From Devosia litorisediminis (lineage in GTDB: Bacteria > Pseudomonadota > Alphaproteobacteria > Rhizobiales > Devosiaceae): a DNA stretch of 64,000 bases. Shown piece by piece: positions 1-64,000 of this stretch. Location: the NCBI RefSeq assembly GCF_018334155.1, contig NZ_JAGXTP010000004.1, positions 1 through 64,000 of the forward strand, in the 5' to 3' direction. Positions within the stretch are counted from its first letter, which is position 1, and the number at the start of each line of letters is the position of its first letter. The notes under the pieces were generated by a model. The model was not told the DNA's origin and did not search any database. It was given only the letters and a program-made list of their open reading frames with translations. The position numbers were made by a program, and so were the translations under genes.

Positions 1-206
1 TGGCCGACACCGCCTTTGGTGATGGCACCCCCGAAATGCGCGAATTCATCGCCGACAGCATTCTCGTTCGCCTGCAGCAGCAGGGCGTCGCCGCCACCGA
101 TGTCGAAGAATGGGGCGATCTGGTCCGTGCCTTCGTGACCAACCCTGATGGCACGCAGTCCATGCAGTTGTTCACTCCCGGCTTGCTGCAGCCAGTAACG
201 CTCTAA
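1..206 (+). CDS. Small secreted protein, 5' end cut by window edge (copy 1)
   Basis: The first complete codon is at position 3 and the stop is at 204-206. The visible part (ADTAFGDGTPEM...) equals the mature part of the next gene except for the last residue, Leu here and Tyr there. Over 206 nt only four bases differ from 297-502. The start and signal peptide lie outside the window. I do not recognise the family. The gene ends 23 bp before the start of its twin, so the two probably form one transcription unit. It is acidic, has no cysteines and no membrane segment in the visible part. Confidence 0.7.
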   Translation, partial: ADTAFGDGTPEMREFIADSILVRLQQQGVAATDVEEWGDLVRAFVTNPDGTQSMQLFTPGLLQPVTL

Positions 207-229
207 CCCCACCAAGAAGGAATATTGAA

Positions 230-502
230 ATGATCAAGAACACACTCATCGCCCTTGTTGCTGCCGCCTCTATGGTTGGCGTCGCTGCGCCCGCCATGGC
301 CGACACCGCCTTTGGTGATGGCACCCCCGAAATGCGCGAATTCATCGCCGACAGCATTCTCGTTCGCCTGCAGCAGCAGGGCGTCGCCGCCACCGATGTC
401 GAAGAATGGGGCGATCTGGTCCGCGCCTTCGTGACCAACCCTGATGGCACGCAGTCCATGCAGTTGTTCACACCCGGCTTGCTGCAGCCAGTAACGTACT
501 AA
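230..502 (+). CDS. Small secreted protein of unknown function (copy 2)
   Basis: This is a 90-residue protein with a clear signal peptide. A Lys-containing N-terminus (MIKN) is followed by a hydrophobic Ala/Val stretch and an AMA cleavage site near residue 24, leaving a mature acidic domain of about 66 residues. An AAGGA ribosome site precedes the ATG at suitable spacing. It is the second member of a near-identical tandem pair; the sequence from residue 23 to the stop is duplicated directly upstream. No known domain is recognised. The mature part (MREFIADSILVRLQQQG..., then DVEEWGDLVRAFV) looks helical. Export to the periplasm or outside is inferred from the signal peptide alone. Confidence 0.75.
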   Translation: MIKNTLIALVAAASMVGVAAPAMADTAFGDGTPEMREFIADSILVRLQQQGVAATDVEEWGDLVRAFVTNPDGTQSMQLFTPGLLQPVTY

Positions 503-550
503 GGCCAGAAAACCACGGCGCCGGCGGTACTGGCCGACGGCGCCCGTAGC

Positions 551-934
551 TCAGGCGGAATGGATGAGTCGGACAGCCGGCTCACCGCCCGAGGTGTCGA
601 AGCGCTGCCGCGCCGCTTCGACTTGTGTTCGATTGCGCGCGGCAAACACTCGCCAGCTATCGGCCAGCTCAAGCAATTCGCGGCCGAGTTCGGTCAATTC
701 ATAATCAACACGGGGCGGGATCGTGGCGAACATGGTTCGTGTCACGAAACCATCGCGCTCCAGCTCCCGCAGCGTGGTGGTCAGCATTTTTTGAGAGATG
801 CCGCCCGAAACGCGCTTGAGTTCATTGAACCGCAGTGTCTCGGCGCGCAGCAGGGTGACGATAACCAATGTCCATTTGCCGGGCCTGACCACCAGCATGT
901 CTGAATCCGGTGGCAGGCTTCTCGACTGGGACAT
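551..934 (-). CDS. HxlR-family winged-helix transcriptional regulator
   Basis: The protein has 127 residues, the usual size for HxlR regulators. It has the family core: GKWTLVIVTLL, then a helix ending in RFNELKR, GGISQKMLT, and LRELERDGFVTR with a beta-wing leading to YELTELGREL. The typical N-terminal cysteine is not visible; the Met-rich N-terminus carries DSDMLVVRPG instead. HxlR proteins act as dimeric DNA-binding switches, often responding to electrophiles or redox signals. The gene stands alone between the small secreted protein and trmB. The target is unknown. The ATG is weakly served by a ribosome site, and the internal Met before LVVRPG is an alternative start. Confidence 0.88.
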   Translation of the reverse strand: MSQSRSLPPDSDMLVVRPGKWTLVIVTLLRAETLRFNELKRVSGGISQKMLTTTLRELERDGFVTRTMFATIPPRVDYELTELGRELLELADSWRVFAARNRTQVEAARQRFDTSGGEPAVRLIHSA

Positions 935-1041
935 GACGCATCTCGGAACAGTGGACCAAGTCCCGCATATGGGGCGTGATGGTGCATGTTCCAGTGCTGA
1001 CGGGCTGAAATCGTCGCCATGCTTACCAAATTGCTGGCCGC

Positions 1042-1743
1042 TCAGGCGCGCGTGAAGCTCAGGTAAAAACTGATCATGCGGCCTTCGCGGCGCGCTTTCT
1101 GCTCATACCGCGTCGCCTGCCAGCCCGGATAGGGTTGGTGCCAGTCGCCCGGTTTTTCCGGCGCAAACGCAAATTCTGGCGTGCGCACGATATGGGCCAG
1201 CGTCCAGTTGGCGTAGTCTTCGATATCGGTGGCGAAGTGAAAAACGCCACCTGGCCGGATCACCCGCGCCAGCTCGGCCAGCGTGGTGGGTGACACAAAG
1301 CGCCGCTTGTGATGCCGCGTCTTGGGCCAGGGGTCAGGATAGAGCAGATAAACCTCATCCAGGCTCGCATCGGGCAACTCGGTCAGCAGCTTGAAGGCAT
1401 CGTCAGTGAACAGCCGAATATTTTCCAGACCCTCGGCAGCGATGGTCTGCACCATCTTGCCGATCCCGCCGGTAAAAACCTCGCAGCCAATATAGCCGGT
1501 CTCGGGATGGTTTGCCGCCTCAAGCGCCAGATGCTCGCCGCCGCCATAACCGATTTCAACAATCAGCCTGTCGGCATCGGGAAAAAGGCTGCGCGGATCA
1601 AGCGGACCCGCGAGCTTGATTTCCAGATTGGGCAGGGTGGCGTCGAACACCGCCTGCTGCCCGCCATGCAGTTTCTTGCCAGACCGACGGCCAAAAAACG
1701 CGCGGGGCGCGCCATCGCGCGTTTTTGGCAGTTCGTGCGACAT
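1042..1743 (-). CDS. trmB: tRNA (guanine-N7-)-methyltransferase TrmB
   Basis: TrmB uses S-adenosylmethionine to form m7G46 in the variable loop of tRNAs. The 233-residue protein has the SAM-binding motif EIGYGGGEHL at about residues 63-72 and the TrmB signature YPDPWPKTRHHKRR at about 135-148, followed by the FHFATD strand. The basic N-terminus (GRRSGKKL) fits an alphaproteobacterial TrmB. It lies 7 bp downstream of metK on the same strand, so the gene for the methyl donor and a SAM-using enzyme are probably co-transcribed. This order is common in Rhizobiales. Confidence 0.96.
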   Translation of the reverse strand: MSHELPKTRDGAPRAFFGRRSGKKLHGGQQAVFDATLPNLEIKLAGPLDPRSLFPDADRLIVEIGYGGGEHLALEAANHPETGYIGCEVFTGGIGKMVQTIAAEGLENIRLFTDDAFKLLTELPDASLDEVYLLYPDPWPKTRHHKRRFVSPTTLAELARVIRPGGVFHFATDIEDYANWTLAHIVRTPEFAFAPEKPGDWHQPYPGWQATRYEQKARREGRMISFYLSFTRA

Positions 1744-1750
1744 GTCGAGC

Positions 1751-3007
1751 CTACTTTACGGCGGCCTTGAGGGCGCTGACCAGATCGGTCTTTTCCCACG
1801 AGAAGCTGCCATCGCGACCCGCCTTGCGACCGAAATGGCCATAGGCTGCAGTCTTGGCATAGATGGGCTTGTTGAGATCGAGATGGGTGCGGATGCCGCG
1901 CGGCGACAAATCCATTACCTTGGCCAGAGCCGCTTCGACCACTTCCTCGTCCACCGTGCCGGTGTCATGCAGATTGACATTGATCGAGAGTGGGTGCGCC
2001 ACGCCGATGGCATAGCTGAGCTGGATCGTGGCGCGCTCGGCCATGCCGGCTGCCACCACATTCTTGGCGAGATAACGCGCGGCATAGGCAGCCGAGCGGT
2101 CAACCTTGGTGGGATCCTTGCCCGAGAACGCGCCGCCGCCATGCGGGGCTGCGCCACCATAGGTGTCCACAATGATCTTGCGACCGGTCAGACCGGCATC
2201 GCCATCGGGGCCGCCAACCACGAACTTGCCGGTCGGGTTGATGTGCCAGACCGTTTCATCGGAAATCCAGCCATCGGGCAGGGCTTCGCGGATGTAGGGC
2301 TCGACAATCTTGCGGACATCGGCAGACGTCAGCGTCTCGTCCAGATGCTGGGTCGACAGCACGATCTGGGTCACCGCGACGGGCTTGCCGTCCTGATAGC
2401 GCATCGTCACCTGGCTCTTGGCGTCGGGGCCCAGCACCTTGGCGGGGCCGGTGCCTTCCTTGCGCGCCAATGTCAGTGATTCGAGGATCTTGTGGGCGTA
2501 ATAGACCGGCGCCGGCATCAATTCCGGCGTCTCGCGCGATGCATAGCCAAACATGATGCCCTGATCGCCAGCGCCAACATCCTTGTTGCCCGACTCATCG
2601 ACGCCCTGGGCGATATCGGCGGACTGGCCGTGCAGCAGCACGTCAATGCGGCAGGTCTTCCAGTGGAAACCAGGCTGCTCATAACCAATGGCGCGAATGG
2701 CCTTGCGCGCTGCCGACTTGAATTTGGATGGATTGACCACTGGATTGCCGGCGGCATCGAGCATGATGTTGCCCGCCTTGTCCTTTTTCAGCAGCGATTC
2801 GGGGACGCGTACTTCGCCCGCGATGATGACGCGATTGGTCGTGGCCAGGGTTTCGCAGGCCGTGCGGACCTGGGCTGGGCTCATGCCGGCCTTCTTGGCC
2901 TCGCGGAATACCATATCAACAATTTCGTCGCTGATCCGGTCGCAGACCTTGTCCGGATGACCTTCGGAAACCGATTCCGAGGTGAAGAGAAAAGATGATC
3001 GGACCAC
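1751..3007 (-). CDS. metK: S-adenosylmethionine synthase
   Basis: MetK makes SAM from ATP and methionine in the cytoplasm. The N-terminal motif [12 protein letters not shown], the central [12 protein letters not shown] at about residues 145-156, and the glycine-rich [19 protein letters not shown] near residue 290 are all present. I start it at the GTG at 3005-3007 because a strong AGGGGA ribosome site sits six bases upstream and because family members begin with a short tail before SSFLFTSES. This gives 418 residues. A longer frame from a TTG at 3031 adds eight residues that do not fit the family. trmB follows after 7 bp. Confidence 0.96.
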
Positions 3008-3090
3008 GCAACATCCCCTGATTTTGCTCAAAAGCGCTCAAAACGAGCATTTCTATGGGGTTTGTGACACCCATGAGCCAACCGGTCAAG
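3008..3090 (-). promoter_or_regulatory. metK promoter and short structured leader
   Basis: Reading toward metK there is a TTGACC -35-like box at about 3084-3089. After it comes an ATGGG/CCCAT hairpin, then one GCTC followed by two GAGC copies separated by T-rich stretches. The GCTC can pair with either GAGC, giving two exclusive hairpins just before the ribosome site. It does not match the SAM-II or SAM/SAH riboswitch patterns I know. Regulatory function is inference only. Confidence 0.3.
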
Positions 3091-3251
3091 GAGGATATAA
3101 AGAAAGCTTGATATGATGAGGCGCGCTAACGGAGCAAGATTTGGCGTGCGCTGCACAACAATCGCTCACCTGTGACGAAGCGGCTGTGATCGATGCGCTG
3201 GCAATGCGCACCCTGCATTTCACCTGGGCTCGCGCCAGGGGTCCCGAAAAC

Positions 3252-3286
3252 CAAAAACCCCGGCCACGACTTTCGTCGGACCGGGG
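3252..3286 (-). terminator. Intrinsic terminator after tRNA-Leu
   Basis: On the minus strand a CCCCGG...CCGGGG stem with an inner CGAC/GTCG pairing is followed by TTTTTGGTTTT. It lies directly downstream of the tRNA-Leu 3' end. Confidence 0.85.
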
Positions 3287-3294
3287 TCTAAACT

Positions 3295-3379
3295 TGGTGC
3301 CCAGAAGAAGACTCGAACTTCCACACCTTGCGGTACACGGACCTGAACCGTGCGCGTCTACCAATTCCGCCATCTGGGC
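3295..3379 (-). tRNA. tRNA-Leu (anticodon CAG)
   Basis: The 85-nt gene has an acceptor stem GCCCAGA/TCTGGGC, an encoded CCA, the D-arm GGCGGAATTGGTAGAC, and an anticodon arm CACGG-TTCAGGT-CCGTG giving anticodon CAG. A long variable arm is typical of leucine tRNAs, and the T-arm is GTTCGAGTC. An intrinsic terminator follows. Confidence 0.96.
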
Positions 3380-3438
3380 AAGCAGGGCGGTAACTAGGGG
3401 CAGCGGTGAGCGTTGTCAATCACCTATTCGCGCAGCGC

Positions 3439-3804
3439 TCACCAATTCGCACCATCCCAGTGCTTGATGGCGCTGCGATCGATGGGCGGCACATCCTCCA
3501 GACAGTTGATATTGACCATCACCAACTCCTGCCCCTTGCCGTCGCTGCCGCGTGCAAACGCTTCAATTCCGCAGGTCTTGCAGAATAGATGCGCGATGGT
3601 CTGGGTGCTGAACTGGTAGAGCGTCAGATTGTCCGCACCCGAAATAAGCGCAAAGTCGCTGGCAGGCACCGATTGCATCACCCAGCCCAGACGCCGGCAG
3701 CGTGAACAGTTGCAGTCACCCATGCCGGCAAGATCGGTCCGCGCCGTAAACCGGACGGCACCGCAATGGCAGTGCCCGTGATATTCTCGTTCTAGAGTTG
3801 CCAT
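3439..3804 (-). CDS. GFA-family (CENP-V/GFA domain) protein
   Basis: The 121-residue protein has the zinc-binding cysteine pattern of the glutathione-dependent formaldehyde-activating (Gfa) fold: CHCGAVRF near residue 12, CNCSRCRR near residue 33 and CKTCGIE near residue 76. The ATG at 3804 is chosen because AGGAAACACC precedes it. A longer open frame to 4032 runs into the divergent neighbour and lacks family similarity. Many family members have no proven formaldehyde activity, so the substrate is unknown. The gene is divergent from the NDUFA9-like gene, with their promoters in the 142-bp gap. Confidence 0.88.
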   Translation of the reverse strand: MATLEREYHGHCHCGAVRFTARTDLAGMGDCNCSRCRRLGWVMQSVPASDFALISGADNLTLYQFSTQTIAHLFCKTCGIEAFARGSDGKGQELVMVNINCLEDVPPIDRSAIKHWDGANW

Positions 3805-3946
3805 GGTGTTTCCTCGTCTTGATAGTGAACAAAAGAAGAACATCGGTGGAGCGGAGTCAAGCCGAAACAGGGTTTCTGCCCTCGACAGTAGGCGCAGCCT
3901 TGCGCTAGAAGCGGGAACGTATTGCCCCTTATACCGGAGCCCATCC

Positions 3947-4942
3947 ATGCAAAGTCTTGATCCAAAACTCGTTACCGTGTTTGGCGGCTCGGGCTTTGTG
4001 GGAACACAGATCGTGCAATTGCTGGCTGCCAAGGGCCATCGTGTCCGGGTCGCCGTCCGGCGTCCCGACCTGGCTGGCCATGTCCGTCCGCTTGGTACAG
4101 TGGGGCAGGTTGTTCCGGTTCAGGCCAATATCCGCAACATGGCCTCGATTGAACGTGCCGTGGCCGGGGCTGATATCGTCATCAATCTGGTGGGTATCGG
4201 CGCCAACAAGGGTGCTCAGACATTTCAGGCGGTCCATGTGGATGGCGCGCGCACCATCGCCCAGGCTGCCAAGGCTGCTGGTGCCGGTGCGCTGGTGCAT
4301 ATGTCAGCGCTTGGCGTCGACAAGGCCGCCGAGATCAGCGCCTATGCAGCTTCCAAACTGGCTGGCGAACAGGCCGTGTTCGACGCCTTTCCCGGCGCCA
4401 TTGTGATGCGTCCCTCGCTGCTGTTTGGTCAGGGCGACGGTTTCTTCAATCTTATGGCAGGTCTGGCGCGCCTGTTCCCCGTGCTGCCGCTGATTGGTGG
4501 CGACACCAAATTCCAGCCCGCCTATGTCGCGGACGTGGCCGAAGCATTCGTGCTGGCGGGTGAAGGCCAGCTCAAGCCCGGCAAAATCTATGAACTTGGT
4601 GGCCCGCAGGTCGAAACCCATCGCGAGCTGCTCGAGCGCATTCAGCGCGAAGCGCTGCGTAGCCGGCCATTGCTGCCGCTATCGTTCGGCATGGGAAAGA
4701 TGCTGGCCGGCATCATGTCCATCCTGCCTTTCCCGCCGCTGCTGACCGCCGATCAGGTCGAATTGCTCAGCGTCGACAACGTGGTGTCCGACGCGGCCAT
4801 CAAGGAAAAACGTACCTTTGCCGGCATGGGCATCGTGCCCACCGCAATGGACACCATCCTGCCAACCTATCTCTGGCGCTTCCGCAAGCATGGCCAGTTC
4901 GACAAGGCGTCCAATCTGGCAGACGAAGCCGGCACCGCCTGA
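3947..4942 (+). CDS. Complex I NDUFA9-subunit-type NAD(P)-binding protein (SDR)
   Basis: The 331-residue protein is an atypical short-chain dehydrogenase/epimerase. It has the Rossmann motif VFGGSGFVGTQIVQLL at about residues 10-25, an acidic/basic turn (VRRPDL), DIVINLVGIG, and MSALGVDKA followed by YAASKLAGEQAV, the Y-x3-K pair. Bacterial members are annotated after mitochondrial NDUFA9. They are usually standalone rather than true complex I subunits, and some may act on quinone or lipid metabolism. The ATG at 3947 is chosen at the start of homology. The open frame continues upstream to 3803 without family similarity. A strong terminator follows. Confidence 0.9.
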   Translation: MQSLDPKLVTVFGGSGFVGTQIVQLLAAKGHRVRVAVRRPDLAGHVRPLGTVGQVVPVQANIRNMASIERAVAGADIVINLVGIGANKGAQTFQAVHVDGARTIAQAAKAAGAGALVHMSALGVDKAAEISAYAASKLAGEQAVFDAFPGAIVMRPSLLFGQGDGFFNLMAGLARLFPVLPLIGGDTKFQPAYVADVAEAFVLAGEGQLKPGKIYELGGPQVETHRELLERIQREALRSRPLLPLSFGMGKMLAGIMSILPFPPLLTADQVELLSVDNVVSDAAIKEKRTFAGMGIVPTAMDTILPTYLWRFRKHGQFDKASNLADEAGTA

Positions 4943-4967
4943 TCGTCAGCGCGATCCGACTTCAATC

Positions 4968-4994
4968 AGCCCGCAGTTTCGCTGCGGGCTTTTT
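4968..4994 (+). terminator. Intrinsic terminator
   Basis: A perfect AGCCCGCAG/CTGCGGGCT stem with a TTTCG loop runs into five T residues, 25 bp after the preceding stop. Confidence 0.92.
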
Positions 4995-5023
4995 GCTGCG
5001 CACTCCCTTCGATAACACTTCTG

Positions 5024-5089
5024 CGATATATCTTGAAACTGCGTGATTTTGCCATGATGTGCTGTCTCAATCGAACTTAAGATATATCG
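5024..5089 (+). promoter_or_regulatory. Paired inverted operators of the PadR gene
   Basis: CGATATATCTT at 5024-5034 and its exact reverse complement AAGATATATCG at 5079-5089 flank the PadR promoter region, 44 bp apart. The right copy abuts the GGAGA ribosome site at 5089-5093. GATATATC is itself a palindrome, so each copy could bind a dimer. PadR proteins are usually autorepressors, so this is probably the self-regulatory site (inference). Confidence 0.65.
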
Positions 5090-5099
5090 GAGAACATAT

Positions 5100-5804
5100 A
5101 TGAGTACATACTGGAAAGATGGCGAGCCCAATTGGCGCCGCATGGAGGCCATGGCCCGTCGCGGCTGGGGCCGTGTTGCCGCTGGCATCGATAGCGCCGA
5201 AAACTGGGGCAATATGGGCGGTAATTTCCGCATCGGCCGCATGCTGGCTTCAGGTGATCTGCGGCTGGTGGCGTTGTTCCTGATCGAAGAGCAGCCGCGT
5301 CATGGCTATGACCTGATCAAGGCAATCGAAGAAAAATCTGGCGGCTTCTATTCGCCCAGTCCCGGCGTGGTCTATCCGGCATTGACCTTCCTCGAGGAAG
5401 CCGGCTTTGCCAGCTCCCATGCGGATGGCAACAAGAAGCTCTATACCATCACCGATGAAGGCCGGGCGCATCTGAGCGACAATCGCGAGGCCATTGAATC
5501 AACCTTGAGCTTCCTGGCCAAGGCCGGCGAGCAGATGCAACGCTTCCGCGAATTCGCCAAAGCCGACTGGTCGGCGCAGCAGGAAGCGCAGGGCGAGGAC
5601 GCCGAGCGGCCCCGGGGCACGCCAAAGCCCGATCAGGACCTCAAGAACGTGGTCCCCGAACTCAACCGAGCCCGTCGTGAACTCAAGGCGGCGATCAAGG
5701 CGGTACGGCACGGCTCCGAGGATCAGCAGCGCAAGGCAGCCGAAGTCCTGCAGCGCGCGGCGCGACGCCTTCATGCCCTCAGCGAGGACGACGTCGATAT
5801 CTGA
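5100..5804 (+). CDS. PadR-family transcriptional regulator
   Basis: The 234-residue protein has a PadR winged-helix domain at about residues 48-130: GDLRLVALFLIEEQPRHGYDLIKAIEEKSGGFYSPSPG, then VYPALTFLEEAGF and the YTITDEGRAHL wing. A charged, probably coiled-coil C-terminal region (RARRELKAAIKAVRHG) matches the Vir_C/dimerisation tail. A Trp/Arg/Gly-rich N-terminal extension of about 45 residues (WRRMEAMARRGWGR) is common in rhizobial members. The ATG at 5100 follows GGAGA by six bases. Paired 11-bp inverted repeats upstream suggest autoregulation. The controlled function is unknown. Confidence 0.93.
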   Translation: MSTYWKDGEPNWRRMEAMARRGWGRVAAGIDSAENWGNMGGNFRIGRMLASGDLRLVALFLIEEQPRHGYDLIKAIEEKSGGFYSPSPGVVYPALTFLEEAGFASSHADGNKKLYTITDEGRAHLSDNREAIESTLSFLAKAGEQMQRFREFAKADWSAQQEAQGEDAERPRGTPKPDQDLKNVVPELNRARRELKAAIKAVRHGSEDQQRKAAEVLQRAARRLHALSEDDVDI

Positions 5805-5807
5805 CAT

Positions 5808-5837
5808 TTTGGGGCGCGACATTGCGCGCGCCCCAAA
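5808..5837 (+). terminator. Possible terminator hairpin after PadR gene
   Basis: TTTGGGGCGCG pairs with CGCGCCCCAAA around an eight-base loop. It lacks a good T-tract on the plus strand, so it may be a weak terminator or mRNA-stabilising stem. Confidence 0.45.
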
Positions 5838-5859
5838 CAAGCCCCTTCGCATCCAAATG

Positions 5860-5871
5860 CTAACATGTTAG
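5860..5871 (+). promoter_or_regulatory. Palindromic operator candidate CTAACATGTTAG
   Basis: A perfect 12-bp palindrome lies 9 bp before the start of the large FAD/Fe-S dehydrogenase. An 11/12 match (CTGACATGTTAG) occurs before the tctC gene at 14930-14941. A repressor at this position would block translation initiation or promoter clearance. Confidence 0.45.
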
Positions 5872-5880
5872 TTAGGGGGC

Positions 5881-8814
5881 ATGCAGCAAGCCGATCTCAG
5901 ACCCGCCCCCAAATCTCCAGTACATCAGGTCACGCCCGACCGTCAGGCCGCCGGCGAACGCCTCGTCGCCCGCCTCAAGGGGCAGGTGGCCGGCCGCATG
6001 TATACCGATCCCTTGATGACCTATGCCTGGAGCGGCGATGCCAGCTCCTATCGGCTCATTCCGGCCGCGGTGGTCTTCATCAATTCAGAAGATGAGGTGC
6101 GGGCCGTCATGGCCGCCGCCCGCGCCGAAAACCTGCCCATCACCTTCCGCGCTGCCGGTACATCACTATCGGGGCAGGCCGTCACCGATGGCGTTCTGGC
6201 CGTACTCGGCGATGGCTGGCGCAAGCTCGACATCCATCCAGGAGCCGAGCAGATCACGCTGGGTCCCGCCATTATCGTGGCCAATGCAAACAAGGCCCTC
6301 AAGCCATTTGACAAAAAGATCGGGCCCGATCCGGCCAGCCAGGCCACCTGCAAGATCGGCGGCGTGGTCAATAACAATTCCTCGGGCATGTGCTGTGGGG
6401 TGGCCCAGAACACCTACCATACCATGGCGCGCCTGCGCATCGTGCTGACCGATGGCACCATGCTTGATTCGGGCGATCAGGCCAGTTGCGACGCCTTCCG
6501 GGCAAGTCACGCCAGCATGCTTGAGGGGCTGCACCAACTCCATCACGAGGTTGCCGGCGACGCCGAACTGGTCGCCCTGATCCGCAAGAAATACGCCATC
6601 AAGAACACGGTGGGCTATTCGCTCAATGCGTTGATCGATTTTCACGACCCGCTCGACATCCTGATCCATCTGATGGTCGGCTCTGAGGGCACGCTCGGCT
6701 TCGTTTCCGAGGTGACCTACAATACGGTCCCCGAGCACCCTTTCAAATCCACCGCACTAGTCCCGTTTCCTGATCCGCAATCGGCTGGACGGGCCATCAT
6801 TGAAATGGCCAATGGCGGCGTGCAGGTGACCACGGGCGTCACCGCCGCCGAATATATTGAGCGCCGTGCCCTGGCGACGGTGGAACACCTTGCCCCCATG
6901 GCGCCCTTGTTGCCCTGGCTGACGGACAACTCCCCCGCCGTACTGATCGACGTAACCGCGCCAGACTCCGACACGCTTGAAGCCGAAGTCGCCAAGGCGG
7001 TTGAACTGCTGTCTCGCCATGGCGCCACCCATGTTGATTTTTCGACCGACGAAGCGCGCAGCCATGCGCTGTGGGACATCCGCAAGGGCTTTTTTGCCTC
7101 GGGCGGCGCCGCCCGCCCCAAGGGCACGGCCATGTTGACCGAAGACGTTGCTGCGCCGATTGAACGGCTGGCCGAGTTCGTTATCGACATGCGTCAATTG
7201 CTCGATGATCACGGCTATGACGATGCCATAATTTTTGGCCATGCTCTGGCCGGCAATTTGCACTTCCAGATGAGCGACGACTTCTCCCAGCCTGATGCTG
7301 CCGCGCGTTTCGATGCTTTTTCCAAGGCACTGAGCGATCTCGTATCGGTGGCATATGGCGGCTCGCTCAAGGCCGAGCACGGGACGGGCCGTGCCATCGC
7401 CGCCTTCGTTGAAGCCGAATGGGGCAGCACAGCCTATGCGCTGATGCACCGCATTAAGGCGCTTTTCGACCCCGAAGGACTGCTCAATCCGGGGGTCTTG
7501 CTCAATCCCGACGACAAGATCCACATCAAGAACCTCAAAGTCATGCCGCTGGCCGATGAACTGGTCGATATGTGCATCGAATGCGGCTTTTGCGAACCGG
7601 CTTGCCCGAGCCACCAGATGACCCTGTCGCCACGTCAGCGAATCGCCGTCACCCGTGAGCGCGCCCGGTTGCGCGCCACCGGCGAGGACCCAGAACGTCT
7701 CAGGAAGCTGGATGAGGATTTCCAGTATCCAGGTCTTGATACCTGCGCCGCGTGCAATCTGTGCTCTGTGCGGTGCCCCGTGGGCATTGAAACCGGCACC
7801 ATGATCATGGACCAGCGCGCCCAGCGTCGCGGCGACACAGCACGATCCATCGCGGGCTTTGTCGCTGATCATCGTGGCGGTGTCGAAACCTTGATGCGCG
7901 CCGGCGTCGGCCTGGCCGATGCGGCCCGCGTCGTCATTCCCGCCGCGGCGGTGGAGACGATGACCGAGGGTGCCCGTCGGTTGACTGGAAAACGAATACC
8001 ACGCGTTTCCCACGCTCTGCATGCCGGGCCGGGTGCCCCCCAGCCACGTCAGAGCAGGCAGGACCCGCGCCAGGCCGGGTTTCCGGTGCCCATCGCCCAG
8101 AGCGGTCGACAGTCGATCGTCTATTTCCCCAGCTGCGCCACCCGCATGTTTGGCGCCCCCAAAACCGACCATGGCCTGCTATCGGTGCCCGATGCGATGC
8201 TGGCCCTGCTCGAACGCGCCGGGTTCGATGTGATCATGCCTGAACATCTCAACGGTCAGTGCTGTGGCCAACCTTTCCGGTCCAAGGGTTTTCCCGAGCA
8301 GGCTGCCAGTGTTGGCAGCGAGCTCAAGCGCGAACTATCGTCCCTTTCCGATGCGGGCCGCTTGAGCGTGGTCACCGATGCTTCAACCTGCGCCAAGCAT
8401 TTGCGGGAGTTCCCCGGCGATGCGCCTGTGCTCGATTCGAGCCAGTTCCTGCTCAGCCATATCCTGCCCGGCCTGACCATTACGCAAAAGCTGCCAACCG
8501 TCGCGGTGCATCACAATTGCTCGGCCCAGCGTCTGGCTGAGCAGCCCATGACCGAAGCCATCGCGCGGGCCTGTGCCGACAATATTGCCGTGCTCAGCTC
8601 GGTCACCTGCTGTGGCTATGCCGGCGACAAAGGCCTGTTCGTGCCCGAATTGAACGCGCATGCCACCCGCTTTGCCAAGCAGGATATCCCCTCCGCGTGC
8701 ACCCTGGGGGTATCAACGGTGAGCACCTGTGCCTCGGGTTTGAGCGAACACACCCAAGTGCCTTTTGTGGGATTGGCCAGCCTGCTCGAATGGGCCAGCC
8801 GACCGCTGCACTAG
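5881..8814 (+). CDS. FAD-linked oxidase / 4Fe-4S dehydrogenase (D-2-hydroxyacid type)
   Basis: The 977-residue protein fuses three parts. Residues about 60-270 form an FAD-binding PCMH domain with RAAGTSLSGQAV and IGGVVNNNSSGM. Residues about 270-550 form the FAD-linked oxidase C-terminal domain with ALAGNLHFQ and KAEHGTGR. Then come two 4Fe-4S motifs, CIECGFCEPACPS and CAACNLCSVRCPVG, and a C-terminal CCG domain with NGQCCGQPF and VTCCGYAGDKG. This is the YdiJ/Dld-II arrangement, which oxidises D-lactate or D-2-hydroxyglutarate-like acids and passes electrons to a membrane acceptor. The substrate cannot be read from sequence. The ATG follows AGGGGG closely, and a 12-bp palindrome lies just upstream. 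Confidence 0.92.
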   Translation: MQQADLRPAPKSPVHQVTPDRQAAGERLVARLKGQVAGRMYTDPLMTYAWSGDASSYRLIPAAVVFINSEDEVRAVMAAARAENLPITFRAAGTSLSGQAVTDGVLAVLGDGWRKLDIHPGAEQITLGPAIIVANANKALKPFDKKIGPDPASQATCKIGGVVNNNSSGMCCGVAQNTYHTMARLRIVLTDGTMLDSGDQASCDAFRASHASMLEGLHQLHHEVAGDAELVALIRKKYAIKNTVGYSLNALIDFHDPLDILIHLMVGSEGTLGFVSEVTYNTVPEHPFKSTALVPFPDPQSAGRAIIEMANGGVQVTTGVTAAEYIERRALATVEHLAPMAPLLPWLTDNSPAVLIDVTAPDSDTLEAEVAKAVELLSRHGATHVDFSTDEARSHALWDIRKGFFASGGAARPKGTAMLTEDVAAPIERLAEFVIDMRQLLDDHGYDDAIIFGHALAGNLHFQMSDDFSQPDAAARFDAFSKALSDLVSVAYGGSLKAEHGTGRAIAAFVEAEWGSTAYALMHRIKALFDPEGLLNPGVLLNPDDKIHIKNLKVMPLADELVDMCIECGFCEPACPSHQMTLSPRQRIAVTRERARLRATGEDPERLRKLDEDFQYPGLDTCAACNLCSVRCPVGIETGTMIMDQRAQRRGDTARSIAGFVADHRGGVETLMRAGVGLADAARVVIPAAAVETMTEGARRLTGKRIPRVSHALHAGPGAPQPRQSRQDPRQAGFPVPIAQSGRQSIVYFPSCATRMFGAPKTDHGLLSVPDAMLALLERAGFDVIMPEHLNGQCCGQPFRSKGFPEQAASVGSELKRELSSLSDAGRLSVVTDASTCAKHLREFPGDAPVLDSSQFLLSHILPGLTITQKLPTVAVHHNCSAQRLAEQPMTEAIARACADNIAVLSSVTCCGYAGDKGLFVPELNAHATRFAKQDIPSACTLGVSTVSTCASGLSEHTQVPFVGLASLLEWASRPLH

Positions 8815-8820
8815 ACCTGA

Positions 8821-8860
8821 CCGGGGCTTGCCGCTACTGAACGGGTTCAGCAAGCCCCGG
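8821..8860 (+). promoter_or_regulatory. Perfect 10-bp inverted repeat before the RNA methyltransferase gene
   Basis: CCGGGGCTTG and CAAGCCCCGG enclose a 20-base loop that itself contains CTGAAC/GTTCAG. The stem ends six bases before the next ATG, where the ribosome site should be. It may terminate the upstream message weakly or cover the translation start. Confidence 0.5.
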
Positions 8861-8866
8861 ATAATC

Positions 8867-10063
8867 ATGACCAGCACCGCCACCATTCTCAATCTCGGCC
8901 ACAAGGGCGAGGGCGTCGTCGAGCTCGATGGCCACAAGGTCTTCGTGCCGCTTACCCTGCCCGGAGAGACGGTCGAGATCGCTGTCGATGGTGATCGCGG
9001 GACATTGATGGGGGTTATCAAACCGGCCGAAAGCCGCATTGAGCCTTTTTGCCCGCACTTTGGTGCCTGCGGTGGATGTCAGCTCCAGCATATGGACCGC
9101 CCCAGCTATGAGGCGTTCAAGATCGGCCTGGTTGAAACGCCGCTGCGGTTCGCCGGAATTGGGGCCAGCGTCACCCGCTTTATCGATGCTGCAGGCGATG
9201 GCCGCCGCCGCGCCAGCCTGCATGCCCGTCGCGAAGGCGCCGGCTATATGCGGTTGCGCAGCCATGAAGTACATGACCTTGATGCCTGCCCCATTCTGGT
9301 GCCCGGTCTGGCCCGGGCGCCCGATATCACCCGCGCCGTGTTTCAGGCCGTGGGTGAGGCTGATGTGAGCTTCGTCGCCAGCCTTTCCGGGCTCGATGTC
9401 GCCATCCGCACCGAAAAAAAGCAGGCCCGTGTCGAGCGTGTCGCGCCGCTGGTTGCCCGCTTCAAGCTGGCGCGACTGGCCCTGAATGGCGAAATGGTGC
9501 TGCAGGCCCAGCCCCCCATCATAGAAATGGGCCGTGCCCGCGTCGAACTGCCGATTGGCGGCTTTCTGCAGGCCACAGCTGCTGCTGAAAACGCCCTGGC
9601 CGAGTACGTGCTGGGGGCGCTCGATCGCAAGACCAAGACCGTGGCTGATCTGTTCTGCGGGTTGGGGCCCTTCGCATTGCGACTGGCCGAGCAGCGCCCT
9701 GTGGCTGCGTTCGATGCCGACAAGCCCGGCATTGCAGCGCTTGACCATGCTCGACGCTTTACCAAGGGGCTGCGCGAAATCACCGCCAAGGCGCGCGATT
9801 TGTTCCGGGATCCGCTGACCCAGTTCGAGTTGAACTACGATTTCGTCGTACTCGACCCGCCACGGGCCGGCGCCGAGGCGCAGGTCAGGGAACTGGCCAA
9901 GTCCAAGGTCAGGACCGTCGTCATGATTGCCTGTGATCCGCGCACCTTTGCCCGCGATGCGGCCATTCTGATCGGCGGTGGCTACACCATGAGCGATCTG
10001 GTGGCGGTGGACCAGTTTACCCAATCCACCCATATCGAGATCGCTGCCACATTCCGGCGATGA
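8867..10063 (+). CDS. Class I SAM-dependent RNA methyltransferase, RlmD/TrmA family
   Basis: The 398-residue protein starts with a TRAM-like RNA-binding domain (TILNLGHKGEGVVELDG, VFVPLTLPGETV). Next is the Fe-S cysteine cluster CPHFGACGGCQLQHM near residue 63, and the C-terminal half is a methyltransferase domain with DLFCGLGPFAL, VLDPPRAGA and the catalytic-Cys motif IACDPRTFARD near residue 367. These features define the 5-methyluridine methyltransferases of rRNA/tRNA (RumA/TrmA). Whether 23S rRNA or tRNA is the substrate cannot be decided here. The ATG at 8867 lies just after a strong hairpin; no clear ribosome site is visible. Confidence 0.92.
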   Translation: MTSTATILNLGHKGEGVVELDGHKVFVPLTLPGETVEIAVDGDRGTLMGVIKPAESRIEPFCPHFGACGGCQLQHMDRPSYEAFKIGLVETPLRFAGIGASVTRFIDAAGDGRRRASLHARREGAGYMRLRSHEVHDLDACPILVPGLARAPDITRAVFQAVGEADVSFVASLSGLDVAIRTEKKQARVERVAPLVARFKLARLALNGEMVLQAQPPIIEMGRARVELPIGGFLQATAAAENALAEYVLGALDRKTKTVADLFCGLGPFALRLAEQRPVAAFDADKPGIAALDHARRFTKGLREITAKARDLFRDPLTQFELNYDFVVLDPPRAGAEAQVRELAKSKVRTVVMIACDPRTFARDAAILIGGGYTMSDLVAVDQFTQSTHIEIAATFRR

Positions 10064-10173
10064 TTGTCCGCTAGGCAGTCTCACGCAACTGATCCGCATC
10101 TCGGGACGTTGCGTAACCAATCGTAATTTTAAGCGACTGCTTGGGGCGGGCGCTGTCGCGTTTGGAGAGACTC

Positions 10174-10566
10174 ATGCGTATTCTGAAAACCAGTCTTGTC
10201 GCTGCCGCACTGTGCGCCAGCATCGCCATGCCGACCTTTGCGGGTGACGAAACCGTGCCCAGCGGCACCTTCGTCGACGAATATGGGACGTCGTTTGAAT
10301 TTCAGCCTTGTGGCGCCGGTACCGCCCTGTGCGCGGTGCTGACCAATCTCGAAGGCGCTTCAGCTACTGAAGACAATCTCGCTTTTGTCGGCAAGCAGGT
10401 CATCGAAGCCGAGCAGATTGCCCCCAATGCCTGGAAGGGCTCTCTGGCTGCCGGCGGGATGAGCGCGGATGCCACGATCACGCAGATCGACCCCAATACG
10501 GTGACAATCCAGGGGTGCCGCGCGGCCATTCTTTGCAAGACGCTGTCGTACAACAAAGCGTCCTGA
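10174..10566 (+). CDS. DUF2147-family exported protein
   Basis: The 130-residue protein has a signal peptide (MRILKTSLVAAALCASIAM, cleavage after TFA near residue 25). The periplasmic domain has the DUF2147 cysteine pattern: CGAGTALCAVLTNLEG in the middle and the closing strand TVTIQGCRAAILCKTLSY. Two Cys pairs could form disulfides. GGAGAG precedes the ATG at 10174. Family members occur across Proteobacteria and are of unknown function. The gene converges on the sugar isomerase gene, and a bidirectional terminator separates the two. Confidence 0.85.
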   Translation: MRILKTSLVAAALCASIAMPTFAGDETVPSGTFVDEYGTSFEFQPCGAGTALCAVLTNLEGASATEDNLAFVGKQVIEAEQIAPNAWKGSLAAGGMSADATITQIDPNTVTIQGCRAAILCKTLSYNKAS

Positions 10567-10580
10567 CACCGAATTTGAAA

Positions 10581-10615
10581 AGACCCCCGGGGATTGCTCT
10601 CCGGGGGTCCTTTTC
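10581..10615 (+). terminator. Bidirectional intrinsic terminator
   Basis: GACCCCCGGGG pairs with CTCCGGGGGTC around a short loop. CTTTTCTT follows on the plus strand and CTTTTC on the minus strand, so it can serve both convergent genes. Confidence 0.9.
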
Positions 10616-11443
10616 TTAGCAGACGCTGGCGACGCGTTCCTTGATCACGCCGAGCACTTCGTCGCCGGGCCGCTTCCACCAATTGTCCTGGCTGAAGATT
10701 TCCACTTCCTGCGGGCCAAAAAAGCCAGCATCCTCAACCATCTTGCGGATACCGGGGAGGTCGATCACGCCATCGCCCATCATGCCGCGATCAAGCAGCA
10801 TATCCTTGGTCGGCACCAGCCAGTCGCAGATGTGATGGGCGAAAATCCGGTTCATCCGGCCGGCGCGCGCAATGGCATTGGCCAGCTGCGGGTCCCACCA
10901 GACATGGTAGACGTCGATCGCGACGCCGACCGTCTCGCCCAGAACCTCGCAGACATCCAGCGCCTGATCGATGGTGTTGATGCAGGCGCGGTCGGCGGCA
11001 TACATGGGGTGCAGCGGCTCGATGGCCAGCTTGACGCCCGAGGCCTTGGCATGGGGCAGCATGGCCGCAATACCATCGGTCACCATCTGCCGGGCACCCA
11101 CCAAGTCCTTGGAAGAACCGGGTAATCCGCCCACCACCAGCACCAGACAATCGGCATTGAGTGCCGCCGCCTCGTCAATGGCGTGCAGGTTATCGTCGAT
11201 CTGGGCCTGGCGTCCGGCCGCGGTTTCGGCGGGGAACATGCCGCCACGGCACACGCCGGTGACCTGAATCTTGTTGTCGCGCACAATGCGCGCCGCTTCA
11301 TCCAGTCCAATGGCTGCGATCTGGTCGCGCCACGGTGAAATCGCCGTAATGCCGGCCTTCAGGCAGCCATCGACGGCTTCGGCAAAGCCCCAGACCTGAC
11401 GGGTGGTGGCAAGGTTTATCGAGATAGCGCGATCGGTCTTCAT
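10616..11443 (-). CDS. Sugar phosphate isomerase/epimerase (AP endonuclease-2 TIM barrel)
   Basis: The 275-residue protein has the xylose-isomerase-like TIM-barrel pattern. The first strand is RAISINLATT. Metal-site acids and histidines sit in LAIEPLHPMYAADRA, AIDVYHVWWDP and AHHICDWLVP, and the C-terminal EVEIFSQDNWW carries another metal ligand. Family members isomerise, epimerise or dehydrate keto-sugars. Its start overlaps the stop of the DUF993 gene by ATGA, so the two are translationally coupled. With the Gfo/Idh gene this makes a three-gene catabolic operon for an unidentified sugar or polyol. Confidence 0.9.
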   Translation of the reverse strand: MKTDRAISINLATTRQVWGFAEAVDGCLKAGITAISPWRDQIAAIGLDEAARIVRDNKIQVTGVCRGGMFPAETAAGRQAQIDDNLHAIDEAAALNADCLVLVVGGLPGSSKDLVGARQMVTDGIAAMLPHAKASGVKLAIEPLHPMYAADRACINTIDQALDVCEVLGETVGVAIDVYHVWWDPQLANAIARAGRMNRIFAHHICDWLVPTKDMLLDRGMMGDGVIDLPGIRKMVEDAGFFGPQEVEIFSQDNWWKRPGDEVLGVIKERVASVC

Positions 11444-12609
11444 GCTGACACACTGTTCACGTTGAGCACGGCATTCATGCGTTTTACGGCCAGTTCGGGG
11501 TCACTCAGCACACGCGCCTTGTCGGCCAGCCGGAACAGCTCGCTCAGATGCTGCACCGAACGGGTCGATTGCTGACCGCCGATCATCTGGAAATGGTCCT
11601 GCAGCCCGTTGAGATAGGCCAGGAACACCACGCCGGTCTTGTAGAACCGCGTCGGCGCGGCAAAGATATGCCGGCTCAGCGGCACGGTCGGTGCAAGCAG
11701 GTCATGGAAGGCCGTTTCATCACCCTTGCCCAAAGCGGCAAGGCCCGCCGAGGCGGCCGGGGCGATGGCGTCGAAAATGCCCAGCAGGGCATGTGAGTAG
11801 CCCTGATTGTCGCCAGCGATCAGCTCGGCATAGTTGAAGTCGTCGCCGGTATACATTTTGACCGATGCAGGCAGGCGGCGGCGCATGGCGATCTCTTTTT
11901 CTGCCGAGAGCAGCGAGATCTTGATGCCATCGACCTTGTCGGCATTGGCGGCGATGACGTCCAGGCACACATCCATGGCCGCGTCGTGGTCGACATGACC
12001 CCAATAGCCGGCCAGGGCCGGATCAAACATCTCGCCCAGCCAGTGCATCACCACCGGCTGCTTCACCTGGCTCAGAATGCGCGAATAGACCTTGGCGTAA
12101 TCATCGGGGGTCTTGGCTGCAGCGGCAAGCGCGCGGCTGGCCATCAGGATAACCCGACCGCCTTCGCCCTCGACAAAGCCGACCTGCTCTTCATAGGTGG
12201 CAATGATCGCATCAATGGTGACATCGGGCCCCGGCTGCAGGTGATCGGTACCGGCGCCATAGGCAATCAGGCTGTCATCACGGGTGCGCGCTTCGGCCTG
12301 GGCGCGGCGGATCAACTCCTGCGCCTCGGCCCAGCCCAGACCCATGCCGCGCTGGGCGGTATCCATGGCCTCGGCAACACCCAGACCCAGATCCCACAGG
12401 CGGTGACGGAATTTCAGCGTCGTGTCCCAGTCGATCGCCGGGGTCAGCCATGGATCATTGCTGGCCAGCGGGTCCGCCACGACATGGGCGGCGGCATAGG
12501 CGATGCGATTGAAATCGCTGGCCTTGTGCTGAACGAAGGGGATCGGGGTGCCACTCAGCGTATAGGCGCTGATGGACCGGTCGGCATTGGGCAGGTTGAT
12601 GGTGGGCAT
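11440..12609 (-). CDS. DUF993 / dihydrodipicolinate-synthase-like protein
   Basis: The 389-residue protein belongs to DUF993, which is distantly related to DapA-type aldolases. Recognisable segments are TLKFRHRLWDLGLGVAEAMDTAQRGMG, IAYGAGTDHLQPGP, QPVVMHWLGEMFDPALAGYWG and DGIKISLLSAEKE, where the Lys could be the Schiff-base residue (inference from the DapA fold), followed by YTGDDFNY. Such proteins are found next to Gfo/Idh dehydrogenases and TIM-barrel isomerases in rhizobial sugar operons, as here. The reaction is not established. The upstream gap holds a 100-bp palindromic repeat rather than a promoter, so it is probably read from the Gfo/Idh promoter. Confidence 0.87.
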   Translation of the reverse strand: MPTINLPNADRSISAYTLSGTPIPFVQHKASDFNRIAYAAAHVVADPLASNDPWLTPAIDWDTTLKFRHRLWDLGLGVAEAMDTAQRGMGLGWAEAQELIRRAQAEARTRDDSLIAYGAGTDHLQPGPDVTIDAIIATYEEQVGFVEGEGGRVILMASRALAAAAKTPDDYAKVYSRILSQVKQPVVMHWLGEMFDPALAGYWGHVDHDAAMDVCLDVIAANADKVDGIKISLLSAEKEIAMRRRLPASVKMYTGDDFNYAELIAGDNQGYSHALLGIFDAIAPAASAGLAALGKGDETAFHDLLAPTVPLSRHIFAAPTRFYKTGVVFLAYLNGLQDHFQMIGGQQSTRSVQHLSELFRLADKARVLSDPELAVKRMNAVLNVNSVSA

Positions 12610-12642
12610 CTCGGCTTCCTCGAAAGCGTCAAAGAACGCGAT

Positions 12643-12742
12643 GTCATCCCGGCCTTGAGCCGGGATCCATCCTGAGGTCCTTCAACGTTCACCGAGCGCC
12701 GTAACATCTCAGGGTGGGCCCCGGCTCAAGGCCGGGGTGACA
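12643..12742. repeat. Palindromic intergenic repeat (RIME-like)
   Basis: Two arms of about 35 nt (12643-12677 and 12709-12742) are nearly exact reverse complements with one indel and three mismatches. The outer ends are TGTCA/TGACA and the inner core is CGGCCTTGAGCCGGG. A less conserved 31-nt loop (TCCTTCAACGTTCACCGAGC...) separates them. This is the form of rhizobial palindromic elements that occur in many copies between genes. It sits inside an operon and will form a strong RNA stem. Confidence 0.8.
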
Positions 12743-12780
12743 CCGTGGGTGGGGTGAGGCCGTGCCTCACGCGAAATGGA

Positions 12781-13932
12781 TCAGAAATCCAGCTTGGGCA
12801 CATCGAGCCAGCGGCGTTCATCCCAGCTCTTGAGGCCCAGTTCGGCCAGCTGCACGCCCTTGGCGCCCGCTTCCAGGCCATATTCCCATGGCGCGTCTTC
12901 GGCGACGTGGCGGAGGAACATTTCCCACTGCGCCTTGAAGCCGTTCTCGGCTGGCCAGTTGTCCGGCACTTCTTCCCAGTCTTCAAAGAAGTTCATGGTC
13001 TGGGGCTGGTCGGGGTTCCACACCGGCTTGGGCGTGTTGACGCGATGCTGGCTCCAGCACTTGTGCAGGCCCGCAACGGCCGAACCATGGGTGCCATCGA
13101 CATGGAAGGTCACCAGATCGTCGCGACGCACGCGGGTGGTCCAGCTCGAATTGATCTGGGCGATCACGCCGCCTTCCAGTTCAAAGGTTGCATAGGCCGC
13201 ATCATCGGTATCGGCCTTATAGCGATTGCCCTTCTCATCGACGCGCTCTGGAATATGGGTCGCGCCCAGGCAGGACACGGCTTTGACTTCGCCGAACAGA
13301 TTGTCGAGCACATAGCGCCAGTGGCACAGCATATCGAGAATGATGCCGCCGCCATCCTTCTTGCGGTAGTTCCAGCTGGGACGCTGGCTTGGCTGCCAGT
13401 CGCCCTCAAACACCCAGTAGCCGAACTCGCCGCGCACCGACAGAATGTCGCCGAAAAAGCCGCTATCGCGCAGCATTTTGAGCTTCATCAGGCCGGGCAG
13501 GAACAGCTTGTCCTGCACCACACCATGCTTGAGACCCGAGGCGCGAGCGGTCTTGGCCAGATTGACGGCGATCTCAAGGCTGTCCGAGGTCGGCTTCTCG
13601 CAATAGACATGCTTGCCCGCGGCCAGCGCCTTTTCGATCAGCCCGGCGCGCATCAGCGTCGTGCCAGCGTCAAAAAACACCGTGTCATCAGGATTGGCGA
13701 GCGCGGCATCGAGATCGCTGCTCCAGCGCTTGATGCCATGCTTTTTGGCCAGACGCTCGATCTTGTCAGCATCGCGGCCGACAATGATCGGGTCGACCAC
13801 CAGCCGGTCACCATTGGACAGCATCACGCCGCCCTGGTCCCGGATCGCCAGGATCGAGCGCACCAAATGCTGGTTGTATCCCATGCGCCCGGTCACGCCA
13901 TGCATGATCAGGCCAAGCCGCTTATCCGCCAT
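12781..13932 (-). CDS. Gfo/Idh/MocA-family oxidoreductase
   Basis: The 383-residue protein has an N-terminal NAD(P)-binding domain and the EKP motif (AAGKHVYCEKPTSDSLE, near residue 115). The C-terminal domain carries GGGIILDMLCHW, where the His can act in catalysis. The first nucleotide-binding loop (MHGVTGRMGYNQHLVR) departs from the usual GxGxxG. The ATG at 13932 is chosen because GGGAGG lies eight bases upstream. It heads the operon with the DUF993 and TIM-barrel genes. A GTAACTGATTAGTTAC palindrome lies 29 bp before the start. The substrate is probably a sugar or inositol-like compound. Confidence 0.92.
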   Translation of the reverse strand: MADKRLGLIMHGVTGRMGYNQHLVRSILAIRDQGGVMLSNGDRLVVDPIIVGRDADKIERLAKKHGIKRWSSDLDAALANPDDTVFFDAGTTLMRAGLIEKALAAGKHVYCEKPTSDSLEIAVNLAKTARASGLKHGVVQDKLFLPGLMKLKMLRDSGFFGDILSVRGEFGYWVFEGDWQPSQRPSWNYRKKDGGGIILDMLCHWRYVLDNLFGEVKAVSCLGATHIPERVDEKGNRYKADTDDAAYATFELEGGVIAQINSSWTTRVRRDDLVTFHVDGTHGSAVAGLHKCWSQHRVNTPKPVWNPDQPQTMNFFEDWEEVPDNWPAENGFKAQWEMFLRHVAEDAPWEYGLEAGAKGVQLAELGLKSWDERRWLDVPKLDF

Positions 13933-13960
13933 TCCAATTCCTCCCATACGCCAATTGCGT

Positions 13961-13976
13961 GTAACTGATTAGTTAC
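13961..13976 (-). promoter_or_regulatory. Operator candidate GTAACT-N4-AGTTAC
   Basis: A perfect 6-4-6 inverted repeat lies between the Gfo/Idh start and its likely promoter. The symmetry and position fit a dimeric repressor of the sugar operon. No adjacent regulator gene is present, so the binding protein is unknown. Confidence 0.5.
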
Positions 13977-14039
13977 TTCGGTATAACGAGCCTGTCCGTT
14001 CGTCAAGCCGCTATCGCGCAAAAGCACAGGGGCGGGGCC

Positions 14040-14780
14040 TCATAGCCCCAGCACCATTTTCAGCCCGATTACACCAAGGAAGATCAGGATCATGCGGTCA
14101 AACGCCTGCCGGCTGAGCTTGCCGCTGGCCCATTGTCCCACCGGCATGAAGATCAGGATCGGAATCAGCGCCAGCAGGCCCTGCAGCATCCAGAGCGGCT
14201 GCATGACGCCGGCAGCCCACAGCGCGGGCAATTGCACCACCGCGAACAGCAGGAACATGGCCGAGACCGCAAACACATGGGCGGCGCGATCCATTCCCAT
14301 GGCGTGAATGAAGGTGACCCCGATCGGCGCCGAAATGCCCGTGGCGCCTTGCAGCGTACCGCCGCCCAGCCCCGCCAGCGGCCCCCAGCGCCTGGCCATT
14401 GCGGTGCTCAGAACCCAATGTGGGGTCATCAGGCGCAACACGACATAGGCGAGCAGGATAATCCCCAGCGCCAGTATCAGCAGACGTTCGGGCAAATTGG
14501 TCAGCGCCCATGTGCCCACGCCGATGCCAACGGCACCCCCCACCAGAAACAGCGGCATGAAGGCCATGCGCGGCGAGCCCGATTCGCCCCTGAACCGCCA
14601 GAGTTGCCAGGCATTGGTCACGATCAGCGGAATGGTCAGCAAGCCCACCGCATGCTGCAGGCCAAAAGCTGCGGTCAGCACCGGCAGGGCCACCAGGGGC
14701 AGCCCCATGCCGGTGGCGCCCTTGACGATCGCGCCGGCAGCCAGCGCCAGGGCCATGATCACGGCTGAACTCAAATCCAT
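14040..14780 (-). CDS. TauE/SafE-family sulfite exporter-like permease
   Basis: The 246-residue protein is almost wholly hydrophobic, with about seven to eight membrane segments. It contains the paired TauE/SafE repeats: AGAIVKGATGMGLPLVALPVL near the N-terminus and AGLGGGTLQGATGISAPIGVTF in the second half. The family moves sulfite, sulfoacetate or other organic anions across the inner membrane. No neighbouring sulfur genes are seen, so the substrate is open. It is transcribed divergently from the tctCBA operon. Confidence 0.9.
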   Translation of the reverse strand: MDLSSAVIMALALAAGAIVKGATGMGLPLVALPVLTAAFGLQHAVGLLTIPLIVTNAWQLWRFRGESGSPRMAFMPLFLVGGAVGIGVGTWALTNLPERLLILALGIILLAYVVLRLMTPHWVLSTAMARRWGPLAGLGGGTLQGATGISAPIGVTFIHAMGMDRAAHVFAVSAMFLLFAVVQLPALWAAGVMQPLWMLQGLLALIPILIFMPVGQWASGKLSRQAFDRMILIFLGVIGLKMVLGL

Positions 14781-14929
14781 TGCGTAAACTTTCTATCGTG
14801 TGCTCAGGCCGAGCCGGGGGCAGGGCGTGCTTTGGCGCCGTGCCTTGGCGGGCCGTGAAACGGGGGATAGCGAGGCTCTCATCGCCAGAAATCAAAAATC
14901 ACCGTCTGGTTACTTGATGGTTGACAGCG

Positions 14930-14941
14930 CTGACATGTTAG
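14930..14941 (+). promoter_or_regulatory. Operator-like CTGACATGTTAG upstream of tctC
   Basis: This imperfect palindrome matches 11 of 12 bases of the perfect palindrome at 5860-5871. A TTGACA -35-like box lies just upstream at 14920-14925, so a bound protein would cover the spacer or -10 region. The TetR regulator at the end of this operon is a candidate ligand-responsive binder (inference). Confidence 0.4.
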
Positions 14942-15006
14942 GACCAGTCTAGCGCAGGGCCAACAGGTAATAGCCGGCCCAAAACACATTTTGAGGGAGG
15001 ATCACC

Positions 15007-16047
15007 ATGAATCGCACCATGCGACTTCTGCTGACCTGCAGTGCCGCTACGGTACTTGTTGGTACCACGATGACTTTTGCGCAGGAATGGAAGCCCGACC
15101 GGCCGATCAATCTGATCGTGCCATGGGGTGCTGGCGGATCGACCGACCAGGTGACCCGCGTCACCGCGCCAATTCTGGCCGAAGCGCTGGGCGTCGACGT
15201 CGTCGTCGTCAACCAACCGGGCGCCTCGGGCGCCATTGGCACCCAGGAAGTGCTCAATGCACCCCATGACGGCTACACCTGGACCGCCAACGCCATCGCC
15301 AACAACGCCACCTATTCGGTGTCGGGTCTGCTTGAAAACACCAATATCGACGCCTGGCACGTCTATCTCTCGGTCGCCAACGTGCCCGTGGTTGCCGTTC
15401 CCGCCGATAGCCAGTTCGCTGATTTCGGTCAGCTGCTCGAAGCCCTTCAGTCCGATGGCGGCCGCGGCATTACCGTGGCAACAGCGGGCGTGACCTCCTC
15501 TGGCGGCACCGCTATCGCGGCGCTGTCCGACGCGGCAGGTGGCTTTGAATACAACATGGTCACCTATGATGGCGGCGGCCCTGCAGCCATCGCCACCGCA
15601 TCGGGCGAAGCCATGGTCACCACCCAGCTTGCTGTGGAACAGACCGAACTGATCCGTGGCGGCCGTCTGCGTGCGCTCGCCGTGCTGTCCAACCAGCCCC
15701 TCAAGCTTGATGGCGTCGATCCCATTCCACCCATCACCGACTGGCTGCCCGACATGCCATTGGCCCCGGACTATTTCGGCATTTTCATCCCATCGGATGT
15801 GCCTGCCGAAGTGCTCGCCACCGTCGACAAGATCTGGGAAGAAAAGGTGATGACCTCGCCTGAGATCCAGGCCTATGCCGAAAACTTCGGTGCCGTGTTC
15901 GCCCCCTCCTATGGTGCAGAGGCGCGTGCCCTGGCCATGCCGGTGGTGATCCTGGAAGCCTGCTCGGCCATGGAGCGCGGTGAAGCGGTCAACGACCCCT
16001 CCACCATCGGTATCGATTGCGAAACCCGCACCGAAACCGGCATGTAA
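15007..16047 (+). CDS. tctC: Tripartite tricarboxylate transporter substrate-binding protein (TctC/Bug)
   Basis: The 346-residue protein has a signal peptide ending TTMTFA-QEW near residue 25, so it is periplasmic. The Bug-family start is clear: WKPDRPINLIVPWGAGGSTDQVTR, then VVVNQPGASGAIGTQEV. It captures a carboxylate and delivers it to the TctAB membrane complex. GGGAGG precedes the ATG. It heads the tctC-tctB-tctA set. A hairpin between tctC and tctB may let the binding protein be made in excess. Ligands of Bug proteins vary widely and are not predictable here. Confidence 0.93.
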   Translation: MNRTMRLLLTCSAATVLVGTTMTFAQEWKPDRPINLIVPWGAGGSTDQVTRVTAPILAEALGVDVVVVNQPGASGAIGTQEVLNAPHDGYTWTANAIANNATYSVSGLLENTNIDAWHVYLSVANVPVVAVPADSQFADFGQLLEALQSDGGRGITVATAGVTSSGGTAIAALSDAAGGFEYNMVTYDGGGPAAIATASGEAMVTTQLAVEQTELIRGGRLRALAVLSNQPLKLDGVDPIPPITDWLPDMPLAPDYFGIFIPSDVPAEVLATVDKIWEEKVMTSPEIQAYAENFGAVFAPSYGAEARALAMPVVILEACSAMERGEAVNDPSTIGIDCETRTETGM

Positions 16048-16075
16048 AAAGCGCCTGACAGACCCTGTGTCTGCG

Positions 16076-16110
16076 GTCCGGCGGGTGTTCCCGTCGGGCC
16101 GGACTTCTTT
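16076..16110 (+). terminator. Attenuating hairpin between tctC and tctB
   Basis: GTCCGG...CCGGAC with an inner GGG/CCC pairing is followed by TTCTTT. It would terminate part of the transcripts after tctC, giving more binding protein than permease. Confidence 0.6.
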
Positions 16111-16127
16111 AACGAGATTATTCCCCC

Positions 16128-16688
16128 ATGGTCGACGATTCAAAACCCGCCGAAGCGATGCAGACATCCCGGACCGTGGAGGTCGAACCCCCTGCCATGA
16201 TCAAGGCGGATCTGGTGGCCGGGCTATTCTTTATCGTGCTGGCCGCAGCCACCTTCTTTGGCTCCTGGACCATGGATCGGCTTGAAGTGCGCCGCATCAA
16301 TCCGCTGACCGTGCCCGGCCTGGTGCCCGGCATGCTTGCCATTGCGTTGATGATCTGCGGCCTGATCCTGACCGTGCGCTCCCTGCGTTCGCCCGCGCCG
16401 GGCGGCTGGAGCGGTCTGGGCAACGCCATCATTTCCACCTCGGCCCAGCGGGCTGCCGCCGTGCTGGTGCTGACCCTGAGCTACACGCTGGTGCTGGTCG
16501 GCTGGCTGCCCTTCTGGCTGGCGACCGGCATTTTCGTCTTTGTTTTCATTCTGGTGTTTGAAGTGTGGCTGGCATCGCCGCGCCGCACCCTGATCCAGAC
16601 CCTGCCCTGGGCGCTCGGACTGGCCGTGGTCACCGCAACGGTCGTCACACTGGTATTCCAGCGCCTGTTCCTCGTGCGTCTACCCTGA
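16128..16688 (+). CDS. tctB: Tripartite tricarboxylate transporter small subunit TctB
   Basis: The 186-residue protein has four predicted membrane helices, as expected for TctB: ADLVAGLFFIVLAAATFF, VPGLVPGMLAIALMICGLIL, AAAVLVLTLSYTLVLV and the last near PWALGLAVVTATVVTLVF. An N-terminal cytoplasmic tail of about 20 residues precedes the first helix. It lies between tctC and tctA, 16 bp before tctA. TctB is poorly conserved in sequence, so position and topology carry much of the assignment. Confidence 0.88.
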   Translation: MVDDSKPAEAMQTSRTVEVEPPAMIKADLVAGLFFIVLAAATFFGSWTMDRLEVRRINPLTVPGLVPGMLAIALMICGLILTVRSLRSPAPGGWSGLGNAIISTSAQRAAAVLVLTLSYTLVLVGWLPFWLATGIFVFVFILVFEVWLASPRRTLIQTLPWALGLAVVTATVVTLVFQRLFLVRLP

Positions 16689-16704
16689 CCGGAGTTATCT
16701 AATC

Positions 16705-18231
16705 ATGTTCGACGGTCTTGGCCTGCTGGCCACTGGTATCGCCCATTTCCTGACCCCCATCTCGCTGTTCAACATCGTCTGGGCGACACTGCTGGGCATC
16801 GTCATCGGCGCCCTGCCGGGGTTGACCGCCACCATGGGCGTGGCCCTGCTGGTGACGCTGACCTACAAAATGGCGCCCGATCAGGCGATCCTGTGCCTGA
16901 TGTGCATCTATTCTGGCGCCATTTATGGTGGCAGCCGCACCGCCATTCTGCTCGCCATTCCCGGAACGCCCGCCAGTGCCGCCACCACGCTGGATGGCCA
17001 TCCGCTGGCGCTGCAGGGCAAGGCCGGCATGGCCATGGGCCTGGCCACCACCTCTTCGGCGCTGGGTACGGTCATCGGCATTTTTGCGCTCGCCCTGATC
17101 GCGCCCCTGCTCGCCGAGGCGGCGCTGAAATTCGGCACCTATGAATTCTTCTGGCTGGCGCTGTTCGGCGTCATCATTTCGGGCCAGCTCACGGCCATGG
17201 ATGATCCGCTCAAAGGCTATATTGCCGGTATTCTGGGCCTTTTGGTCGCCATGGTCGGCATGGAAACCCTGCATGCCCATCAGCGCTTCACCTTTGGTAT
17301 TTCCTCGCTCGGTGGCGGGGTCGATCTGATCCCGGCCATGGTAGGTGCCTTTGGTTTTGCCGAAATCCTTGGCGTCATGAAGCGCAGCGCCCAGGCCCGC
17401 ATCGTTTCGTCCTCGGACCGCGTCGTGCCGCGCCTCAAGGATGTGCTCAAATACTGGAAGACCACGCTGCGCTCGGGCCTGATCGGCACCTTTGTGGGCA
17501 TTGTGCCCGGCGTGGGCGAGGATGTCGGCGCCTGGGCCAGCTATGCCGCAGCCAAGCGCTCGAGCAAGGAAGCGCACATGTTCGGCCGGGGCAGTCAGGA
17601 AGGCCTGATTGCCGCCGAAACCGGCAATTCGGCCGTGGTGCCCGGCGCCATGATCCCCACTCTTACCCTGGCATTGCCCGGCTCGGCCGCCGCCGCCGTG
17701 CTGATCGCCGCCATGTTCATTCACGGCATTCGGCCCGGCCCGCTGCTGATGACCGAAACCCCCGAAGTGCTCTACCAGATCGTGGCCATCCTGTTGTTCT
17801 CGACCCTGGCCATTCTGGTGTTCGGCCTGACCCTGACCAAGCCGCTGCTCAAGGTGCTCGCTGTGCCGCGCGAGCGGTTGATGGCGGTGGTCTATGTGCT
17901 GTGCGTGGTGGGCTCGTTTGCCATTACCCAGCGCATGTTCGACGTCTATGTCATGGTGGGCTTCGGCATTACCGGCTTCATTCTGCGTGAAATGAAATAC
18001 CCCATGGCTCCGCTGGTGCTCGGGATCATTCTGGGCGATCTGCTCGATCTGAACCTGCGGCGCGGCCTCAAGCTGACCAATGGCGATCCAAGCCCTTTCT
18101 TTACCCGTCCCATCAGTGCTGTTATTTGCCTGATCATTGTTTTCACCATCCTGATGTCCATTCCGGCGGTATCCAAGCGTGTCAGAGCCCTCTTCAATCG
18201 CGGCAAAACCGACCCCGCCGCCCAAGGCTAA
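16705..18231 (+). CDS. tctA: Tripartite tricarboxylate transporter permease TctA
   Basis: The 508-residue membrane protein has about 12 helices and the signature TctA motifs GIVIGALPGLTATMGVALLV near residue 32 and the repeat GTFVGIVPGVGEDVGAWASY near residue 263. AIYGGSRTAILLAIPGTPASA follows the first motif. It is the large channel-forming subunit driven by a proton or sodium gradient. GGAG precedes the ATG. The next gene, a TetR regulator, begins inside the last 53 bases of this gene. Confidence 0.95.
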   Translation: MFDGLGLLATGIAHFLTPISLFNIVWATLLGIVIGALPGLTATMGVALLVTLTYKMAPDQAILCLMCIYSGAIYGGSRTAILLAIPGTPASAATTLDGHPLALQGKAGMAMGLATTSSALGTVIGIFALALIAPLLAEAALKFGTYEFFWLALFGVIISGQLTAMDDPLKGYIAGILGLLVAMVGMETLHAHQRFTFGISSLGGGVDLIPAMVGAFGFAEILGVMKRSAQARIVSSSDRVVPRLKDVLKYWKTTLRSGLIGTFVGIVPGVGEDVGAWASYAAAKRSSKEAHMFGRGSQEGLIAAETGNSAVVPGAMIPTLTLALPGSAAAAVLIAAMFIHGIRPGPLLMTETPEVLYQIVAILLFSTLAILVFGLTLTKPLLKVLAVPRERLMAVVYVLCVVGSFAITQRMFDVYVMVGFGITGFILREMKYPMAPLVLGIILGDLLDLNLRRGLKLTNGDPSPFFTRPISAVICLIIVFTILMSIPAVSKRVRALFNRGKTDPAAQG

Positions 18232-18880
18232 GCCGCCGCGGGCCAAGCGGGTTCGCGACAGCGCCCGCACCAAGGCGGAAATTCTGGTCGCCGGGCGCGC
18301 CGAATTTGCCGAGCGCGGCTTTGAAGGGGCGCGGGTGGACGCCATTGCCGCGCTGGCAGGCGCCAATAAGCGGCTGCTCTACCACTACTATGGCAACAAG
18401 GAAGAGCTCTACCGCGCCGTCCTGCTCGATGCCTATCAGGAGATCCGGCGCGGCGAACGGGCGCTCAGCCTGGATCAGTTCGGACCCGCCGAAGCCATGG
18501 ACCGGCTGGTGCGCTTCACCTTCCGGCACTTTCTGGCCAATCCCTGGTTTCCGCGCCTGCTCAATACCGAAAACATCGAGAATGCGCGCTTTCTCAAGAC
18601 CATGACCGATATCCAGGCGCTGCACTCGCCGCTGGTTGGTCAGATCACCACCATTGTCGAACGCGGCGCCGAAATCGGCGTCTTCCGCCGCGATGTCGAT
18701 CCGGTCCAGCTCTATATTTCGATTGCCGCGCTGGGCTTTTTCTACGTGTCCAACATGGCCACGCTCTCGGTGATCTTCGCCCGCGATCTCTCCGGCATCG
18801 ACATGGTGCAGGAGCGCGAGGCCCAGGCGGTGCAGATGGTGCTCGACTATCTGCGCACCAAGCCGGTTGGGCAGGGCTAG
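18179..18880 (+). CDS. TetR/AcrR-family transcriptional regulator
   Basis: The 233-residue protein has an N-terminal HTH at about residues 30-76: RTKAEILVAGRAEFAERGFEGARVDAIAALAGANKRLLYHYYGNKEELYRAVL. A helical ligand-binding domain of the NicS-like type follows. A Pro/Lys/Ala-rich tail of about 28 residues precedes the HTH. No ATG fits, so the GTG at 18179, inside tctA, is the best start and gives a 53-nt overlap. It probably controls the tct operon in response to a transported or derived carboxylate (inference). Its stop overlaps the stop of the convergent LysR gene by four bases. Confidence 0.88.
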   Translation: MSEPSSIAAKPTPPPKAKPPRAKRVRDSARTKAEILVAGRAEFAERGFEGARVDAIAALAGANKRLLYHYYGNKEELYRAVLLDAYQEIRRGERALSLDQFGPAEAMDRLVRFTFRHFLANPWFPRLLNTENIENARFLKTMTDIQALHSPLVGQITTIVERGAEIGVFRRDVDPVQLYISIAALGFFYVSNMATLSVIFARDLSGIDMVQEREAQAVQMVLDYLRTKPVGQG

Positions 18881-19800
18881 TCCAGCGGCGGCAGCACCGC
18901 CTTGGCAGCCTCCTGCAGCCAGCTGATCAGCTCGGCCACACGCGGCTCGTCCAGCCGCTCATTGAGCGCATACATGCCAATCACCGAGGGTGCCGTGGTT
19001 TCGGTCACCGTGACGCGCGCCAGCCCGCGCCGCACGAATTCGGCATCCATCACCTCGGTATGGCCGATCACCGCATCGGTGCGCGCCACATAGTCCAGAC
19101 ACGCCGCCATCGAATTGGAGGCAAAGGCATATTTGCCCCGGTCGAAATTGGCGCTGGCCGCGGTGGTCCGGCTCCAGGTCTCGAAGAACCGCTGATGCCG
19201 GGTCTCGGGCAGGGCGCTGGTGACCGCCGGATACATCTCGATTTCGGCAATGCTGCGCGGCGCCGCCAGCAGCGGGTGGCCTGCCCGCACGAAATAGCCA
19301 TTACCCACCTTGCTCAGCGGGATAAAGCGGGCCCCGGCGCTGCGATTGAGCCCCTCGATCTCGTGCCCGACAAACAGCGAGATATCGCCGGTCAGCAACT
19401 GGTCCATCAGGCGCAGCTGATTGCCCAGACTGATATGCACCCGCGCATTGGGAAAGGCATTGGAATAGCCGACCACCATGTCGCGGATGAACAGATTCCA
19501 CCACGAATAGCCGGTGCCGATATTGAGCCCCTGCTCGATGCGCCCGCGCTGCTGCTCGATCGCCTTGAGCATATTGTCATGCAGCCGCCGCATCAGCCGG
19601 GCGTTCTGGTACAGCGTCTCTCCATAGGCGGTCAGCTCCACCCCGCGCGAGGAGCGCGTCAGCAGCGGTACCCCCATCGATTCCTCGAGCTTGCGCATGT
19701 TGAAGGTCAGCGTGGGCTGGGTGATGAACAGGGCCGTCGCCGCGCCGCTGATCGTGCCCGCCTCGGCCACGGCGAGAAACTGGTTCAGCAGCTTGTCCAT
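18877..19800 (-). CDS. LysR-family transcriptional regulator
   Basis: The 307-residue protein has the LysR winged helix at the N-terminus (LNQFLAVAEAGTISGAATALFITQPTLTFNMRKLEESMGVPLLTRSSRGVELTAYGE), followed by a periplasmic-binding-like effector domain. The ATG at 19800 follows AGGATATCC. A longer frame to 19953 has no homology. The gene lies between the tct operon, convergent with its TetR gene, and the ABC sugar operon, which it could control. A short palindrome lies 31 bp upstream of its start. Confidence 0.92.
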   Translation of the reverse strand: MDKLLNQFLAVAEAGTISGAATALFITQPTLTFNMRKLEESMGVPLLTRSSRGVELTAYGETLYQNARLMRRLHDNMLKAIEQQRGRIEQGLNIGTGYSWWNLFIRDMVVGYSNAFPNARVHISLGNQLRLMDQLLTGDISLFVGHEIEGLNRSAGARFIPLSKVGNGYFVRAGHPLLAAPRSIAEIEMYPAVTSALPETRHQRFFETWSRTTAASANFDRGKYAFASNSMAACLDYVARTDAVIGHTEVMDAEFVRRGLARVTVTETTAPSVIGMYALNERLDEPRVAELISWLQEAAKAVLPPLD

Positions 19801-20257
19801 CGGGATATCCTGTCCATAGAAAAAATCTATAATACCAACGGTATTTCGTATTTTTCTTTTGGTCGAGTCTGGGCCAAACTTTTGTGTGAGAACAAGAATA
19901 CGCCCGCAAAGGGCGCCGGAGGCGGCAGCGGTCACAGCTTGACTCAATGCCAAAAAGACGCACTAATTCAAGGGATTATCGACGAAGAGCAGATCTGGTT
20001 AGCGTGGCATTCACGACTCTGGCAATCTTCCATACAAGTCGATTGCGCCCCGCCAAATCAGTGTGCTATGTCGTAACTAGTCGGTTATTTGCGCAGCTTG
20101 CGAATTGGAAAATTCTCAAAAAACGCAGGGACCCGTAAGTGACAGGGATGTCGGGCTGCGGAATTATGTAACCGGTTGGTGATTTAGCGACGGGAGGTCG
20201 CTGGATTGCAAAGCGTTCCGCGTGCCGGAACGACCACAGTTCATGGGAGGAAACCTG
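19801..20257. other. 457-bp regulatory gap between LysR gene and ABC operon
   Basis: No convincing gene is found here. Near the LysR side, AATACCAACGGTATT at 19831-19845 is a 15-bp palindrome suitable for a LysR dimer. Toward the ABC operon, TTGACT (19939-19944), a 17-bp spacer and ACTAAT (19962-19967) form a possible sigma-70 promoter, leaving a leader of nearly 290 bases. A GGGAGG ribosome site at 20245-20250 serves the binding-protein gene. The A/T-rich tract 19820-19860 contrasts with the surrounding sequence. Confidence 0.5.
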
Positions 20258-21547
20258 ATGACTATTCGTATCGATCGCCGCAAATTCCTGATGGGCAGCT
20301 CCGCGCTGCTCGCGGCCGGCGCTGCTGGCGTATCGCCCAGCTTTGCCCAGTCCGACGCGCTGCGTCTGCTGTTCTGGGGTGGCCAGGATCGCGCCGACCG
20401 CACCTATGCGGTCTCTGACATGTTCACCGAAGCGTCGGGCGTGTCGATGGAGCCTGAGTTCCTGTCCTGGTCCGATTACTGGCCCAAGCTGGCAACCCAG
20501 ACCGCTGGCGGCAACGCCCCTGACATCGTCCAGATGGACTACCGCTATATCGTTGAATACGCATCGCGTAACGCGATTGCCCCGCTTGATGAATTCGTTG
20601 GTGGTCCGCTCAAGCTCGACAGCTTTGATCAGGATCAGCTCGACGGCGGCAAGGTCGGCGGTCAGCTGTTCGGTATCTCGCTTGGCGCCAACTCGGTGGC
20701 CACGCTGGTCAACACCGACGCCTTTGCCGAAGTCGGCATCGACGCACCGACCAATGCCTGGACCTATGACGACATCATGGAAATGGCGGAAGCCTTCAAC
20801 AGCGCCAACATTCGTGGCGGCATGAAGGTGATGTCGGATGGCTCCTACACCGAGCCCATGCTGCACAACTGGCTGCGCCAGCGCGGCAAGGAACTCTATA
20901 CGCCTGAAGGCAAGCTGGCCTTTGATGAAGATGATGCCATCGAATGGTACACCATGTGGGACAAGCTGCGTAAGGCTGGTGCCTGCGTATCGGCTGAAGA
21001 CCAGGCCCTCGATAGCGGTCCGCTCGAAACCACGATGATCGTTCTGGGCAAGTCCGCCCTGATGCCGTCCAACTCGAACCAGCTGGTCGCCTACCAGACC
21101 ATCGTTCAGGACGACCTCAACATGATCGGTTACCCACGTGCGGCTGCCGGTTCGGGCGGCGGTCACTACCGTAAGCCTTCGATGTTCTTCTCGGTTGGCG
21201 GCAGCTCCGCCAACAAGGAGAAGGCAGCCGAGTTCCTGAACTTCTTCATCTCCAATCCAGAAGCCGCCAAGGTTCTGGGTGTCGAGCGCGGCATTCCTTG
21301 CCTGCCTTCGACCCGCGAAGTCGTCGCGCCTACGCTCGACGAAAAGGGTCAGATTGCCCTGAACTTCGTGGCCAACCTCGGCGATCTGCTGGGTGCGCTG
21401 CCACCACCACCACCACCATCGGCTGGTGAAATCGACGCCTCGCTGATCCGTACCCTGGGTCAGGAAGTCGGTTTCGGCGCCAAGTCGCCGGAACAGGCTG
21501 GCCGTGATCTGGTCAGCGGTGCCAACGACATCCTCAGCCGTTCCTGA
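20258..21547 (+). CDS. ABC sugar transporter substrate-binding protein (family 1, Tat-exported)
   Basis: The 429-residue protein starts with a twin-arginine signal (IDRRKFLMGSSALLAAG, cleavage near SFA-Q). The mature solute-binding family-1 fold begins LRLLFWGGQDRADR and continues with GGNAPDIVQMDYRYIVEYA and FGISLGANSVATLVN. A run of six prolines near residue 390, encoded by repeated CCA codons, may need EF-P for translation. The protein feeds the two permeases and MsmK-type ATPase downstream. A hairpin after the stop probably raises its level relative to the permeases. The ligand is probably a sugar or sugar derivative. Confidence 0.93.
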   Translation: MTIRIDRRKFLMGSSALLAAGAAGVSPSFAQSDALRLLFWGGQDRADRTYAVSDMFTEASGVSMEPEFLSWSDYWPKLATQTAGGNAPDIVQMDYRYIVEYASRNAIAPLDEFVGGPLKLDSFDQDQLDGGKVGGQLFGISLGANSVATLVNTDAFAEVGIDAPTNAWTYDDIMEMAEAFNSANIRGGMKVMSDGSYTEPMLHNWLRQRGKELYTPEGKLAFDEDDAIEWYTMWDKLRKAGACVSAEDQALDSGPLETTMIVLGKSALMPSNSNQLVAYQTIVQDDLNMIGYPRAAAGSGGGHYRKPSMFFSVGGSSANKEKAAEFLNFFISNPEAAKVLGVERGIPCLPSTREVVAPTLDEKGQIALNFVANLGDLLGALPPPPPPSAGEIDASLIRTLGQEVGFGAKSPEQAGRDLVSGANDILSRS

Positions 21548-21559
21548 GTCTGATACCTC

Positions 21560-21590
21560 GCCGCGCGTCCTACGGGCGCGCGGCTCTTTC
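21560..21590 (+). terminator. Attenuating hairpin after the binding-protein gene
   Basis: GCCGCGCG pairs with CGCGCGGC around a nine-base loop and is followed by TCTTTCC. This is a typical partial terminator between a binding-protein gene and permease genes. Confidence 0.65.
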
Positions 21591-21615
21591 CAGTGACCGC
21601 AAGGATTAGCCTTTC

Positions 21616-21675
21616 ATGTCGCATTCTTCTCATGGTGTCGTTGCGACGACGACCACGCTGCCTCAGGTGAACTGA
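21616..21675 (+). CDS. Possible 19-residue leader peptide before the permease
   Basis: An ATG with AAGGA 10 bases upstream opens a frame MSHSSHGVVATTTTLPQVN that stops two bases before the permease start (TGA-CG-ATG). The permease has its own AGGTG site inside this frame. The short frame could couple translation of the permease to passage of the leader. It may also be chance; there is no independent support. Confidence 0.3.
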   Translation: MSHSSHGVVATTTTLPQVN

Positions 21676-21677
21676 CG

Positions 21678-22631
21678 ATGGCGGTCAATGATACTCTGAG
21701 CGCCAATAGCAGCGCCGTCGGCAAACCGGCCTCCAGCCAATCGGTGTGGTCCCGGATCTGGCAGAATGATGCGCCTGGCTATCTGTTCCTGCTGCCCTGG
21801 CTGATCGGTTTTCTGGGTCTGACGATTGGCCCGATGGCCACCTCGCTCTATCTCAGCTTCACCAATTTCGATCTGCTGACCTCCCCTGACTGGGTGGGCG
21901 CAGACAACTATATCCGCATGTTCACCAACGACGCCAAGTTCTGGACGTCGATGCGCGTGACCATGTTCTTCGTGATCTTTTCGGTCCCGCTCAAGCTGTG
22001 TTTCGCGCTGGCAGTCGCCATGCTGCTCAATCGCGGCATCCGCGGCCTGCCGCTCTATCGCGCCCTGTTCTATCTTCCGAGCCTGCTCGGTGCATCGGTC
22101 GCCATCGCCATCCTGTGGCGCCAGATTTTCGCCGGTGACGGCCTGGTCAACAAGCTGCTGCTGATGATCGGCATTGAAGGCCCGAGCTGGATTTCCAATC
22201 CGAAATACTCGCTCTGGACCCTAATCGTGCTCTCGATCTGGCAGTTCGGCTCGCCCATGATCATCTTTTTGGCCGGCCTGCGTCAGATCCCCACCGACAT
22301 GTATGAGGCGGCCAGTCTGGACGGCGCCAGCAAATGGCGGCAGTTCGTCAAGATCACCCTGCCCTTGCTGACCCCGGTGGTGTTCTTCAACGCCATCATC
22401 CAGACCATTGAAGCCTTCAAGAGCTTCACGCCCGCCTTCATCATCTCGGGCGGTACCGGCAATCCGATCAATTCGACGCTGTTCTACACGCTCTATCTCT
22501 ATCAGGAGGCGTTTGGCTTCTTCCGGATGGGCTATGCCTCGGCACTGGCCTGGGTCCTGCTCGCTCTGGTCGGTCTGTTTACCGCCTTCTCCTTCCTGAC
22601 CTCAAAATATTGGGTGCACTACGATGAGTGA
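21678..22631 (+). CDS. ABC sugar transporter permease (MalF/UgpA type)
   Basis: The 317-residue membrane protein has about six helices. The first follows an N-terminal cytoplasmic tail (APGYLFLLPWLIGFLGLTIGP), and the EAA loop is EAASLDGASKWRQFVKITLPLLTPV near residue 215. It belongs to the binding-protein-dependent permease family and pairs with the next gene. Its stop overlaps the next start by eight bases, so the two permeases are translationally coupled. Confidence 0.94.
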   Translation: MAVNDTLSANSSAVGKPASSQSVWSRIWQNDAPGYLFLLPWLIGFLGLTIGPMATSLYLSFTNFDLLTSPDWVGADNYIRMFTNDAKFWTSMRVTMFFVIFSVPLKLCFALAVAMLLNRGIRGLPLYRALFYLPSLLGASVAIAILWRQIFAGDGLVNKLLLMIGIEGPSWISNPKYSLWTLIVLSIWQFGSPMIIFLAGLRQIPTDMYEAASLDGASKWRQFVKITLPLLTPVVFFNAIIQTIEAFKSFTPAFIISGGTGNPINSTLFYTLYLYQEAFGFFRMGYASALAWVLLALVGLFTAFSFLTSKYWVHYDE

Positions 22632-23508
22632 TGTCCCGGCCCAACTCACTGTAGTGACCGGCAACGAGTCGCCGACCCGCTCCAGGATGACCTCGGTACT
22701 GATCCATGTGGCGCTGCTCGCCGCGTCGATACTGATGCTTTATCCGCTGTTCTGGCTGCTGGCGGCCTCTTTCCGCCCGGAAAACGAGATCTTCACCTCG
22801 GCCAGCATCATCCCGAGTAGCTGGAGCATCGACTCCTATATTCGTGGCTGGAATGGTCTGCGCACCAGCTTTGGCACCTTCTACATCAACAGCTTCATCA
22901 TTTCGGGGCTGTCGGTTGTGGGCAATGTGCTGGCCTGCTCGATGGCCGCCTATGCCTTTGCGCGCCTCAATTTCAAGTTCAAGAGCTTCTGGTTCGCCAT
23001 GATGCTGATGACCTTGATGCTGCCCTATCAGGTGACCCTGATCCCGCAATATGTGCTGTTCCGCAGCCTGGGCTGGGTCAACACCTTCCTACCGCTTGTG
23101 GTGCCAAAATTCCTGGCGGCTGATGGTTTCTTCATCTTCCTGATGGTGCAGTTCTTCCGGGGTCTGCCCCGCGAACTCGATGAGGCCGCACAGATGGATG
23201 GCTGCTCGCCATGGCGTATCTACTGGAAGATCATTCTTCCGCTCTCCACGCCCGTGCTGGCCACCGCTGCCATCTTCACCTTCATCTGGACATGGGACGA
23301 CTTCTTTGGCCCGCTGATCTATCTGAGCGAAATGAAGTCCTACACGGTGATGCTGGGTCTGCGGACCTTCACCGACAGTACCGGTGAGAGCGACTTTGGC
23401 GGACTGTTCGCCATGAGCGTGCTCAGCCTGGTGCCGATCTTCCTGTTCTTCCTCTTCTTCCAGCGCATGCTCATCGAGGGCATCGCCACTACCGGTATGA
23501 AACGCTAG
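22624..23508 (+). CDS. ABC carbohydrate transporter permease (MalG/UgpE type)
   Basis: The 294-residue protein has six helices and the EAA motif DEAAQMDGCSPWRIYWKIILPLSTPVLATAAIF near residue 185. The N-terminal helix contains LYPLFWLLAASFRPENEIF, typical for MalG-type subunits, and it ends MLIEGIATTGMKR, another family hallmark. It is the partner of the preceding permease and lies four bases before the first Gfo/Idh gene. Confidence 0.95.
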   Translation: MSDVPAQLTVVTGNESPTRSRMTSVLIHVALLAASILMLYPLFWLLAASFRPENEIFTSASIIPSSWSIDSYIRGWNGLRTSFGTFYINSFIISGLSVVGNVLACSMAAYAFARLNFKFKSFWFAMMLMTLMLPYQVTLIPQYVLFRSLGWVNTFLPLVVPKFLAADGFFIFLMVQFFRGLPRELDEAAQMDGCSPWRIYWKIILPLSTPVLATAAIFTFIWTWDDFFGPLIYLSEMKSYTVMLGLRTFTDSTGESDFGGLFAMSVLSLVPIFLFFLFFQRMLIEGIATTGMKR

Positions 23509-23512
23509 ACCT

Positions 23513-24532
23513 ATGACTGATATCAAATTCGCCGCTATCGGCATCAACCACAGCCATATCTACGGCCAGGTGCAGTGCCTCAAGCGCGCCGGCGCCCAGC
23601 TTGTCGCCTTCCACGCAGTGGAAGACGATCTGGCCGCAGCGTTTGCCGAAAAGTTTCCCGAGGCCAAGCGCGTTGCTGACCCCCAGGAAATCTACGAAGA
23701 CGAATCCATCGCCGTGATCACCACGGCGGCTATCCCTGCCGACCGCGCCGCGATCTCGATCAAGTCCATGCAGCATGGCAAGGACGTGCTCTCGGACAAG
23801 CCGGGCATGACCAGCTTTGCCCAGTTCGACGAGATCAAGAAGGTGCAGGCCGAGACCGGTCGCATCTATGCCGTGCTCTATTCGGAGCACTTCGAAGTCA
23901 GGGCGACCGTTGAAGCGGGCAATCTGATTGCCCAGGGCGCCATCGGCAAGGTGATCAACACCGTTGGCCTTGGCCCCCACGCACTCAATAACAATCCGCG
24001 CCCTGACTGGTTCTTCGATCGTCAGAGCTATGGCGGCATTCTGTGCGACATCGCCGCCCACCAGTTCGAGCAGTTCCTGTTCTTCTCGGATGCCATGGAT
24101 GCCGAAATCGTCTCGGCCAGCGTCGCCAACCGCGCCAATCCGCACCGTCCCGGCCTGCAGGATGTGGGCGACGTGGCGCTCAAGACACCTGATACCACCG
24201 GCTATATCCGCGTTGACTGGTTCACCCCCAAGGGTCTGCCGACCTGGGGCGATGGCCGCCTGACCATTCTGGGCACCGAAGGCTATATCGAACTGCGCAA
24301 ATATATCGATATTGCCGGCAAGCCAGGCGAGAACCACCTGTTCATCGTCAATGCCGAAGGCCCACGCCATATCGACTGCTCCGATGTCGATCTGCCATTC
24401 GGTCGCCAGTTCCTTGACGATGTGCGCAACCGCACCGAGACTGCCATGCCGCAGGAGCGCTGCTTCAACGCCATGAAGCTGGCCCTGACGGCTCAGCAAC
24501 TGGCTGAGCGCGGCACGGAGTGGGCACAGTGA
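23513..24532 (+). CDS. Gfo/Idh/MocA-family oxidoreductase (ABC operon, first)
   Basis: The 339-residue protein has a Rossmann-type N-terminus (FAAIGINHSHIYGQVQCLKRAGAQLVAFHA), in which the glycine loop is replaced by a His-rich NHSHIYG. The second helix region has GKDVLSDKPGMTS in place of the usual EKP, with the Lys kept. The C-terminal half has YGGILCDIAAHQ with the possible catalytic His. It is unlike the next gene, so the two dehydrogenases probably act on different steps. Its TGA overlaps the next GTG (GTGA). Confidence 0.9.
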   Translation: MTDIKFAAIGINHSHIYGQVQCLKRAGAQLVAFHAVEDDLAAAFAEKFPEAKRVADPQEIYEDESIAVITTAAIPADRAAISIKSMQHGKDVLSDKPGMTSFAQFDEIKKVQAETGRIYAVLYSEHFEVRATVEAGNLIAQGAIGKVINTVGLGPHALNNNPRPDWFFDRQSYGGILCDIAAHQFEQFLFFSDAMDAEIVSASVANRANPHRPGLQDVGDVALKTPDTTGYIRVDWFTPKGLPTWGDGRLTILGTEGYIELRKYIDIAGKPGENHLFIVNAEGPRHIDCSDVDLPFGRQFLDDVRNRTETAMPQERCFNAMKLALTAQQLAERGTEWAQ

Positions 24533-25614
24533 GCAAGATTTTCAACGTAGCCATTATCGGCGTCGGCATTGGCCGCAGCCACATCGTCGAGGGCTATCTG
24601 CCCAATGGCGACAAGTTCAAGGTGGTCGCGCTGTGCGATCTCAACCAGGAGCGCATGGGCACCGTTGCCGATGAATTCGGCATTGAGCGCCGCGTCACCG
24701 ACTTTGACGACGTCCTGGCCATGGACGATATCGACATCATCGATGTGTGCACCCCGCCTATGCTGCACCATCCCATGGTGATGGCCGCGCTCAAGGCTGG
24801 CAAGCACGTCATCTGCGAAAAGCCGCTGGTCGGCTCGCTCGCCCAGGTTGATGAAGTCATGGCCCAGGAGAAGATCTCCAAGGGCAAGCTGATGCCGGTG
24901 TTCCAGTATCGCTTCGGCGATGGCATCGAGCAGGCCAAGGCCATTATCGATGCAGGTCTGGCCGGCAAGGCCTATACCGGCACGGTGGAAACCTTCTGGC
25001 GCCGCGACGCCGATTACTACGCTGTGCCCTGGCGCGGCAAATGGGCCACCGAACTCGGTGGTGTGCTGATGGGTCATGCCATCCACCCCCATGACCTGTT
25101 CACCTATCTGATGGGCGATATCAGCCAGGTGTTCGGCCGTGTCGCCACCCGCGTCAATCCGATCGAGGTCGAGGATACCATCTCGGCATCGCTGGTGATG
25201 AAGAGCGGGGCTCTGGCCAGCCTGACCGCAACGCTGGGCGCCGCCGACGATACCACCCGGATTCGTCTGGCCTTTGAGAATGTGACCTTCGAAAGCGATC
25301 ACGCCGCTTATAATCCCGGCGAAAAGCTCTGGAAGATCCAGCCGCGCAATGACGAGACCAAGGCCAAGATCGACGCCCTGCTCGCCAATTGGAAGCATGT
25401 GCCATCGCGCTTCCAGACGCAGATGGAGCGTTTCCACGCTGCCCTGATCGGCGCCGCGCCGCTGCCCGTCACGAGCACCGATTCGCGCCGCTCGCTCGAA
25501 CTGGTGACCGCGTTCTACCATTCATCGGCAACGGGCGAGGACGTCGTCCTACCGCTCGGCCCCGGCCATTCCCTCTATGAAAGCTGGGTCCCGGCTCAGT
25601 TCCGGACCGCTTAG
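24529..25614 (+). CDS. Gfo/Idh/MocA-family oxidoreductase (ABC operon, second)
   Basis: The 361-residue protein has the classic NAD(P) motif AIIGVGIGRSHIVEGYL and the EKP motif (AGKHVICEKPLVGSL near residue 95). The C-terminal domain has ELGGVLMGHAIHPHDL with the catalytic His region. The start is the GTG at 24529, which overlaps the previous stop by GTGA; a GTG nine bases earlier is possible. With the ABC transporter and the preceding dehydrogenase it should oxidise the imported sugar or a keto-derivative. Confidence 0.92.
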   Translation: MSKIFNVAIIGVGIGRSHIVEGYLPNGDKFKVVALCDLNQERMGTVADEFGIERRVTDFDDVLAMDDIDIIDVCTPPMLHHPMVMAALKAGKHVICEKPLVGSLAQVDEVMAQEKISKGKLMPVFQYRFGDGIEQAKAIIDAGLAGKAYTGTVETFWRRDADYYAVPWRGKWATELGGVLMGHAIHPHDLFTYLMGDISQVFGRVATRVNPIEVEDTISASLVMKSGALASLTATLGAADDTTRIRLAFENVTFESDHAAYNPGEKLWKIQPRNDETKAKIDALLANWKHVPSRFQTQMERFHAALIGAAPLPVTSTDSRRSLELVTAFYHSSATGEDVVLPLGPGHSLYESWVPAQFRTA

Positions 25615-25623
25615 GAGTTCGCC

Positions 25624-26676
<1,053 letters not shown>

Positions 26677-26717
26677 CGCAGCCGTCCAACAGTTCCGCCT
26701 CCCTGGCGATGCAGAAT

Positions 26718-26755
26718 GGAGAAGCGCCCTGATGGGTGACTTCTCCTTTCTTTTT
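26718..26755 (+). terminator. Intrinsic terminator of the ABC operon
   Basis: GGAGAAG pairs with CTTCTCC around a 15-base loop and is followed by TTTCTTTTT. Confidence 0.85.
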
Positions 26756-26766
26756 GGGGTGAGGGA

Positions 26767-27018
26767 TTAGTCGTCCAGCCTATCCTCGACATCAGTCTCG
26801 GGCCGGTCGCCGCCCTGCGCCAGCTCCTCATGCCACTTGCCATTGGCACCCTGATATTGGATTGCCTCGGTCTCGCCGCCCAATTGCTGACGGTGGGCTG
26901 CCGATTCCGCCGCCTTGTGCGCAGCATCATGGGTCGGGAAGGTCTCGGAGAACACGTCCCCGACCTTGTAGGCGTAGCCGCCATCGTGTTCGACCACGTC
27001 ATAGGTCACATGTGTCAT
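26767..27018 (-). CDS. DUF2188-family small protein
   Basis: The 83-residue acidic protein has the DUF2188 pattern: YDVVEHDGGYAYKVGDVFSETFPTHDAAHKAAESAA, then IQYQGANGKWHEE. AGGAGA precedes the ATG at 27018. The function of the family is unknown; members are small cytoplasmic proteins often found near stress genes. The longer frame upstream to 27162 lies under the divergent gene and is not used. Confidence 0.85.
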   Translation of the reverse strand: MTHVTYDVVEHDGGYAYKVGDVFSETFPTHDAAHKAAESAAHRQQLGGETEAIQYQGANGKWHEELAQGGDRPETDVEDRLDD

Positions 27019-27124
27019 TGCCAGTCTCCTTGTTGAAAACAGAACTCGGCAGACGGCGGGAAGTTGCGCGCCTTGCAATGTGCCCGCACTGCCCGACATG
27101 GTAGCGGTCCAGCAGGAGCCCGCC

Positions 27125-28237
27125 ATGTCCGACCCTACACCCGCCATCCGCATCGCGCGCAAGCTCGATATCGTGGTGATCGGCGCCGGGCAGGCCGGGC
27201 TCAGTGCTGCCTATCATCTCAAAGGAGCCGGGCTGGTCCCCAATCGCGATTTCCTGGTTCTTGATTCTGCGCCCCGGCCCGGCGGCGCCTGGCAGTTTCG
27301 CTGGCCCTCGCTGACGCTGTCCACGGTCAACCGGGTGCACGATCTGCCCGGCATGAGCTTTACCGAGAGTGCGGGCGAAGACCCCAGCGTGCAGGCCGCG
27401 GTCGCCGTGCCGCAATATTTTGCCGCCTATGAAGACCGCTTCGACCTGCAGGTGCAGCGCCCCAGCACGGCCAGGGTGGTGTGCAATCGCGGCGAGCGCC
27501 TGCGCATCGAAACCGATCACGGGCTCTACTCCGCCCGCGGCCTGATCAACGCCACCGGCACCTGGGAAAAACCCTTCATCCCCGACTATCCCGGTGCCGA
27601 CAGTTTTGCCGGTCGCCAGTTGCATACGCGCGACTACCAGACGGCCAGCGAATTTGCCGGTCAGCACGTCATGGTGGTCGGCGCGGGCATTTCCGCCATC
27701 CAGCTGCTCGATGAAATCTCCCGGGTGACCACCACCAGCTGGGTCAGCCGCACCCCGCCGCACTTCCGCGACGGCAGTTTCACGCCCGAGGATGGCCGCG
27801 CTGCCGTCAAGCTGGTCGAAGACCGCGTACGCGCCGGCCTGCCACCGGGCTCGGTGGTGTCGGTCACGGGCCTGCCACGCAGCCCGGCCATTGCGGCCAT
27901 GGAACAGCGCGGCGCGCTGAACAACCAGCCCATGTTTGAATCCATGACCCCCACCGGCGTGCGCTGGGCCGATGGGCGCGAGCAGGCCGTCGATGTCATC
28001 CTGTGGTGCACCGGCTTTCGCAGCGCCCTCGACCATCTGGCGCCGCTGCAATTGCGCGAACCCTCGGGTGGCATCACCATGACCGGGCGGCTGGCCACCC
28101 AGGTTGCCCGCGACCCGCGCATCCATCTGGTCGGCTACGGCCCCTCAGCCTCCACCATCGGCGCCAACCGCGCCGGCGCGGCCGCGGCCAAGGAATTGCT
28201 CAACCATCTCGCGCGATCAGCATCGGCACAGGGCTGA
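27125..28237 (+). CDS. Flavin-containing NAD(P)/FAD-dependent monooxygenase
   Basis: The 370-residue protein has an N-terminal FAD-binding motif VVIGAGQAGLSAAYHL near residue 18 and a second dinucleotide motif VMVVGAGISAIQLLDE near residue 182. Between them is INATGTWEKPFIPDYPGADSFAG, typical of class B flavoprotein monooxygenases, and LWCTGFRSALDHLAPL follows near the C-terminus. Such enzymes oxygenate ketones, amines or thiols; the substrate is unknown. AGGAG precedes the ATG at 27125. It is divergent from the DUF2188 gene. Confidence 0.9.
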   Translation: MSDPTPAIRIARKLDIVVIGAGQAGLSAAYHLKGAGLVPNRDFLVLDSAPRPGGAWQFRWPSLTLSTVNRVHDLPGMSFTESAGEDPSVQAAVAVPQYFAAYEDRFDLQVQRPSTARVVCNRGERLRIETDHGLYSARGLINATGTWEKPFIPDYPGADSFAGRQLHTRDYQTASEFAGQHVMVVGAGISAIQLLDEISRVTTTSWVSRTPPHFRDGSFTPEDGRAAVKLVEDRVRAGLPPGSVVSVTGLPRSPAIAAMEQRGALNNQPMFESMTPTGVRWADGREQAVDVILWCTGFRSALDHLAPLQLREPSGGITMTGRLATQVARDPRIHLVGYGPSASTIGANRAGAAAAKELLNHLARSASAQG

Positions 28238-28273
28238 TCAATGGGCTATCCTCGATGATTTGAGGGGGTCGCC

Positions 28274-29026
28274 ATGCCATCAGAGCCACGTTCTTTGCGC
28301 CTTGCCGTACTGATCGATGCCGATAATGCATCGGCCAAGATTGCCGATGGTCTGTTTGAAGAAATCGCCAAGATCGGCGAGGCCAGCGTGCGGCGCATCT
28401 ATGGCGACTTTTCCAGCCCGCGCTCAAAGGGCTGGATCGATGTGCTGGCCAAACATGCCATCATCCCGCAACAGCAATTCGCCTATACCATAGGCAAGAA
28501 CGCCTCCGACATCACCCTGGTCATCGACGCCATGGATCTGCTGCATGGTGGCCGCCTCGACGGGTTTTGTCTGGTGTCATCGGATAGCGACTTCACCCGG
28601 CTCGCCGCCCGCATTCGCGAGCAGGGCGTTGATGTATTCGGCTTTGGCGAACAGAAAACCCCCGAGAGCTTCCGCCAGGCCTGTCGGCGTTTCATCTACA
28701 CCGAGAACCTGCTGCCCACGCCAACCGTGGCCGCCGACAGTGCTGCACCCCGATCGCTGCAACCGGTCGCAGCGGCGACAAAAATCATCAGCGGTATCAT
28801 CGCCCAGATGGAAAGCGATGACGGCTGGGTGGCGCTGGGACAGGTGGGTAGTCAATTGTCCAATCTGGCATCGGACTTCGATCCCCGCACCTACGGTTTT
28901 CGCAAGCTGAGCGATCTGGTACGCGGCGCCAACGCTTTCGACATTCAGCACCCCACGGGCGGCACGCTCAGGATCCGGGTCAGGCCAAAGCCCAATAAAC
29001 AAAAGCTGCCTCCGGCCAAAAAATAG
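28274..29026 (+). CDS. NYN-domain (PIN-like RNase) protein with OST-HTH/LOTUS domain
   Basis: The 250-residue protein starts with an NYN domain: LAVLIDADNASAKIADGLFEEIAKIG holds the first acidic site, DITLVIDAMDLLHGG and FCLVSSDSDFTRLAARIREQG hold the other catalytic Asp residues. After a linker of about 25 residues, residues 165-235 form an OST-HTH/LOTUS domain (GWVALGQVGSQL... DPRTYGFRKLSDLV) that usually binds RNA. A basic tail ends the protein. It is a probable RNase of unknown target; this family has a known bacterial branch. Confidence 0.93.
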   Translation: MPSEPRSLRLAVLIDADNASAKIADGLFEEIAKIGEASVRRIYGDFSSPRSKGWIDVLAKHAIIPQQQFAYTIGKNASDITLVIDAMDLLHGGRLDGFCLVSSDSDFTRLAARIREQGVDVFGFGEQKTPESFRQACRRFIYTENLLPTPTVAADSAAPRSLQPVAAATKIISGIIAQMESDDGWVALGQVGSQLSNLASDFDPRTYGFRKLSDLVRGANAFDIQHPTGGTLRIRVRPKPNKQKLPPAKK

Positions 29027-29132
29027 CCCCGCGACTGCGCGGTATCGCCCCTTCCGACATGGTCAGGCACGGCGGCGGCTGATAGGTTTGGGCTATTCAA
29101 CGCATCCTGTTCTCCGTCCCGGAATTTGCCCC

Positions 29133-30062
29133 GTGAAGACCTATCAACTGCCCCATACCGACCGCACCCTGTCCAGCGTCGTGCTGGGCATGATGCGCAT
29201 TCCCAAGATGAGCGATGCGGAAGTCCAGACACTGGTCGGCGCCGCGCGTGACGCGGGTATCAATGTATTCGACCACGCCGACATCTATGGCGGCGCCCGC
29301 CATGCCTGCGAGGCGCGCTTTGGCGAAGCCATCAGCTTCAATGCGGCCGAGCGCGAGGATGTTTTCATCCAGTCCAAGACCGGTATCGGCAAGGGCTATT
29401 TCGATTTCTCCGAGGAGCACATCCTCAAATCTGTCGAGGGCTCACTCAAGGCGCTGCGCACCGATTATCTCGATCTGCTACTGCTGCACCGCCCCGATAC
29501 GCTGGTCGAGCCCGACGAGGTCGCATCGGCCTTCGACAAGCTGCTTGCTGCCGGCAAGGTCCGCAATTTCGGTGTCTCCAACCAGACGCCCGGCCAGATC
29601 GACCTGCTCAAGACCGCCGTCAAGCAGCCGCTTGTTGCCAATCAGGTGCAGCTTTCGATCACCCATGCGCCGCTCATCGCCCAGGGCGTGGCGGCCAATA
29701 TGGCCGGGCTCGATCAGTCGATCGACCGCGATAATGGTCTGCTCGAATATTCGCGTATCAACAACATGATGCTGCAGGCCTGGTCGCCCTTCCAGAAGGG
29801 CTTCTTCGATGGGGTATTCCTGGGCGATCGCGAGAACTTCGCCGAACTCAACGACGTCATCGACGAACTGGCTGGCCAATATGGCGTCACCCCGACCGGC
29901 ATTGCCGTGGCCTGGATCATCCGCCACCCGGCCAATATCCAGGTCGTTCTGGGCACCACCAATCCCGGCCGCGTCGCCGATTCTGCCGCTGGTGCCGACG
30001 TCACCCTGACCCGTCAGGAATGGTATCGCCTGTTCACCGCGGCGGGACACAAACTGCCCTGA
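29133..30062 (+). CDS. Aldo/keto reductase (YdhF type)
   Basis: The 309-residue TIM-barrel protein has the AKR catalytic set: Asp/Tyr in FDHADIYGG near residue 46, Lys in VFIQSKTGIG near residue 82 and His in LLLLHRPDTL near residue 121. KVRNFGVSNQTPGQIDLL and VVLGTTNPGRV, the NADPH site, follow. The start is the GTG at 29133, where similarity begins (VKTYQLP); the ribosome site is weak. It probably reduces small aldehydes or ketones with NADPH in the cytoplasm. It is convergent with the HemG-like gene. Confidence 0.93.
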   Translation: MKTYQLPHTDRTLSSVVLGMMRIPKMSDAEVQTLVGAARDAGINVFDHADIYGGARHACEARFGEAISFNAAEREDVFIQSKTGIGKGYFDFSEEHILKSVEGSLKALRTDYLDLLLLHRPDTLVEPDEVASAFDKLLAAGKVRNFGVSNQTPGQIDLLKTAVKQPLVANQVQLSITHAPLIAQGVAANMAGLDQSIDRDNGLLEYSRINNMMLQAWSPFQKGFFDGVFLGDRENFAELNDVIDELAGQYGVTPTGIAVAWIIRHPANIQVVLGTTNPGRVADSAAGADVTLTRQEWYRLFTAAGHKLP

Positions 30063-30107
30063 TAAGAGGGCCGGACGGCCGGGCCCTGGCCCGGCTGTCC
30101 GCTCGGA

Positions 30108-30647
30108 CTATTGCGCAGGTGTCCTGATCCATCCATCGACCAATGCGTCCAGCGCCGGCCAGTCGGTATACTCCTTGTCGGCGTCCAGATCGGTTCCCGC
30201 TGGCTGTTTGGATGCCACGATGCGGCGCATCACGAACCTCCGGAAAATGTCGTATCTGGACGGCTGATAGGCACCGGCGACCTGCGCCACGTGCCCCGGG
30301 GTCCAGCCCGTCGCCGCCTTGAAGTCGTCCAGTATGGGTTCGAAGCCGTTCCAGTCATCGGCGTCGTGACCAGCGGCCGCCAGCGATACCGAGACAAACA
30401 GTGTCGCCCTGCTGTTGAGCTGATCGGCATACCGGGCGGCAAAGTCTGAGAGGGCACGCTGGTAGTGCCCGATATGAATGGAGCCGGCCAGGATCACCCG
30501 ATCAAACCGGCCCAGCTCGATCTCCTCCGCATCGGCAACGTGAACAAGTTCTACCGCCCCGCCGCCATCGGCGATCCGGTCTGCGATATGGCGGGCAATC
30601 TTGCGCGTCTGCCCTTCGCTGGTGGCATAGGCAATCAATACTGTCAT
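30108..30647 (-). CDS. Flavodoxin-domain protein, HemG-like
   Basis: The 179-residue protein has an N-terminal FMN-binding loop (VLIAYATSEGQTRKIARHIADRI) and the core RVILAGSIHIGHYQRALSDF, followed by LFVSVSLAAAG. This matches the HemG-type flavodoxin family, whose E. coli member oxidises protoporphyrinogen IX using respiratory quinones. The C-terminus has the family's YDIFRRFVMRRIVASKQ. GAGGAGA precedes the ATG at 30647. Whether it works in heme synthesis here is not shown by context. Confidence 0.87.
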   Translation of the reverse strand: MTVLIAYATSEGQTRKIARHIADRIADGGGAVELVHVADAEEIELGRFDRVILAGSIHIGHYQRALSDFAARYADQLNSRATLFVSVSLAAAGHDADDWNGFEPILDDFKAATGWTPGHVAQVAGAYQPSRYDIFRRFVMRRIVASKQPAGTDLDADKEYTDWPALDALVDGWIRTPAQ

Positions 30648-30792
30648 CGCTGTCTCCTCAGGATTTGCAGCCATTGCCACAGGGCGGGGGCGCACTGGAC
30701 CAGGCCCGGATCGACCAAGGCCGTCCCTTGGATTGAAACCCAAGGGTGAGCCAAGTGCATTGATGGACATCAAACCATACCCCTGATGCTGA

Positions 30793-31707
30793 TCAGGGGT
30801 CGGTAGCGTTGTTGCCCGCTTCGTTTCGCCAGCTTGATGCCGAGGCTATCAACGCGTCGGCGACGCGGCTGGGGAACTGCCTTTGGAAGGTCAGGGCGTA
30901 GAACGCCTCGCGAATGGCTGGCAGTTGTACCACTTCGCGCAGCATGCCCGCTTCAAGCTCGTCGCGAATGACAATGGCGGGCAGGGGCGCCAGGCCAATC
31001 CCCTCGCGGGCCATCAGACGCAACATGGCCATGTCGTCCACTTCCGCCACGATCACCGGCGACACCCCCAGACGATCGCACAGCCCGTCGAACTCGGCCC
31101 TGATGCTGCTTGCGCCGGTGGGCAGGATCACCGGCTGGCTGACCAGGGCATCGCGCAGCGAGAGCGAAAAGCAGTCCAGCGTGGGCGCAGCAAACAGGCT
31201 GATGGTCTGCTGGGCGAGCCGGTGAACGATCAGGCCATCGGCGGGGCTGGTGGCGGGCGGCGCATTGCACAGCACCACATCGAGTTCGAGATGGCGCAAT
31301 TGACCCACCAGTTCGGCCAGACTGCCCGAGGTCAGAATCACTTCAAGGTCCGGCTGGCCCAGACAGGGCCGCACGAAATCGATCTGGAAATTGCGCGACA
31401 GCGTCGCCAGCGCCCCCACCCGCAGCAATTGTCGCCGCCCCGAACCCACGCGCAGCGTCGCCAGCAGATCATCGCCTGCAGCAAAGATGGCTTCGGCATG
31501 GTCCTGCGCAATCCGGCCCGCCTCGGTCAGCACCAGCTGGCGCCCGACCCGCTCGAACAGATGATGCCCCAGCCGTTCTTCGAGGGTGTGGATCTGGGTC
31601 GACAAAGCTGACTGTGCCACGCCCAGCATGCGGGCAGCGCGGGTCAGATTGCCCTGCCGGGCAACTTCGAGGAAATAGCGCAAATGCTTATAGTTCAGGC
31701 TGTTCAT
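30793..31707 (-). CDS. LysR-family regulator divergent from sbtA
   Basis: The 304-residue protein begins LNYKHLRYFLEVARQGNLTRAARMLGVAQSALSTQIHTLEERLGHHLFER, a NhaR-like LysR winged helix, followed by an effector domain with LPTGASSIRAEFDGLCD. It is transcribed away from the SbtA-type transporter gene, with a 106-bp shared gap holding a CTGAT-N9-ATCAG site. The arrangement suggests it activates sbtA in response to an inorganic-carbon, sodium or metabolic signal (inference). Confidence 0.92.
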   Translation of the reverse strand: MNSLNYKHLRYFLEVARQGNLTRAARMLGVAQSALSTQIHTLEERLGHHLFERVGRQLVLTEAGRIAQDHAEAIFAAGDDLLATLRVGSGRRQLLRVGALATLSRNFQIDFVRPCLGQPDLEVILTSGSLAELVGQLRHLELDVVLCNAPPATSPADGLIVHRLAQQTISLFAAPTLDCFSLSLRDALVSQPVILPTGASSIRAEFDGLCDRLGVSPVIVAEVDDMAMLRLMAREGIGLAPLPAIVIRDELEAGMLREVVQLPAIREAFYALTFQRQFPSRVADALIASASSWRNEAGNNATDP

Positions 31708-31733
31708 TGTTCTGTTTTATAGATCGTTTCGAT

Positions 31734-31753
31734 CTGATCAATGAATTTATCAG
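31734..31753 (+). promoter_or_regulatory. LysR-type binding site candidate CTGAT-N9-ATCAG
   Basis: A dyad of suitable size lies midway in the divergent LysR/sbtA gap. GATC-N5-GATC at 31721-31734 overlaps its left side. Its place fits both autoregulation and activation of sbtA. Confidence 0.5.
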
Positions 31754-31813
31754 AATGATTTTTGCGGACTACATCAGCGCCAGTGACGTCTGACAAAAAC
31801 TCTTGAGACCCCA

Positions 31814-32761
31814 ATGGAAACCCTGTTCTCTCCCATGATCCTGTTCTTCGTGCTCGGTGCGCTTGCCGTTCTGGTGCGCAGCGATCTGAGCATCCCCGAC
31901 GTCGTGGGCAAGGCGCTGGCGCTCTATCTGATGGCCGCCATCGGGCTCAAGGGCGGCGTGCAGGTGTCCCAGTCCGGCTTCACCACGGAACTGGCACTGG
32001 CGGGTGTCGCCGGCGTGGCCCTGAGCTTCCTGTTGCCGCTGCCCGCCTTCTGGGTGCTGCGTCGGCTGGGCAAGCTTGATCCACTCAATGCCGGTTCCGT
32101 CGCCGCCCATTACGGCTCGGTTTCCGTGGTCACCTTCGTGACCGGTGTCGAAATTCTGGGTGCGCATGGCCTGCCGCCGGCGGGCTATATGGTGGCCGTG
32201 CTGGCGCTGATGGAAACGCCCGCCATCCTGACCGGGCTCTGGCTGGTGCGCAAATCCGCCAGTACCGATTCGGCCAGTCCAAAAGGTCATCTGCGCGAGG
32301 CCCTGACCAATGGTTCGGTTCTGCTCATGGTGGGCAGCTTCGCCATCGGCCTGATCGCCGGGCCAAAGGGCTTTGCCCCCATCCAGCCCGTCTTTGAAGG
32401 CGCCTTCCGGGGCATATTGTGCCTGTTCCTGCTCGATATGGGTCTGGTGGCGGCCCGCTTCCTGCACAAGACCAAAAGCCTGACACCGCCTCTGGCCGGA
32501 CTTGCCATCGCGCTGGCGCTGGTCAATGGCACCATTGGTGTGCTGGTCGGCACGCTGATCGGGCTCGATACCGGCTCGGTCGCGGCGCTGGGCATCCTGG
32601 CCGGTAGTGCGAGCTATATCGCTGTGCCGGCCGCCATCCGACTGGCCTTGCCCGATGCCGATATCGGCCTACCCCTGGCCATGTCGCTGGGCATCACCTT
32701 CCCCTTCAATATCCTGTTGGGCGTCCCGCTGTTCAAGGCCATGGCACAGGCGTTGGCCTGA
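31814..32761 (+). CDS. sbtA: Sodium-dependent bicarbonate transporter, SbtA family
   Basis: The 315-residue membrane protein has about ten helices and the SbtA (DUF897) features. The N-terminus is MILFFVLGALAVLVRSDLSIPDVVGKALALYLMAAIGLKGG. Further on are HYGSVSVVTFVTGVEIL, ETPAILTGL and the C-terminal GILAGSASYIAVPAAIRLALPDADIGLPLAMSLGITFPFN. The cyanobacterial founder imports HCO3- with Na+. No SbtB-type PII gene follows directly; an Amt gene does. In a heterotroph the role may be anaplerotic carbon supply or transport of another anion. Confidence 0.9.
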   Translation: METLFSPMILFFVLGALAVLVRSDLSIPDVVGKALALYLMAAIGLKGGVQVSQSGFTTELALAGVAGVALSFLLPLPAFWVLRRLGKLDPLNAGSVAAHYGSVSVVTFVTGVEILGAHGLPPAGYMVAVLALMETPAILTGLWLVRKSASTDSASPKGHLREALTNGSVLLMVGSFAIGLIAGPKGFAPIQPVFEGAFRGILCLFLLDMGLVAARFLHKTKSLTPPLAGLAIALALVNGTIGVLVGTLIGLDTGSVAALGILAGSASYIAVPAAIRLALPDADIGLPLAMSLGITFPFNILLGVPLFKAMAQALA

Positions 32762-32785
32762 GCGGGGCGCTGGGTCACTGCACAA

Positions 32786-32823
32786 CCAGATATGGCGGCT
32801 GCCACTGGCGCCGCCAAATCTGG
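32786..32823 (+). terminator. Hairpin after sbtA
   Basis: CCAGATATGGCGGC pairs almost fully with GCCGCCAAATCTGG around a loop of ten bases. There is no T-tract, so it may be a Rho-assisted end or a message-stabilising stem. Confidence 0.45.
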
Positions 32824-32922
32824 CCTTCAGCGCCAGCTTGGCGTTGACAGCGTCGGCCCGCTTTCCGATACATCCCCGCCAAGAACGTATTTCAAGCGTT
32901 CGTGTTTTGGGGGGATCTGCCG

Positions 32923-34131
32923 ATGGACACGACCAGTGTCGGTCTCGACGTCTTTTTCGTTTTGCTCGGGGCCATTCTGGTCTTTGCCATGCATGGCGGC
33001 TTTGCCTTTCTCGAGGTGGGCACTGTCCGCCACAAGAATCAGGTCAACGCCCTGGTCAAGATCATGGTGGATTTCGCCTTTTCCACCATCGCCTATTTCT
33101 TCATCGGCTATTGGGTCGCCTATGGCGTGACCTTCTTCATGAGCGCCGCCGATCTCAGCGGCGCCGATGCGGCCTTCCCGCTGCAGGGCTTTGCACTGGT
33201 CAAATTCTTCTTTCTGGCGACCTTTGCAGCAGCGGTTCCGGCAATCATCTCGGGCGGCATTGCCGAGCGCGCCAAATTCTGGCCGCAGGTGCTGGCCGCC
33301 TCGATCATTGTCGGGCTGATCTATCCCTTCTTTGAAGGCATTGTCTGGAACGGCAATTTTGGCATTCAGGACTGGTTCGCCAATACCTTCGGTGCGCCGG
33401 TGCATGATTTTGCCGGCTCTCTGGTGGTCCATGCCGTCGGCGGCTGGCTGGCACTGGCGGCCGTGCTGCATCTGGGCGCCCGGACCGGGCGCTATGGCCC
33501 TCAGGGCCGCCCCTATCCTCCCTCATCGATTCCCTGGCTGGCGCTAGGCACCTGGCTGCTCTGTGTTGGCTGGTTCGGCTTCAATGTGATGTCGGCGCAA
33601 TCGGTGGCAGGCGCCACCGGTCTGGTGGCGATCAATTCGCTGATGGCCATGGTTGGCGGCATCGTCGTGGCGACCATTGTCGGACGGCGCGATCCCGGCT
33701 TTATCCACAATGGTGCCCTGGCCGGGCTCGTTGCGGTCTGCGCCGGCTCCGACGTCATGCACCCCATCGGGGCCCTGCTCACCGGCGGCGCTGCCGGTGG
33801 CATCTTCGTTTATTGCTTCACCCTGACCCAGGAAAAATTCAAGATCGACGACGTGCTCGGCGTCTGGCCCCTGCACGGCCTGTGCGGCGTCTGGGGCGGT
33901 GTTGCAGCGGGTGTTTTTGGTCTCGAAGCCCTGGGCGGCATGGGGGGCGTCAGCTTCTTCAGCCAGCTTCTGGGCACCGCCATGGCCGCAGGATACGCCT
34001 TCATCGCCGGTTTTGCGCTGTACTGGCTGACCAAGCGCGTGCTGGGCATTCGCCTCACCGATGCCGAGCAGCGCCGCGGCGCGGATCTGTCGATCCATTC
34101 CATCGGCGCCAATCCCGAAGGCGAGTTCTAG
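32923..34131 (+). CDS. Ammonium transporter (Amt family, third copy)
   Basis: The 402-residue membrane protein starts at the ATG at 32923, seven bases after GGGGGGA. It lacks the signal-like leader of the two other Amt proteins. Amt motifs include FAMHGGFAFLEVGTVRHKNQVN, DFAGSLVVHAVGGWLALAAV with the first pore His, and VWPLHGLCGVWGG with the second. It resembles Amt1 at 51143 (VVHSVGGW) more than Amt2. It has no linked glnK, unlike the two others, and sits behind sbtA, suggesting a different control. Confidence 0.93.
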   Translation: MDTTSVGLDVFFVLLGAILVFAMHGGFAFLEVGTVRHKNQVNALVKIMVDFAFSTIAYFFIGYWVAYGVTFFMSAADLSGADAAFPLQGFALVKFFFLATFAAAVPAIISGGIAERAKFWPQVLAASIIVGLIYPFFEGIVWNGNFGIQDWFANTFGAPVHDFAGSLVVHAVGGWLALAAVLHLGARTGRYGPQGRPYPPSSIPWLALGTWLLCVGWFGFNVMSAQSVAGATGLVAINSLMAMVGGIVVATIVGRRDPGFIHNGALAGLVAVCAGSDVMHPIGALLTGGAAGGIFVYCFTLTQEKFKIDDVLGVWPLHGLCGVWGGVAAGVFGLEALGGMGGVSFFSQLLGTAMAAGYAFIAGFALYWLTKRVLGIRLTDAEQRRGADLSIHSIGANPEGEF

Positions 34132-34160
34132 TCGGACGCCAGAACGCTGCATGTGTGATC

Positions 34161-34189
34161 AAAGGCCGGTCCCCAGGGGCCGGCCTTTT
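34161..34189 (+). terminator. Intrinsic terminator after amt
   Basis: AAAGGCCGG pairs with CCGGCCTTTT around TCCCCAGGGG, with a further CCCC/GGGG inner stem. Confidence 0.88.
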
Positions 34190-34257
34190 GCCGTGGGACA
34201 CCGTCAAGGCCCCCGTGTCAAAACGGCTCACGAAACAAAGCTGGTGCGCAAAACACG

Positions 34258-34286
34258 AAAGGCCGGACATTGCTGTCCGGCCTTTT
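34258..34286. terminator. Bidirectional terminator, ancestral end of the tRNA-Gly transcript
   Basis: AAAGGCCGGACA pairs with TGTCCGGCCTTTT around TTGC. It lies 30 bp from the tRNA-Gly remnant. Before insertion of the element it would have been the terminator of that tRNA on the minus strand. Confidence 0.85.
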
Positions 34287-34315
34287 CATCGTATCCTCTC
34301 TCGCGGAAGAGAAGA

Positions 34316-34369
34316 TTTTGGAGCGGGCGATGGGATTCGAACCCACGACCCTAACCTTGGCAAGGTTAT
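34316..34369 (-). repeat. attL: 54-bp direct repeat, 3' half of tRNA-Gly
   Basis: These 54 bases are identical to 46763-46816. They carry the anticodon stem-loop, T-arm and acceptor 3' strand of tRNA-Gly(GCC), but no 5' half follows; the sequence changes abruptly after position 34369. It is the displaced 3' end left when an element integrated and rebuilt the gene with its own copy. Confidence 0.95.
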
Positions 34370-34506
34370 CTGCCTTTGATACGCCTAGATGCTTGATGAT
34401 GTCTCTTGATGCTAGTTGATAGACTAACCCATTGAATATGCACATTTTCTGTATTCTGTTTGTGTTGAGGAGTGTGTTTTCGGGATTGCCATAGATTGCT
34501 CGAATT

Positions 34507-34525
34507 TGGTAGCAAGTTGGTAGCA
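34507..34525 (+). promoter_or_regulatory. Paired integrase arm-type site, left end
   Basis: TGGTAGCA occurs at 34507-34514 and 34518-34525, one helical turn (11 bp) apart, between attL and the integrase gene. The same pair with the same spacing and orientation occurs at 46679-46697. Arm-type binding by the integrase N-terminal domain is inferred. The left pair also lies at the integrase promoter, so it may autoregulate. Confidence 0.6.
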
Positions 34526-34544
34526 CGAATGTTGAGAGCGCCAC

Positions 34545-35858
34545 ATGCCCAAGCTTACGAAGGCCCTAGTTGCCGCCATTGAGCCGCCGGACGCCGGAAG
34601 TGAAACGACTTGGGATTCCGTACTTCGCGGGTTTGGTGTCCGGGCATCTGCCGGGGGTACAAAGACGTATGTCTTGAAGTACCGAACACGAGATGAGGCG
34701 CGGGTACGGTGGCTCACGATTGCCCGTGTTGGGACGCTAACGCTAGATGAGGCGCGCCAAGAGGCCTCCAATGCTCTCGGGCAAGTTGCAAAAGGAAACG
34801 ACCCGGCCGCAGAAAAGCAGGCAAGCCGAAAGGCTGAAACCATGGCGCAACTAGTCGAGTTCTACGCCCTTCAAGGGTTGATCGTTCAGCGTGGCAAACG
34901 CGGCGGCCAGCCAATGAAACCCGCAACTGCAAAGAACACCATTGCAAGGCTTCGAATTCATGTTGTGCCGTTGTTGGGCAGCCTGAAAGCTAAGAGCGTT
35001 ACGCCGTCAGACGTCGAGCGCTTCTTCCGCGATGTGAAGCTGGGGAAGACCGCTCGGACGGTGGAAGTTATCGGCACCAAGGGGCAGACCTACCGCAAGG
35101 TAATCGCGTCTGGTGGCGCCGGGGCAGCGCGCAAGGTGGTGCGCGACCTTAGCGCGGTATTCACTTTTGCCGTGCGGCAGGGCATCGTGAGCGCCAATCC
35201 GGTGCTGATTGCCAAGGTGCCAAAGGCGGACGAGCAAAACACGCGCTTCCTATCGGCGGAAGAACTGCAACGGCTGGGTGCTGCGCTTGATGAGCTTGAG
35301 GCCGACGGTGTGAACTTGAAGGCGCTCAACATTGTACGGTTGTTGGCCCTGACCGGCGCACGAAAAGAGGAAATCGCATCACTCCGATGGTCAGAAGTCG
35401 ACCTAGGTGCCGGGTTCTTCAGGCTGCAAGACACCAAAACCGGCAGGAGCAACCGACCGATTGGTTCGGAGGCAATGGCCCTCTTGGCCAAGCTGAAAAA
35501 GACCGCTTCCTCAAACTCGCCGTGGGTGTTCCCAGCCGAAAAGGGAGACGCGAGCTATTCGGGGTTGAAGCGATATTGGCCCAGAATTACTGCCAAAGCC
35601 AACTTGCAAGGCGTCACGCCCCACACGCTGCGTCACTCACTTGGATCAATAGCGGCGTCCTCTGGTGAAGCTCTTTTGATCGTTGGCGCCATGTTGGGCC
35701 ATTCCAACGCGCGCTCTACTTCTATTTATGCGCATATTGCTGAAAGCCCAGCGCAGCTTGCCGCCAACCGGGCCAGCGCTGCGGTTGTCGAGGCGATGAG
35801 CGGCAAGCAACCGAAAGTCTATACTTCCAGAGCCTCACTTGCGGCCGACCATGTATGA
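34545..35858 (+). CDS. int: Tyrosine recombinase / phage-type integrase
   Basis: The 437-residue protein has a DUF4102-like arm-binding N-terminus (FGVRASAGGTKTYVLKYRTR), a SAM-like core-binding domain at about 100-215, and a catalytic domain with Arg273 (LTGARKEEIASLRW), Lys298 (QDTKTGRS), His360-x2-Arg363 (TPHTLRHSLG), His386 (MLGHSNARS) and nucleophile Tyr395 (IYAH). All six catalytic residues are present, so it should be active. It lies 175 bp inside attL and reads inward. It is the likely agent of insertion into tRNA-Gly and of excision, with the AlpA-like protein at 44602 as a possible partner. Confidence 0.96.
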   Translation: MPKLTKALVAAIEPPDAGSETTWDSVLRGFGVRASAGGTKTYVLKYRTRDEARVRWLTIARVGTLTLDEARQEASNALGQVAKGNDPAAEKQASRKAETMAQLVEFYALQGLIVQRGKRGGQPMKPATAKNTIARLRIHVVPLLGSLKAKSVTPSDVERFFRDVKLGKTARTVEVIGTKGQTYRKVIASGGAGAARKVVRDLSAVFTFAVRQGIVSANPVLIAKVPKADEQNTRFLSAEELQRLGAALDELEADGVNLKALNIVRLLALTGARKEEIASLRWSEVDLGAGFFRLQDTKTGRSNRPIGSEAMALLAKLKKTASSNSPWVFPAEKGDASYSGLKRYWPRITAKANLQGVTPHTLRHSLGSIAASSGEALLIVGAMLGHSNARSTSIYAHIAESPAQLAANRASAAVVEAMSGKQPKVYTSRASLAADHV

Positions 35859-35957
35859 CAATGCGTTCGCTTGCGTCAGCCATTTGGCTTTTGCGCCTGT
35901 GAATTTTGCTAGCTATCATGCATTTGGGTTCTCACGAACCTGTGGGGAATATAGATT

Positions 35958-36599
35958 ATGACGGAACTTTGGACCGGAACCGGTGTGTCGCAGACGGGCA
36001 ATCAGCCCAACAGCAAGATTAATGATCTGACGCGCTGCCCACATTGCTCTGTAGCGGCTCCCAACCTAGAGCCGGTTTGGAGTGACAGTTTCAAGCATGT
36101 TGGTACGTTAGGCTGGGCCGCATTTCGTTGTGGCACATGTAAGTATGTAGTTGTGGCCCGAATTATGTACACGCCGCAGAAGTTTATCATCAAGGCGATG
36201 TGGCCTGAGGCAAAGGTGGCGCACGATGACATTCCTGAGCCAGCAAGAACCTTTCTACAGCAGGCGTATGAGACCCTACATGCGCCCGATGCTGCTGCCG
36301 TAATGGCAGGCAGTGCCGTCGATGCAATGCTGAAAGCGCACGACCTAACTGAAGGGTCATTGTACTCGCGCATCGACACAGCGCTGAAGCAGAATATTCT
36401 TACTAAAGCCATGTCCGACTGGGCGCACGAAGTGCGACTTGGTTCCAATCGCCCGCGCCACGCCGACAAAGAAAGTCCCCACGTTTCCACCGACGAAGCA
36501 AAGCAATCGGTCGAGTTTGCGGAAGCTTTGGCCAGTTTCCTTTTCGTGCTCACCGCTCGCATTCAGCGCGGCATAGAGGCGGCTGAGAAGGCGGGCTAA
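35958..36599 (+). CDS. DUF4145-domain protein
   Basis: The 213-residue protein has a Cys pair (RCPHCSVAAPN and FRCGTCKYVVVA) forming a probable zinc ribbon in the first 70 residues. A helical DUF4145 domain follows: DIPEPARTFLQQAYETLHAPDAAAVMAGSAVDAMLKAHDL, then WAHEVRLGSNRPRHAD. DUF4145 is HEPN-like and is often linked to restriction or other defence genes. It is the first gene after the integrase and may be cargo. Function is not known. Confidence 0.88.
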   Translation: MTELWTGTGVSQTGNQPNSKINDLTRCPHCSVAAPNLEPVWSDSFKHVGTLGWAAFRCGTCKYVVVARIMYTPQKFIIKAMWPEAKVAHDDIPEPARTFLQQAYETLHAPDAAAVMAGSAVDAMLKAHDLTEGSLYSRIDTALKQNILTKAMSDWAHEVRLGSNRPRHADKESPHVSTDEAKQSVEFAEALASFLFVLTARIQRGIEAAEKAG

Positions 36600-36632
36600 C
36601 GTCTTTCGCAGCATTCTTTTGGGAGAACGAGC

Positions 36633-37076
36633 ATGGTTGACTGGGTTGCTGCATTGTCAGGTGTATCCACCGCACTAACGATCGCGAAAGACTTGCGCGC
36701 GTTAGACAAAAGTTTCGACGAAGCTGCGCTCAAAGCTCAGGTCGTGGCGCTGATGGAGCAACTAACGGACGTTAGAATTCAGATCATAGATGCGCGCGAA
36801 GAAGCGTCGATACGAGATCAAGAAATTACTCAACTCAAGGCTGATCTAACTTTCCGACAAACCAAGCTGGTGGACAGAGGAGCATACCGCTACTTAGCCA
36901 ATCCAGACGGCAACGCGGAAGGCTATCCAATTTGCCCACAATGCGAAAGGAAAGGCTTGTTCCTCCAGCTTGTGCAGGATCGAAGCAAAGGCGCGGGCGG
37001 AGTGGTTTATGTTTGTCCTGCCTGCAAATCCAACTACGGACAGCGACTACCGTACGCGAAACCTCTTGAGGCCTGA
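36633..37076 (+). CDS. Coiled-coil / zinc-ribbon protein of unknown function
   Basis: The 147-residue protein begins with a short hydrophobic-amphipathic helix (WVAALSGVSTALTIAKDLRAL), then a predicted coiled coil (FDEAALKAQVVALMEQLTDVRIQIIDAREEA...LKADLTFRQ). It ends with a C-terminal zinc ribbon (CPQCERKGL and CPACKSNYG). GGGAGA precedes the ATG. Similar small proteins occur in genomic islands. It follows the DUF4145 gene by 34 bp on the same strand and is probably co-expressed with it. Confidence 0.8.
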   Translation: MVDWVAALSGVSTALTIAKDLRALDKSFDEAALKAQVVALMEQLTDVRIQIIDAREEASIRDQEITQLKADLTFRQTKLVDRGAYRYLANPDGNAEGYPICPQCERKGLFLQLVQDRSKGAGGVVYVCPACKSNYGQRLPYAKPLEA

Positions 37077-37289
37077 TGTCCCTGCACTAAGCCGCTCCCG
37101 TCCAGCAACTATACGCGGGTCGGTATCGCGGTCGCAGCGCCGAAGCATGATCCTTGCCGCCCGGCCGAAGTCCGCCGGACCCGCGCCACGTAAAAATGCA
37201 AAATCCTTGTCCGCTCGCCCGTCAATTTGCTGAAACTTAGCCTTGAGCGCCGGATAGCAAAATCACCACGTTAAGAAGGAGGCCGACTT
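37077..37289. other. Intergenic stretch in the element
   Basis: Only weak shadow frames are present. An AAGGAGG ribosome site at 37276-37282 serves the AlbA_2 gene. No hairpin stands out. Confidence 0.4.
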
Positions 37290-38468
37290 ATGCTGGGTAA
37301 CTTGAACTTTGACGAAATCCAGCGGGTGGACCTAGACAAGCTGGTCGAGGCTTCCGTGCCTGAGGGAGCTCTCATAGAGTACAAGCGAGAAATGTACGGC
37401 GATGCCGATGCGGACAAGAAAGAGTTTTTGAAGGACCTAAGCTCCTTCGCGAACTCCTCTGGAGGCCATCTCCTCATTGGCGTGGTTGAGGATCAAGGTT
37501 CCGCGACAGGGCTAACACCAGTTTTGGGTAATCCCGATCAACAACTTCAACGACTGGAAAATTTGGTTCGCTCAGCCATTGAGCCACGCATTGTTGGAGT
37601 TCGCTTTAAAGCTGTGCCCGTCAGCGGGGGCCACGTCTTTGTTTGTCGCGTTCCTAAAAGCTGGAACCCTCCTCACAGGGTTAGCTTCAAAGGCAGCAAC
37701 CGGTTTTATGTCAGATCGTCTGCCGGTGCCCACGAGGTAAGTGTCGAAGAATTACGGGCTCTCTTTGCGAACGGCGCTACAGTACGCGAAAAGATGAAGG
37801 CTTTTCGGGATCAGCGAATAGCCAGAATTGAGGCCAACGAAGGCATTGTTCCTCTGGCCAATGAGCGCGGTAAGTTGCTCTTTCATGTCCTGCCCCTGTC
37901 AGCATTCTCGGGGGACGTGCAACAGGTTGTGATCGACGAGCGCACCCAAAGCCTTCTCTTGCCCCTTGGCACCGACTCCAGACAGCCACGGGTCAACTTT
38001 GATGGCTTCGCGAACATCCGCAACGGCGTTGAGTGCTTTGGTTACACCCAAATGTTTAGGGACGGCATTATTGAAGCTACCAAAGTTCGTACGCTAATGA
38101 ACCGGGATGCGCTCGTCATCCTGCCCGCAAGAGATTTCGTGGGCCACGTTCTGCAGCGCGTGTTCCGCTATATGGCCGCCATTCAGCAGTCCGGCGCAGC
38201 AAGTCCAGTTGTTCTCATGCTGACATTGATGGACATGCATGGTGCCTACCTAGGTGTGTCAGAGAATCAGTTTTTTTACGATGACCCGGTCCAGTTTGAC
38301 CGAGCGGTTCTCCCGTTGCCGCCGGTGGAAATCAGCGATTTTTCTAACTATGCAGCATACTCGAGCGCACTAAAACCGGCGTTTGAGACAGTGTGGCACG
38401 CCGTGGGGCTTGCGGATGCGGGCACGTATCTTGATAAATTTGGTCCCGACGGTCGATGGACAGGGTGA
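37290..38468 (+). CDS. Schlafen AlbA_2-domain protein
   Basis: The 392-residue protein has an N-terminal AlbA_2 (SLFN) domain with the hallmark E-x-K (ALIEYKREMYG near residue 30) followed by KKEFLKDLSSFANSSGGHLLIGVVED. It continues with the typical segment HVFVCRVPKSWNPPHRVSF...NRFYVRSSAGAHEVSVEELRALF. The C-terminal about 200 residues are unique and probably alpha/beta. The AlbA_2 domain is found in nucleic-acid-binding or cleaving proteins, and some bacterial ones are linked to phage defence. It has a strong AAGGAGG ribosome site and stands alone in the cargo arm. Confidence 0.88.
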   Translation: MLGNLNFDEIQRVDLDKLVEASVPEGALIEYKREMYGDADADKKEFLKDLSSFANSSGGHLLIGVVEDQGSATGLTPVLGNPDQQLQRLENLVRSAIEPRIVGVRFKAVPVSGGHVFVCRVPKSWNPPHRVSFKGSNRFYVRSSAGAHEVSVEELRALFANGATVREKMKAFRDQRIARIEANEGIVPLANERGKLLFHVLPLSAFSGDVQQVVIDERTQSLLLPLGTDSRQPRVNFDGFANIRNGVECFGYTQMFRDGIIEATKVRTLMNRDALVILPARDFVGHVLQRVFRYMAAIQQSGAASPVVLMLTLMDMHGAYLGVSENQFFYDDPVQFDRAVLPLPPVEISDFSNYAAYSSALKPAFETVWHAVGLADAGTYLDKFGPDGRWTG

Positions 38469-38970
38469 TAGGGGCCTTGCGGCGTATTTCGCTGGCGCAG
38501 GATTACCTCAAATCTCGGTGTTCCAGCTTCGGCGTGGCCAGCTGTTGATGCTTTTTGGGTTAGCGAACATCTTCCGGGCGTTTTCGAGCATGGCGTCTGC
38601 AAACCGAGATGCGTCCAATGGTCGGAACTACGCTGAGCCTTGACCGGCCAGATGTCACGCCCTGCGGTCTTCTAAGGCCTTAGATGGCGAGTACAAAATG
38701 CCTTTGTTTTCTTCGCACGCTAGCTTCTTAGGCAGTGTGGCGAGCTTGGCCCGGCTACTATCAATGGCGGACTGGACGCTCCGAACTTCCGCCACAGCGG
38801 CGCTGCGCTGGCTGGTGCAGAATTACAAAAGGTTGAGATTGATCGGCACCATGCTTGCCTCTTGGTGCCTGACCATGAGATTGCGTCGCGTCGAATGGAA
38901 AATCAGCACTGATTTTAAGATCGAAGCCTGGCAAAGGATGGCGCGGCGCACTGAAGCCCCTATCCCAAGC
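38469..38970. other. 502-bp region without a convincing gene
   Basis: Short frames (for example 38698-39030 on the plus strand) lack ribosome sites, family similarity and good composition. The region may hold remnants of a decayed gene. No repeat or strong hairpin was noticed. Confidence 0.4.
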
Positions 38971-39372
38971 CTATTTTGGATCTTTGCTGCTGCCGCGCGT
39001 GGCCGTCAATCCAAACCGCTCCAAATTTAGCAGGACGATCAAATAGAGGTTCATTCCTACTAAGTAGAGCCACCAATTATCAGTTTTTAACTGCATCGTT
39101 ATTGCGCTGTCTGCCGCGTTCGCCGTTAAAAGGCGCACCTCTCCAACAGCAGCATTGTAGCCCATGTTATACGCTGCCATGCCACCAAGCGTTAGGACGC
39201 TTGATATCATCAAAATAGCAGCCAATGCCAAAAACTGGTGGGGATGCGTGTAGGCGAGCCAGAACATGCCCCCGATAGACAGAATGATTAGGCCAGTTAT
39301 GAGTTCGCTTTCCATCAGCAACCAGTAGCTTCGAGGCAGGCATCTATCTATCAGTTTCGTGACTTTCCCCAT
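38971..39372 (-). CDS. Small membrane protein of unknown function
   Basis: From the ATG at 39372 the protein has 133 residues with three probable membrane helices: ELITGLIILSIGGMFWLAY, FLALAAILMISSVLTLGGMAAY and WWLYLVGMNLYLIVLLNL. A basic N-terminus (MGKVTKLIDRCLPRSYW) would stay in the cytoplasm. An upstream GTG at 39414 would add 14 residues; neither start has a strong ribosome site. It faces the broken gene at 39493 divergently. No family is recognised. Confidence 0.55.
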   Translation of the reverse strand: MGKVTKLIDRCLPRSYWLLMESELITGLIILSIGGMFWLAYTHPHQFLALAAILMISSVLTLGGMAAYNMGYNAAVGEVRLLTANAADSAITMQLKTDNWWLYLVGMNLYLIVLLNLERFGLTATRGSSKDPK

Positions 39373-39492
39373 GAGATTACCGATCCGGTAAGTTGGCGGC
39401 CACTCCCTCACCACGCCTTAACGCACTGATTATGGACGGAGTCAGAATGCAGCCTAATAGCATGGGCCGTTGCGGTCTGATATCGAGTGCAA

Positions 39493-40005
39493 ATGGATCC
39501 TTTTATAATTCTTCAACGGGAATGGCCGCTGCTTTCGAAGGCGCCATGGATTGCCACGGCCGTCGTCATTGCTAGCATTACGCTTGGATGGGCAATCGCC
39601 CGTTTTATCTAGAGCGAACGCATCGCCGTACTGTAGGAGACGATTGAGTCCCTTGAGATGAAACTTCAGCACGATTCGGCGTGTGATACCGGCGCGGAAA
39701 GATACCCGGTGCCGCATCCATATGGGCTCACCAAGGCCAGTGGTGAACGGTTGTTTGGCCAAATCATCGCAGAGAAGCGCTCGGTACGCATCACGCGGGA
39801 AATCGGCGCCACCGAGGCGACCACGATCCACACCCAAGTCGCTTCGCTGTTCCGTGAAGCCGGTTGGACAGTCGTTGCGGAAGAGGTCCTGTTCAGTAAG
39901 GCGGCAGAGTGCGGGGTGCTGTTGTTGTTCAGCGATGAAGTGCCCGCCGCCGATGTTCATGCGGTGCGTTCTGCGTTGAGAATGGGCGGAATTGAGTATG
40001 AATAG
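39493..40005 (+). pseudogene. Membrane-anchored protein gene interrupted by two in-frame amber codons
   Basis: From the ATG at 39493 one frame reads MDPFIILQREWPLLSKAPWI, a membrane helix (ATAVVIASITLGWAIARFI), TAG at 39610-39612, SERIAVL, TAG at 39634-39636, ETIESLEMKLQHD, then a further 108 residues to the stop at 40003-40005. The start, single helix and following coiled-coil segment resemble a common rhizobial type of membrane-anchored protein, where Tyr and Gln would stand at the two TAG positions. Two single-base changes would restore the whole gene (170 residues). The C-terminal part alone could start at the ATG at 39658. Amber read-through is the alternative. Confidence 0.65.
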
Positions 40006-40387
40006 CATACCCATAATCACCCTACGAAAGTGCCCCAGATCGCCTTCCCCAAACGGGACCCGCATTGGGTGCCAGCGGCGAAATGGGGTTGATCTTGATC
40101 TGGGCAACGGCACGTGCGGATGCGGATACGTGAATACCCTAGGCGAAAGTCCACAATAGATCCCAAATTGGTACTCGTCACGAATATTCATGCGAAGGGT
40201 CTAGGAACTTCTACCGCTAGCAAGTTAGTGCGCTGCAATGTCCCCCTCACCTACCGCCCCTATGGGAAGGACCCGGGAGGGGGCCCCACCCGGCACCGCC
40301 TGCCGGGTGGGAAGTTGAACCGAACGAAGTCGCCCGCTCCAGCACTCCGTTGCTAGGGGTGAGGATCCCTAGCAGCGGTGTCTGATT
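40006..40387. other. Structured non-coding region of the element
   Basis: Two strong inverted repeats lie here. One is CCCACCCGGCA/TGCCGGGTGGG at 40285-40311 with a five-base loop. The other is CCGTTGCTAGGG/CCCTAGCAGCGG at 40347-40378 with one G-T pair. Neither has a T-tract. The region lies between the plus-strand cargo arm and the end of the minus-strand replication-type operon, so it may hold a transfer or replication site or simply transcript ends. Confidence 0.4.
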
Positions 40388-40573
40388 TCACTGCTGCCGC
40401 AACAGCAGGTCGGCGGAAAGTGTTTGCTCCGCTTTGATTTTCTCATGGGCTCGACGCCATAGCTCGCGCCGGTCGATTGCCACTGACCTATCGAGTCCGG
40501 GACGACCCGCTGATCGTTTGTCTGCAAATACGCGGCGTCGTTTTTCGAGCATCGTCTCTGTTACCTTCGCCAT
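40388..40573 (-). CDS. Small basic protein of unknown function
   Basis: The 61-residue protein (MAKVTETMLEKRRRVFADKR, ending LSADLLLRQQ) is rich in Arg, Lys and Glu and probably all helical. It begins two bases after the stop of the preceding minus-strand gene and so belongs to the same operon. No family is recognised. Confidence 0.6.
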   Translation of the reverse strand: MAKVTETMLEKRRRVFADKRSAGRPGLDRSVAIDRRELWRRAHEKIKAEQTLSADLLLRQQ

Positions 40574-40575
40574 CG

Positions 40576-41130
40576 CTATAGCTCCTGGGCCAGATAGATT
40601 TCGGGGCGGGCATTTTCATCGCGAGTTATGACAATCCCTGCTCCTTCAGCCGCCCGAATGAACTTCTCAATCATGACTTCGCTTTCATGAATTTCACGGT
40701 CGATCTCAGACAAAGCGGAGGCCCGTTCTTCATCTGTCAGCCGTTGAATGTGGGCATTGTCCATTTCTGCGGCGATTAGTGCGTCTTCTACGGTCGAGCG
40801 CAGTCCACCAATGCAAAGCGCCCCCCAAACTGAAGCTTTCGAAACGCCAGACATGAAGCGGGCCGCGTTGTTTGGATCGAAGTTGGCACCAGAAAAAAGC
40901 GTTTCTGGCCAAACAGCACGCGCGCTGGCCTCTTCTGAGTCCAATGCCATCGCAATCCGTGCCCGCACTTCTTCTGCGCTGGCAAATGCCTGACTGGTGG
41001 CAGAACGTGCCATTTGAAGGTCGCGAAGCTTGCTCCGAAGTCCCTCAACGGCGCACTGAAACTCGCCAACCGCCGATTTGTGGCCATCCATAAAGCCTGC
41101 GACTTTTGCCAACATACTCGAACGAGCCAT
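40576..41130 (-). CDS. Element protein of unknown function
   Basis: The 184-residue protein is mostly helical by composition. It has an N-terminal heptad-like stretch (VEGLRSKLRDLQMARSATSQAFASAEEVRARIAMAL), a middle section GANFDPNNAARFMSGVSKASVWGALCIGGL, and a charged C-terminus (ALSEIDREIHESEVMIEKFIRAAEGAGIVI). GAGG precedes the ATG. It lies two bases after the frame-corrected end of the gene at 41133-41478, consistent with one tight operon downstream of the RepA-like ATPase. Confidence 0.7.
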   Translation of the reverse strand: MARSSMLAKVAGFMDGHKSAVGEFQCAVEGLRSKLRDLQMARSATSQAFASAEEVRARIAMALDSEEASARAVWPETLFSGANFDPNNAARFMSGVSKASVWGALCIGGLRSTVEDALIAAEMDNAHIQRLTDEERASALSEIDREIHESEVMIEKFIRAAEGAGIVITRDENARPEIYLAQEL

Positions 41131-41132
41131 CT

Positions 41133-41478
41133 TCAGATTTCCTCTTCAAGGTCGGGCGGCAGCACGCCCAACGACTTTGCATATTCAAGGCCTCGGTTGG
41201 CCAATCGGCCGCTTAGATTGTGCTTTTCGTCGGCGTCTGTTTTTTTCGGCCACTAGAGTGGTTTTGATGCTTCGTGCCTTCGCAAGCGCTTCCTCTGCAC
41301 GGGTCAGTTGAGGATGCCCCGCAGCGAAATGTGCTGCCGCTGCGATTTGATCTCGCTCTAGGCGCTGGATATCTTGATCCGTGTCGCGAATTCGCTGATA
41401 CAAGTCCCGACTTCGGCTCCCATACGCCGCGCTATGCGAGACCATGTTGCGAAGACGATCTAGGTCAATGTTTGGCAT
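41133..41478 (-). pseudogene. Small coiled-coil gene with a frameshift in an A7 tract
   Basis: The frame opens at 41478 (MPNIDLDRLRNMVSHSAAYG) and continues as a coiled coil to KARSIKTTLVAEK. It then meets GAAAAAAAC (seven A on the minus strand) and ends early as an Arg-rich tail (NRRRRKAQSKRPIGQPRP) at 41185. With six A residues the frame would continue TDADEKHNLSGRLANRGLEY and end LPPDLEEEI at 41133, two bases before the next ATG, as expected in this operon. So a one-base insertion, a phase-variable tract or a sequencing error is probable. The short product has 97 residues. Confidence 0.6.
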
Positions 41479-41544
41479 CTCGTTCTCTCGTTTCTTGCCC
41501 CATCTTCACGTCGAAGCGTGGCCAAGACATCGAGTTTTTTGGCC

Positions 41545-42048
41545 TTAGCGCCGAATTTTTCCTGATGCGCGTAGGCCATCCAATTTGCGCCGAATGGAGC
41601 GTTCCGACGGAGTGCGCTGGGCCTTGCCTGCCCGGAACGTGTGGAGCCCCAAAAGCAACTGAAATCCACGCGCTGGCTGGCCGACCGGAAGTTCCTTGCC
41701 TTGGTAGTAGGCAAACCGCGAGACCTCATGTTGCCCCATAGCAGTTACGATGATGCGGGCTGCAGACTGGCTGTTGATAGGTGCCAATCCTTGTTCGGCA
41801 TTCGAGCGATCAAAGTGCCGGTAAACCTCAGCAAGTAGTCCGTTGATCTCTCGTTCACGGTCCGCTTTCGCTGTCTTTGTCCGCTTGTAAGACTCCGGGG
41901 CGCCCAGTTGACGGTCAACCACCAGTATGATGCCTGGGTTGCGCGCTTCCGCTTCTAGCGTTGTACGAGTGAGTTCCTCACGAGCGGCAATCAGCCGTCG
42001 TTCTGCGAACCAGTGGTCCCAAGCCACCACTGAGTGAGTGACCTTCAT
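41545..42048 (-). CDS. Element protein of unknown function
   Basis: From the ATG at 42048 the protein has 167 residues: MKVTHSVVAWDHWFAERRLI, then VVDRQLGAPESYKRTKTAKADREREINGLLAEVYRHFDRSN and a C-terminus rich in Arg and Lys. It is probably soluble and basic. The longer frame up to 42117 lies over the repeat-rich region and is not preferred. It follows the RepA-like gene in the minus-strand operon. No family is recognised. Confidence 0.65.
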   Translation of the reverse strand: MKVTHSVVAWDHWFAERRLIAAREELTRTTLEAEARNPGIILVVDRQLGAPESYKRTKTAKADREREINGLLAEVYRHFDRSNAEQGLAPINSQSAARIIVTAMGQHEVSRFAYYQGKELPVGQPARGFQLLLGLHTFRAGKAQRTPSERSIRRKLDGLRASGKIRR

Positions 42049-42094
42049 TTCAGGCAACCACAATCTGACAAGGGTGAAGCTCCGCCGCAGCGCC

Positions 42095-42215
42095 ACCGCA
42101 CCACAGTACCACACCACTCTATAGAGAGTGTGGTGTGGAACTTTGGACCTCGGTTCGCGCCCACGGTTCCACAGTCCTCCACAGTTGGATTATTGAGTGT
42201 GGTGGTTGTCAATCG
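42095..42215. repeat. CCACA/TGTGG repeat cluster, possible origin
   Basis: CCACACCAC (42109-42117) and GTGGTGTGG (42130-42138) form a 9-bp inverted repeat around TCTATAGAGAGT. Further CCACAG copies at 42101 and in TTCCACAGTCCTCCACAG (42168-42185), and TGTGGTGG near 42199, surround it. Repeats of this type beside a replication ATPase can be iterons. The function is inferred from position only. Confidence 0.4.
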
Positions 42216-43501
42216 ACCCATTGCCCGACCTCAATTACGGGTACGTCGCGGCCCGCCCGGCCGTCGTATACCGTAGTCTCAGTGAGTGCGCCCGAAGCCA
42301 ACCATTCCTTAATTGCGCGCTTGATCTTCGACTTGCCGGGCTCCGTTCGGCTGTCCGCATTCAGCAGCGAAGCAATTGCATGTCCCGCCCAATTTGAAGC
42401 CGTTGCGCTGGCTCGATAGTCTTTCTGGTGAACGGCGTGCTGCACCATCTTCAGAGTTTCCACGGTCACGCCCGCCATCATGTCCGGTGGCGTCCAAGAG
42501 GCAGCAACGGCTACCCAGTCCTCCGGTCGACCATCCACGCCATTGCCGAGGCCAACGCTCTGGAGACGCATCCAACGGGCCACGCCGGGCGGTGCCAGAT
42601 TCGCCTTGGCATCATCAATCCGAACATAGGACCGGCGGCCAATTCCCTCTATTCCGAAGCTTTTGGCAATATCTGCCGACATCGGGTTCAGTACTCGTGC
42701 CGAACGGACGGCACCGATGATGGCCGAACCACCACGCGCGCTATCCGCATCGGCTTCCGTGCCATTGAGCTTGCGGGAGTGGTGTACAAGCTCAATTGCG
42801 CACGCCGTACGGTCCGCAATTGCCGCCAACGCCTTAATAAGCCGATCCATCGGACCGTTGGCGTTCTCATCCAAATCATGAGTGGACACCAAGGGATCAA
42901 GGATCAACACGTCTATCGAACGGTTGCGGATTTCGGCCTCCAGCGCATCAAGTGTGGCGGCTGCCAACTCGGCGCCGCCATTTTTCATGGCTGCCAGCCG
43001 AAGTGAGAGGTGCCGCCCGCTGTCAATAAAAAGGCGGTTACTAAGGTCATGAGGGTTGATGCCGTGGAATTGCATCGCAGCGACCGACCGTCGCTCCAGT
43101 TCCTCCAGTGGATCTTCACCTCCCCAAACCCAGACATTCAAGGGCCCCTCGTGCGGAATATCACCTAGGAGATTTTGTCCGGCAGCCATGGCTAGAGCCT
43201 CAGTGGTTCCCAAGGTAGATTTGCCGACGCCACCGGGGGCGATTGTTACCGACACAAACTTGCGTATCAGGTGTTTGCCGTACAGCCATTGGCGCGGCGG
43301 GATTGCCGTCGCTTCCCGCCATTGAAAGGGGGAGGCAGCGATAACCGGCGATGCCTGCGGAGCGGGCTGTCGGCCCGGTCGGACGACGGGCGAGATTGGC
43401 AGGTTTCCCCCATCCGACAGCGTCGCCGCTTCGGCGAAGGGCGTAGCGCCCATGTCAAACGCTTCGCCAAGCGCGTCTAGCGTGAGTGATGACACTAGCA
43501 C
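42209..43501 (-). CDS. RepA-like AAA-family (RecA-fold) ATPase
   Basis: The 430-residue protein has Walker A APGGVGKST at about residues 88-96, an adjacent VWVWGGEDPLEELERR, Walker B-type SIDVLILDPLVSTHD near residue 200 and AIELVHHSRKLNG followed by SARGGSAIIGAVRSARVL. This pattern fits the AAA_25/RepA hexameric helicase group used by plasmids and satellite elements for replication. The last 100 residues are a probable winged-helix region (KSKIKRAIKEWLASGALTETTVYD). Its start overlaps the stop of the gene upstream by seven bases. The nearby CCACA repeats could be its binding site. Confidence 0.87.
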   Translation of the reverse strand: MLVSSLTLDALGEAFDMGATPFAEAATLSDGGNLPISPVVRPGRQPAPQASPVIAASPFQWREATAIPPRQWLYGKHLIRKFVSVTIAPGGVGKSTLGTTEALAMAAGQNLLGDIPHEGPLNVWVWGGEDPLEELERRSVAAMQFHGINPHDLSNRLFIDSGRHLSLRLAAMKNGGAELAAATLDALEAEIRNRSIDVLILDPLVSTHDLDENANGPMDRLIKALAAIADRTACAIELVHHSRKLNGTEADADSARGGSAIIGAVRSARVLNPMSADIAKSFGIEGIGRRSYVRIDDAKANLAPPGVARWMRLQSVGLGNGVDGRPEDWVAVAASWTPPDMMAGVTVETLKMVQHAVHQKDYRASATASNWAGHAIASLLNADSRTEPGKSKIKRAIKEWLASGALTETTVYDGRAGRDVPVIEVGQWVD

Positions 43502-44229
43502 TCACCCCGGCCCACGCGCCGGTGCGCATCGAAGCATGCTAAGCAAAGACGGCGACGCATGGAGTTTGCTCCAGTCTTAGAAACGGGATGCTTAAAATCG
43601 CGAATGTAGGCCGCCAAAGCGTTGCGACCAGCGCGCTCTTGAGTGAGGGAGCCATGTTGGGCCATCATGGCGGCCCGCTCATCGACAACTCCGCACGCAA
43701 TGAGTGCGGCAAACGTCACTTCAAATTCCGCCTTCGACCAAGACTTGCGTTTGGAGGGCATCTTGGCCCGATGCCCCGACTCGCGAAGCTGAAGCATGTT
43801 AGCGGTACGCGATTGCCGTAGCGCGCTGGCCGTTTGGTTCAGCAGGTCCACACGCTTGTGCGCGACGGAGAGCTCGTACGCGATATCCTCCGGCATGGCG
43901 CTAGAGTCGGGCCGCAGAACATAGAAGAGCGGCTTAGACGCGCCGTTTGAGAACGGGGGCAAATGCATTGAGCAATGGGGCAGTCGATGAAAAGAGCCGC
44001 CCAAGCTGTGCTGGTGAAGCTGCCCGCACAATTGGCAGCGGCCAACTAGCTCCGCTTGGCCAAAATCGTTCAAGTGCCCGCTAGGCCAGACTCGGAGTTC
44101 GGGCAGACCAGTGTCGTTAGGCGCCATGGCCGCACGCGCAATCCAATCCAAACCCTCTTCGTCCAGCCAGTTGGCAATAGAGGTACGATCCGCGTCGACT
44201 TGCGACGTCGGCTGTTCGGCGATATTCAT
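43495..44229 (-). CDS. Element protein of unknown function, Cys-rich N-terminus
   Basis: From the ATG at 44229 (MNIAEQPTSQVDADRTSIAN), preceded by GGGAAATT, the protein has 244 residues. It has a zinc-binding-like patch (GRCQLCGQLHQHSLGG...LPHCSMH) and a C-terminal part with WSKAEFEVTFAALIACGVVDERAAMMAQHG. It ends with RRRLCLACFDAHRR, another Cys pair. It overlaps the RepA-like gene and probably works with it or regulates it. No named family is recognised. Confidence 0.7.
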   Translation of the reverse strand: MNIAEQPTSQVDADRTSIANWLDEEGLDWIARAAMAPNDTGLPELRVWPSGHLNDFGQAELVGRCQLCGQLHQHSLGGSFHRLPHCSMHLPPFSNGASKPLFYVLRPDSSAMPEDIAYELSVAHKRVDLLNQTASALRQSRTANMLQLRESGHRAKMPSKRKSWSKAEFEVTFAALIACGVVDERAAMMAQHGSLTQERAGRNALAAYIRDFKHPVSKTGANSMRRRLCLACFDAHRRVGRGEC

Positions 44230-44326
44230 GGAATTTCCCACGTTTTGGTTGTTTCTACCCCTGCCGCTGTGCAAAGCGGCGGGGCCTCGTCGATTGGTGA
44301 CGGGTGGGCACGTCACCAAAGGCCAG

Positions 44327-44602
44327 CTAGGCCGGGGCGCCAACGTAGGTGCGGACCGCGCCAGCCGTATAGACCACCCGGCGGCCAACTTTGCGGAAGG
44401 CCGGGCCATCGGACCGAACGCATCGCCAACGATTCAAGGTTGCGGGTTTCACGGGTACTCCGTAGTGCCCCATAAGTTCGGCTGCCTGCTGTGGGGTCAG
44501 TAACGCATCATCGGGGAGACGCCGGATGGCCTCGTATCCATCCGCGATATCGGTAAATGAAAGCGCCCCGGTGCGTGGCGGCTTGGAATGCTTGGTATGC
44601 AT
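44327..44602 (-). CDS. AlpA-like helix-turn-helix protein (possible excisionase)
   Basis: From the ATG at 44602, which GGAG precedes, the protein has 91 residues. The C-terminal half is a MerR-type winged helix of the excisionase class: LLTPQQAAELMGHYGVPVKPATLNRWRCV followed by FRKVGRRVVYTAGAVRTYVGAPA. Such proteins direct excision or activate integrase expression in P4-like and island elements. It is the first gene of the minus-strand operon that includes the RepA-like ATPase. A TTG start ten codons upstream is possible. Confidence 0.8.
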   Translation of the reverse strand: MHTKHSKPPRTGALSFTDIADGYEAIRRLPDDALLTPQQAAELMGHYGVPVKPATLNRWRCVRSDGPAFRKVGRRVVYTAGAVRTYVGAPA

Positions 44603-44706
44603 GGTGAATTGCTCCGACTTGTTGCCGGTCAATGTTTGTTATGCATTCAAGCTGATAGCAATTGCAGTTTACGATAAGTCGCTAGATGGCGCCCCACCGA
44701 TCGGTC

Positions 44707-45900
44707 TCAGTCCGCTAGGTTACGCGTAGGTGCCAAATTCAACCGGATCGCTCCGGCCACCATCTGAGTATTCTCAGTGGGCAGATTCGGTATTGGCGAG
44801 CTTGGTGCCTGCCTGTCAAACGAGAAGTGTATGCCCCACCGCTTCAGCGAGTCCCAAAGCTCAATGACGGACTTCATGCGTTCCCTGACGGCGGATTCCG
44901 AGAAAGTCTCCGATGCGGGGGAGCGCTTGTGCAGCGGGACGCCCTTCCGTGCTTCTAGAGTGTTGGCCTCAAGCTTCAGCCATCGCCTTGCTATAAGATA
45001 TATTTCAAGAGATGTTATCTTCTGTCCAAAACTATAAGTGTCGCGATGAACCGGGTGGCGCGTCACAATATCAAATTCCGGTCCCCGTATATGTGAAACT
45101 TCAGTAATATAGATTTTTCTAAGTTGCTCATTTTCTTCCATTGCGAGCTTTATGTATTCCAATTCTCTTGGAAGGACGCCGCTTCGCATTATGGCGGACA
45201 AGCTGGAAGTCTGAATAGACGAGTTCGGTGATTTGACTAGAGATAATATTGTCTGCCGAATGCCAGCATCGGCTTGCAATTTCCTCCGCCGCACAACATT
45301 CAGAGCGGCGCGGACTACAGGGCCACTTTCATGGTGATTACTAAGTGAGGCCGTCACAAGCTCCGCCAAGGCACTTGGCGGCAGCCGCGAACTGAGAAAG
45401 AACAAAAGCTGAGATCTAAGAAAAGTGTCCTCTGAGGTGAGAAACAGAACTTGCCCGATCAATTGAGCCAGCGAGCTGGCCTCCTGTCCACGCAAGAGGT
45501 TGTCGGCCACCCAGATTATGGCTTTGTCGGTACCGCTTCGCTGAAGCTGTCGCAGTAAGTCTTGGGCTTTAAGGTTCTCGTCAAACAGCCGCGCTAATCG
45601 CACTGGTGCAGCAAAAACGGACCCATCTAAGTCAGCTCCGTCGAAGATTGTGGTGTGGTCCCATTTAACATTGATGCCCCCGGCGCCCCTCAGGTCGGCT
45701 CCGGTGAAGTCAAATCCTTGAAGATTTGAGTGGCTTAGGTCGACGCCGCTTAAGTCTGCAAATTGCAGATCCGACTGCCGCCGCAAACCTGCCGCCAGAA
45801 CTTGGCCCTCAAATGAAGCGAATGCGGCGTCTGCCAAGTTCTCAATTTGTGTGGCAACCGCATTCGAAAATAGGCCGTTTGCAAAAGGGTTATTCTTCAT
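44707..45900 (-). CDS. Pentapeptide-repeat protein with helical C-terminal region
   Basis: The 397-residue protein has a short pentapeptide-repeat block at about residues 44-95 (LQFADLSGVDLSHSNLQGFDFTGADLRG, then TIFDGADLDGSVF). The rest is probably helical, with HEAT-like character (LLFFLSSRLPPSALAELVTASLSNHHESGPVVRAALNVVRRRK, SSIQTSSLSAIMRSGVLPREL). It starts inside the last codons of the preceding gene, an 11-nt overlap, with GAGG before the ATG. It is richer in A/T than its neighbours and lies at the attR end, a typical cargo position. A defence or toxin-linked role is possible but unproven. Confidence 0.75.
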   Translation of the reverse strand: MKNNPFANGLFSNAVATQIENLADAAFASFEGQVLAAGLRRQSDLQFADLSGVDLSHSNLQGFDFTGADLRGAGGINVKWDHTTIFDGADLDGSVFAAPVRLARLFDENLKAQDLLRQLQRSGTDKAIIWVADNLLRGQEASSLAQLIGQVLFLTSEDTFLRSQLLFFLSSRLPPSALAELVTASLSNHHESGPVVRAALNVVRRRKLQADAGIRQTILSLVKSPNSSIQTSSLSAIMRSGVLPRELEYIKLAMEENEQLRKIYITEVSHIRGPEFDIVTRHPVHRDTYSFGQKITSLEIYLIARRWLKLEANTLEARKGVPLHKRSPASETFSESAVRERMKSVIELWDSLKRWGIHFSFDRQAPSSPIPNLPTENTQMVAGAIRLNLAPTRNLAD

Positions 45901-46663
45901 CAGACGCCTCGGATTCAGCTAGGCAAATTGATCCTGAAAAGGGCGCTTCCGAAATGGCATTATGCAAACTTTTGGAAATCAGTATTTCCATCAGTCTTCG
46001 CTGATTGAGAGATTTTAGCCCAGAGAAAAGACCGGGCTTAGGGGTGAAGTCAAATTTTGCATGTCGCTGCCTTACGTAGAGCGACGACGTCATTGACAGG
46101 TGATTTTGACCCCAAGTCGCGGTCACTTCACACAGCGTATCGTACTCCAGAAAAACCCCATCGAGTGGGCCGCCCCCATCGGCTCTGATCAGCCAATTGT
46201 CGTTACCGATAGCTTTTACAGGGATGTGCGACGAAGTGATATCTTCTGAGTCGGTAACGGTGGTTGACTGGGCAACATTGGTGGAAGAGCCGCGTGACAA
46301 CTCCGCACTGCCCTCAGGTGTTACGGCATTTAGCGTTGCCCCAAGCGCGACGCGACCTTCCTTCGTTTCATCGACCGCTGCGGTGATAACTCTCTCTCTT
46401 GTTATCTTCCGGACATTTGGCGTCACCAATGGCTGCCCCAATTTGCTTTTGGGGACTACACTCAGCCCCGACAGCTCCAGCGATAGAGTTGCTTCTGTGA
46501 AGCTGACCATGACGGTCCCAACCTCATCTTCGATTTCGTGAGGATGAATGCGAAGCTCCACATTCAGCTGATGCGAAGTGGCGGTGTCGTCCTCGGCGGG
46601 GACAACCGTGGTCAGTTCGGCAAGATCCGGCAGAGGATTGTAGTTTTTGACCCTGAACGCCAT
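45890..46663 (-). CDS. Beta-rich protein of unknown function, paired with the pentapeptide gene
   Basis: From the ATG at 46663, which AGGTGG precedes, the protein has 257 residues. It is rich in Thr, Val and Ser with alternating hydrophobic strands (QLNVELRIHPHEIEDEVGTVMVSFTEATLSLELSGLSVVPKSK, then FLEYDTLCEVTATWG), suggesting a beta-sandwich. The C-terminus is helical and acidic. It has no signal peptide. It is the last gene before attR and overlaps the pentapeptide gene by 11 bases, so the two form a cassette. I do not recognise the family. Confidence 0.7.
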   Translation of the reverse strand: MAFRVKNYNPLPDLAELTTVVPAEDDTATSHQLNVELRIHPHEIEDEVGTVMVSFTEATLSLELSGLSVVPKSKLGQPLVTPNVRKITRERVITAAVDETKEGRVALGATLNAVTPEGSAELSRGSSTNVAQSTTVTDSEDITSSHIPVKAIGNDNWLIRADGGGPLDGVFLEYDTLCEVTATWGQNHLSMTSSLYVRQRHAKFDFTPKPGLFSGLKSLNQRRLMEILISKSLHNAISEAPFSGSICLAESEASDEE

Positions 46664-46678
46664 GCAAGCCACCTGTTT

Positions 46679-46697
46679 TGGTAGCATAGTGGTAGCA
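46679..46697 (+). promoter_or_regulatory. Paired integrase arm-type site, right end
   Basis: TGGTAGCA occurs at 46679-46686 and 46690-46697 with 11-bp period, 66 bp inside attR. It has the same sequence, spacing and orientation as the left pair at 34507-34525. Confidence 0.6.
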
Positions 46698-46704
46698 TGA
46701 ACCC

Positions 46705-46736
46705 GGAAAAAGCAAAGGGCCCGCCGAAGCGAGCCC
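46705..46736 (-). terminator. Element-borne terminator for the rebuilt tRNA-Gly
   Basis: On the minus strand AGGGCTCGC-TTCG-GCGGGCCCT is followed by TTGCTTTTTC. A second small stem ATCCTC/GAGGAT lies between it and the tRNA 3' end. The original terminator is now 12 kb away, so the element has supplied its own. Confidence 0.75.
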
Positions 46737-46762
46737 TATAAGCTATTATCCTCATTGAGGAT

Positions 46763-46816
46763 TTTTGGAGCGGGCGATGGGATTCGAACCCACGACCCTA
46801 ACCTTGGCAAGGTTAT
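46763..46816 (-). repeat. attR: 54-bp direct repeat inside intact tRNA-Gly
   Basis: These bases are identical to 34316-34369. They supply the 3' half of the functional tRNA-Gly gene, including the anticodon loop, where strand exchange probably occurred. Confidence 0.95.
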
Positions 46817-46840
46817 GCTCTACCCCTGAGCTACACCCGC
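46766..46840 (-). tRNA. tRNA-Gly (anticodon GCC)
   Basis: The 75-nt gene has acceptor stem GCGGGTG/CGCCCGC, encoded CCA, D-arm TAGCTCAGGGGTAGAGC, anticodon loop TTGCCAA and T-arm GGGTTCGAATCCC. It is the integration target of the element; its 3' half is duplicated at 34316-34369. Confidence 0.97.
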
Positions 46841-47041
46841 GCTCCGTTGCCTGCGACACTCTTGTGCGCCGCCGACGCGGGCCTATATGCCTAAACACTT
46901 GCCCGATTGCAACCCACATTTTGACGCCAACGTCATCTTCGTGTCGTCTTGTGGATTGAGGGGCTTGTCACATCGCGGTTTGCGGGCGCAAGAAGGGCCC
47001 CGAACTTCCAGATTTCGCCTAGCTGCAAGGGCCTTTTTGTC

Positions 47042-47992
47042 ATGTCCACCCCGATCATCGATGTCGCCGCCGCCGCCAATAATGCCGCACCTGCACCGGG
47101 GCTGATTCAGGAATCCAGTGACGCCGCGTTCAAGGCCGACGTCATCGATGCCTCAAACCAGCAGCCCGTGCTTGTCGATTTCTGGGCGCCCTGGTGTGGC
47201 CCCTGCCGTCAATTGACCCCTGCACTCGAAAAAGTGGTCACCGAAAAGGCCGGCGCCATCAAGCTGGTCAAGATCAATATCGACGAGCACCCCCAGATTG
47301 CCGGCCAGCTTGGCGTGCAGTCCATCCCGGCCGTGTTTGCCTTCGCCGGTGGTCGCCCCGTTGATGGCTTCATGGGCGCCATGCCCGAAGCCGAGGTGCG
47401 CCGCTTTGCCGACAAGGTGATCACCGCCGCCCCCGCGCCCGCCGCAGCCGAGAATTCGATCGAGGCGCAGATTGCCGACGCCGTCAAAGGCGCCAATGAA
47501 GCACTGGCCGCTGGCGATCTGGGCAGCGCTGCGCAGATCTTTGGCATGGTCATCCAGCACCAGCCCGACAATGCCGAGGCGCTGATCGGTCTGGCCCAGG
47601 TCTATCTGACTGCCGGGGAGAGCGAGCAGGCCCAGGCCACGCTCGACATGGTGCCCGAGGACAAGCGCAGTGGTGAGGCCTATGCCAGCATCACCAATTC
47701 GCTGCGCCTCAAGGCCGAGGCGGCTGAACTCAGCGATACCGCAGCGCTCGAATCAGCACTCGCCACCAATCCAGACGACCATCAGGCGCGTTATGATTAT
47801 GCACTGGCTCTCAATGCAGAGGGAAAGCGCGTCGAGGCAGCCGAGGCACTGATTGCCATCTTCAAGCGTGATCGCACGTGGAACGAGGATGGCGCCCGTA
47901 CCAAGCTGTTGGAATTCTTCGAGGCCTGGGGCCCCAAGGACCCCGCCACCGCCAAGGGGCGCCGTATGCTCTCGGCAGCCCTGTTCTCGTAA
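47042..47992 (+). CDS. Thioredoxin-TPR protein (CnoX/YbbN type)
   Basis: The 316-residue protein has a thioredoxin domain at about residues 20-125 with the active site WAPWCGPCRQL near residue 50 and the cis-Pro segment VQSIPAVFAF. Tetratricopeptide-like helices fill the remaining about 190 residues (NEALAAGDLGSAAQIFGMVIQHQPDNAEALIGLAQVYL). This is the architecture of the chaperone-linked CnoX/YbbN proteins, which hold oxidised clients for GroEL/DnaK. The redox CGPC motif is complete here. It is followed closely by the LON-domain gene in the usual alphaproteobacterial order. Confidence 0.93.
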   Translation: MSTPIIDVAAAANNAAPAPGLIQESSDAAFKADVIDASNQQPVLVDFWAPWCGPCRQLTPALEKVVTEKAGAIKLVKINIDEHPQIAGQLGVQSIPAVFAFAGGRPVDGFMGAMPEAEVRRFADKVITAAPAPAAAENSIEAQIADAVKGANEALAAGDLGSAAQIFGMVIQHQPDNAEALIGLAQVYLTAGESEQAQATLDMVPEDKRSGEAYASITNSLRLKAEAAELSDTAALESALATNPDDHQARYDYALALNAEGKRVEAAEALIAIFKRDRTWNEDGARTKLLEFFEAWGPKDPATAKGRRMLSAALFS

Positions 47993-48005
47993 GCAAGGAG
48001 GCTCC

Positions 48006-48674
48006 ATGCTCAAGCGACCAGCCTCTCCGGCTGACCTGCCCAAATCCGTGCCGATCTTTCCGCTCTCGGGCGCGCTGCTGCTGCCCTTTTCGCACCGGCC
48101 GCTCAATGTGTTCGAGCCGCGCTATGTCGATATGGTCGACGCGGCCCTGCGCGGCGACCGGCTGATCGGGCTGATCCAGCCCGAAGACACCAGCGAGGAA
48201 AGCCCGCGCGGGCGCGATCCGCTGCAGGCCATTGGTTGCCTGGGGCGGATCACCCATTTCGAGGAAAGTGGGGAAGGGCGCTACTTCATCATTCTCGAGG
48301 GCGTCACCCGCTTCCGGCTGGCCCATGAGCTGACCGTGATGACCCCCTATCGCCAGGGCGTGGTCGATGCTGCCGAATTTGCCTTCGACTTCACCCGCGA
48401 TTTCGGCGAGGACGAGGTCGATCGCGAGCGCTTCGTCAAACTGATGCGCGACTATGCCGAATTCGCCAATATCGAGCTCAATTTCGAAGAGATCGAACGC
48501 ACCGGCACCGCCGATCTGGTCAATTTCTGCTGCATGGTGGGCCCCTATGGCCCGGCCGACAAGCAGGTGCTGCTCGAAGCGCCCACGCTCGAACAACGCG
48601 CCGAAACGCTGATCGCCATGACGGAATATGAAATGGCGCGCGGCACCGGCGGTGGTGCGGCGCCGCTCAACTGA
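48006..48674 (+). CDS. LON peptidase substrate-binding (N-terminal) domain protein
   Basis: The 222-residue protein is a standalone Lon N-terminal domain: VPIFPLSGALLLPFSHRPLNVFEPRYVDMVDAALRGDRLIGLIQP near the start and GCLGRITHFEESGEGRYFIILEGVTRFRL in the middle. No ATPase or protease domain is present. AAGGAGG precedes the ATG. Such proteins are thought to bind unfolded or specific substrates, which fits its place after the thioredoxin-TPR gene. The TGA overlaps the next ATG. Confidence 0.93.
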   Translation: MLKRPASPADLPKSVPIFPLSGALLLPFSHRPLNVFEPRYVDMVDAALRGDRLIGLIQPEDTSEESPRGRDPLQAIGCLGRITHFEESGEGRYFIILEGVTRFRLAHELTVMTPYRQGVVDAAEFAFDFTRDFGEDEVDRERFVKLMRDYAEFANIELNFEEIERTGTADLVNFCCMVGPYGPADKQVLLEAPTLEQRAETLIAMTEYEMARGTGGGAAPLN

Positions 48675-48922
48675 TGGCCAATTCGCCCGCCAACCCGCGC
48701 CACGTCTTCGACATCAAGACGCTTGAAATGCTGGTGTGCCCGCTGACCAAGACGCGGCTGACGCTGTCGCCCGATCGCACCGAGCTGATCTCGGTGGCAG
48801 CGCGACTGGCCTTTCCCATTACCAGGGGCGTGCCGCTGCTCAGCCTTGATGAATCGCGCAGTGTTGATCCCGAAGCGCTGCGCCGCCTGCCCGATCTTGG
48901 GGGCGATGGCGATGAGCGGTGA
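48674..48922 (+). CDS. Trm112-family protein
   Basis: The 82-residue protein has the Trm112 fold start FDIKTLEMLVCPLTKTRLTL and the core LISVAARLAFPITRGVPLL. Only one Cys remains, so the zinc site of the eukaryotic member is absent, as in many bacterial relatives. In eukaryotes Trm112 activates methyltransferases; the bacterial role is unclear. The start codon overlaps the LON-domain stop. Confidence 0.9.
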   Translation: MANSPANPRHVFDIKTLEMLVCPLTKTRLTLSPDRTELISVAARLAFPITRGVPLLSLDESRSVDPEALRRLPDLGGDGDER

Positions 48923-49304
48923 AACCGATCTGTCGCGCCTGCTGGCCGGGCTCGATCCGATGCTCGATCCAGATCCATATGGCTATGCACTGCTGGGGGC
49001 CGATCAGACCCTCCCCGCCGGTATCACGCCCTTTGGGCTGTTGCGCGAGGCCGAAGGCATGACAATCATCGCCACCTGCACCCAATTGGAAGCGGCCGGG
49101 CTCGACAGCGCCGGCCAATGGGCCCGTATCACCATGATGGTGCATTCGGCGCTTGAGGCTGTCGGCATGACGGCGGCCATGGCCACGGCGCTGACCGGCG
49201 TGGGCATCAGCGCCAATGTGGTGGCTGCCTATCACCATGATCATCTGTTCGTGCCGTGGGCTCGACGCGAGCAGGCGCTGACAGTGCTGCGCCGTCTGGG
49301 CTAG
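48912..49304 (+). CDS. ACT-domain protein
   Basis: The 130-residue protein has two ACT-like halves: DPYGYALLGADQTLPAGITPFGLLREAEGMTIIATCTQLEAAGL, then WARITMMVHSALEAVGMTAAMATALTGVGISANVVAAYHHDHLFVP. The second half is the strongest match to a standalone ACT protein. The start at 48912 overlaps the Trm112 gene; another Met is two codons upstream. ACT domains usually bind amino acids, but the ligand is unknown. Its stop codon shares the CTAG palindrome with the convergent UbiH-type gene. Confidence 0.85.
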   Translation: MSGETDLSRLLAGLDPMLDPDPYGYALLGADQTLPAGITPFGLLREAEGMTIIATCTQLEAAGLDSAGQWARITMMVHSALEAVGMTAAMATALTGVGISANVVAAYHHDHLFVPWARREQALTVLRRLG

Positions 49305-50521
49305 AGCGGCAGGCCGCTCAACAGCCTGGGCCCGCCACTGGATACCCCTGCGGCCGTGCGGATCAGCGCGGTCTTGACCGGCCCGGCCCGATCCACCAGC
49401 CCCAGCCCGAAATCGCGCAGGGCCCGTACCGGCGCCACATCATTGGAAAACAGCCGGTTCAACCCGTCGGTCATCGCCGCCATGCTGGCCGTATCGAGTC
49501 GACGCCAGCTCTGATAGCGCTCCAGCACATCGTCGCTGCCGTGGTCGAGCCCCAGCCGGACCGCTTCGATCACCACTTCGGCCAATGCTGCCACATCCTT
49601 GAGCCCAAGATTGAGCCCCTGTCCGGCAATCGGGTGCACCACATGAGCCGCATCGCCCACCAGTGCCAGTCGTGGCGCAATGAAGGCACGGGCGATCTGC
49701 AATCGCAGCGGAAAGCCCATCAGCTTTTCCTCAACGCTCACCGCGCCCAGCGTGGCACCCATTACCGCTTCGATTTCGCCGGCCAGCGCATCATTGTCGA
49801 GATCAAGATAGCGCTTCGAGGCGTCGTGGCGCTCGGTCCACACCAGCGAAGAGCGATTGCCGGGCAGCGGCAGGCTGGCAAATGGACCCGCGGGCCGGAA
49901 GTGTTCATAAGCCACCCCATTATGGGGCAGATCATGGGCAATGGTGGTGACCAGCCCGGTCTGGCCATAATCATGTCCGGTCACGCCAATGCCTGCCATG
50001 CCGCGCAGCGCCGACTGGCCACCATCGGCCGCCACGATCAGCGGCGCCTTCAATAGCTGGCCATCAGTCAGCGCCAGTTCGGCCAGATCGCCCTGCGTGC
50101 TGTAACCGGTGACTTCGGCTGGGGCGATAATGCGGGCTGCATCGCCCAGCTTGTCCATCAGCACCTGGGTGCTGACCTTGTTGGGCACCATATGGGCAAA
50201 CGCCTCGCCGGGGGCGACATCGCCATCAAAGGTAAGGAATAGCGGCCGGGAAATGTCGCCCTCGCCCGAATCGGTAATCCGCATCGAGTGGATCGGCTGG
50301 GCTTGGGCCAGCATGTCCGGCCACACCCCCAGCGCCTCGAACACGCGCCGCACGCCGGCGGCAATGGCCGAGGCACGATTGTCGCGCGGCACTGACAGTG
50401 GGCGCCGGTCGACCAGCGCCACGCGGATGCCGCGAGCCGATTGGGTCAGTGCCAGGGCCAGCGTCAGACCCACCGGCCCGCCGCCCACGATGATGACATC
50501 AAAACGACCCTGATCGCCCAT
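49301..50521 (-). CDS. UbiH/UbiF-family FAD-dependent hydroxylase
   Basis: The 406-residue protein has FAD motif VIIVGGGPVGLTLALAL near residue 10, the DG motif region (LIVAADGGQSALRG near residue 163) and the second FAD site RLALVGDAAHVVHPIAGQGLNLGLKDV near residue 290. This is the aromatic hydroxylase family that adds oxygen to the ubiquinone ring. Alphaproteobacteria have several, and which ring position this one attacks cannot be told. It is expected to act at the inner membrane on prenylated phenols. Confidence 0.92.
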   Translation of the reverse strand: MGDQGRFDVIIVGGGPVGLTLALALTQSARGIRVALVDRRPLSVPRDNRASAIAAGVRRVFEALGVWPDMLAQAQPIHSMRITDSGEGDISRPLFLTFDGDVAPGEAFAHMVPNKVSTQVLMDKLGDAARIIAPAEVTGYSTQGDLAELALTDGQLLKAPLIVAADGGQSALRGMAGIGVTGHDYGQTGLVTTIAHDLPHNGVAYEHFRPAGPFASLPLPGNRSSLVWTERHDASKRYLDLDNDALAGEIEAVMGATLGAVSVEEKLMGFPLRLQIARAFIAPRLALVGDAAHVVHPIAGQGLNLGLKDVAALAEVVIEAVRLGLDHGSDDVLERYQSWRRLDTASMAAMTDGLNRLFSNDVAPVRALRDFGLGLVDRAGPVKTALIRTAAGVSSGGPRLLSGLPL

Positions 50522-50619
50522 TCCGGCCTCCTAGTTTTGGCCAGACACCTACGCCGATCTGGCCACGCTGCCAAGCTGAGCAGCTTTTGGGCAAAACTTG
50601 CGCAGTTGCCAATATTTTG

Positions 50620-50636
50620 TGCACTCACTTTGCGCT
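50620..50636 (+). promoter_or_regulatory. NtrC-like enhancer candidate upstream of glnK1
   Basis: TGCAC-N6-TGCGCT resembles the NtrC consensus in its left half and partly in the right. The same TGCAC-N6-TGCGCT occurs at 52666-52682 before glnK2. The site is 85 bp upstream of the sigma-54-like promoter, a normal enhancer distance. Confidence 0.45.
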
Positions 50637-50638
50637 GG

Positions 50639-50654
50639 CGCTGATTAATCAGCG
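50639..50654. promoter_or_regulatory. Perfect 16-bp palindrome CGCTGATTAATCAGCG
   Basis: This symmetrical site lies between the NtrC-like site and the glnK1 promoter, also 117 bp from the UbiH-type gene start. It is a probable protein-binding site for one of the two divergent units. No copy was noticed before glnK2. Confidence 0.5.
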
Positions 50655-50720
50655 GTCAGAAACAGTATCCATCCAGATTATGGCAAAGATTTCAGTCGTC
50701 TAGCGATTGCGGCGCAATTC

Positions 50721-50736
50721 TGGCACGGGTCTTGAG
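50721..50736 (+). promoter_or_regulatory. Sigma-54-like promoter of glnK1-amtB1
   Basis: TGGCACG-N4-TTGAG matches the -24 element fully and the -12 element except A for C in the final GC. The start codon is 42 bp downstream. The glnK2 promoter shows the same deviation and the same following TCTA. Confidence 0.65.
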
Positions 50737-50778
50737 TCTAGTTGGCCGTAAAGACATTGCAGCGCTGTGGGAGATTAC

Positions 50779-51117
50779 ATGAAGCTGATTGTTGCGATCA
50801 TCAAGCCATCACGTCTGGAGGAGGTCCGTCAGGCCCTCAACTCACTGGACGTCCACGGCATGACTGTCACCGAAGTCAAAGGTTACGGACGCCAGAAGGG
50901 CCATTCCGAAATCTACCGCGGTACGGAATACGCGGTGCACTTCTTGCCAAAGCTCAAAGTCGAGATCGCCGTTGACGACGATCTGGCCGATCCGGTCACC
51001 ACCGCGATCCGCGACAGTGCCCAGACCGGGCGCATCGGCGACGGCAAGATCTTCGTGCTCGACCTCTTGGCCATAACGCGCATTCGCACCGGTGAAACCG
51101 GTTCGTCAGCGCTTTAA
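50779..51117 (+). CDS. glnK: PII nitrogen regulatory protein (GlnK type, copy 1)
   Basis: The 112-residue protein is a complete PII. It begins MKLIVAIIKPSRLEEVRQAL, the T-loop has GRQKGHSEIYRGTEYAV with the uridylylation site Tyr51, the B-loop has TGRIGDGKIFVLDL, and it ends RIRTGETGSSAL. GlnK reads 2-oxoglutarate, ATP and glutamine status and plugs the ammonium channel when nitrogen is sufficient. GGGAG precedes the ATG. It lies 25 bp before amtB1 under a sigma-54-like promoter. Confidence 0.97.
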   Translation: MKLIVAIIKPSRLEEVRQALNSLDVHGMTVTEVKGYGRQKGHSEIYRGTEYAVHFLPKLKVEIAVDDDLADPVTTAIRDSAQTGRIGDGKIFVLDLLAITRIRTGETGSSAL

Positions 51118-51142
51118 TCGAATTCTCCGGAGAACAAGAACA

Positions 51143-52519
51143 ATGACAGGTCAGAAAACACCGTGGCGCCTGCTCGGGGGCGTTGCCCTGGCGGGCATGC
51201 TGCTCACCCTTCCGGCACTTGGCCAGGAAGCTGCAGCCGAAGCCGTCGAAACGGTCAGTGAAGGCGTCTCCGCTGACGTCGTCTTCATTCTCAACTCGCT
51301 GCTGATGCTGCTGGGCGGCATTCTGGTATTCTTCATGGCTGCTGGCTTTGCCATGGTCGAAGCGGGCATGGTGCGCACCAAGAACGTCTCTATGCAGCTG
51401 CTGAAGAACATCTCGCTCTTCGGCATAGCCTGCCTGATGTACTACCTCATCGGCTACAATCTGATGTATCCGCTGGGCACTTGGGCCATGGGCTCTGACG
51501 AAACCGGCGGCTATCTCGGCGCCTTCGGTATCGCCGTTCTTGAGGCTGTAGGGATTACCGCTGATGGCGCTGATGACTTCTCCTACGCTGCTACCAGCTC
51601 GGACTTTTTCTTCCAGGTGATGTTCTGCGCCACCGCTGCCTCGATCGTTTCGGGCACGCTGGCTGAACGCATCAAGCTGGCACCCTTCCTGGTCTTCACC
51701 GTTGTGCTGACCGGCCTGATCTACCCGATCGCTGGCTCCTGGAAGTGGGGCGGTGGTTTCCTGGACAGCCAGTTCGGCTTCCTTGACTTCGCCGGTTCCA
51801 CCGTTGTGCACTCCGTGGGTGGCTGGGCCGCTCTGGCCGGTGCCATTCTGCTCGGCGCCCGTCGTGGCAAGTACAATGCTGACGGCACCGCCAACGCCAT
51901 GCCTGGTTCGTCCATGCCACTGGCAACCCTGGGCATGTTCATCCTGTGGCTCGGCTGGTTCGGCTTTAACGGTGCATCGCAGCTCGCCATGGGTTCGGTG
52001 GGTGACGTGGCCGATGTCGGTCGCATCATGGCCAACACCAATGCCGGCGCTGTCGGTGGTGCCCTGGCTGCCCTGGTTCTCTCGGGCATCCTCTACAAGA
52101 AGTTCGATCTGACCTTTGTCATCAACGGTGCGCTGGCTGGCCTTGTGGCCGTGACCGCCGAGCCGCTGACCCCGGGTCTGGGGACTGCAACGCTGATCGG
52201 CGCCGTTGGCGGCGTGATCGTCGTGCTGGCTGTGCCAATGCTCGACAAGCTCAAGATCGACGACGTTGTCGGTGCTATCCCCGTCCACCTGCTGGCCGGT
52301 ATCTGGGGCACTATCGCCGTGGTCTTCACCAACTCTGACGCGACCATCGGTGGTCAGCTGGCATCCATCGCCATCGTCGGTGTCTTCGTCTTCGTGGTGA
52401 GCTTCGTGATCTGGTTCATCCTCAAGGCCACCATGGGTCTGCGCCCATCGGCTGAAGATGAAGATGCGGGTCTGGATCTCTCCGAGATCGGCATCGAAGC
52501 CTATCCAGAGTTCAAGTAA
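51143..52519 (+). CDS. amtB: Ammonium transporter AmtB (copy 1)
   Basis: The 458-residue protein has a cleavable leader (LLGGVALAGMLLTLPALG), an extra acidic segment before the first helix (AAAEAVETVSEGVSADVVFIL), and 11 helices. Pore motifs are DFAGSTVVHSVGGWAALAGA with the first His, WLGWFGFNGASQ and IPVHLLAGIWGT with the second His. It is closer to the third Amt at 32923 than to amtB2. It is co-transcribed with glnK1; its stop is followed by two hairpins, the second being the conserved RNA. Confidence 0.95.
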   Translation: MTGQKTPWRLLGGVALAGMLLTLPALGQEAAAEAVETVSEGVSADVVFILNSLLMLLGGILVFFMAAGFAMVEAGMVRTKNVSMQLLKNISLFGIACLMYYLIGYNLMYPLGTWAMGSDETGGYLGAFGIAVLEAVGITADGADDFSYAATSSDFFFQVMFCATAASIVSGTLAERIKLAPFLVFTVVLTGLIYPIAGSWKWGGGFLDSQFGFLDFAGSTVVHSVGGWAALAGAILLGARRGKYNADGTANAMPGSSMPLATLGMFILWLGWFGFNGASQLAMGSVGDVADVGRIMANTNAGAVGGALAALVLSGILYKKFDLTFVINGALAGLVAVTAEPLTPGLGTATLIGAVGGVIVVLAVPMLDKLKIDDVVGAIPVHLLAGIWGTIAVVFTNSDATIGGQLASIAIVGVFVFVVSFVIWFILKATMGLRPSAEDEDAGLDLSEIGIEAYPEFK

Positions 52520-52528
52520 TACGCCTTG

Positions 52529-52554
52529 GGAAGGTCGGGCCCGCCCGGCCTTCC
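52529..52554 (+). terminator. Hairpin directly after amtB1
   Basis: GGAAGGTCGGGC pairs with GCCCGGCCTTCC around a two-base loop. There is no T-tract. A similar GC-rich stem stands at the same place after amtB2. Confidence 0.5.
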
Positions 52555-52566
52555 ACTTCGGCCTTC

Positions 52567-52651
52567 CTTGTCGAAGGCGTGCGGCTCACCCTCTTGGCCC
52601 GCCACAGAGGCTTCCCACTCGCAAAACCGTGGGCCGCACCCCTGCGACAAG
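52567..52651 (+). ncRNA. Candidate structured RNA, copy 1 (downstream of amtB1)
   Basis: The outer stem is CTTGTCG/CGACAAG. An inner stem GTGCGGCTCAC/GTGGGCCGCAC has one G-T pair, and AGG/CCT pairs between them. Inside is a 37-nt core (52589-52625) that folds as CCUCUUGG-CCCG-CCA-C-AGAGG and leaves CUUCCCACUCGCAAA single-stranded. The core is identical, base for base, to 54646-54682, whereas the stems differ but still pair. I cannot match it to a known RNA family. Strand is inferred from the direction of the flanking genes. Confidence 0.6.
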
Positions 52652-52665
52652 CAATGCCTGAAAAA

Positions 52666-52682
52666 TGCACAGTCATTGCGCT
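52666..52682 (+). promoter_or_regulatory. NtrC-like enhancer candidate upstream of glnK2
   Basis: TGCAC-N6-TGCGCT matches the site before glnK1. It is 103 bp upstream of the glnK2 sigma-54-like promoter. A CAAATGGCAG/CTGCCATTTG inverted repeat (52690-52720) lies between. Confidence 0.45.
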
Positions 52683-52769
52683 TTCTGCACAAATGGCAGG
52701 CAAAATCCTGCTGCCATTTGCGGTTCGTCACGCCACCAGCCTGTAACGTCTTGGAAATGTTCAGCTTTA

Positions 52770-52800
52770 AAGCGCCGTGCCAGTTGGCACGGCGCTTGAG
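52770..52800 (+). promoter_or_regulatory. Sigma-54-like promoter of glnK2-amtB2 within a palindrome
   Basis: TGGCACG-N4-TTGAG at 52785-52800 matches the glnK1 promoter. Its -24 half forms the right arm of a 13-2-13 perfect inverted repeat (52770-52797, AAGCGCCGTGCCA and its complement). A second TGGCACG-N4-TTTAA therefore points the other way. The stem could also act as a terminator for transcripts from glnK1-amtB1. Confidence 0.6.
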
Positions 52801-52847
52801 TCTACTGGACCATCCAGACCAAGCGCCAAGCTGCAAAGGGGGCACAC

Positions 52848-53186
52848 GTGAAACTGGTAATCGCCATTATCAAGCCATCCCGTCTCGAAGACGTTCGTCA
52901 GGCTCTTTCCTCGCTCGATGTGCACGGCATGACCGTCACCGAGGTCAAGGGCTATGGCCGTCAGAAGGGGCACTCGGAAATCTACCGCGGCACCGAATAC
53001 GCCGTGCACTTCCTGCCCAAGCTCAAGCTCGAAATCGGCGTCGACGACGCCATTGCCGATGACGTGTCCAACACCATCCGCGACAGCGCCCAGACCGGCC
53101 GCATTGGCGATGGCAAGATTTTCGTTCTCGATCTGCTGGCCGTCACCCGCATTCGCACCGGTGAAACCGGCGCGTCAGCCCTCTAA
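52848..53186 (+). CDS. glnK: PII nitrogen regulatory protein (GlnK type, copy 2)
   Basis: The 112-residue protein is almost identical to copy 1; differences are few (for example LEDVRQALSSLDVHG, LEIGVDDAIADDVSNT). The T-loop with Tyr51 (GRQKGHSEIYRGTEYAV) is unchanged. The start is GTG at 52848 with AAAGGGGG upstream. It probably pairs with amtB2, 20 bp downstream. The near-identity of the two GlnK proteins against clearly different Amt partners suggests gene conversion or strong constraint. Confidence 0.97.
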   Translation: MKLVIAIIKPSRLEDVRQALSSLDVHGMTVTEVKGYGRQKGHSEIYRGTEYAVHFLPKLKLEIGVDDAIADDVSNTIRDSAQTGRIGDGKIFVLDLLAVTRIRTGETGASAL

Positions 53187-53206
53187 GCGTCATCGGAGAA
53201 ACCAAG

Positions 53207-54568
53207 ATGAAGACGTCTAAAATCCTCGGGGGCGCTGCACTGGCCTCCCTTCTGCTGGCACTGCCAGCCTTTGCCCAGGACGCCGTCGCGCCCGCCGCTG
53301 AAGCGGCTGCGGTCGTGGACAAGGGCGATGTGGCCTGGATGCTGGTCTCGACCATGGTCGTGATCGTCATGACCATTCCGGGCCTGGCTCTGTTCTATGG
53401 TGGCCTGGTGCGCGCCAAGAACATCCTGTCGGTTCTCACCCAGGTGTTTCTCGGCTTCTCCATGATCGCCATTTTGTGGGTGGCCTATGGCTATTCGCTG
53501 GCCTTTGCCGGCCCGACCGAAGGAGGCCTGTCCGCCTTTGTCGGCGATTTCTCCAAATTCTTCCTCTCCGGGGTCACCCTTGATTCCACGATCGACACCT
53601 TCTCGGCTGGCTTCCAGCTGCCCGAAATGGTCTTTGTCGTGTTTCAGCTGACCTTTGCCTGCATCACTTCGACCCTGATCGTGGGTGCCATTGCCGAGCG
53701 CATGAAGTTTGGCGCATTGATGGCCTTTCTGGCCATCTGGTTCACCTTCTCCTACATCCCCATGGCGCACATGGTCTGGGCCGGTCCCGGCCTGCTGTTC
53801 AATCTGGGCGCCTATGACTTTGCCGGTGGCACCGTCGTGCACATCAATTCCGGTGTCGCCGCCCTGGTCGCCGCCATCGTGCTTGGCCCGCGTCTTGGCT
53901 ATATGAAAGAGCCGCTGGCCCCGCACAATCTGATGGTCACCTATGTCGGTGCCGGCCTGCTGTGGTTCGGCTGGTTCGGCTTTAATGCCGGCTCCAATCT
54001 CGAAGCCAATGCGCTGACAGCCGTGGCGCTGATCAATACCGTTCTGGCGCCCGCCGCTGGTGCGCTCGCCTGGGCGCTGGGTGAAAAGATCACCCGTGGT
54101 CATGCCTCTGCGCTAGGTGCGGTATCCGGCGCCGTTGCCGGTCTGGTGGCCATCACCCCGGCTGCAGGCTTCTCTGGTGTCGGTGGCGCCATCGTGCTTG
54201 GCGCCGTCTCTGGCGTGGTCTGCCTGTGGGCCGTGGTCAATCTCAAGCCCATGCTCAAATATGACGATAGCCTGGACGTCTTCGGCATCCATGGTGTCGG
54301 CGGTATCGTGGGTGCCCTGGGCACTGCCATTGTTGCTGCGCCGGCCTTTGGCGGCTACCCGCTGGGCGAAGCGGCCGATTACGCGATCGGTGGCCAGTTC
54401 ATGATCCAGCTGACTGCCGTGGCGATCGCCGTGGTCTGGTCGGGTGTGGTGGCCCTGGTAGCCATGCTGATCGTCAAGGCCATCTTTGGCGGCGCGCGTG
54501 TGCCCGATTCGGCCGAAAGCGATGGTCTGGATCTCTCCACCCATGGCGAACGCGCCTACAACAACTAG
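53207..54568 (+). CDS. amtB: Ammonium transporter AmtB (copy 2)
   Basis: The 453-residue protein has a leader (GGAALASLLLALPAFA-QD) and 11 helices. It is the classical E. coli-like AmtB: ALFYGGLVRAKNILSVL, DFAGGTVVHINSGVAALVAA with the first pore His, WFGWFGFNAGSNLEAN, and DVFGIHGVGGIVGALGT with the second His. The C-terminal tail (GLDLSTHGERAYNN) is the GlnK-docking type. Its stop is followed by a GC-rich stem, the second copy of the conserved RNA and a strong terminator. Confidence 0.96.
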   Translation: MKTSKILGGAALASLLLALPAFAQDAVAPAAEAAAVVDKGDVAWMLVSTMVVIVMTIPGLALFYGGLVRAKNILSVLTQVFLGFSMIAILWVAYGYSLAFAGPTEGGLSAFVGDFSKFFLSGVTLDSTIDTFSAGFQLPEMVFVVFQLTFACITSTLIVGAIAERMKFGALMAFLAIWFTFSYIPMAHMVWAGPGLLFNLGAYDFAGGTVVHINSGVAALVAAIVLGPRLGYMKEPLAPHNLMVTYVGAGLLWFGWFGFNAGSNLEANALTAVALINTVLAPAAGALAWALGEKITRGHASALGAVSGAVAGLVAITPAAGFSGVGGAIVLGAVSGVVCLWAVVNLKPMLKYDDSLDVFGIHGVGGIVGALGTAIVAAPAFGGYPLGEAADYAIGGQFMIQLTAVAIAVVWSGVVALVAMLIVKAIFGGARVPDSAESDGLDLSTHGERAYNN

Positions 54569-54578
54569 TCCCGCAAGG

Positions 54579-54604
54579 CCCGGCGGCGGATCGCTGCCGC
54601 CGGG
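54579..54604 (+). terminator. Hairpin directly after amtB2
   Basis: CCCGGCGGC pairs with GCCGCCGGG around an eight-base loop. There is no T-tract. Its position mirrors the hairpin after amtB1. Confidence 0.5.
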
Positions 54605-54619
54605 ACCTGTCTCGAGACT

Positions 54620-54710
54620 GGTTGAGCGCGGCGTGCGGCTCGTGTCCCTCTTGGCCCGCCACAGAGGCTTCCCACTCGCAAACAGCACGGGCTGCACTCC
54701 GCGCTCAACC
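54620..54710 (+). ncRNA. Candidate structured RNA, copy 2 (downstream of amtB2)
   Basis: The outer stem GGTTGAGCGCGG/CCGCGCTCAACC is perfect over 12 bp. The inner stem GTGCGGCTCGTG/CACGGGCTGCAC pairs with two G-T wobbles. The enclosed 37-nt core (54646-54682) is identical to copy 1. Compared with copy 1, the outer stem is wholly different and the inner stem swaps CAC/GTG for GTG/CAC, both changes keeping the pairing. A strong terminator follows 6 bases later, so a defined transcript end is available. Confidence 0.62.
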
Positions 54711-54716
54711 ATCCCG

Positions 54717-54743
54717 GACCCGGCTCACCGCCGGGTCTTTTTG
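54717..54743 (+). terminator. Intrinsic terminator of glnK2-amtB2
   Basis: GACCCGGC pairs with GCCGGGTC around TCACC and is followed by TTTTTG. Confidence 0.92.
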
Positions 54744-54780
54744 TTGTCCCACAGGGGTTTTCGCCCGCCCGCGGCGATGG

Positions 54781-54796
54781 TTAGCCTTGGGTTAAC
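54781..54796 (+). promoter_or_regulatory. CtrA-like box upstream of ftsK
   Basis: TTAG-N7-TTAAC matches the alphaproteobacterial CtrA site (TTAA-N7-TTAAC) with one change, 64 bp before ftsK. GGGTTAACCC at 54789-54798 overlaps it. Cell-cycle control of a division gene would fit. Confidence 0.45.
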
Positions 54797-54859
54797 CCGA
54801 CCCCACTAGCATGGCCGCTGATTGAGCCCGGAACGTGCCGGGCCACTTCGGACACGCCC

Positions 54860-57604
54860 ATGCCCAGCTCACCTTCGCCCGTACTCGACGAAATTCGCTC
54901 AGTGCCACAGCGTGGCACCCGCGCCTCGACCAAGCCCTTGCCCACGCCGCCACCGGCGCTGGCGATTCGCATTCCCGTGCGCGTCGCTGGTCTGCTGGTT
55001 CTGGCACTGGTCGCTATCTGCCTGGCCGCCCTGGCGTCCTGGTCCGTCGATGATCCAAGCTTTACCTATGCCACCGCCAAACCCGCCGCCAACTGGCTGG
55101 GCTTTCCGGGCGCCGTGATCGCCGACACGCTGTTTCAGGTGTTTGGTCTGGCCGCGCTCGTCATGCTGGTGCCACCTGCATTGTGGGGCTGGACCTTTGC
55201 CCGCCGCCGCATGCCTACCCGCATGGGTCTGCGCCTGCTGGGCTGGATCGGCGCAACCTTGCTGGGCGCCGGCGTGCTGGCCTTTGTCGCCATGCCGGCC
55301 AGCTGGCCCCTGCCAACCGGGCTGGGCGGCCTGATTGGCTCGCTGTTCACAACGCTGGCTGCACTGGTCACGGGCGCGCAGCCTCAGGCTGTCACCACCG
55401 TGCTGTTTGCCATCATCATTGCCGTGCCCGCACTGGCCCTGTTCTGGACCGCCATGGGGCTGGGTGCCTCGGTGCCGACCGGCCCGCGCAAGCCCGCCAA
55501 ATCTGCCCGGGGCGCTGCTGCAAATACGGCCGCACCGCAGACCGACGAGCCCGAGACCAATCCGATTGTCGATATCGCCCTGGGGGCGGTGGTCCATATG
55601 GGCTATTCCCTGCGTACCGCCTATCGCCGGGCCCGCGAGAGCCACGCCGAGCGTCATGCGGCCGAAGCGGCCAGCTGGCGCGAAGATGAGGTTGAACCAA
55701 GCCTGGACGGCAAAGGGTCTGCTGACCAGCGTCACGAGCCCGCCCTGGCGCCGACGCAGCGCCGCATCCACGCGCCGGTCGAGCCTGCCTTTACGGCGGA
55801 CTTCACCGCCGAACCGGCTCATCACGTCACCCCAGAGGTTTCCGCCCGCATCAATGCGCGGCCCAGCTATGACGATACCGAACTCGACTACCCCGATGAG
55901 GTCGAGGACGACATGCCGTTTGTCGCCGATGTGCCGGTGGCGCCTACCAATCACCGCCAGCAGGGCGATTCGCGCTTCCATCCGGCCGATCCGTCCAAGC
56001 CGCGCGTTACCGCGCCAGCCCCGCGCCCGCAGCCGGGCAACCGCATTGCCCGCGAAGCCCAGACCTCGTTCCTCGATGAACCCGGCGGCTTTGAGCTGCC
56101 GCCGCTGAGCCTGTTGGCCGAGCCCATGCATAAGGGCCCCTCGCCCGAGCACGCGCCCGAGCGGCTCGAGGAAATGGCCCGTCAGCTTGAAGGCGTGCTC
56201 GAAGATTTCGGCGTCAAGGGCGACATCATCAATGTCCGCCCCGGCCCGGTCGTTACCCTGTTTGAGCTTGAACCAGCCCCCGGCATCAAATCGAGCCGCG
56301 TGATCTCGCTGGCCGATGATATTGCCCGCTCCATGAGCGCCATCTCCGCCCGTGTGGCGGTGGTGCCCGGCCGCAATGCCATCGGTATCGAGCTGCCCAA
56401 CGACAACCGCGAAACCGTCTATTTCCGCGAAATGCTGGCCAGCTCCGACTTCGAGAAAATGAAGGGCAAGCTGCCCATCTGCCTGGGCAAGACCATTGGC
56501 GGCGAACCCGTCATTGCCGATCTGGCGCGCATGCCGCATCTGCTGATCGCCGGCACCACCGGTTCGGGCAAGTCGGTGGGTATCAACACCTTCATTCTCA
56601 GCCTGCTCTACCAGATGACGCCCGAGCAGTGCCGCATGATCATGATCGATCCCAAAATGCTCGAACTGAGCATTTATGACGGCATTCCCCATCTGCTGAC
56701 CCCGGTCGTGACCGATCCGCAAAAAGCGGTGGTGGCGCTCAAATGGGCCGTGCGCGAGATGGAAGATCGCTATCGCAAGATGAGCAAGATCGGCGTCCGC
56801 AACATTGACGGCTTCAACCAGCGCGTCAGCGAAGCGGCCAAGGAAGGCAAGACCATCAGTCGCACCGTGCAGACCGGCTTTGATCGCGAAACGGGCGAGG
56901 CCATCTTCGAGACCGAGGAATTCCAGCTCGAAGTGCTGCCCTATATCGTGGTGATCGTCGACGAAATGGCCGACCTGATGATGGTGGCCGGCAAGGACAT
57001 TGAAGGCGCCATCCAGCGCCTGGCGCAGATGGCCCGTGCCGCTGGCATCCACATCATCACCGCCACCCAGCGTCCTTCGGTGGACGTGATCACCGGCACC
57101 ATCAAGGCCAACTTCCCCACGCGTATCTCGTTCATGGTCACCTCTAAGATCGATTCGCGCACCATTCTGGGTGAGCAGGGCGCCGAACAGCTGCTGGGCA
57201 ATGGCGACATGCTCTATATGGCCTCGGGCGGCCGCACCAAGCGTCTGCATGGTCCGTTTGTGTCCGATGCCGAAGTCGAAGCAGTGGTCACCCACCTCAA
57301 GAGCCAGGGCGCGCCGGATTATCTCGATTCGGTCACCGAAGAAGCTGATGGCGAGATGGATGATGGCGCCAGCGGGGGCGGTGGCGGCGATGGCTATGCC
57401 GGTTCGGGCGACGAGCTCTACGACAAGGCCGTCCATATCGTGCTGACCGACAAGAAGGCCTCGACCTCCTATGTTCAGCGGCGACTGGCCATTGGCTACA
57501 ACAAGGCGGCCACGCTGATCGAGCGCATGGAACGCGAAGGCGTTATCAGCCCGGCCAACCATGCCGGCAAGCGTGAAATCCTGGTGGGTGGCGATCAATA
57601 CTGA
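54860..57604 (+). CDS. ftsK: DNA translocase FtsK
   Basis: The 914-residue protein has an N-terminal membrane part with four helices (about residues 35-215), an acidic Pro-rich linker to about residue 430, and the motor domain starting near [23 protein letters not shown]. Walker A is [13 protein letters not shown] near residue 565 and Walker B is [13 protein letters not shown] near 700. A C-terminal gamma winged helix (about 848-914: [28 protein letters not shown]) should read KOPS sites. It couples division to chromosome segregation at the septum. It has its own promoter region with a CtrA-like box. Confidence 0.97.
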
Positions 57605-57692
57605 TCGGCGCCACCAGGCCGTGGAACCAGCTGTTGCCGCAATTGGTTTCTAGGTTAGCCTGAGACGACCACTTAGCCAGGGACCAGTTTTC

Positions 57693-58316
57693 ATGATTCG
57701 CCGCGATGCCTTGCTGCTCGGCCTTTCCGCCGCCTTCGCCCTCAGCACCTCTGCCTGGGCGCTTGACCGCGCACTGACCCCTCAGGAACAGCAGCTGATT
57801 GCCAATATCGGCGCGCATAACTCCGCCATCCGCACCATGGTAGGGCGGTTCCTGCAGATCGACACCAATGGCGGGCGCACCGAAGGCACGTTCTTTCTCG
57901 AACGCCCCAACAAGATCGCCTTCCGCTACGCGCCCCCCAGCCGCGAGGAAATCGTCTCGGTCGGCAATGGCTTTTATGTGCTCAACCGCAAGGAAGAGAC
58001 CTATTACGCCTATCCGCAGGACTCGATCCCGCTGCGCCAGTTCCTGGGCGATACCATCAACCTGCTCGACGCCAATGTGATCGATGTCACCACGTCGGAT
58101 GGCTATATGTCGATCACGGTGATCGACGAAACCATTGCCGGCACCGTGCAGGTGTCGCTGATCTTTGGCACTGATACGCTTGATCTGGTGCAGTGGAGCC
58201 TAGTGGAACCCAGCGGGGCAGAGCTGACTTTCTCGCTCTATGATGTTGAAAAGGATCGCGAAATTCCGCGCACCTATTTCTCCATCCCGGCCAATTACAA
58301 GCCAACCCGCAAATAG
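57693..58316 (+). CDS. lolA: Outer-membrane lipoprotein carrier protein LolA
   Basis: The 207-residue protein has a signal peptide (RDALLLGLSAAFALSTSAWA, cleavage near residue 24). It has a LolA fold: IRTMVGRFLQIDTNGGRTEGTFFLERPNKIAFRYAPPSREEIVSVGNGFYVLNRKEETYYAYPQDSIPL. It would ferry lipoproteins across the periplasm from LolCDE. It follows ftsK, a frequent alphaproteobacterial order, and converges on uppP with four bases between stops. Confidence 0.93.
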   Translation: MIRRDALLLGLSAAFALSTSAWALDRALTPQEQQLIANIGAHNSAIRTMVGRFLQIDTNGGRTEGTFFLERPNKIAFRYAPPSREEIVSVGNGFYVLNRKEETYYAYPQDSIPLRQFLGDTINLLDANVIDVTTSDGYMSITVIDETIAGTVQVSLIFGTDTLDLVQWSLVEPSGAELTFSLYDVEKDREIPRTYFSIPANYKPTRK

Positions 58317-58320
58317 CGCG

Positions 58321-59136
58321 CTAGGCGCCGCCCATCGTCAGCAATGCGATGATGCCGGCGCCGCCAACGGCAATGCGCCACCAGGCGAACGGCGCAAAGC
58401 CATAGCTGGATACAAAGTTCAGCAGATAGCGCACCACGATCGCCCCCACCAAAAAGGCGGCGGCAAATCCCACCGCGACATTGAGTGCAATGCTGGCGTC
58501 GATCAGATCGCGGCTCTTGTAGAGGTCGTAGCCGAATGCGCCGGTCATGATGGGCAGGGCGACGAAAAAGGTGAATTCGGCCGCACTGCGCTTGGTCGCA
58601 CCAAACAGCATGGCGCCCACCACGGTCGAGCCCGAACGCGAAACGCCCGGGATCAGGCTGATCATCTGGAACAGGCCGATGATCAGCGAGAGATGCCAGG
58701 GATAGGCAAAGGCGTCATCATAGGTTTCGCGCTTGGGCATGCGATCGACAAACAGCAGCACGATGCCACCTGCCAGCAGCGATACGCAGATCGTCATGGG
58801 CGAGTGCCACAGCGCGCCCTGAATGAAATCGCGCAGCAGGATCCCCGCGATAATGGCCGGGATACAGGCCAGGATCACCGATGTGGCAAACCGCCAGGCA
58901 TAGGCCTTGCCAGTCAGCGCATCGCGGATCAACAGGCCCAATTTGGCGAAATAGATGGTGACAATCGCCAGGATCGCGCCAAGCTGGATCAGCACCACAA
59001 AGGTCTCTGGCTGGGTCAGACCGAAGAAATGTCCCGCCAGCAACAGGTGTCCGGTCGAACTGACAGGAAGGAATTCGGTAAGCCCTTCGAGAATTCCCAG
59101 GATCAGCGGCACAAAAAGACCTTGATCGGCGTTCAT
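58321..59136 (-). CDS. uppP: Undecaprenyl-diphosphate phosphatase
   Basis: The 271-residue membrane protein has the BacA/UppP motifs GILEGLTEFLPVSSTGHLLLAG near the start, with the catalytic Glu and Ser/Thr, and PGVSRSGSTVVGAMLFG in the second half. It recycles undecaprenyl diphosphate for peptidoglycan and O-antigen synthesis. The ATG at 59136 is at the start of similarity; the frame is open to 59418 but overlaps the divergent GST gene. Confidence 0.96.
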   Translation of the reverse strand: MNADQGLFVPLILGILEGLTEFLPVSSTGHLLLAGHFFGLTQPETFVVLIQLGAILAIVTIYFAKLGLLIRDALTGKAYAWRFATSVILACIPAIIAGILLRDFIQGALWHSPMTICVSLLAGGIVLLFVDRMPKRETYDDAFAYPWHLSLIIGLFQMISLIPGVSRSGSTVVGAMLFGATKRSAAEFTFFVALPIMTGAFGYDLYKSRDLIDASIALNVAVGFAAAFLVGAIVVRYLLNFVSSYGFAPFAWWRIAVGGAGIIALLTMGGA

Positions 59137-59248
59137 TTGATCCCCTAATCCTGTCCAGATAGTCTGCGAGTTCAGGCAAGCATTATAGCGCTTCGCAATC
59201 AGCGCCAAGCAGCCTCGCGTTGTGGCCAGAAAAAGAAATGAGCGTTCC

Positions 59249-59926
59249 ATGCCCAGTCTGCTGCACCATCCTCTCGACCCCGCCTCGCGCCTGATCCGAC
59301 TGATGTGCGCCGAATATGGCGTGCCGCTCGATATGGAAGAGATCAAGCCCTGGCTGCGCACGCCCGAACTGCTCGAAGTCAATCCGGCGGCCACCCTGCC
59401 CATCCTGATCGATGACAATGATCAGTCGGTGATCGGCCTGCTGGCCAATATCCACACCATTGAGGCGCTCTACGCACCCAGCGCCGTGGCCGGGCTGATG
59501 CCCGACGATGCCATCGTGCGCGCCGAGATGTGGCGGCTGATCGAATGGGTAATCTCCAAGCTCAATGACGAAGTCACCCGCTATGTGCTTGAGGAAAAGA
59601 TCGTCAAGCGCGACCATCGCGGCGCCACCCCGGACCCCGCCGTGCTGCGTGTGGCCAAGGCCAATCTCAATGAGCACATGCTCTATTTCAACTGGCTGTT
59701 CGCCAACCGCTCCTGGCTGACCGGTGATGACATGACGCTGGCCGATTTCGCCCTGGCCGCCCATCTCTCAACGCTCGATTATCTGGGCGATATCGACTGG
59801 GGCAAGGCGGGAGAGACCCGTGACTGGTATTCGCGCATCAAGTCCCGTCCGGCCTTCCGTACCCTGCTCAATGACCGGGTTCTTGCCATGCCGCCGCACC
59901 AGGGTTATGCGGACCTCGATTTTTGA
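59249..59926 (+). CDS. Glutathione S-transferase family protein
   Basis: The 225-residue protein has an N-terminal thioredoxin-like domain (SLLHHPLDPASRLIRLMCAEYGVPLDMEEIKPW, then NPAATLPILIDD with the cis-Pro and the glutathione-site loop) and a helical C-terminal domain with TGDDMTLADFALAAHLSTLDYLGDIDW. No catalytic Cys or Ser is certain. It heads a tight run GST-queG-epimerase-GNAT with stop/start overlaps, so it is probably co-expressed with them. Confidence 0.9.
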   Translation: MPSLLHHPLDPASRLIRLMCAEYGVPLDMEEIKPWLRTPELLEVNPAATLPILIDDNDQSVIGLLANIHTIEALYAPSAVAGLMPDDAIVRAEMWRLIEWVISKLNDEVTRYVLEEKIVKRDHRGATPDPAVLRVAKANLNEHMLYFNWLFANRSWLTGDDMTLADFALAAHLSTLDYLGDIDWGKAGETRDWYSRIKSRPAFRTLLNDRVLAMPPHQGYADLDF

Positions 59927-61047
59927 TCCAGCCCGACGCCATCGTCGCCGAGCTCAAGACCCGCGCCACCGCCCTCGGCTTTGAGAGCTTTGGCATTGCG
60001 CCTGCAGATGCACGGCCCGACCTGCCCGAAAAACTCCAGACCGCGCTCGATGCCGGCTGGCATGGCGACATGGAGTGGATGGCCGAAACAGCTACGCGGC
60101 GCGGCAGCCCGACCCAGCTCTGGCCCGAGGCGAAATCGGTGATCCTGCTGGGCATCAATTACGGGCCGCAAAGCGACCCGCTGGCGCTGCTCGGCCAGCC
60201 CGGTCGGGGCGCCATATCGGTCTATGCGCGCAATCGCGATTACCACGAAATCATCAAGGGCAAGCTCAAGGAACTGGCGGGCCTGCTGGCACGCCGCTCC
60301 GGGGCCGAGGTCAAGGTGTTCGTCGATACCGCTCCCCTGATGGAAAAGCCGCTCGCCGAAGCCGCCGGACTGGGCTGGCAAGGCAAGCATACCGTGCTGG
60401 TCAGCCGCGAGTTTGGCTCCTGGCTGTTTCTGGGGGCCATTCTAACCTCGGCCGAGCTGCCCGGGGATAAGCCGCACGCGCAAAGCTGCGGCTCGTGCAC
60501 ACGGTGCCTCGATATCTGCCCCACCAACGCCTTTCCGGCGCCCTTCCAGCTCGATAGCCGGCGCTGCCTGGCCTATCTCTCGGTTGAGCATAAGGGTCAG
60601 ATTCCATTGGAGTTTCGCGCGCCCATGGGCAATCGCATCTATGGCTGCGATGACTGCCTGGCAGTGTGTCCCTGGAACAAGTTCGCCTCGATCAGCCGTG
60701 AAGCCAGATTGCGCGCCCGTGACGAATTGGACGGCCCCGCCCTGGCCGATCTGGTGATGCTTGACGATAGCGCATTTCGCACCCTGTTCGCCGGCTCGCC
60801 GGTCAAGCGCATCGGCCTGCATCGCTTCTTGCGCAATGTCTTGATCGGTATCGGAAATTCGGCTGATAGTGCCATGGTGCCGCTAATCGAGCCGCACCTT
60901 GAAAGTGACAATGAACTGGTGCGTGGCGCCGCCATCTGGGCGCTGCGGCGGCTGGCGCCCGAGCGCGCCAACACGCTCAGCCAAGCCTATCTGCCGCGCG
61001 AGAATAATCCCGACGTGGCCCGTGAATGGACCGTGGATATCGCATGA
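59923..61047 (+). CDS. queG: Epoxyqueuosine reductase QueG
   Basis: QueG reduces epoxyqueuosine to queuosine in tRNA, using cobalamin and two 4Fe-4S clusters. The 374-residue protein has the N-terminal GFESFGIAPAD and HGDMEWM, and the Fe-S motifs CGSCTRCLDICPTNAF near residue 188 and CDDCLAVCPWNKF near 243. It has a C-terminal HEAT-like extension. The start is TTG at 59923, overlapping the GST stop by TTGA. The length is slightly above the bacterial norm, as in other Rhizobiales. Confidence 0.95.
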   Translation: MIQPDAIVAELKTRATALGFESFGIAPADARPDLPEKLQTALDAGWHGDMEWMAETATRRGSPTQLWPEAKSVILLGINYGPQSDPLALLGQPGRGAISVYARNRDYHEIIKGKLKELAGLLARRSGAEVKVFVDTAPLMEKPLAEAAGLGWQGKHTVLVSREFGSWLFLGAILTSAELPGDKPHAQSCGSCTRCLDICPTNAFPAPFQLDSRRCLAYLSVEHKGQIPLEFRAPMGNRIYGCDDCLAVCPWNKFASISREARLRARDELDGPALADLVMLDDSAFRTLFAGSPVKRIGLHRFLRNVLIGIGNSADSAMVPLIEPHLESDNELVRGAAIWALRRLAPERANTLSQAYLPRENNPDVAREWTVDIA

Positions 61048-61913
61048 ACGCCCTGTTTTTCGGCTATGGCTTTTCGTCAGCAGCAGCGGCCAATGCGCTG
61101 CGCATCGGTGCACACACTGTCAGCATCCACGGCACTGTCCGCAGCGTTGAAAAGGCCGAACGGCTAAAAGCCGATGGCATTACCCCACACCTGTTCGATG
61201 GCACACAACCCGGTGCCACGCTGGGTCCGGCCCTTCGCGCTGCGACCCATGTGATTTTTTCCATTGCCCCCGGCGCTGATGGCGATCCTGGCTTGGGACA
61301 GCATCGGGGCGATCTGGATGCGGCAACAGGGCTGGAATGGCTCTGCTATTATTCCACGGTTGGCGTCTATGGGGATTTCGGCGGCGCCTGGATCGACGAA
61401 TCCGCGCCCCTGGTGCCGCGCAATGAACGCTCCGATCGCCGCGTGGCTGCCGAACAGGCCTGGCGCGACTACGCCGCCGAACGGGGCGTGCCGCTGACCA
61501 TTTTGCGACTGGCCGGGATTTACGGGCCGGGTCGGTCCACCTTCGACAAGCTCGAACAGGGCAAGTCGCGTCGCATCGTCAAACCCGGTCAGGTGTTCAA
61601 CCGGATCCATGTCGACGATATCGGCCGGATTACCGCCTTGGCCGCCACGGCAAAGCTCAACGGCACCTTCAATCTCAGCGATGACGAACCGGCGCCCCCC
61701 CAGGAGGTGATCGCCCATGCCGCCGACATGCTGGGTGTTGAGCCGCCGCCCGAACAGGCTTTTGACACCGCCGAGATGACGCCGATGCAGCGCAGTTTTT
61801 ATGCCGACAACAAACGCTGCTCCAACGCCGCCATCAAAAAGGCACTGGGGATCGAGCTGCTCTATCCGACCTATCGTGAAGGTCTGGCCCAGATCCTGGA
61901 GACCCGCTCATGA
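61044..61913 (+). CDS. NAD-dependent epimerase/dehydratase-like SDR protein
   Basis: The 289-residue protein starts MNALFFGYGFSSAAAANALR, a Rossmann start with a GYG loop in place of GxxGxxG. It keeps the YSTVGVYGDFGGAWIDE segment with the catalytic Tyr region, ILRLAGIYGPGRSTFDKL and FNRIHVDDIGRI. It is the YeeZ-like short NAD-epimerase type. The ATG overlaps the queG stop by ATGA. The substrate is unknown. Confidence 0.9.
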   Translation: MNALFFGYGFSSAAAANALRIGAHTVSIHGTVRSVEKAERLKADGITPHLFDGTQPGATLGPALRAATHVIFSIAPGADGDPGLGQHRGDLDAATGLEWLCYYSTVGVYGDFGGAWIDESAPLVPRNERSDRRVAAEQAWRDYAAERGVPLTILRLAGIYGPGRSTFDKLEQGKSRRIVKPGQVFNRIHVDDIGRITALAATAKLNGTFNLSDDEPAPPQEVIAHAADMLGVEPPPEQAFDTAEMTPMQRSFYADNKRCSNAAIKKALGIELLYPTYREGLAQILETRS

Positions 61914-62563
61914 GCGCGCCGCACCCAGCCAAATCCGCCCCCCAACGCATTGTGCTCGAAGGCCGCCTCGTGCGGCTCGAACCCATTGAGCGCCGCCATG
62001 CCGCCGATCTGTTTGCGGTGGCCCATCTGCCCGGTGGGGCCGAGCGCTATCGCTGGCTGTTCAGCGAGGCGCCCACCAGCGTCGCTGAGCTGCAGAACTG
62101 GATCGACAGCGCCAATGCCGGCCCGGACAGCTATGTCGCCATCATCGACAAAGCCACCGGTCGCGCCGTCGGCCAGCACGCCTGGATGCGTATCTTTCCC
62201 GATCATGCCTCCATCGAGATTGGCGGGGTCTACTGGGGCCTGCCCATGGCGCGCACCCCCCTGGCGACCGAGGCCTTCTATCTGTTTGCGCGCCATGCCT
62301 TTGATGATCTGGGCTATCGCCGCTTTGAGTGGAAGTGCAACAACCGCAATGAGCCCTCAAAGGCCGCGGCCCTGCGCTTCGGCTTTCAGTTTGAAGGGGT
62401 TTTTCGCCAGGACCGCATCGTCAAGGGCGAGAGCCGCGACACCGCCTGGTATTCGATCATCGACAGCGAGTGGCCGGCCCTGCGCGCCGAATATGAGCGC
62501 TGGCTCAGCCCGGACAATTTCGACGCGGACGGCATGCAGAAGAGCAGACTGGCAACGCGCTAG
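61910..62563 (+). CDS. GNAT-family N-acetyltransferase (RimJ/RimL-like)
   Basis: The 217-residue protein has the GNAT pattern for the RimJ/RimL subgroup: LEGRLVRLEPIERRHAADLFAVA, then ASIEIGGVYWGLPMARTPLATEAFYLFARHAFDDLGYRRFEWKCNNRNEPSKAAALRFGFQFEGVFRQDRIVKG. The acetyl-CoA loop is PMARTPLATE. It may acetylate a protein N-terminus or small molecule. It is the fourth gene of the run and overlaps the epimerase stop by ATGA. Confidence 0.92.
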   Translation: MSAPHPAKSAPQRIVLEGRLVRLEPIERRHAADLFAVAHLPGGAERYRWLFSEAPTSVAELQNWIDSANAGPDSYVAIIDKATGRAVGQHAWMRIFPDHASIEIGGVYWGLPMARTPLATEAFYLFARHAFDDLGYRRFEWKCNNRNEPSKAAALRFGFQFEGVFRQDRIVKGESRDTAWYSIIDSEWPALRAEYERWLSPDNFDADGMQKSRLATR

Positions 62564-62566
62564 CGC

Positions 62567-63544
62567 TCAGCCCGCCGTGCCGGTGGCCGGCAGGGTCTCG
62601 GGTTCGGCATAGAACAGCGCGCTGACCGACTCGCCGCTATTGATGCGCCTTATGGCCTCGGCAAAGGCCGGGGCGACCGAGAGCACCGTCAGCTTGGGCA
62701 GACGCTTGCCGAGCGGGATCGGCACGGTGCTGGTGCAGACGATTTCGACAATATCGGCTTCGGCGGCCAGCTTTTCGATGCTGGTGCCGGCAAAGATGCC
62801 ATGGGTGGTGGCCACGCGCACCGAGCGCGCGCCATGCGCCCGCAAGTGCTGCAGCAGCTCAAGGATCGAGCCGCCACTGGCAATTTCATCGTCCAGCACG
62901 ATCACGTCCCGATTGCGCACCTCGCCGATCAGCGTGGTGATGCGTACCGTGGTGTCATCAATGCGCTCCTTGGCGGCAGCGGCCACGGGCAGGCCCAGAC
63001 GCTTGGCAAAGGCAGCGGCATTCTTGGCATTGCCCAGATCGGGCGACACCACCACCGCATGGCTGAGATCGTACGCCTGGAAATGGGTCGCCAGCTCATC
63101 AAGCGCATGCAGCTGGTCAACCGGCACGCTGAAAAACCCATGCACCTGCGGCGAATGCAGCGCCATGGTCAGCACGCGATTGGCGCCCGCCGTGGCCAGC
63201 AAATCGGCCACCAGACGGCCACCCAGCGAGATGCGCGGCGCGTCTTTCTTGTCCGAGCGGGCATAGGAAAAATAGGGGATGACAGCGGTGATGCGCGCCG
63301 CAGAGGCGCCGCGGGCCGCATCGAGCATGAGCAGCAGCTCCATCAGATTGTCCTGCACCGGCGCGCTGAACGGCTGGATGATGAACACATCCTGCTCGCG
63401 ACAATTGGCCTGCAGCTGCACTTCCAGACAATCATTGGAAAAGCGCTTGAGCCGGGTCGGCTGCAAGGGGACGCCGAGATGGGCGCAGATTTGCTGGGCA
63501 AGTTCGGGATGGGCGCTGCCGCTGAAAACCGCTAGTTCGCTCAT
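62567..63544 (-). CDS. Ribose-phosphate pyrophosphokinase (divergent)
   Basis: The 325-residue protein has both PRPP synthetase halves: CREQDVFIIQPFSAPVQDNLMELLLMLDAARGASAARITAVIPYFSYARSDKKD with the ATP-site Arg/Asp/Lys region, and VVVSPDLGNAKNAAAFAKRLGLPVAAAAKERID. The PRPP loop is VIVLDDEIASGGSI. The usual flexible-loop KRR is replaced by KER, and the PRPP loop lacks the common DDxIDTGGT spelling. This suggests a second, specialised copy rather than the housekeeping Prs. It is convergent with the GNAT gene. Confidence 0.85.
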   Translation of the reverse strand: MSELAVFSGSAHPELAQQICAHLGVPLQPTRLKRFSNDCLEVQLQANCREQDVFIIQPFSAPVQDNLMELLLMLDAARGASAARITAVIPYFSYARSDKKDAPRISLGGRLVADLLATAGANRVLTMALHSPQVHGFFSVPVDQLHALDELATHFQAYDLSHAVVVSPDLGNAKNAAAFAKRLGLPVAAAAKERIDDTTVRITTLIGEVRNRDVIVLDDEIASGGSILELLQHLRAHGARSVRVATTHGIFAGTSIEKLAAEADIVEIVCTSTVPIPLGKRLPKLTVLSVAPAFAEAIRRINSGESVSALFYAEPETLPATGTAG

Positions 63545-63633
63545 GGCACAACCCTCGTTCCCGATAGGGGGCGATTAGGCCATTTGGGCGTTACAATCAA
63601 CTGCCCATGGACCTGCCGCAGGCGCGCAGGCGC

Positions 63634-64000
63634 CTATTGCGCCTTGACCTGCCGCAGTACGGCATCCTTGAGCCGCGCCAGATCCGCCTCGCGGCTCAGG
63701 CGGTGATCGCCATCGGGGATCAGTGTCAGGGTCACCGGATCATGCAGCAGATGGGTCACCAGCTTGATGGCGTGCGACTGCGGCACATCGGGGTCTTGCC
63801 CGCCCTGCAGGATGGTCACCGGACAGCCGGTCTCGATGACGCTGCCAAACAGCAAGTGCTGCTCGCCATCATCAATCAGCGCCTTGGTGATGCGATAGGG
63901 TTGCTCCGAATACTGGCTGGGCTGATCAACAAAGCCATTGGCCTGCATGGCCTGATGCTCTTCGAGCGTAAATTCGGGCATCATCAGTTCATGGGTCATG
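63634..64000 (-). CDS. Alpha/beta hydrolase, C-terminal part (cut by window end)
   Basis: About 122 residues are visible. The last strands and helices of an alpha/beta hydrolase are recognisable: TGCPVTILQGGQDPDVPQSHAIKLV with the catalytic Asp and LTLIPDGDHRLSREADLARL with the catalytic His. The lid-like segment YSEQPYRITKALIDDGEQHLL precedes them. The nucleophile Ser and N-terminus lie beyond position 64000. The type resembles small serine hydrolases/esterases of Rhizobiales. Confidence 0.85.
   Translation of the reverse strand, partial: MTHELMMPEFTLEEHQAMQANGFVDQPSQYSEQPYRITKALIDDGEQHLLFGSVIETGCPVTILQGGQDPDVPQSHAIKLVTHLLHDPVTLTLIPDGDHRLSREADLARLKDAVLRQVKAQ

Follow-up and report, generated by a model that had tools for sequence, protein, structure and literature searches.

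A new family of structured RNAs in the 3' UTRs of glnK-amtB operons in the Devosia family

The window analysed here, 64,000 nucleotides of a Devosia litorisediminis contig, carries two glnK-amtB operons in tandem, and behind each ammonium-channel gene stands a hairpin enclosing the same short stretch of sequence. This raises the question of what the repeated element is and what it might do there. An initial annotation, made from the letters alone, had proposed a structured RNA, either derived from the 3' UTR as an sRNA or acting as a regulator of nitrogen genes, with an unusual repeat family as the alternative.

Two hairpins behind the ammonium-channel genes

As annotated, positions 52589-52625 and 54646-54682 hold the same 37-nt core, with the small correction that its first C (52589) is part of the P2 stem in copy 1. 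When the core was searched in the genome of this strain with up to three mismatches, two copies were found in total and none for the backwards pattern; a chance repeat is ruled out by the 37-nt identity together with the absence of backwards-pattern matches. Both hairpins are about 90 nt long and are composed of an outer stem of 11 positions (P1), an inner stem of 11 pairs in copy 1 and 12 in copy 2 (P2), a CCUCUUGG hairpin (P3) and a 15-nt tail, which is unpaired in the predicted folds of both copies (Table 1). They fold as first described; their z-scores are -4.15 and -6.41, none of 200 shuffles was equally stable, and the model alignments bear out that the stem letters differ between the copies with pairing intact in both. 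The stem of copy 1 begins 48 nt and that of copy 2 52 nt 3' of the respective amtB stop codon, in each case with a GC-rich stem between, and a terminator-like hairpin (54716-54738) comes after copy 2. The open reading frame upstream of amtB1 is one that we take to be glnK1 from its sequence and synteny, and the TGGCAC-N5-TTGA sites were read against the sigma54 consensus.

Table 1. Positions of the two operons and of the parts of the two element copies in the window.
Feature	Position	Strand	Basis
sigma54-like promoter TGGCAC-N5-TTGA before glnK1	50721..50735	+	sequence
glnK1 (PII protein gene)	50779..51117	+	ORF
amtB1 (ammonium channel), start codon approximate	51140..52519	+	ORF; stop TAA 52517-52519
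GC-rich stem-loop between amtB1 stop and copy 1	52529..52554	+	sequence
Copy 1, whole hairpin (P1-P2-P3-tail)	52567..52651	+	R2 model match 52566-52654, 88.2 bits; fold
Copy 1 P1	5' arm 52567..52577, 3' arm 52641-52651	+	model alignment
Copy 1 P2	5' arm 52579..52589, 3' arm 52629-52639	+	fold, model alignment
Copy 1 P3 hairpin CCUCUUGG-CCCG-CCAcAGAGG	52590..52610	+	fold; columns 33-53 of alignment A1
Copy 1 single-stranded tail CUUCCCACUCGCAAA (of all parts, conserved most strongly across genera)	52611..52625	+	alignments
sigma54-like promoter TGGCAC-N5-TTGA before glnK2	52785..52799	+	sequence
glnK2	52848..53186	+	ORF
amtB2	53207..54568	+	ORF; stop TAG 54566-54568
GC-rich stem-loop between amtB2 stop and copy 2	54579..54604	+	sequence; fold
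Copy 2, whole hairpin	54621..54709	+	R2 model match 54620-54712, 108.9 bits; fold
Copy 2 P1	5' arm 54621..54631, 3' arm 54699-54709	+	model alignment
Copy 2 P2	5' arm 54633..54644, 3' arm 54686-54697	+	model alignment
Copy 2 P3 hairpin	54647..54667	+	fold
Copy 2 single-stranded tail	54668..54682	+	alignments
Intrinsic-terminator-like hairpin with T run behind copy 2	54716..54743	+	terminator scan

Distribution, covariation and novelty of the family

A covariance model detects the element in 105 of 136 genomes of the Devosia family, spread over 10 of its 16 genera; matches of the model on the antisense strand are due to the palindromic stem. In samples of the order and class, only two weak matches lie outside the Devosia family, both without amtB nearby, one being a plain palindrome without glnK or amtB (G226/L144) and the other lacking any match to amtB, glnK, ftsK, ubiH or lolA (G391/L269). 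A 20-nt pattern found in a member of the Verrucomicrobiota (L037) matched by chance. Inspection by eye of the regions listed for AmtB relatives in other families revealed no such element downstream, and genomes that bear amtB without the element also occur. In the fetched relatives, wherever a family locus includes enough upstream sequence, the element lies in synteny behind amtB, and it is followed, where this is in view, by ftsK, further amtB-type genes or a terminator-like site.

This placement bears on whether the element is a repeat, mobile or extragenic palindromic, whose arms vary. A repeat of that sort would explain the presence of two identical cores in this genome, but the genome holds no further copy and the family loci checked keep the element in synteny behind amtB, which leaves the suggestion of an unusual repeat family unsupported and, in our estimation, hardly credible. 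The many copies in unrelated places that mark REP-like repeats were not found, and the element was found neither in plasmids and phages (blastn with copy 2) nor in viral contigs (exact 18-nt pattern).

Across 91 distinct copies, two-sided changes occur in 22 of the 31 pairs. Cells with two-sided changes number 354, where shuffles give 90 and slid controls 43-60, and when changes are placed on an AmtB tree, 161 two-sided events are counted against 4-15 in slid controls. Selection on pairing around a fixed core, as initially proposed for a structured RNA, is therefore strongly supported by the covariation counts. Wobble pairs in P1 and P2 are predominantly of the GU/UG type (135, against 31 AC/CA), pointing to an RNA of the + strand, in agreement with the position of the element, on the same strand as a protein gene and in its 3' UTR; we infer that the amtB mRNA reaches the element. 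The stem is of fixed length with a sharp end: P1 spans 11 positions, one mismatch follows, and P2 has 12 pairs.

The tail reads UUCCCACUCGCA in 82 of 91 copies, and UUCCCAC is present in 90 of 91. In distant genera P3 is changed and UUCCCACUCGCA is kept, as seen in 16 of 26 alignment rows (those from L126-L142 and L145-L151), and L132, L139 and nine loci of genus g39 carry a different hairpin in place of P3. The alignments thereby show that, of all parts, the tail tolerates the least change across genera. We reject a coding core, since the length differences in P3 and in the joints break the frame and the hairpin in L132 has another sequence. Matched-pair changes in the stem together with a constant single strand mean that the element is very probably a functional RNA tied to nitrogen supply.

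The replaceable P3 also bears on whether the element could be a ligand-sensing aptamer through which a nitrogen metabolite alters readthrough or the decay of the mRNA. Aptamers typically hold a conserved core within helices of variable sequence, and the operon is one of nitrogen metabolism; however, exchange of P3 for another hairpin would be unusual for a binding pocket, and no obvious expression platform is seen downstream, where this is in view. We regard an aptamer as improbable.

The family is new. With Rfam 15 at the curated score, the whole window gives two tRNA matches only, and an E-value search of 52400-54900 gives no match over either element, in line with the earlier statement that no Rfam family corresponds to it; the alpha-r8 / suhB model RF00519 does not match the element either. 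Among the titles and abstract starts listed in our literature search, none describes this RNA, and among the matches listed there was no work on regulatory RNAs in Devosia.

Nitrogen control and possible modes of action

Among 103 distinct sequences of 180 nt that precede glnK in related loci, 97 carry the pattern YGGCRY-N5-TTGM, which is absent from all control stretches inside those glnK genes. These sigma54-like sites lend indirect support to the proposed link to nitrogen regulation. A consensus scan of 50400-54950, in which 0.9 sites are expected by chance and which other promoter types may escape, returned no sigma70-like site.

The likeliest reading of these features is that of a candidate 3'-UTR-derived sRNA, namely a nitrogen-controlled RNA that is cut from the operon mRNA and base-pairs with other RNAs through its tail, to which we assign a probability of roughly 45%. 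Under nitrogen limitation, operon and element would be transcribed together from the sigma54/NtrC-type promoter. The element would then be excised from the mRNA, either by RNase III, for which the duplex of 24 positions is suited, or by RNase E cutting between the GC stem and P1. The P1-P2 stem, kept by compensatory change, holds up P3 and the 15-nt single-stranded tail CUUCCCACUCGCAAA, and in the freed RNA base-pairing of the tail with other RNAs would allow genes besides the channel to be adjusted to ammonium shortage. One copy per genome, behind whichever amtB, would be enough.

A serious rival, and one we consider quite possible, is a cis-acting element in which a protein bound to the tail (of the ProQ/FinO or cold-shock type, or another single-strand RNA binder) sets the stability or fate of the glnK-amtB mRNA with no action in trans. 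The location in the amtB 3' UTR in the family loci checked would fit this, a fixed-length stem with an invariant single strand suits a protein site, and neither a convincing target in trans nor a clear partner within the operon was found. Tandem operons, on the other hand, mostly keep one copy, and not always behind the same amtB: in 16 genomes with both 3' sides in view, the element stands behind amtB1 only in nine, behind amtB2 only in one and behind both in four, with neither intact in two (tallied from model searches, for G033 from its two loci). Such a pattern is expected if a single copy suffices in trans. About 12 invariant nucleotides in a row would also be long for a protein site on a single strand.

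A very stable hairpin behind a stop codon could also be a plain terminator, a processing spacer or a decay barrier with no specific partner. This is unlikely, as a barrier does not need an invariant tail and other structures are already in place: a fold below -9 kcal/mol occupies the 45 nt before the element in 88 of 91 cases, and a terminator-like site lies within 130 nt behind it in 45 of 90, compared to 100 of 1820 stretches drawn at random, for the most part from coding sequence, in the same loci. Because half of the elements have no terminator-like site in reach, a U-rich 3' end of the Hfq type is probably not general. We give little credence to a further variant, a 3'-UTR sensor in which a metabolite or PII-linked protein signalling nitrogen would bind the tail on its exactly sized stem and thereby decide between destruction of the glnK-amtB message and formation of a trans-acting RNA; to our knowledge, no switch of this kind is known behind ammonium-channel genes.

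Related RNAs and the search for targets

Structured RNAs tied to nitrogen genes are also found in cyanobacteria, where the glutamine-sensing glnA and Downstream-peptide motifs are leaders located upstream of or at the gene start; the Devosia element, in contrast, lies 3' of amtB and matches no Rfam model. Closer in kind is GlnZ of the Enterobacteriaceae, reported to be an sRNA from the glnA 3' UTR that is induced by nitrogen limitation, has a conserved seed, depends on Hfq, is released by RNase E and targets sucA (PMC9731577). Both RNAs combine the 3' UTR of a nitrogen-assimilation gene with a conserved seed, and the mode proposed for the Devosia element is the same, although the host gene is amtB rather than glnA and the bacteria belong to another branch. 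On the likeliest reading, the two would be comparable in biogenesis. If the RNA does act in trans, enterobacteria (at glnA) and the relatives of Devosia (at amtB) would have evolved independently the release of a regulatory RNA from the 3' UTR of a gene for nitrogen uptake or assimilation.

The alphaproteobacterial sRNAs alpha-r8 / MmgR-SisA are reported to carry a short motif of anti-Shine-Dalgarno character, and MmgR (RF00519; PMC2873474) is activated by NtrC and controlled by nitrogen (PMC7143759, PMC8401924, PMC12559287, PMC2873474). It is reported to be a separate gene with its own promoter, 77 nt long in Sinorhizobium. MmgR shares with the Devosia element an alphaproteobacterial origin and a tie to nitrogen, by its control in the one case and by the operon in the other, and differs from it in its place and probably in being a separate gene; the Devosia element matches no Rfam model. 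With it, nitrogen control in Devosia and related bacteria gains an RNA family whose covariation is unusually strong. The family also lends itself to experiment, as one strain carries both copies, the 12-nt tail is defined and some relatives (for example G070, G013, G078 and G100) naturally lack the element.

No convincing target in trans emerged from searches of a kind that would miss short or interrupted pairing. The complement of a 13-nt stretch of the tail, with up to two mismatches, has 53 matches in the genome of this strain, two of them the elements, against 60 for the reversed control. For 12 nt in 41 genomes there were 64 matches, and the 26 remaining after removal of 38 elements compare with 28 in the control. 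For 10 nt in 14 genomes, 17 of the 120 matches were elements, and the other 103 compare with 70 in the control. From the last set, 80 stretches were fetched that cover 12 of the 14 genomes (all except G015 and G029, with G012 covered in part); 34 of the stretches fall into 11 recurring groups and 46 are singletons. In every group the two examples inspected fall inside long open frames and are coding matches of the EWE type.

Pairing of the tail at the sucA start was calculated at 16 loci, with a start codon that is clear in eight (L381-L384, L388, L391, L392 and L394) and doubtful or wrong in the other eight. At six of the eight clear loci pairing was no better than the shuffle mean, so no consistent pairing appears; it exceeds the shuffles in L384 (-15.2 against -12.6) and L391 (-15.7 against -15.1). 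Within the operon, the five best places at each of 57 loci scanned with the tail were judged by eye, and no clear partner stands out among them. Places in the ftsK coding sequence (about -16 kcal/mol) and early in the amtB coding sequence recur, and a weak one (about -13) just before ftsK is found at six or seven loci of one clade. In one group of four genomes (L303, L320, L336 and L361) the tail match lies near the 5' end of the frame, making this a possible target, and the genome of this strain has, at locus L169, a 13-bp match with a G-U pair near the 3' end of an open frame.

As a separate observation on the tail, the variant UUCCCACGC occurs in some genomes, and the variant CUUCCCACGC may resemble a stretch of 16S rRNA.

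Paired hairpins behind the glnK-amtB operons

The window carries two tandem operons, glnK1-amtB1 and glnK2-amtB2 (gene names assigned from the sequence), followed by ftsK, and behind both amtB stop codons a GC-rich stem-loop precedes a hairpin of about 90 nt, hereafter the element. Sequence comparison bore out the initial annotation in that the two hairpins share an identical 37-nt core, and both fold with a stability far above that of shuffled sequences. No third copy of the core occurs at up to three mismatches in the 3.74-Mb genome holding the window, and a model search of this genome at E up to 1 returned no extra element, only a reverse-strand echo of the palindromic stem. Despite 79% identity between the glnK1 and glnK2 stretches over 300 nt, identity between AmtB1 and AmtB2 is only about 32% at the protein level, which suggests that the tandem is old rather than a recent duplication. 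Elsewhere in the window, a tRNA-like match reaches 29.1 bits against an Rfam cut-off of 29 and may be a degenerate tRNA or a chance match.

Locations of the element, its operons and further matches
Feature	Location	Strand
Tandem glnK1-amtB1, glnK2-amtB2 operons	window 50779-54568	
Element copy 1	window 52567-52651	+
Core of copy 1	window 52589-52625	+
Element copy 2	window 54621-54709	+
Core of copy 2	window 54646-54682	+
tRNA-like match	window 34326-34385	
Weak match in genome G130 (a single site covered by two loci)	L230:784-884 / L237:2878-2978	

YGGCRY-N5-TTGM is a sigma54-like motif, and both window operons carry such a site. Of 103 distinct stretches upstream of glnK in relatives, which include genomes lacking the element, 97 show it within 180 nt of the gene; control stretches taken from within those glnK genes never do. 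A stable fold is found within 45 nt before the element in 88/91 cases. Terminator-like sites follow within 130 nt in 45/90, as compared to 100/1820 random stretches from the same loci, a control that is lenient, being mostly coding.

Occurrence among relatives

Of 36 further genomes in the genus, 28 hold one or two copies of the core at up to three mismatches; none of 24 genomes from other families of the order does. Scanning named genomes with a 20-nt pattern yielded 54 stretches, a set that overlaps in genomes with the same-genus count and is not additive to it; 53 are titled Devosia, Hyphomicrobiales, Rhizobiales or Alphaproteobacteria, and an amtB match is visible upstream in 51. At two loci (L043, L067) the upstream view is too short for amtB, and ftsK is present downstream; L037, from a different phylum, was rejected as a family member, being a chance pattern match. 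Alignment A1 comprises 61 distinct sequences after removal of duplicates, L037 and sequences truncated at a contig end; as those retained were collected through an exact or near-exact core, core invariance within A1 is partly by construction.

The covariance model R1, built from A1, provides a probe with less bias than the core pattern. Under stricter filters, at which weak matches are lost, R1 (E up to 0.01) matched 105 of 136 Devosiaceae genomes (own genome counted; one match, in G034, cut by a contig end), corresponding to 10/16 genera and 95/119 good-quality genomes, and 7 of 199 genomes sampled evenly across the order (own genome counted), six belonging to Devosiaceae; under the same restriction R2, built from the broader alignment A3, matched 2 of 385 genomes across the class, one being the own genome and the other a weak match. 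The latter was rejected, as it has none of the element's usual neighbour genes nearby, and so was the seventh match in the order sample (G226, locus L144), a palindrome without amtB. This palindrome is the sole exception among 40 model-match regions examined (L126-L165), in the other 39 of which an amtB match ends 36-156 nt before the element. In a Devosia ginsengisoli MAG (G015), a single contig bears elements L057 and L084 at a distance of about 0.73 Mb, both of them following an amtB gene; unless the MAG is mixed, neither copy belongs to a tandem.

As the initial annotation had supposed, the element has no match in Rfam 15. Among the titles and abstract openings listed in a literature search, with subscription journals outside its scope, no RNA behind amtB is described for this group. 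MmgR of Sinorhizobium, an alpha-r8 RNA listed with RF00519 (PMC2873474) and reported to be under nitrogen control (PMC7143759), is by contrast a separate gene, and its model gives no match to the element.

Covarying stems and a conserved tail

The element consists of an outer stem P1 of 11 positions, a mismatch whose 5' side is almost constantly C, an inner stem P2 of 12 pairs, a short hairpin P3 (five pairs, a bulged C and three pairs, loop CCCG) and a 15-nt unpaired tail. In A1, 96.1% of cells pair and 14 of 31 pairs show two-sided changes, and the 184 two-sided cells compare with 46.5 for shuffles and no more than 37 for slid controls. Homologues with compensatory stem changes were found in A3 (91 distinct sequences, distant genera included): 95.3% of cells pair, two-sided changes affect 22/31 pairs, and two-sided cells number 354 against 90.0 (shuffles) and 43-60 (slid controls); fitting to the model biases A3 toward structure, the outer stems nonetheless aligning with few gaps. 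Mapped on a tree of the neighbouring AmtB proteins for 89 A3 rows (all but L056 and L080, which lack the upstream sequence), the changes amount to 161 two-sided events in 22 pairs, compared to 4-15 events in 3-10 pairs with slid partners. Because pairing is 91-100% across P1, save one position, and drops to 62, 43 and 29% just outside, the stem length is set. The exceptional position, near P2, pairs in 36%, and A3 columns 10/114, a P1 position near P2, hold C-C or another mismatch in 58/91. G-U pairs exceed A-C mispairs by 135 to 31 in P1 and P2, so the RNA corresponds to the + strand.

P3 is non-usual in 17 of 26 rows (L126-L142 and L145-L151), mostly those farthest from the core, and 16 of these 17 retain the exact tail UUCCCACUCGCA; at L132 the hairpin sequence is wholly different, and in genus g39 the loop is enlarged at nine loci. 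The tail variant UUCCCACGC occurs in 8/26, always with the usual P3; both parts deviate at L139, and one further row is usual in both. Across all 91 rows, the usual P3 is present in 71, UUCCCACUCGCA in 82 and UUCCCAC in 90. Since P3 varies while the tail stays, the tail is the most constrained part, and P3 seems to serve as its platform. The UUCCCACGC tail is common to a same-genus group (L131, L145, L147-L151), and a true target should carry a matching change in these genomes.

Genomes lacking the element and possible modes of action

An AmtB relative (E up to 1e-30) is absent from 7 and present in 10 of 17 genomes examined among the 31 match-less members of the family. Of the 15 amtB loci obtained from such genomes, 12 were searched with R2, which finds nothing up to E 0.1 save a weak match in G130; amtB can thus be present without the element. 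The G130 match, about 60 nt behind amtB1, scores 31.9 bits on the sense strand and 24.2 on the other; it has a P2-like stem, lacks the UUCCCAC tail and is perhaps a decayed or altered element. G070 (L226, L240), of the same genus and with the same tandem operons, has the element behind neither gene and retains the GC stem behind amtB, offering a natural knock-out for comparison. Where the sequence behind both amtB genes of a tandem is in view (16 genomes), the element follows amtB1 alone in nine (L126, L127, L132, L153, L158, L160, L164, L165, L050), amtB2 alone in one (L051), both genes in four (window, L131, L136, G033) and neither gene in two (G070; G130, its weak trace aside).

The structure is conserved in RNA of the mRNA strand, lies in the 3' UTR of an operon whose promoter signature is of the nitrogen type, and displays a nearly invariant single strand. 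The element would be co-transcribed with the operon and released by an endonuclease, and its tail may act through base pairing; the nearest known mode of action is that of GlnZ, which comes from the glnA 3' UTR by release (PMC9731577). That tandem operons usually keep one copy, behind either gene, favours action in trans. Searches for a conserved complementary target of the tail, blind to gapped pairing and to matches of six to eight bases, returned nothing convincing, which weakens base pairing in trans and leaves a protein-bound cis element nearly as good an explanation. The 10-nt tail complement gave 103 matches against 70 for the control, elements removed, and its recurring groups sit in open frames. 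In four of 12 genomes examined (L303, L320, L336, L361), this complement lies near the 5' end of an open frame, a candidate target that is probably a protein motif (EWE).
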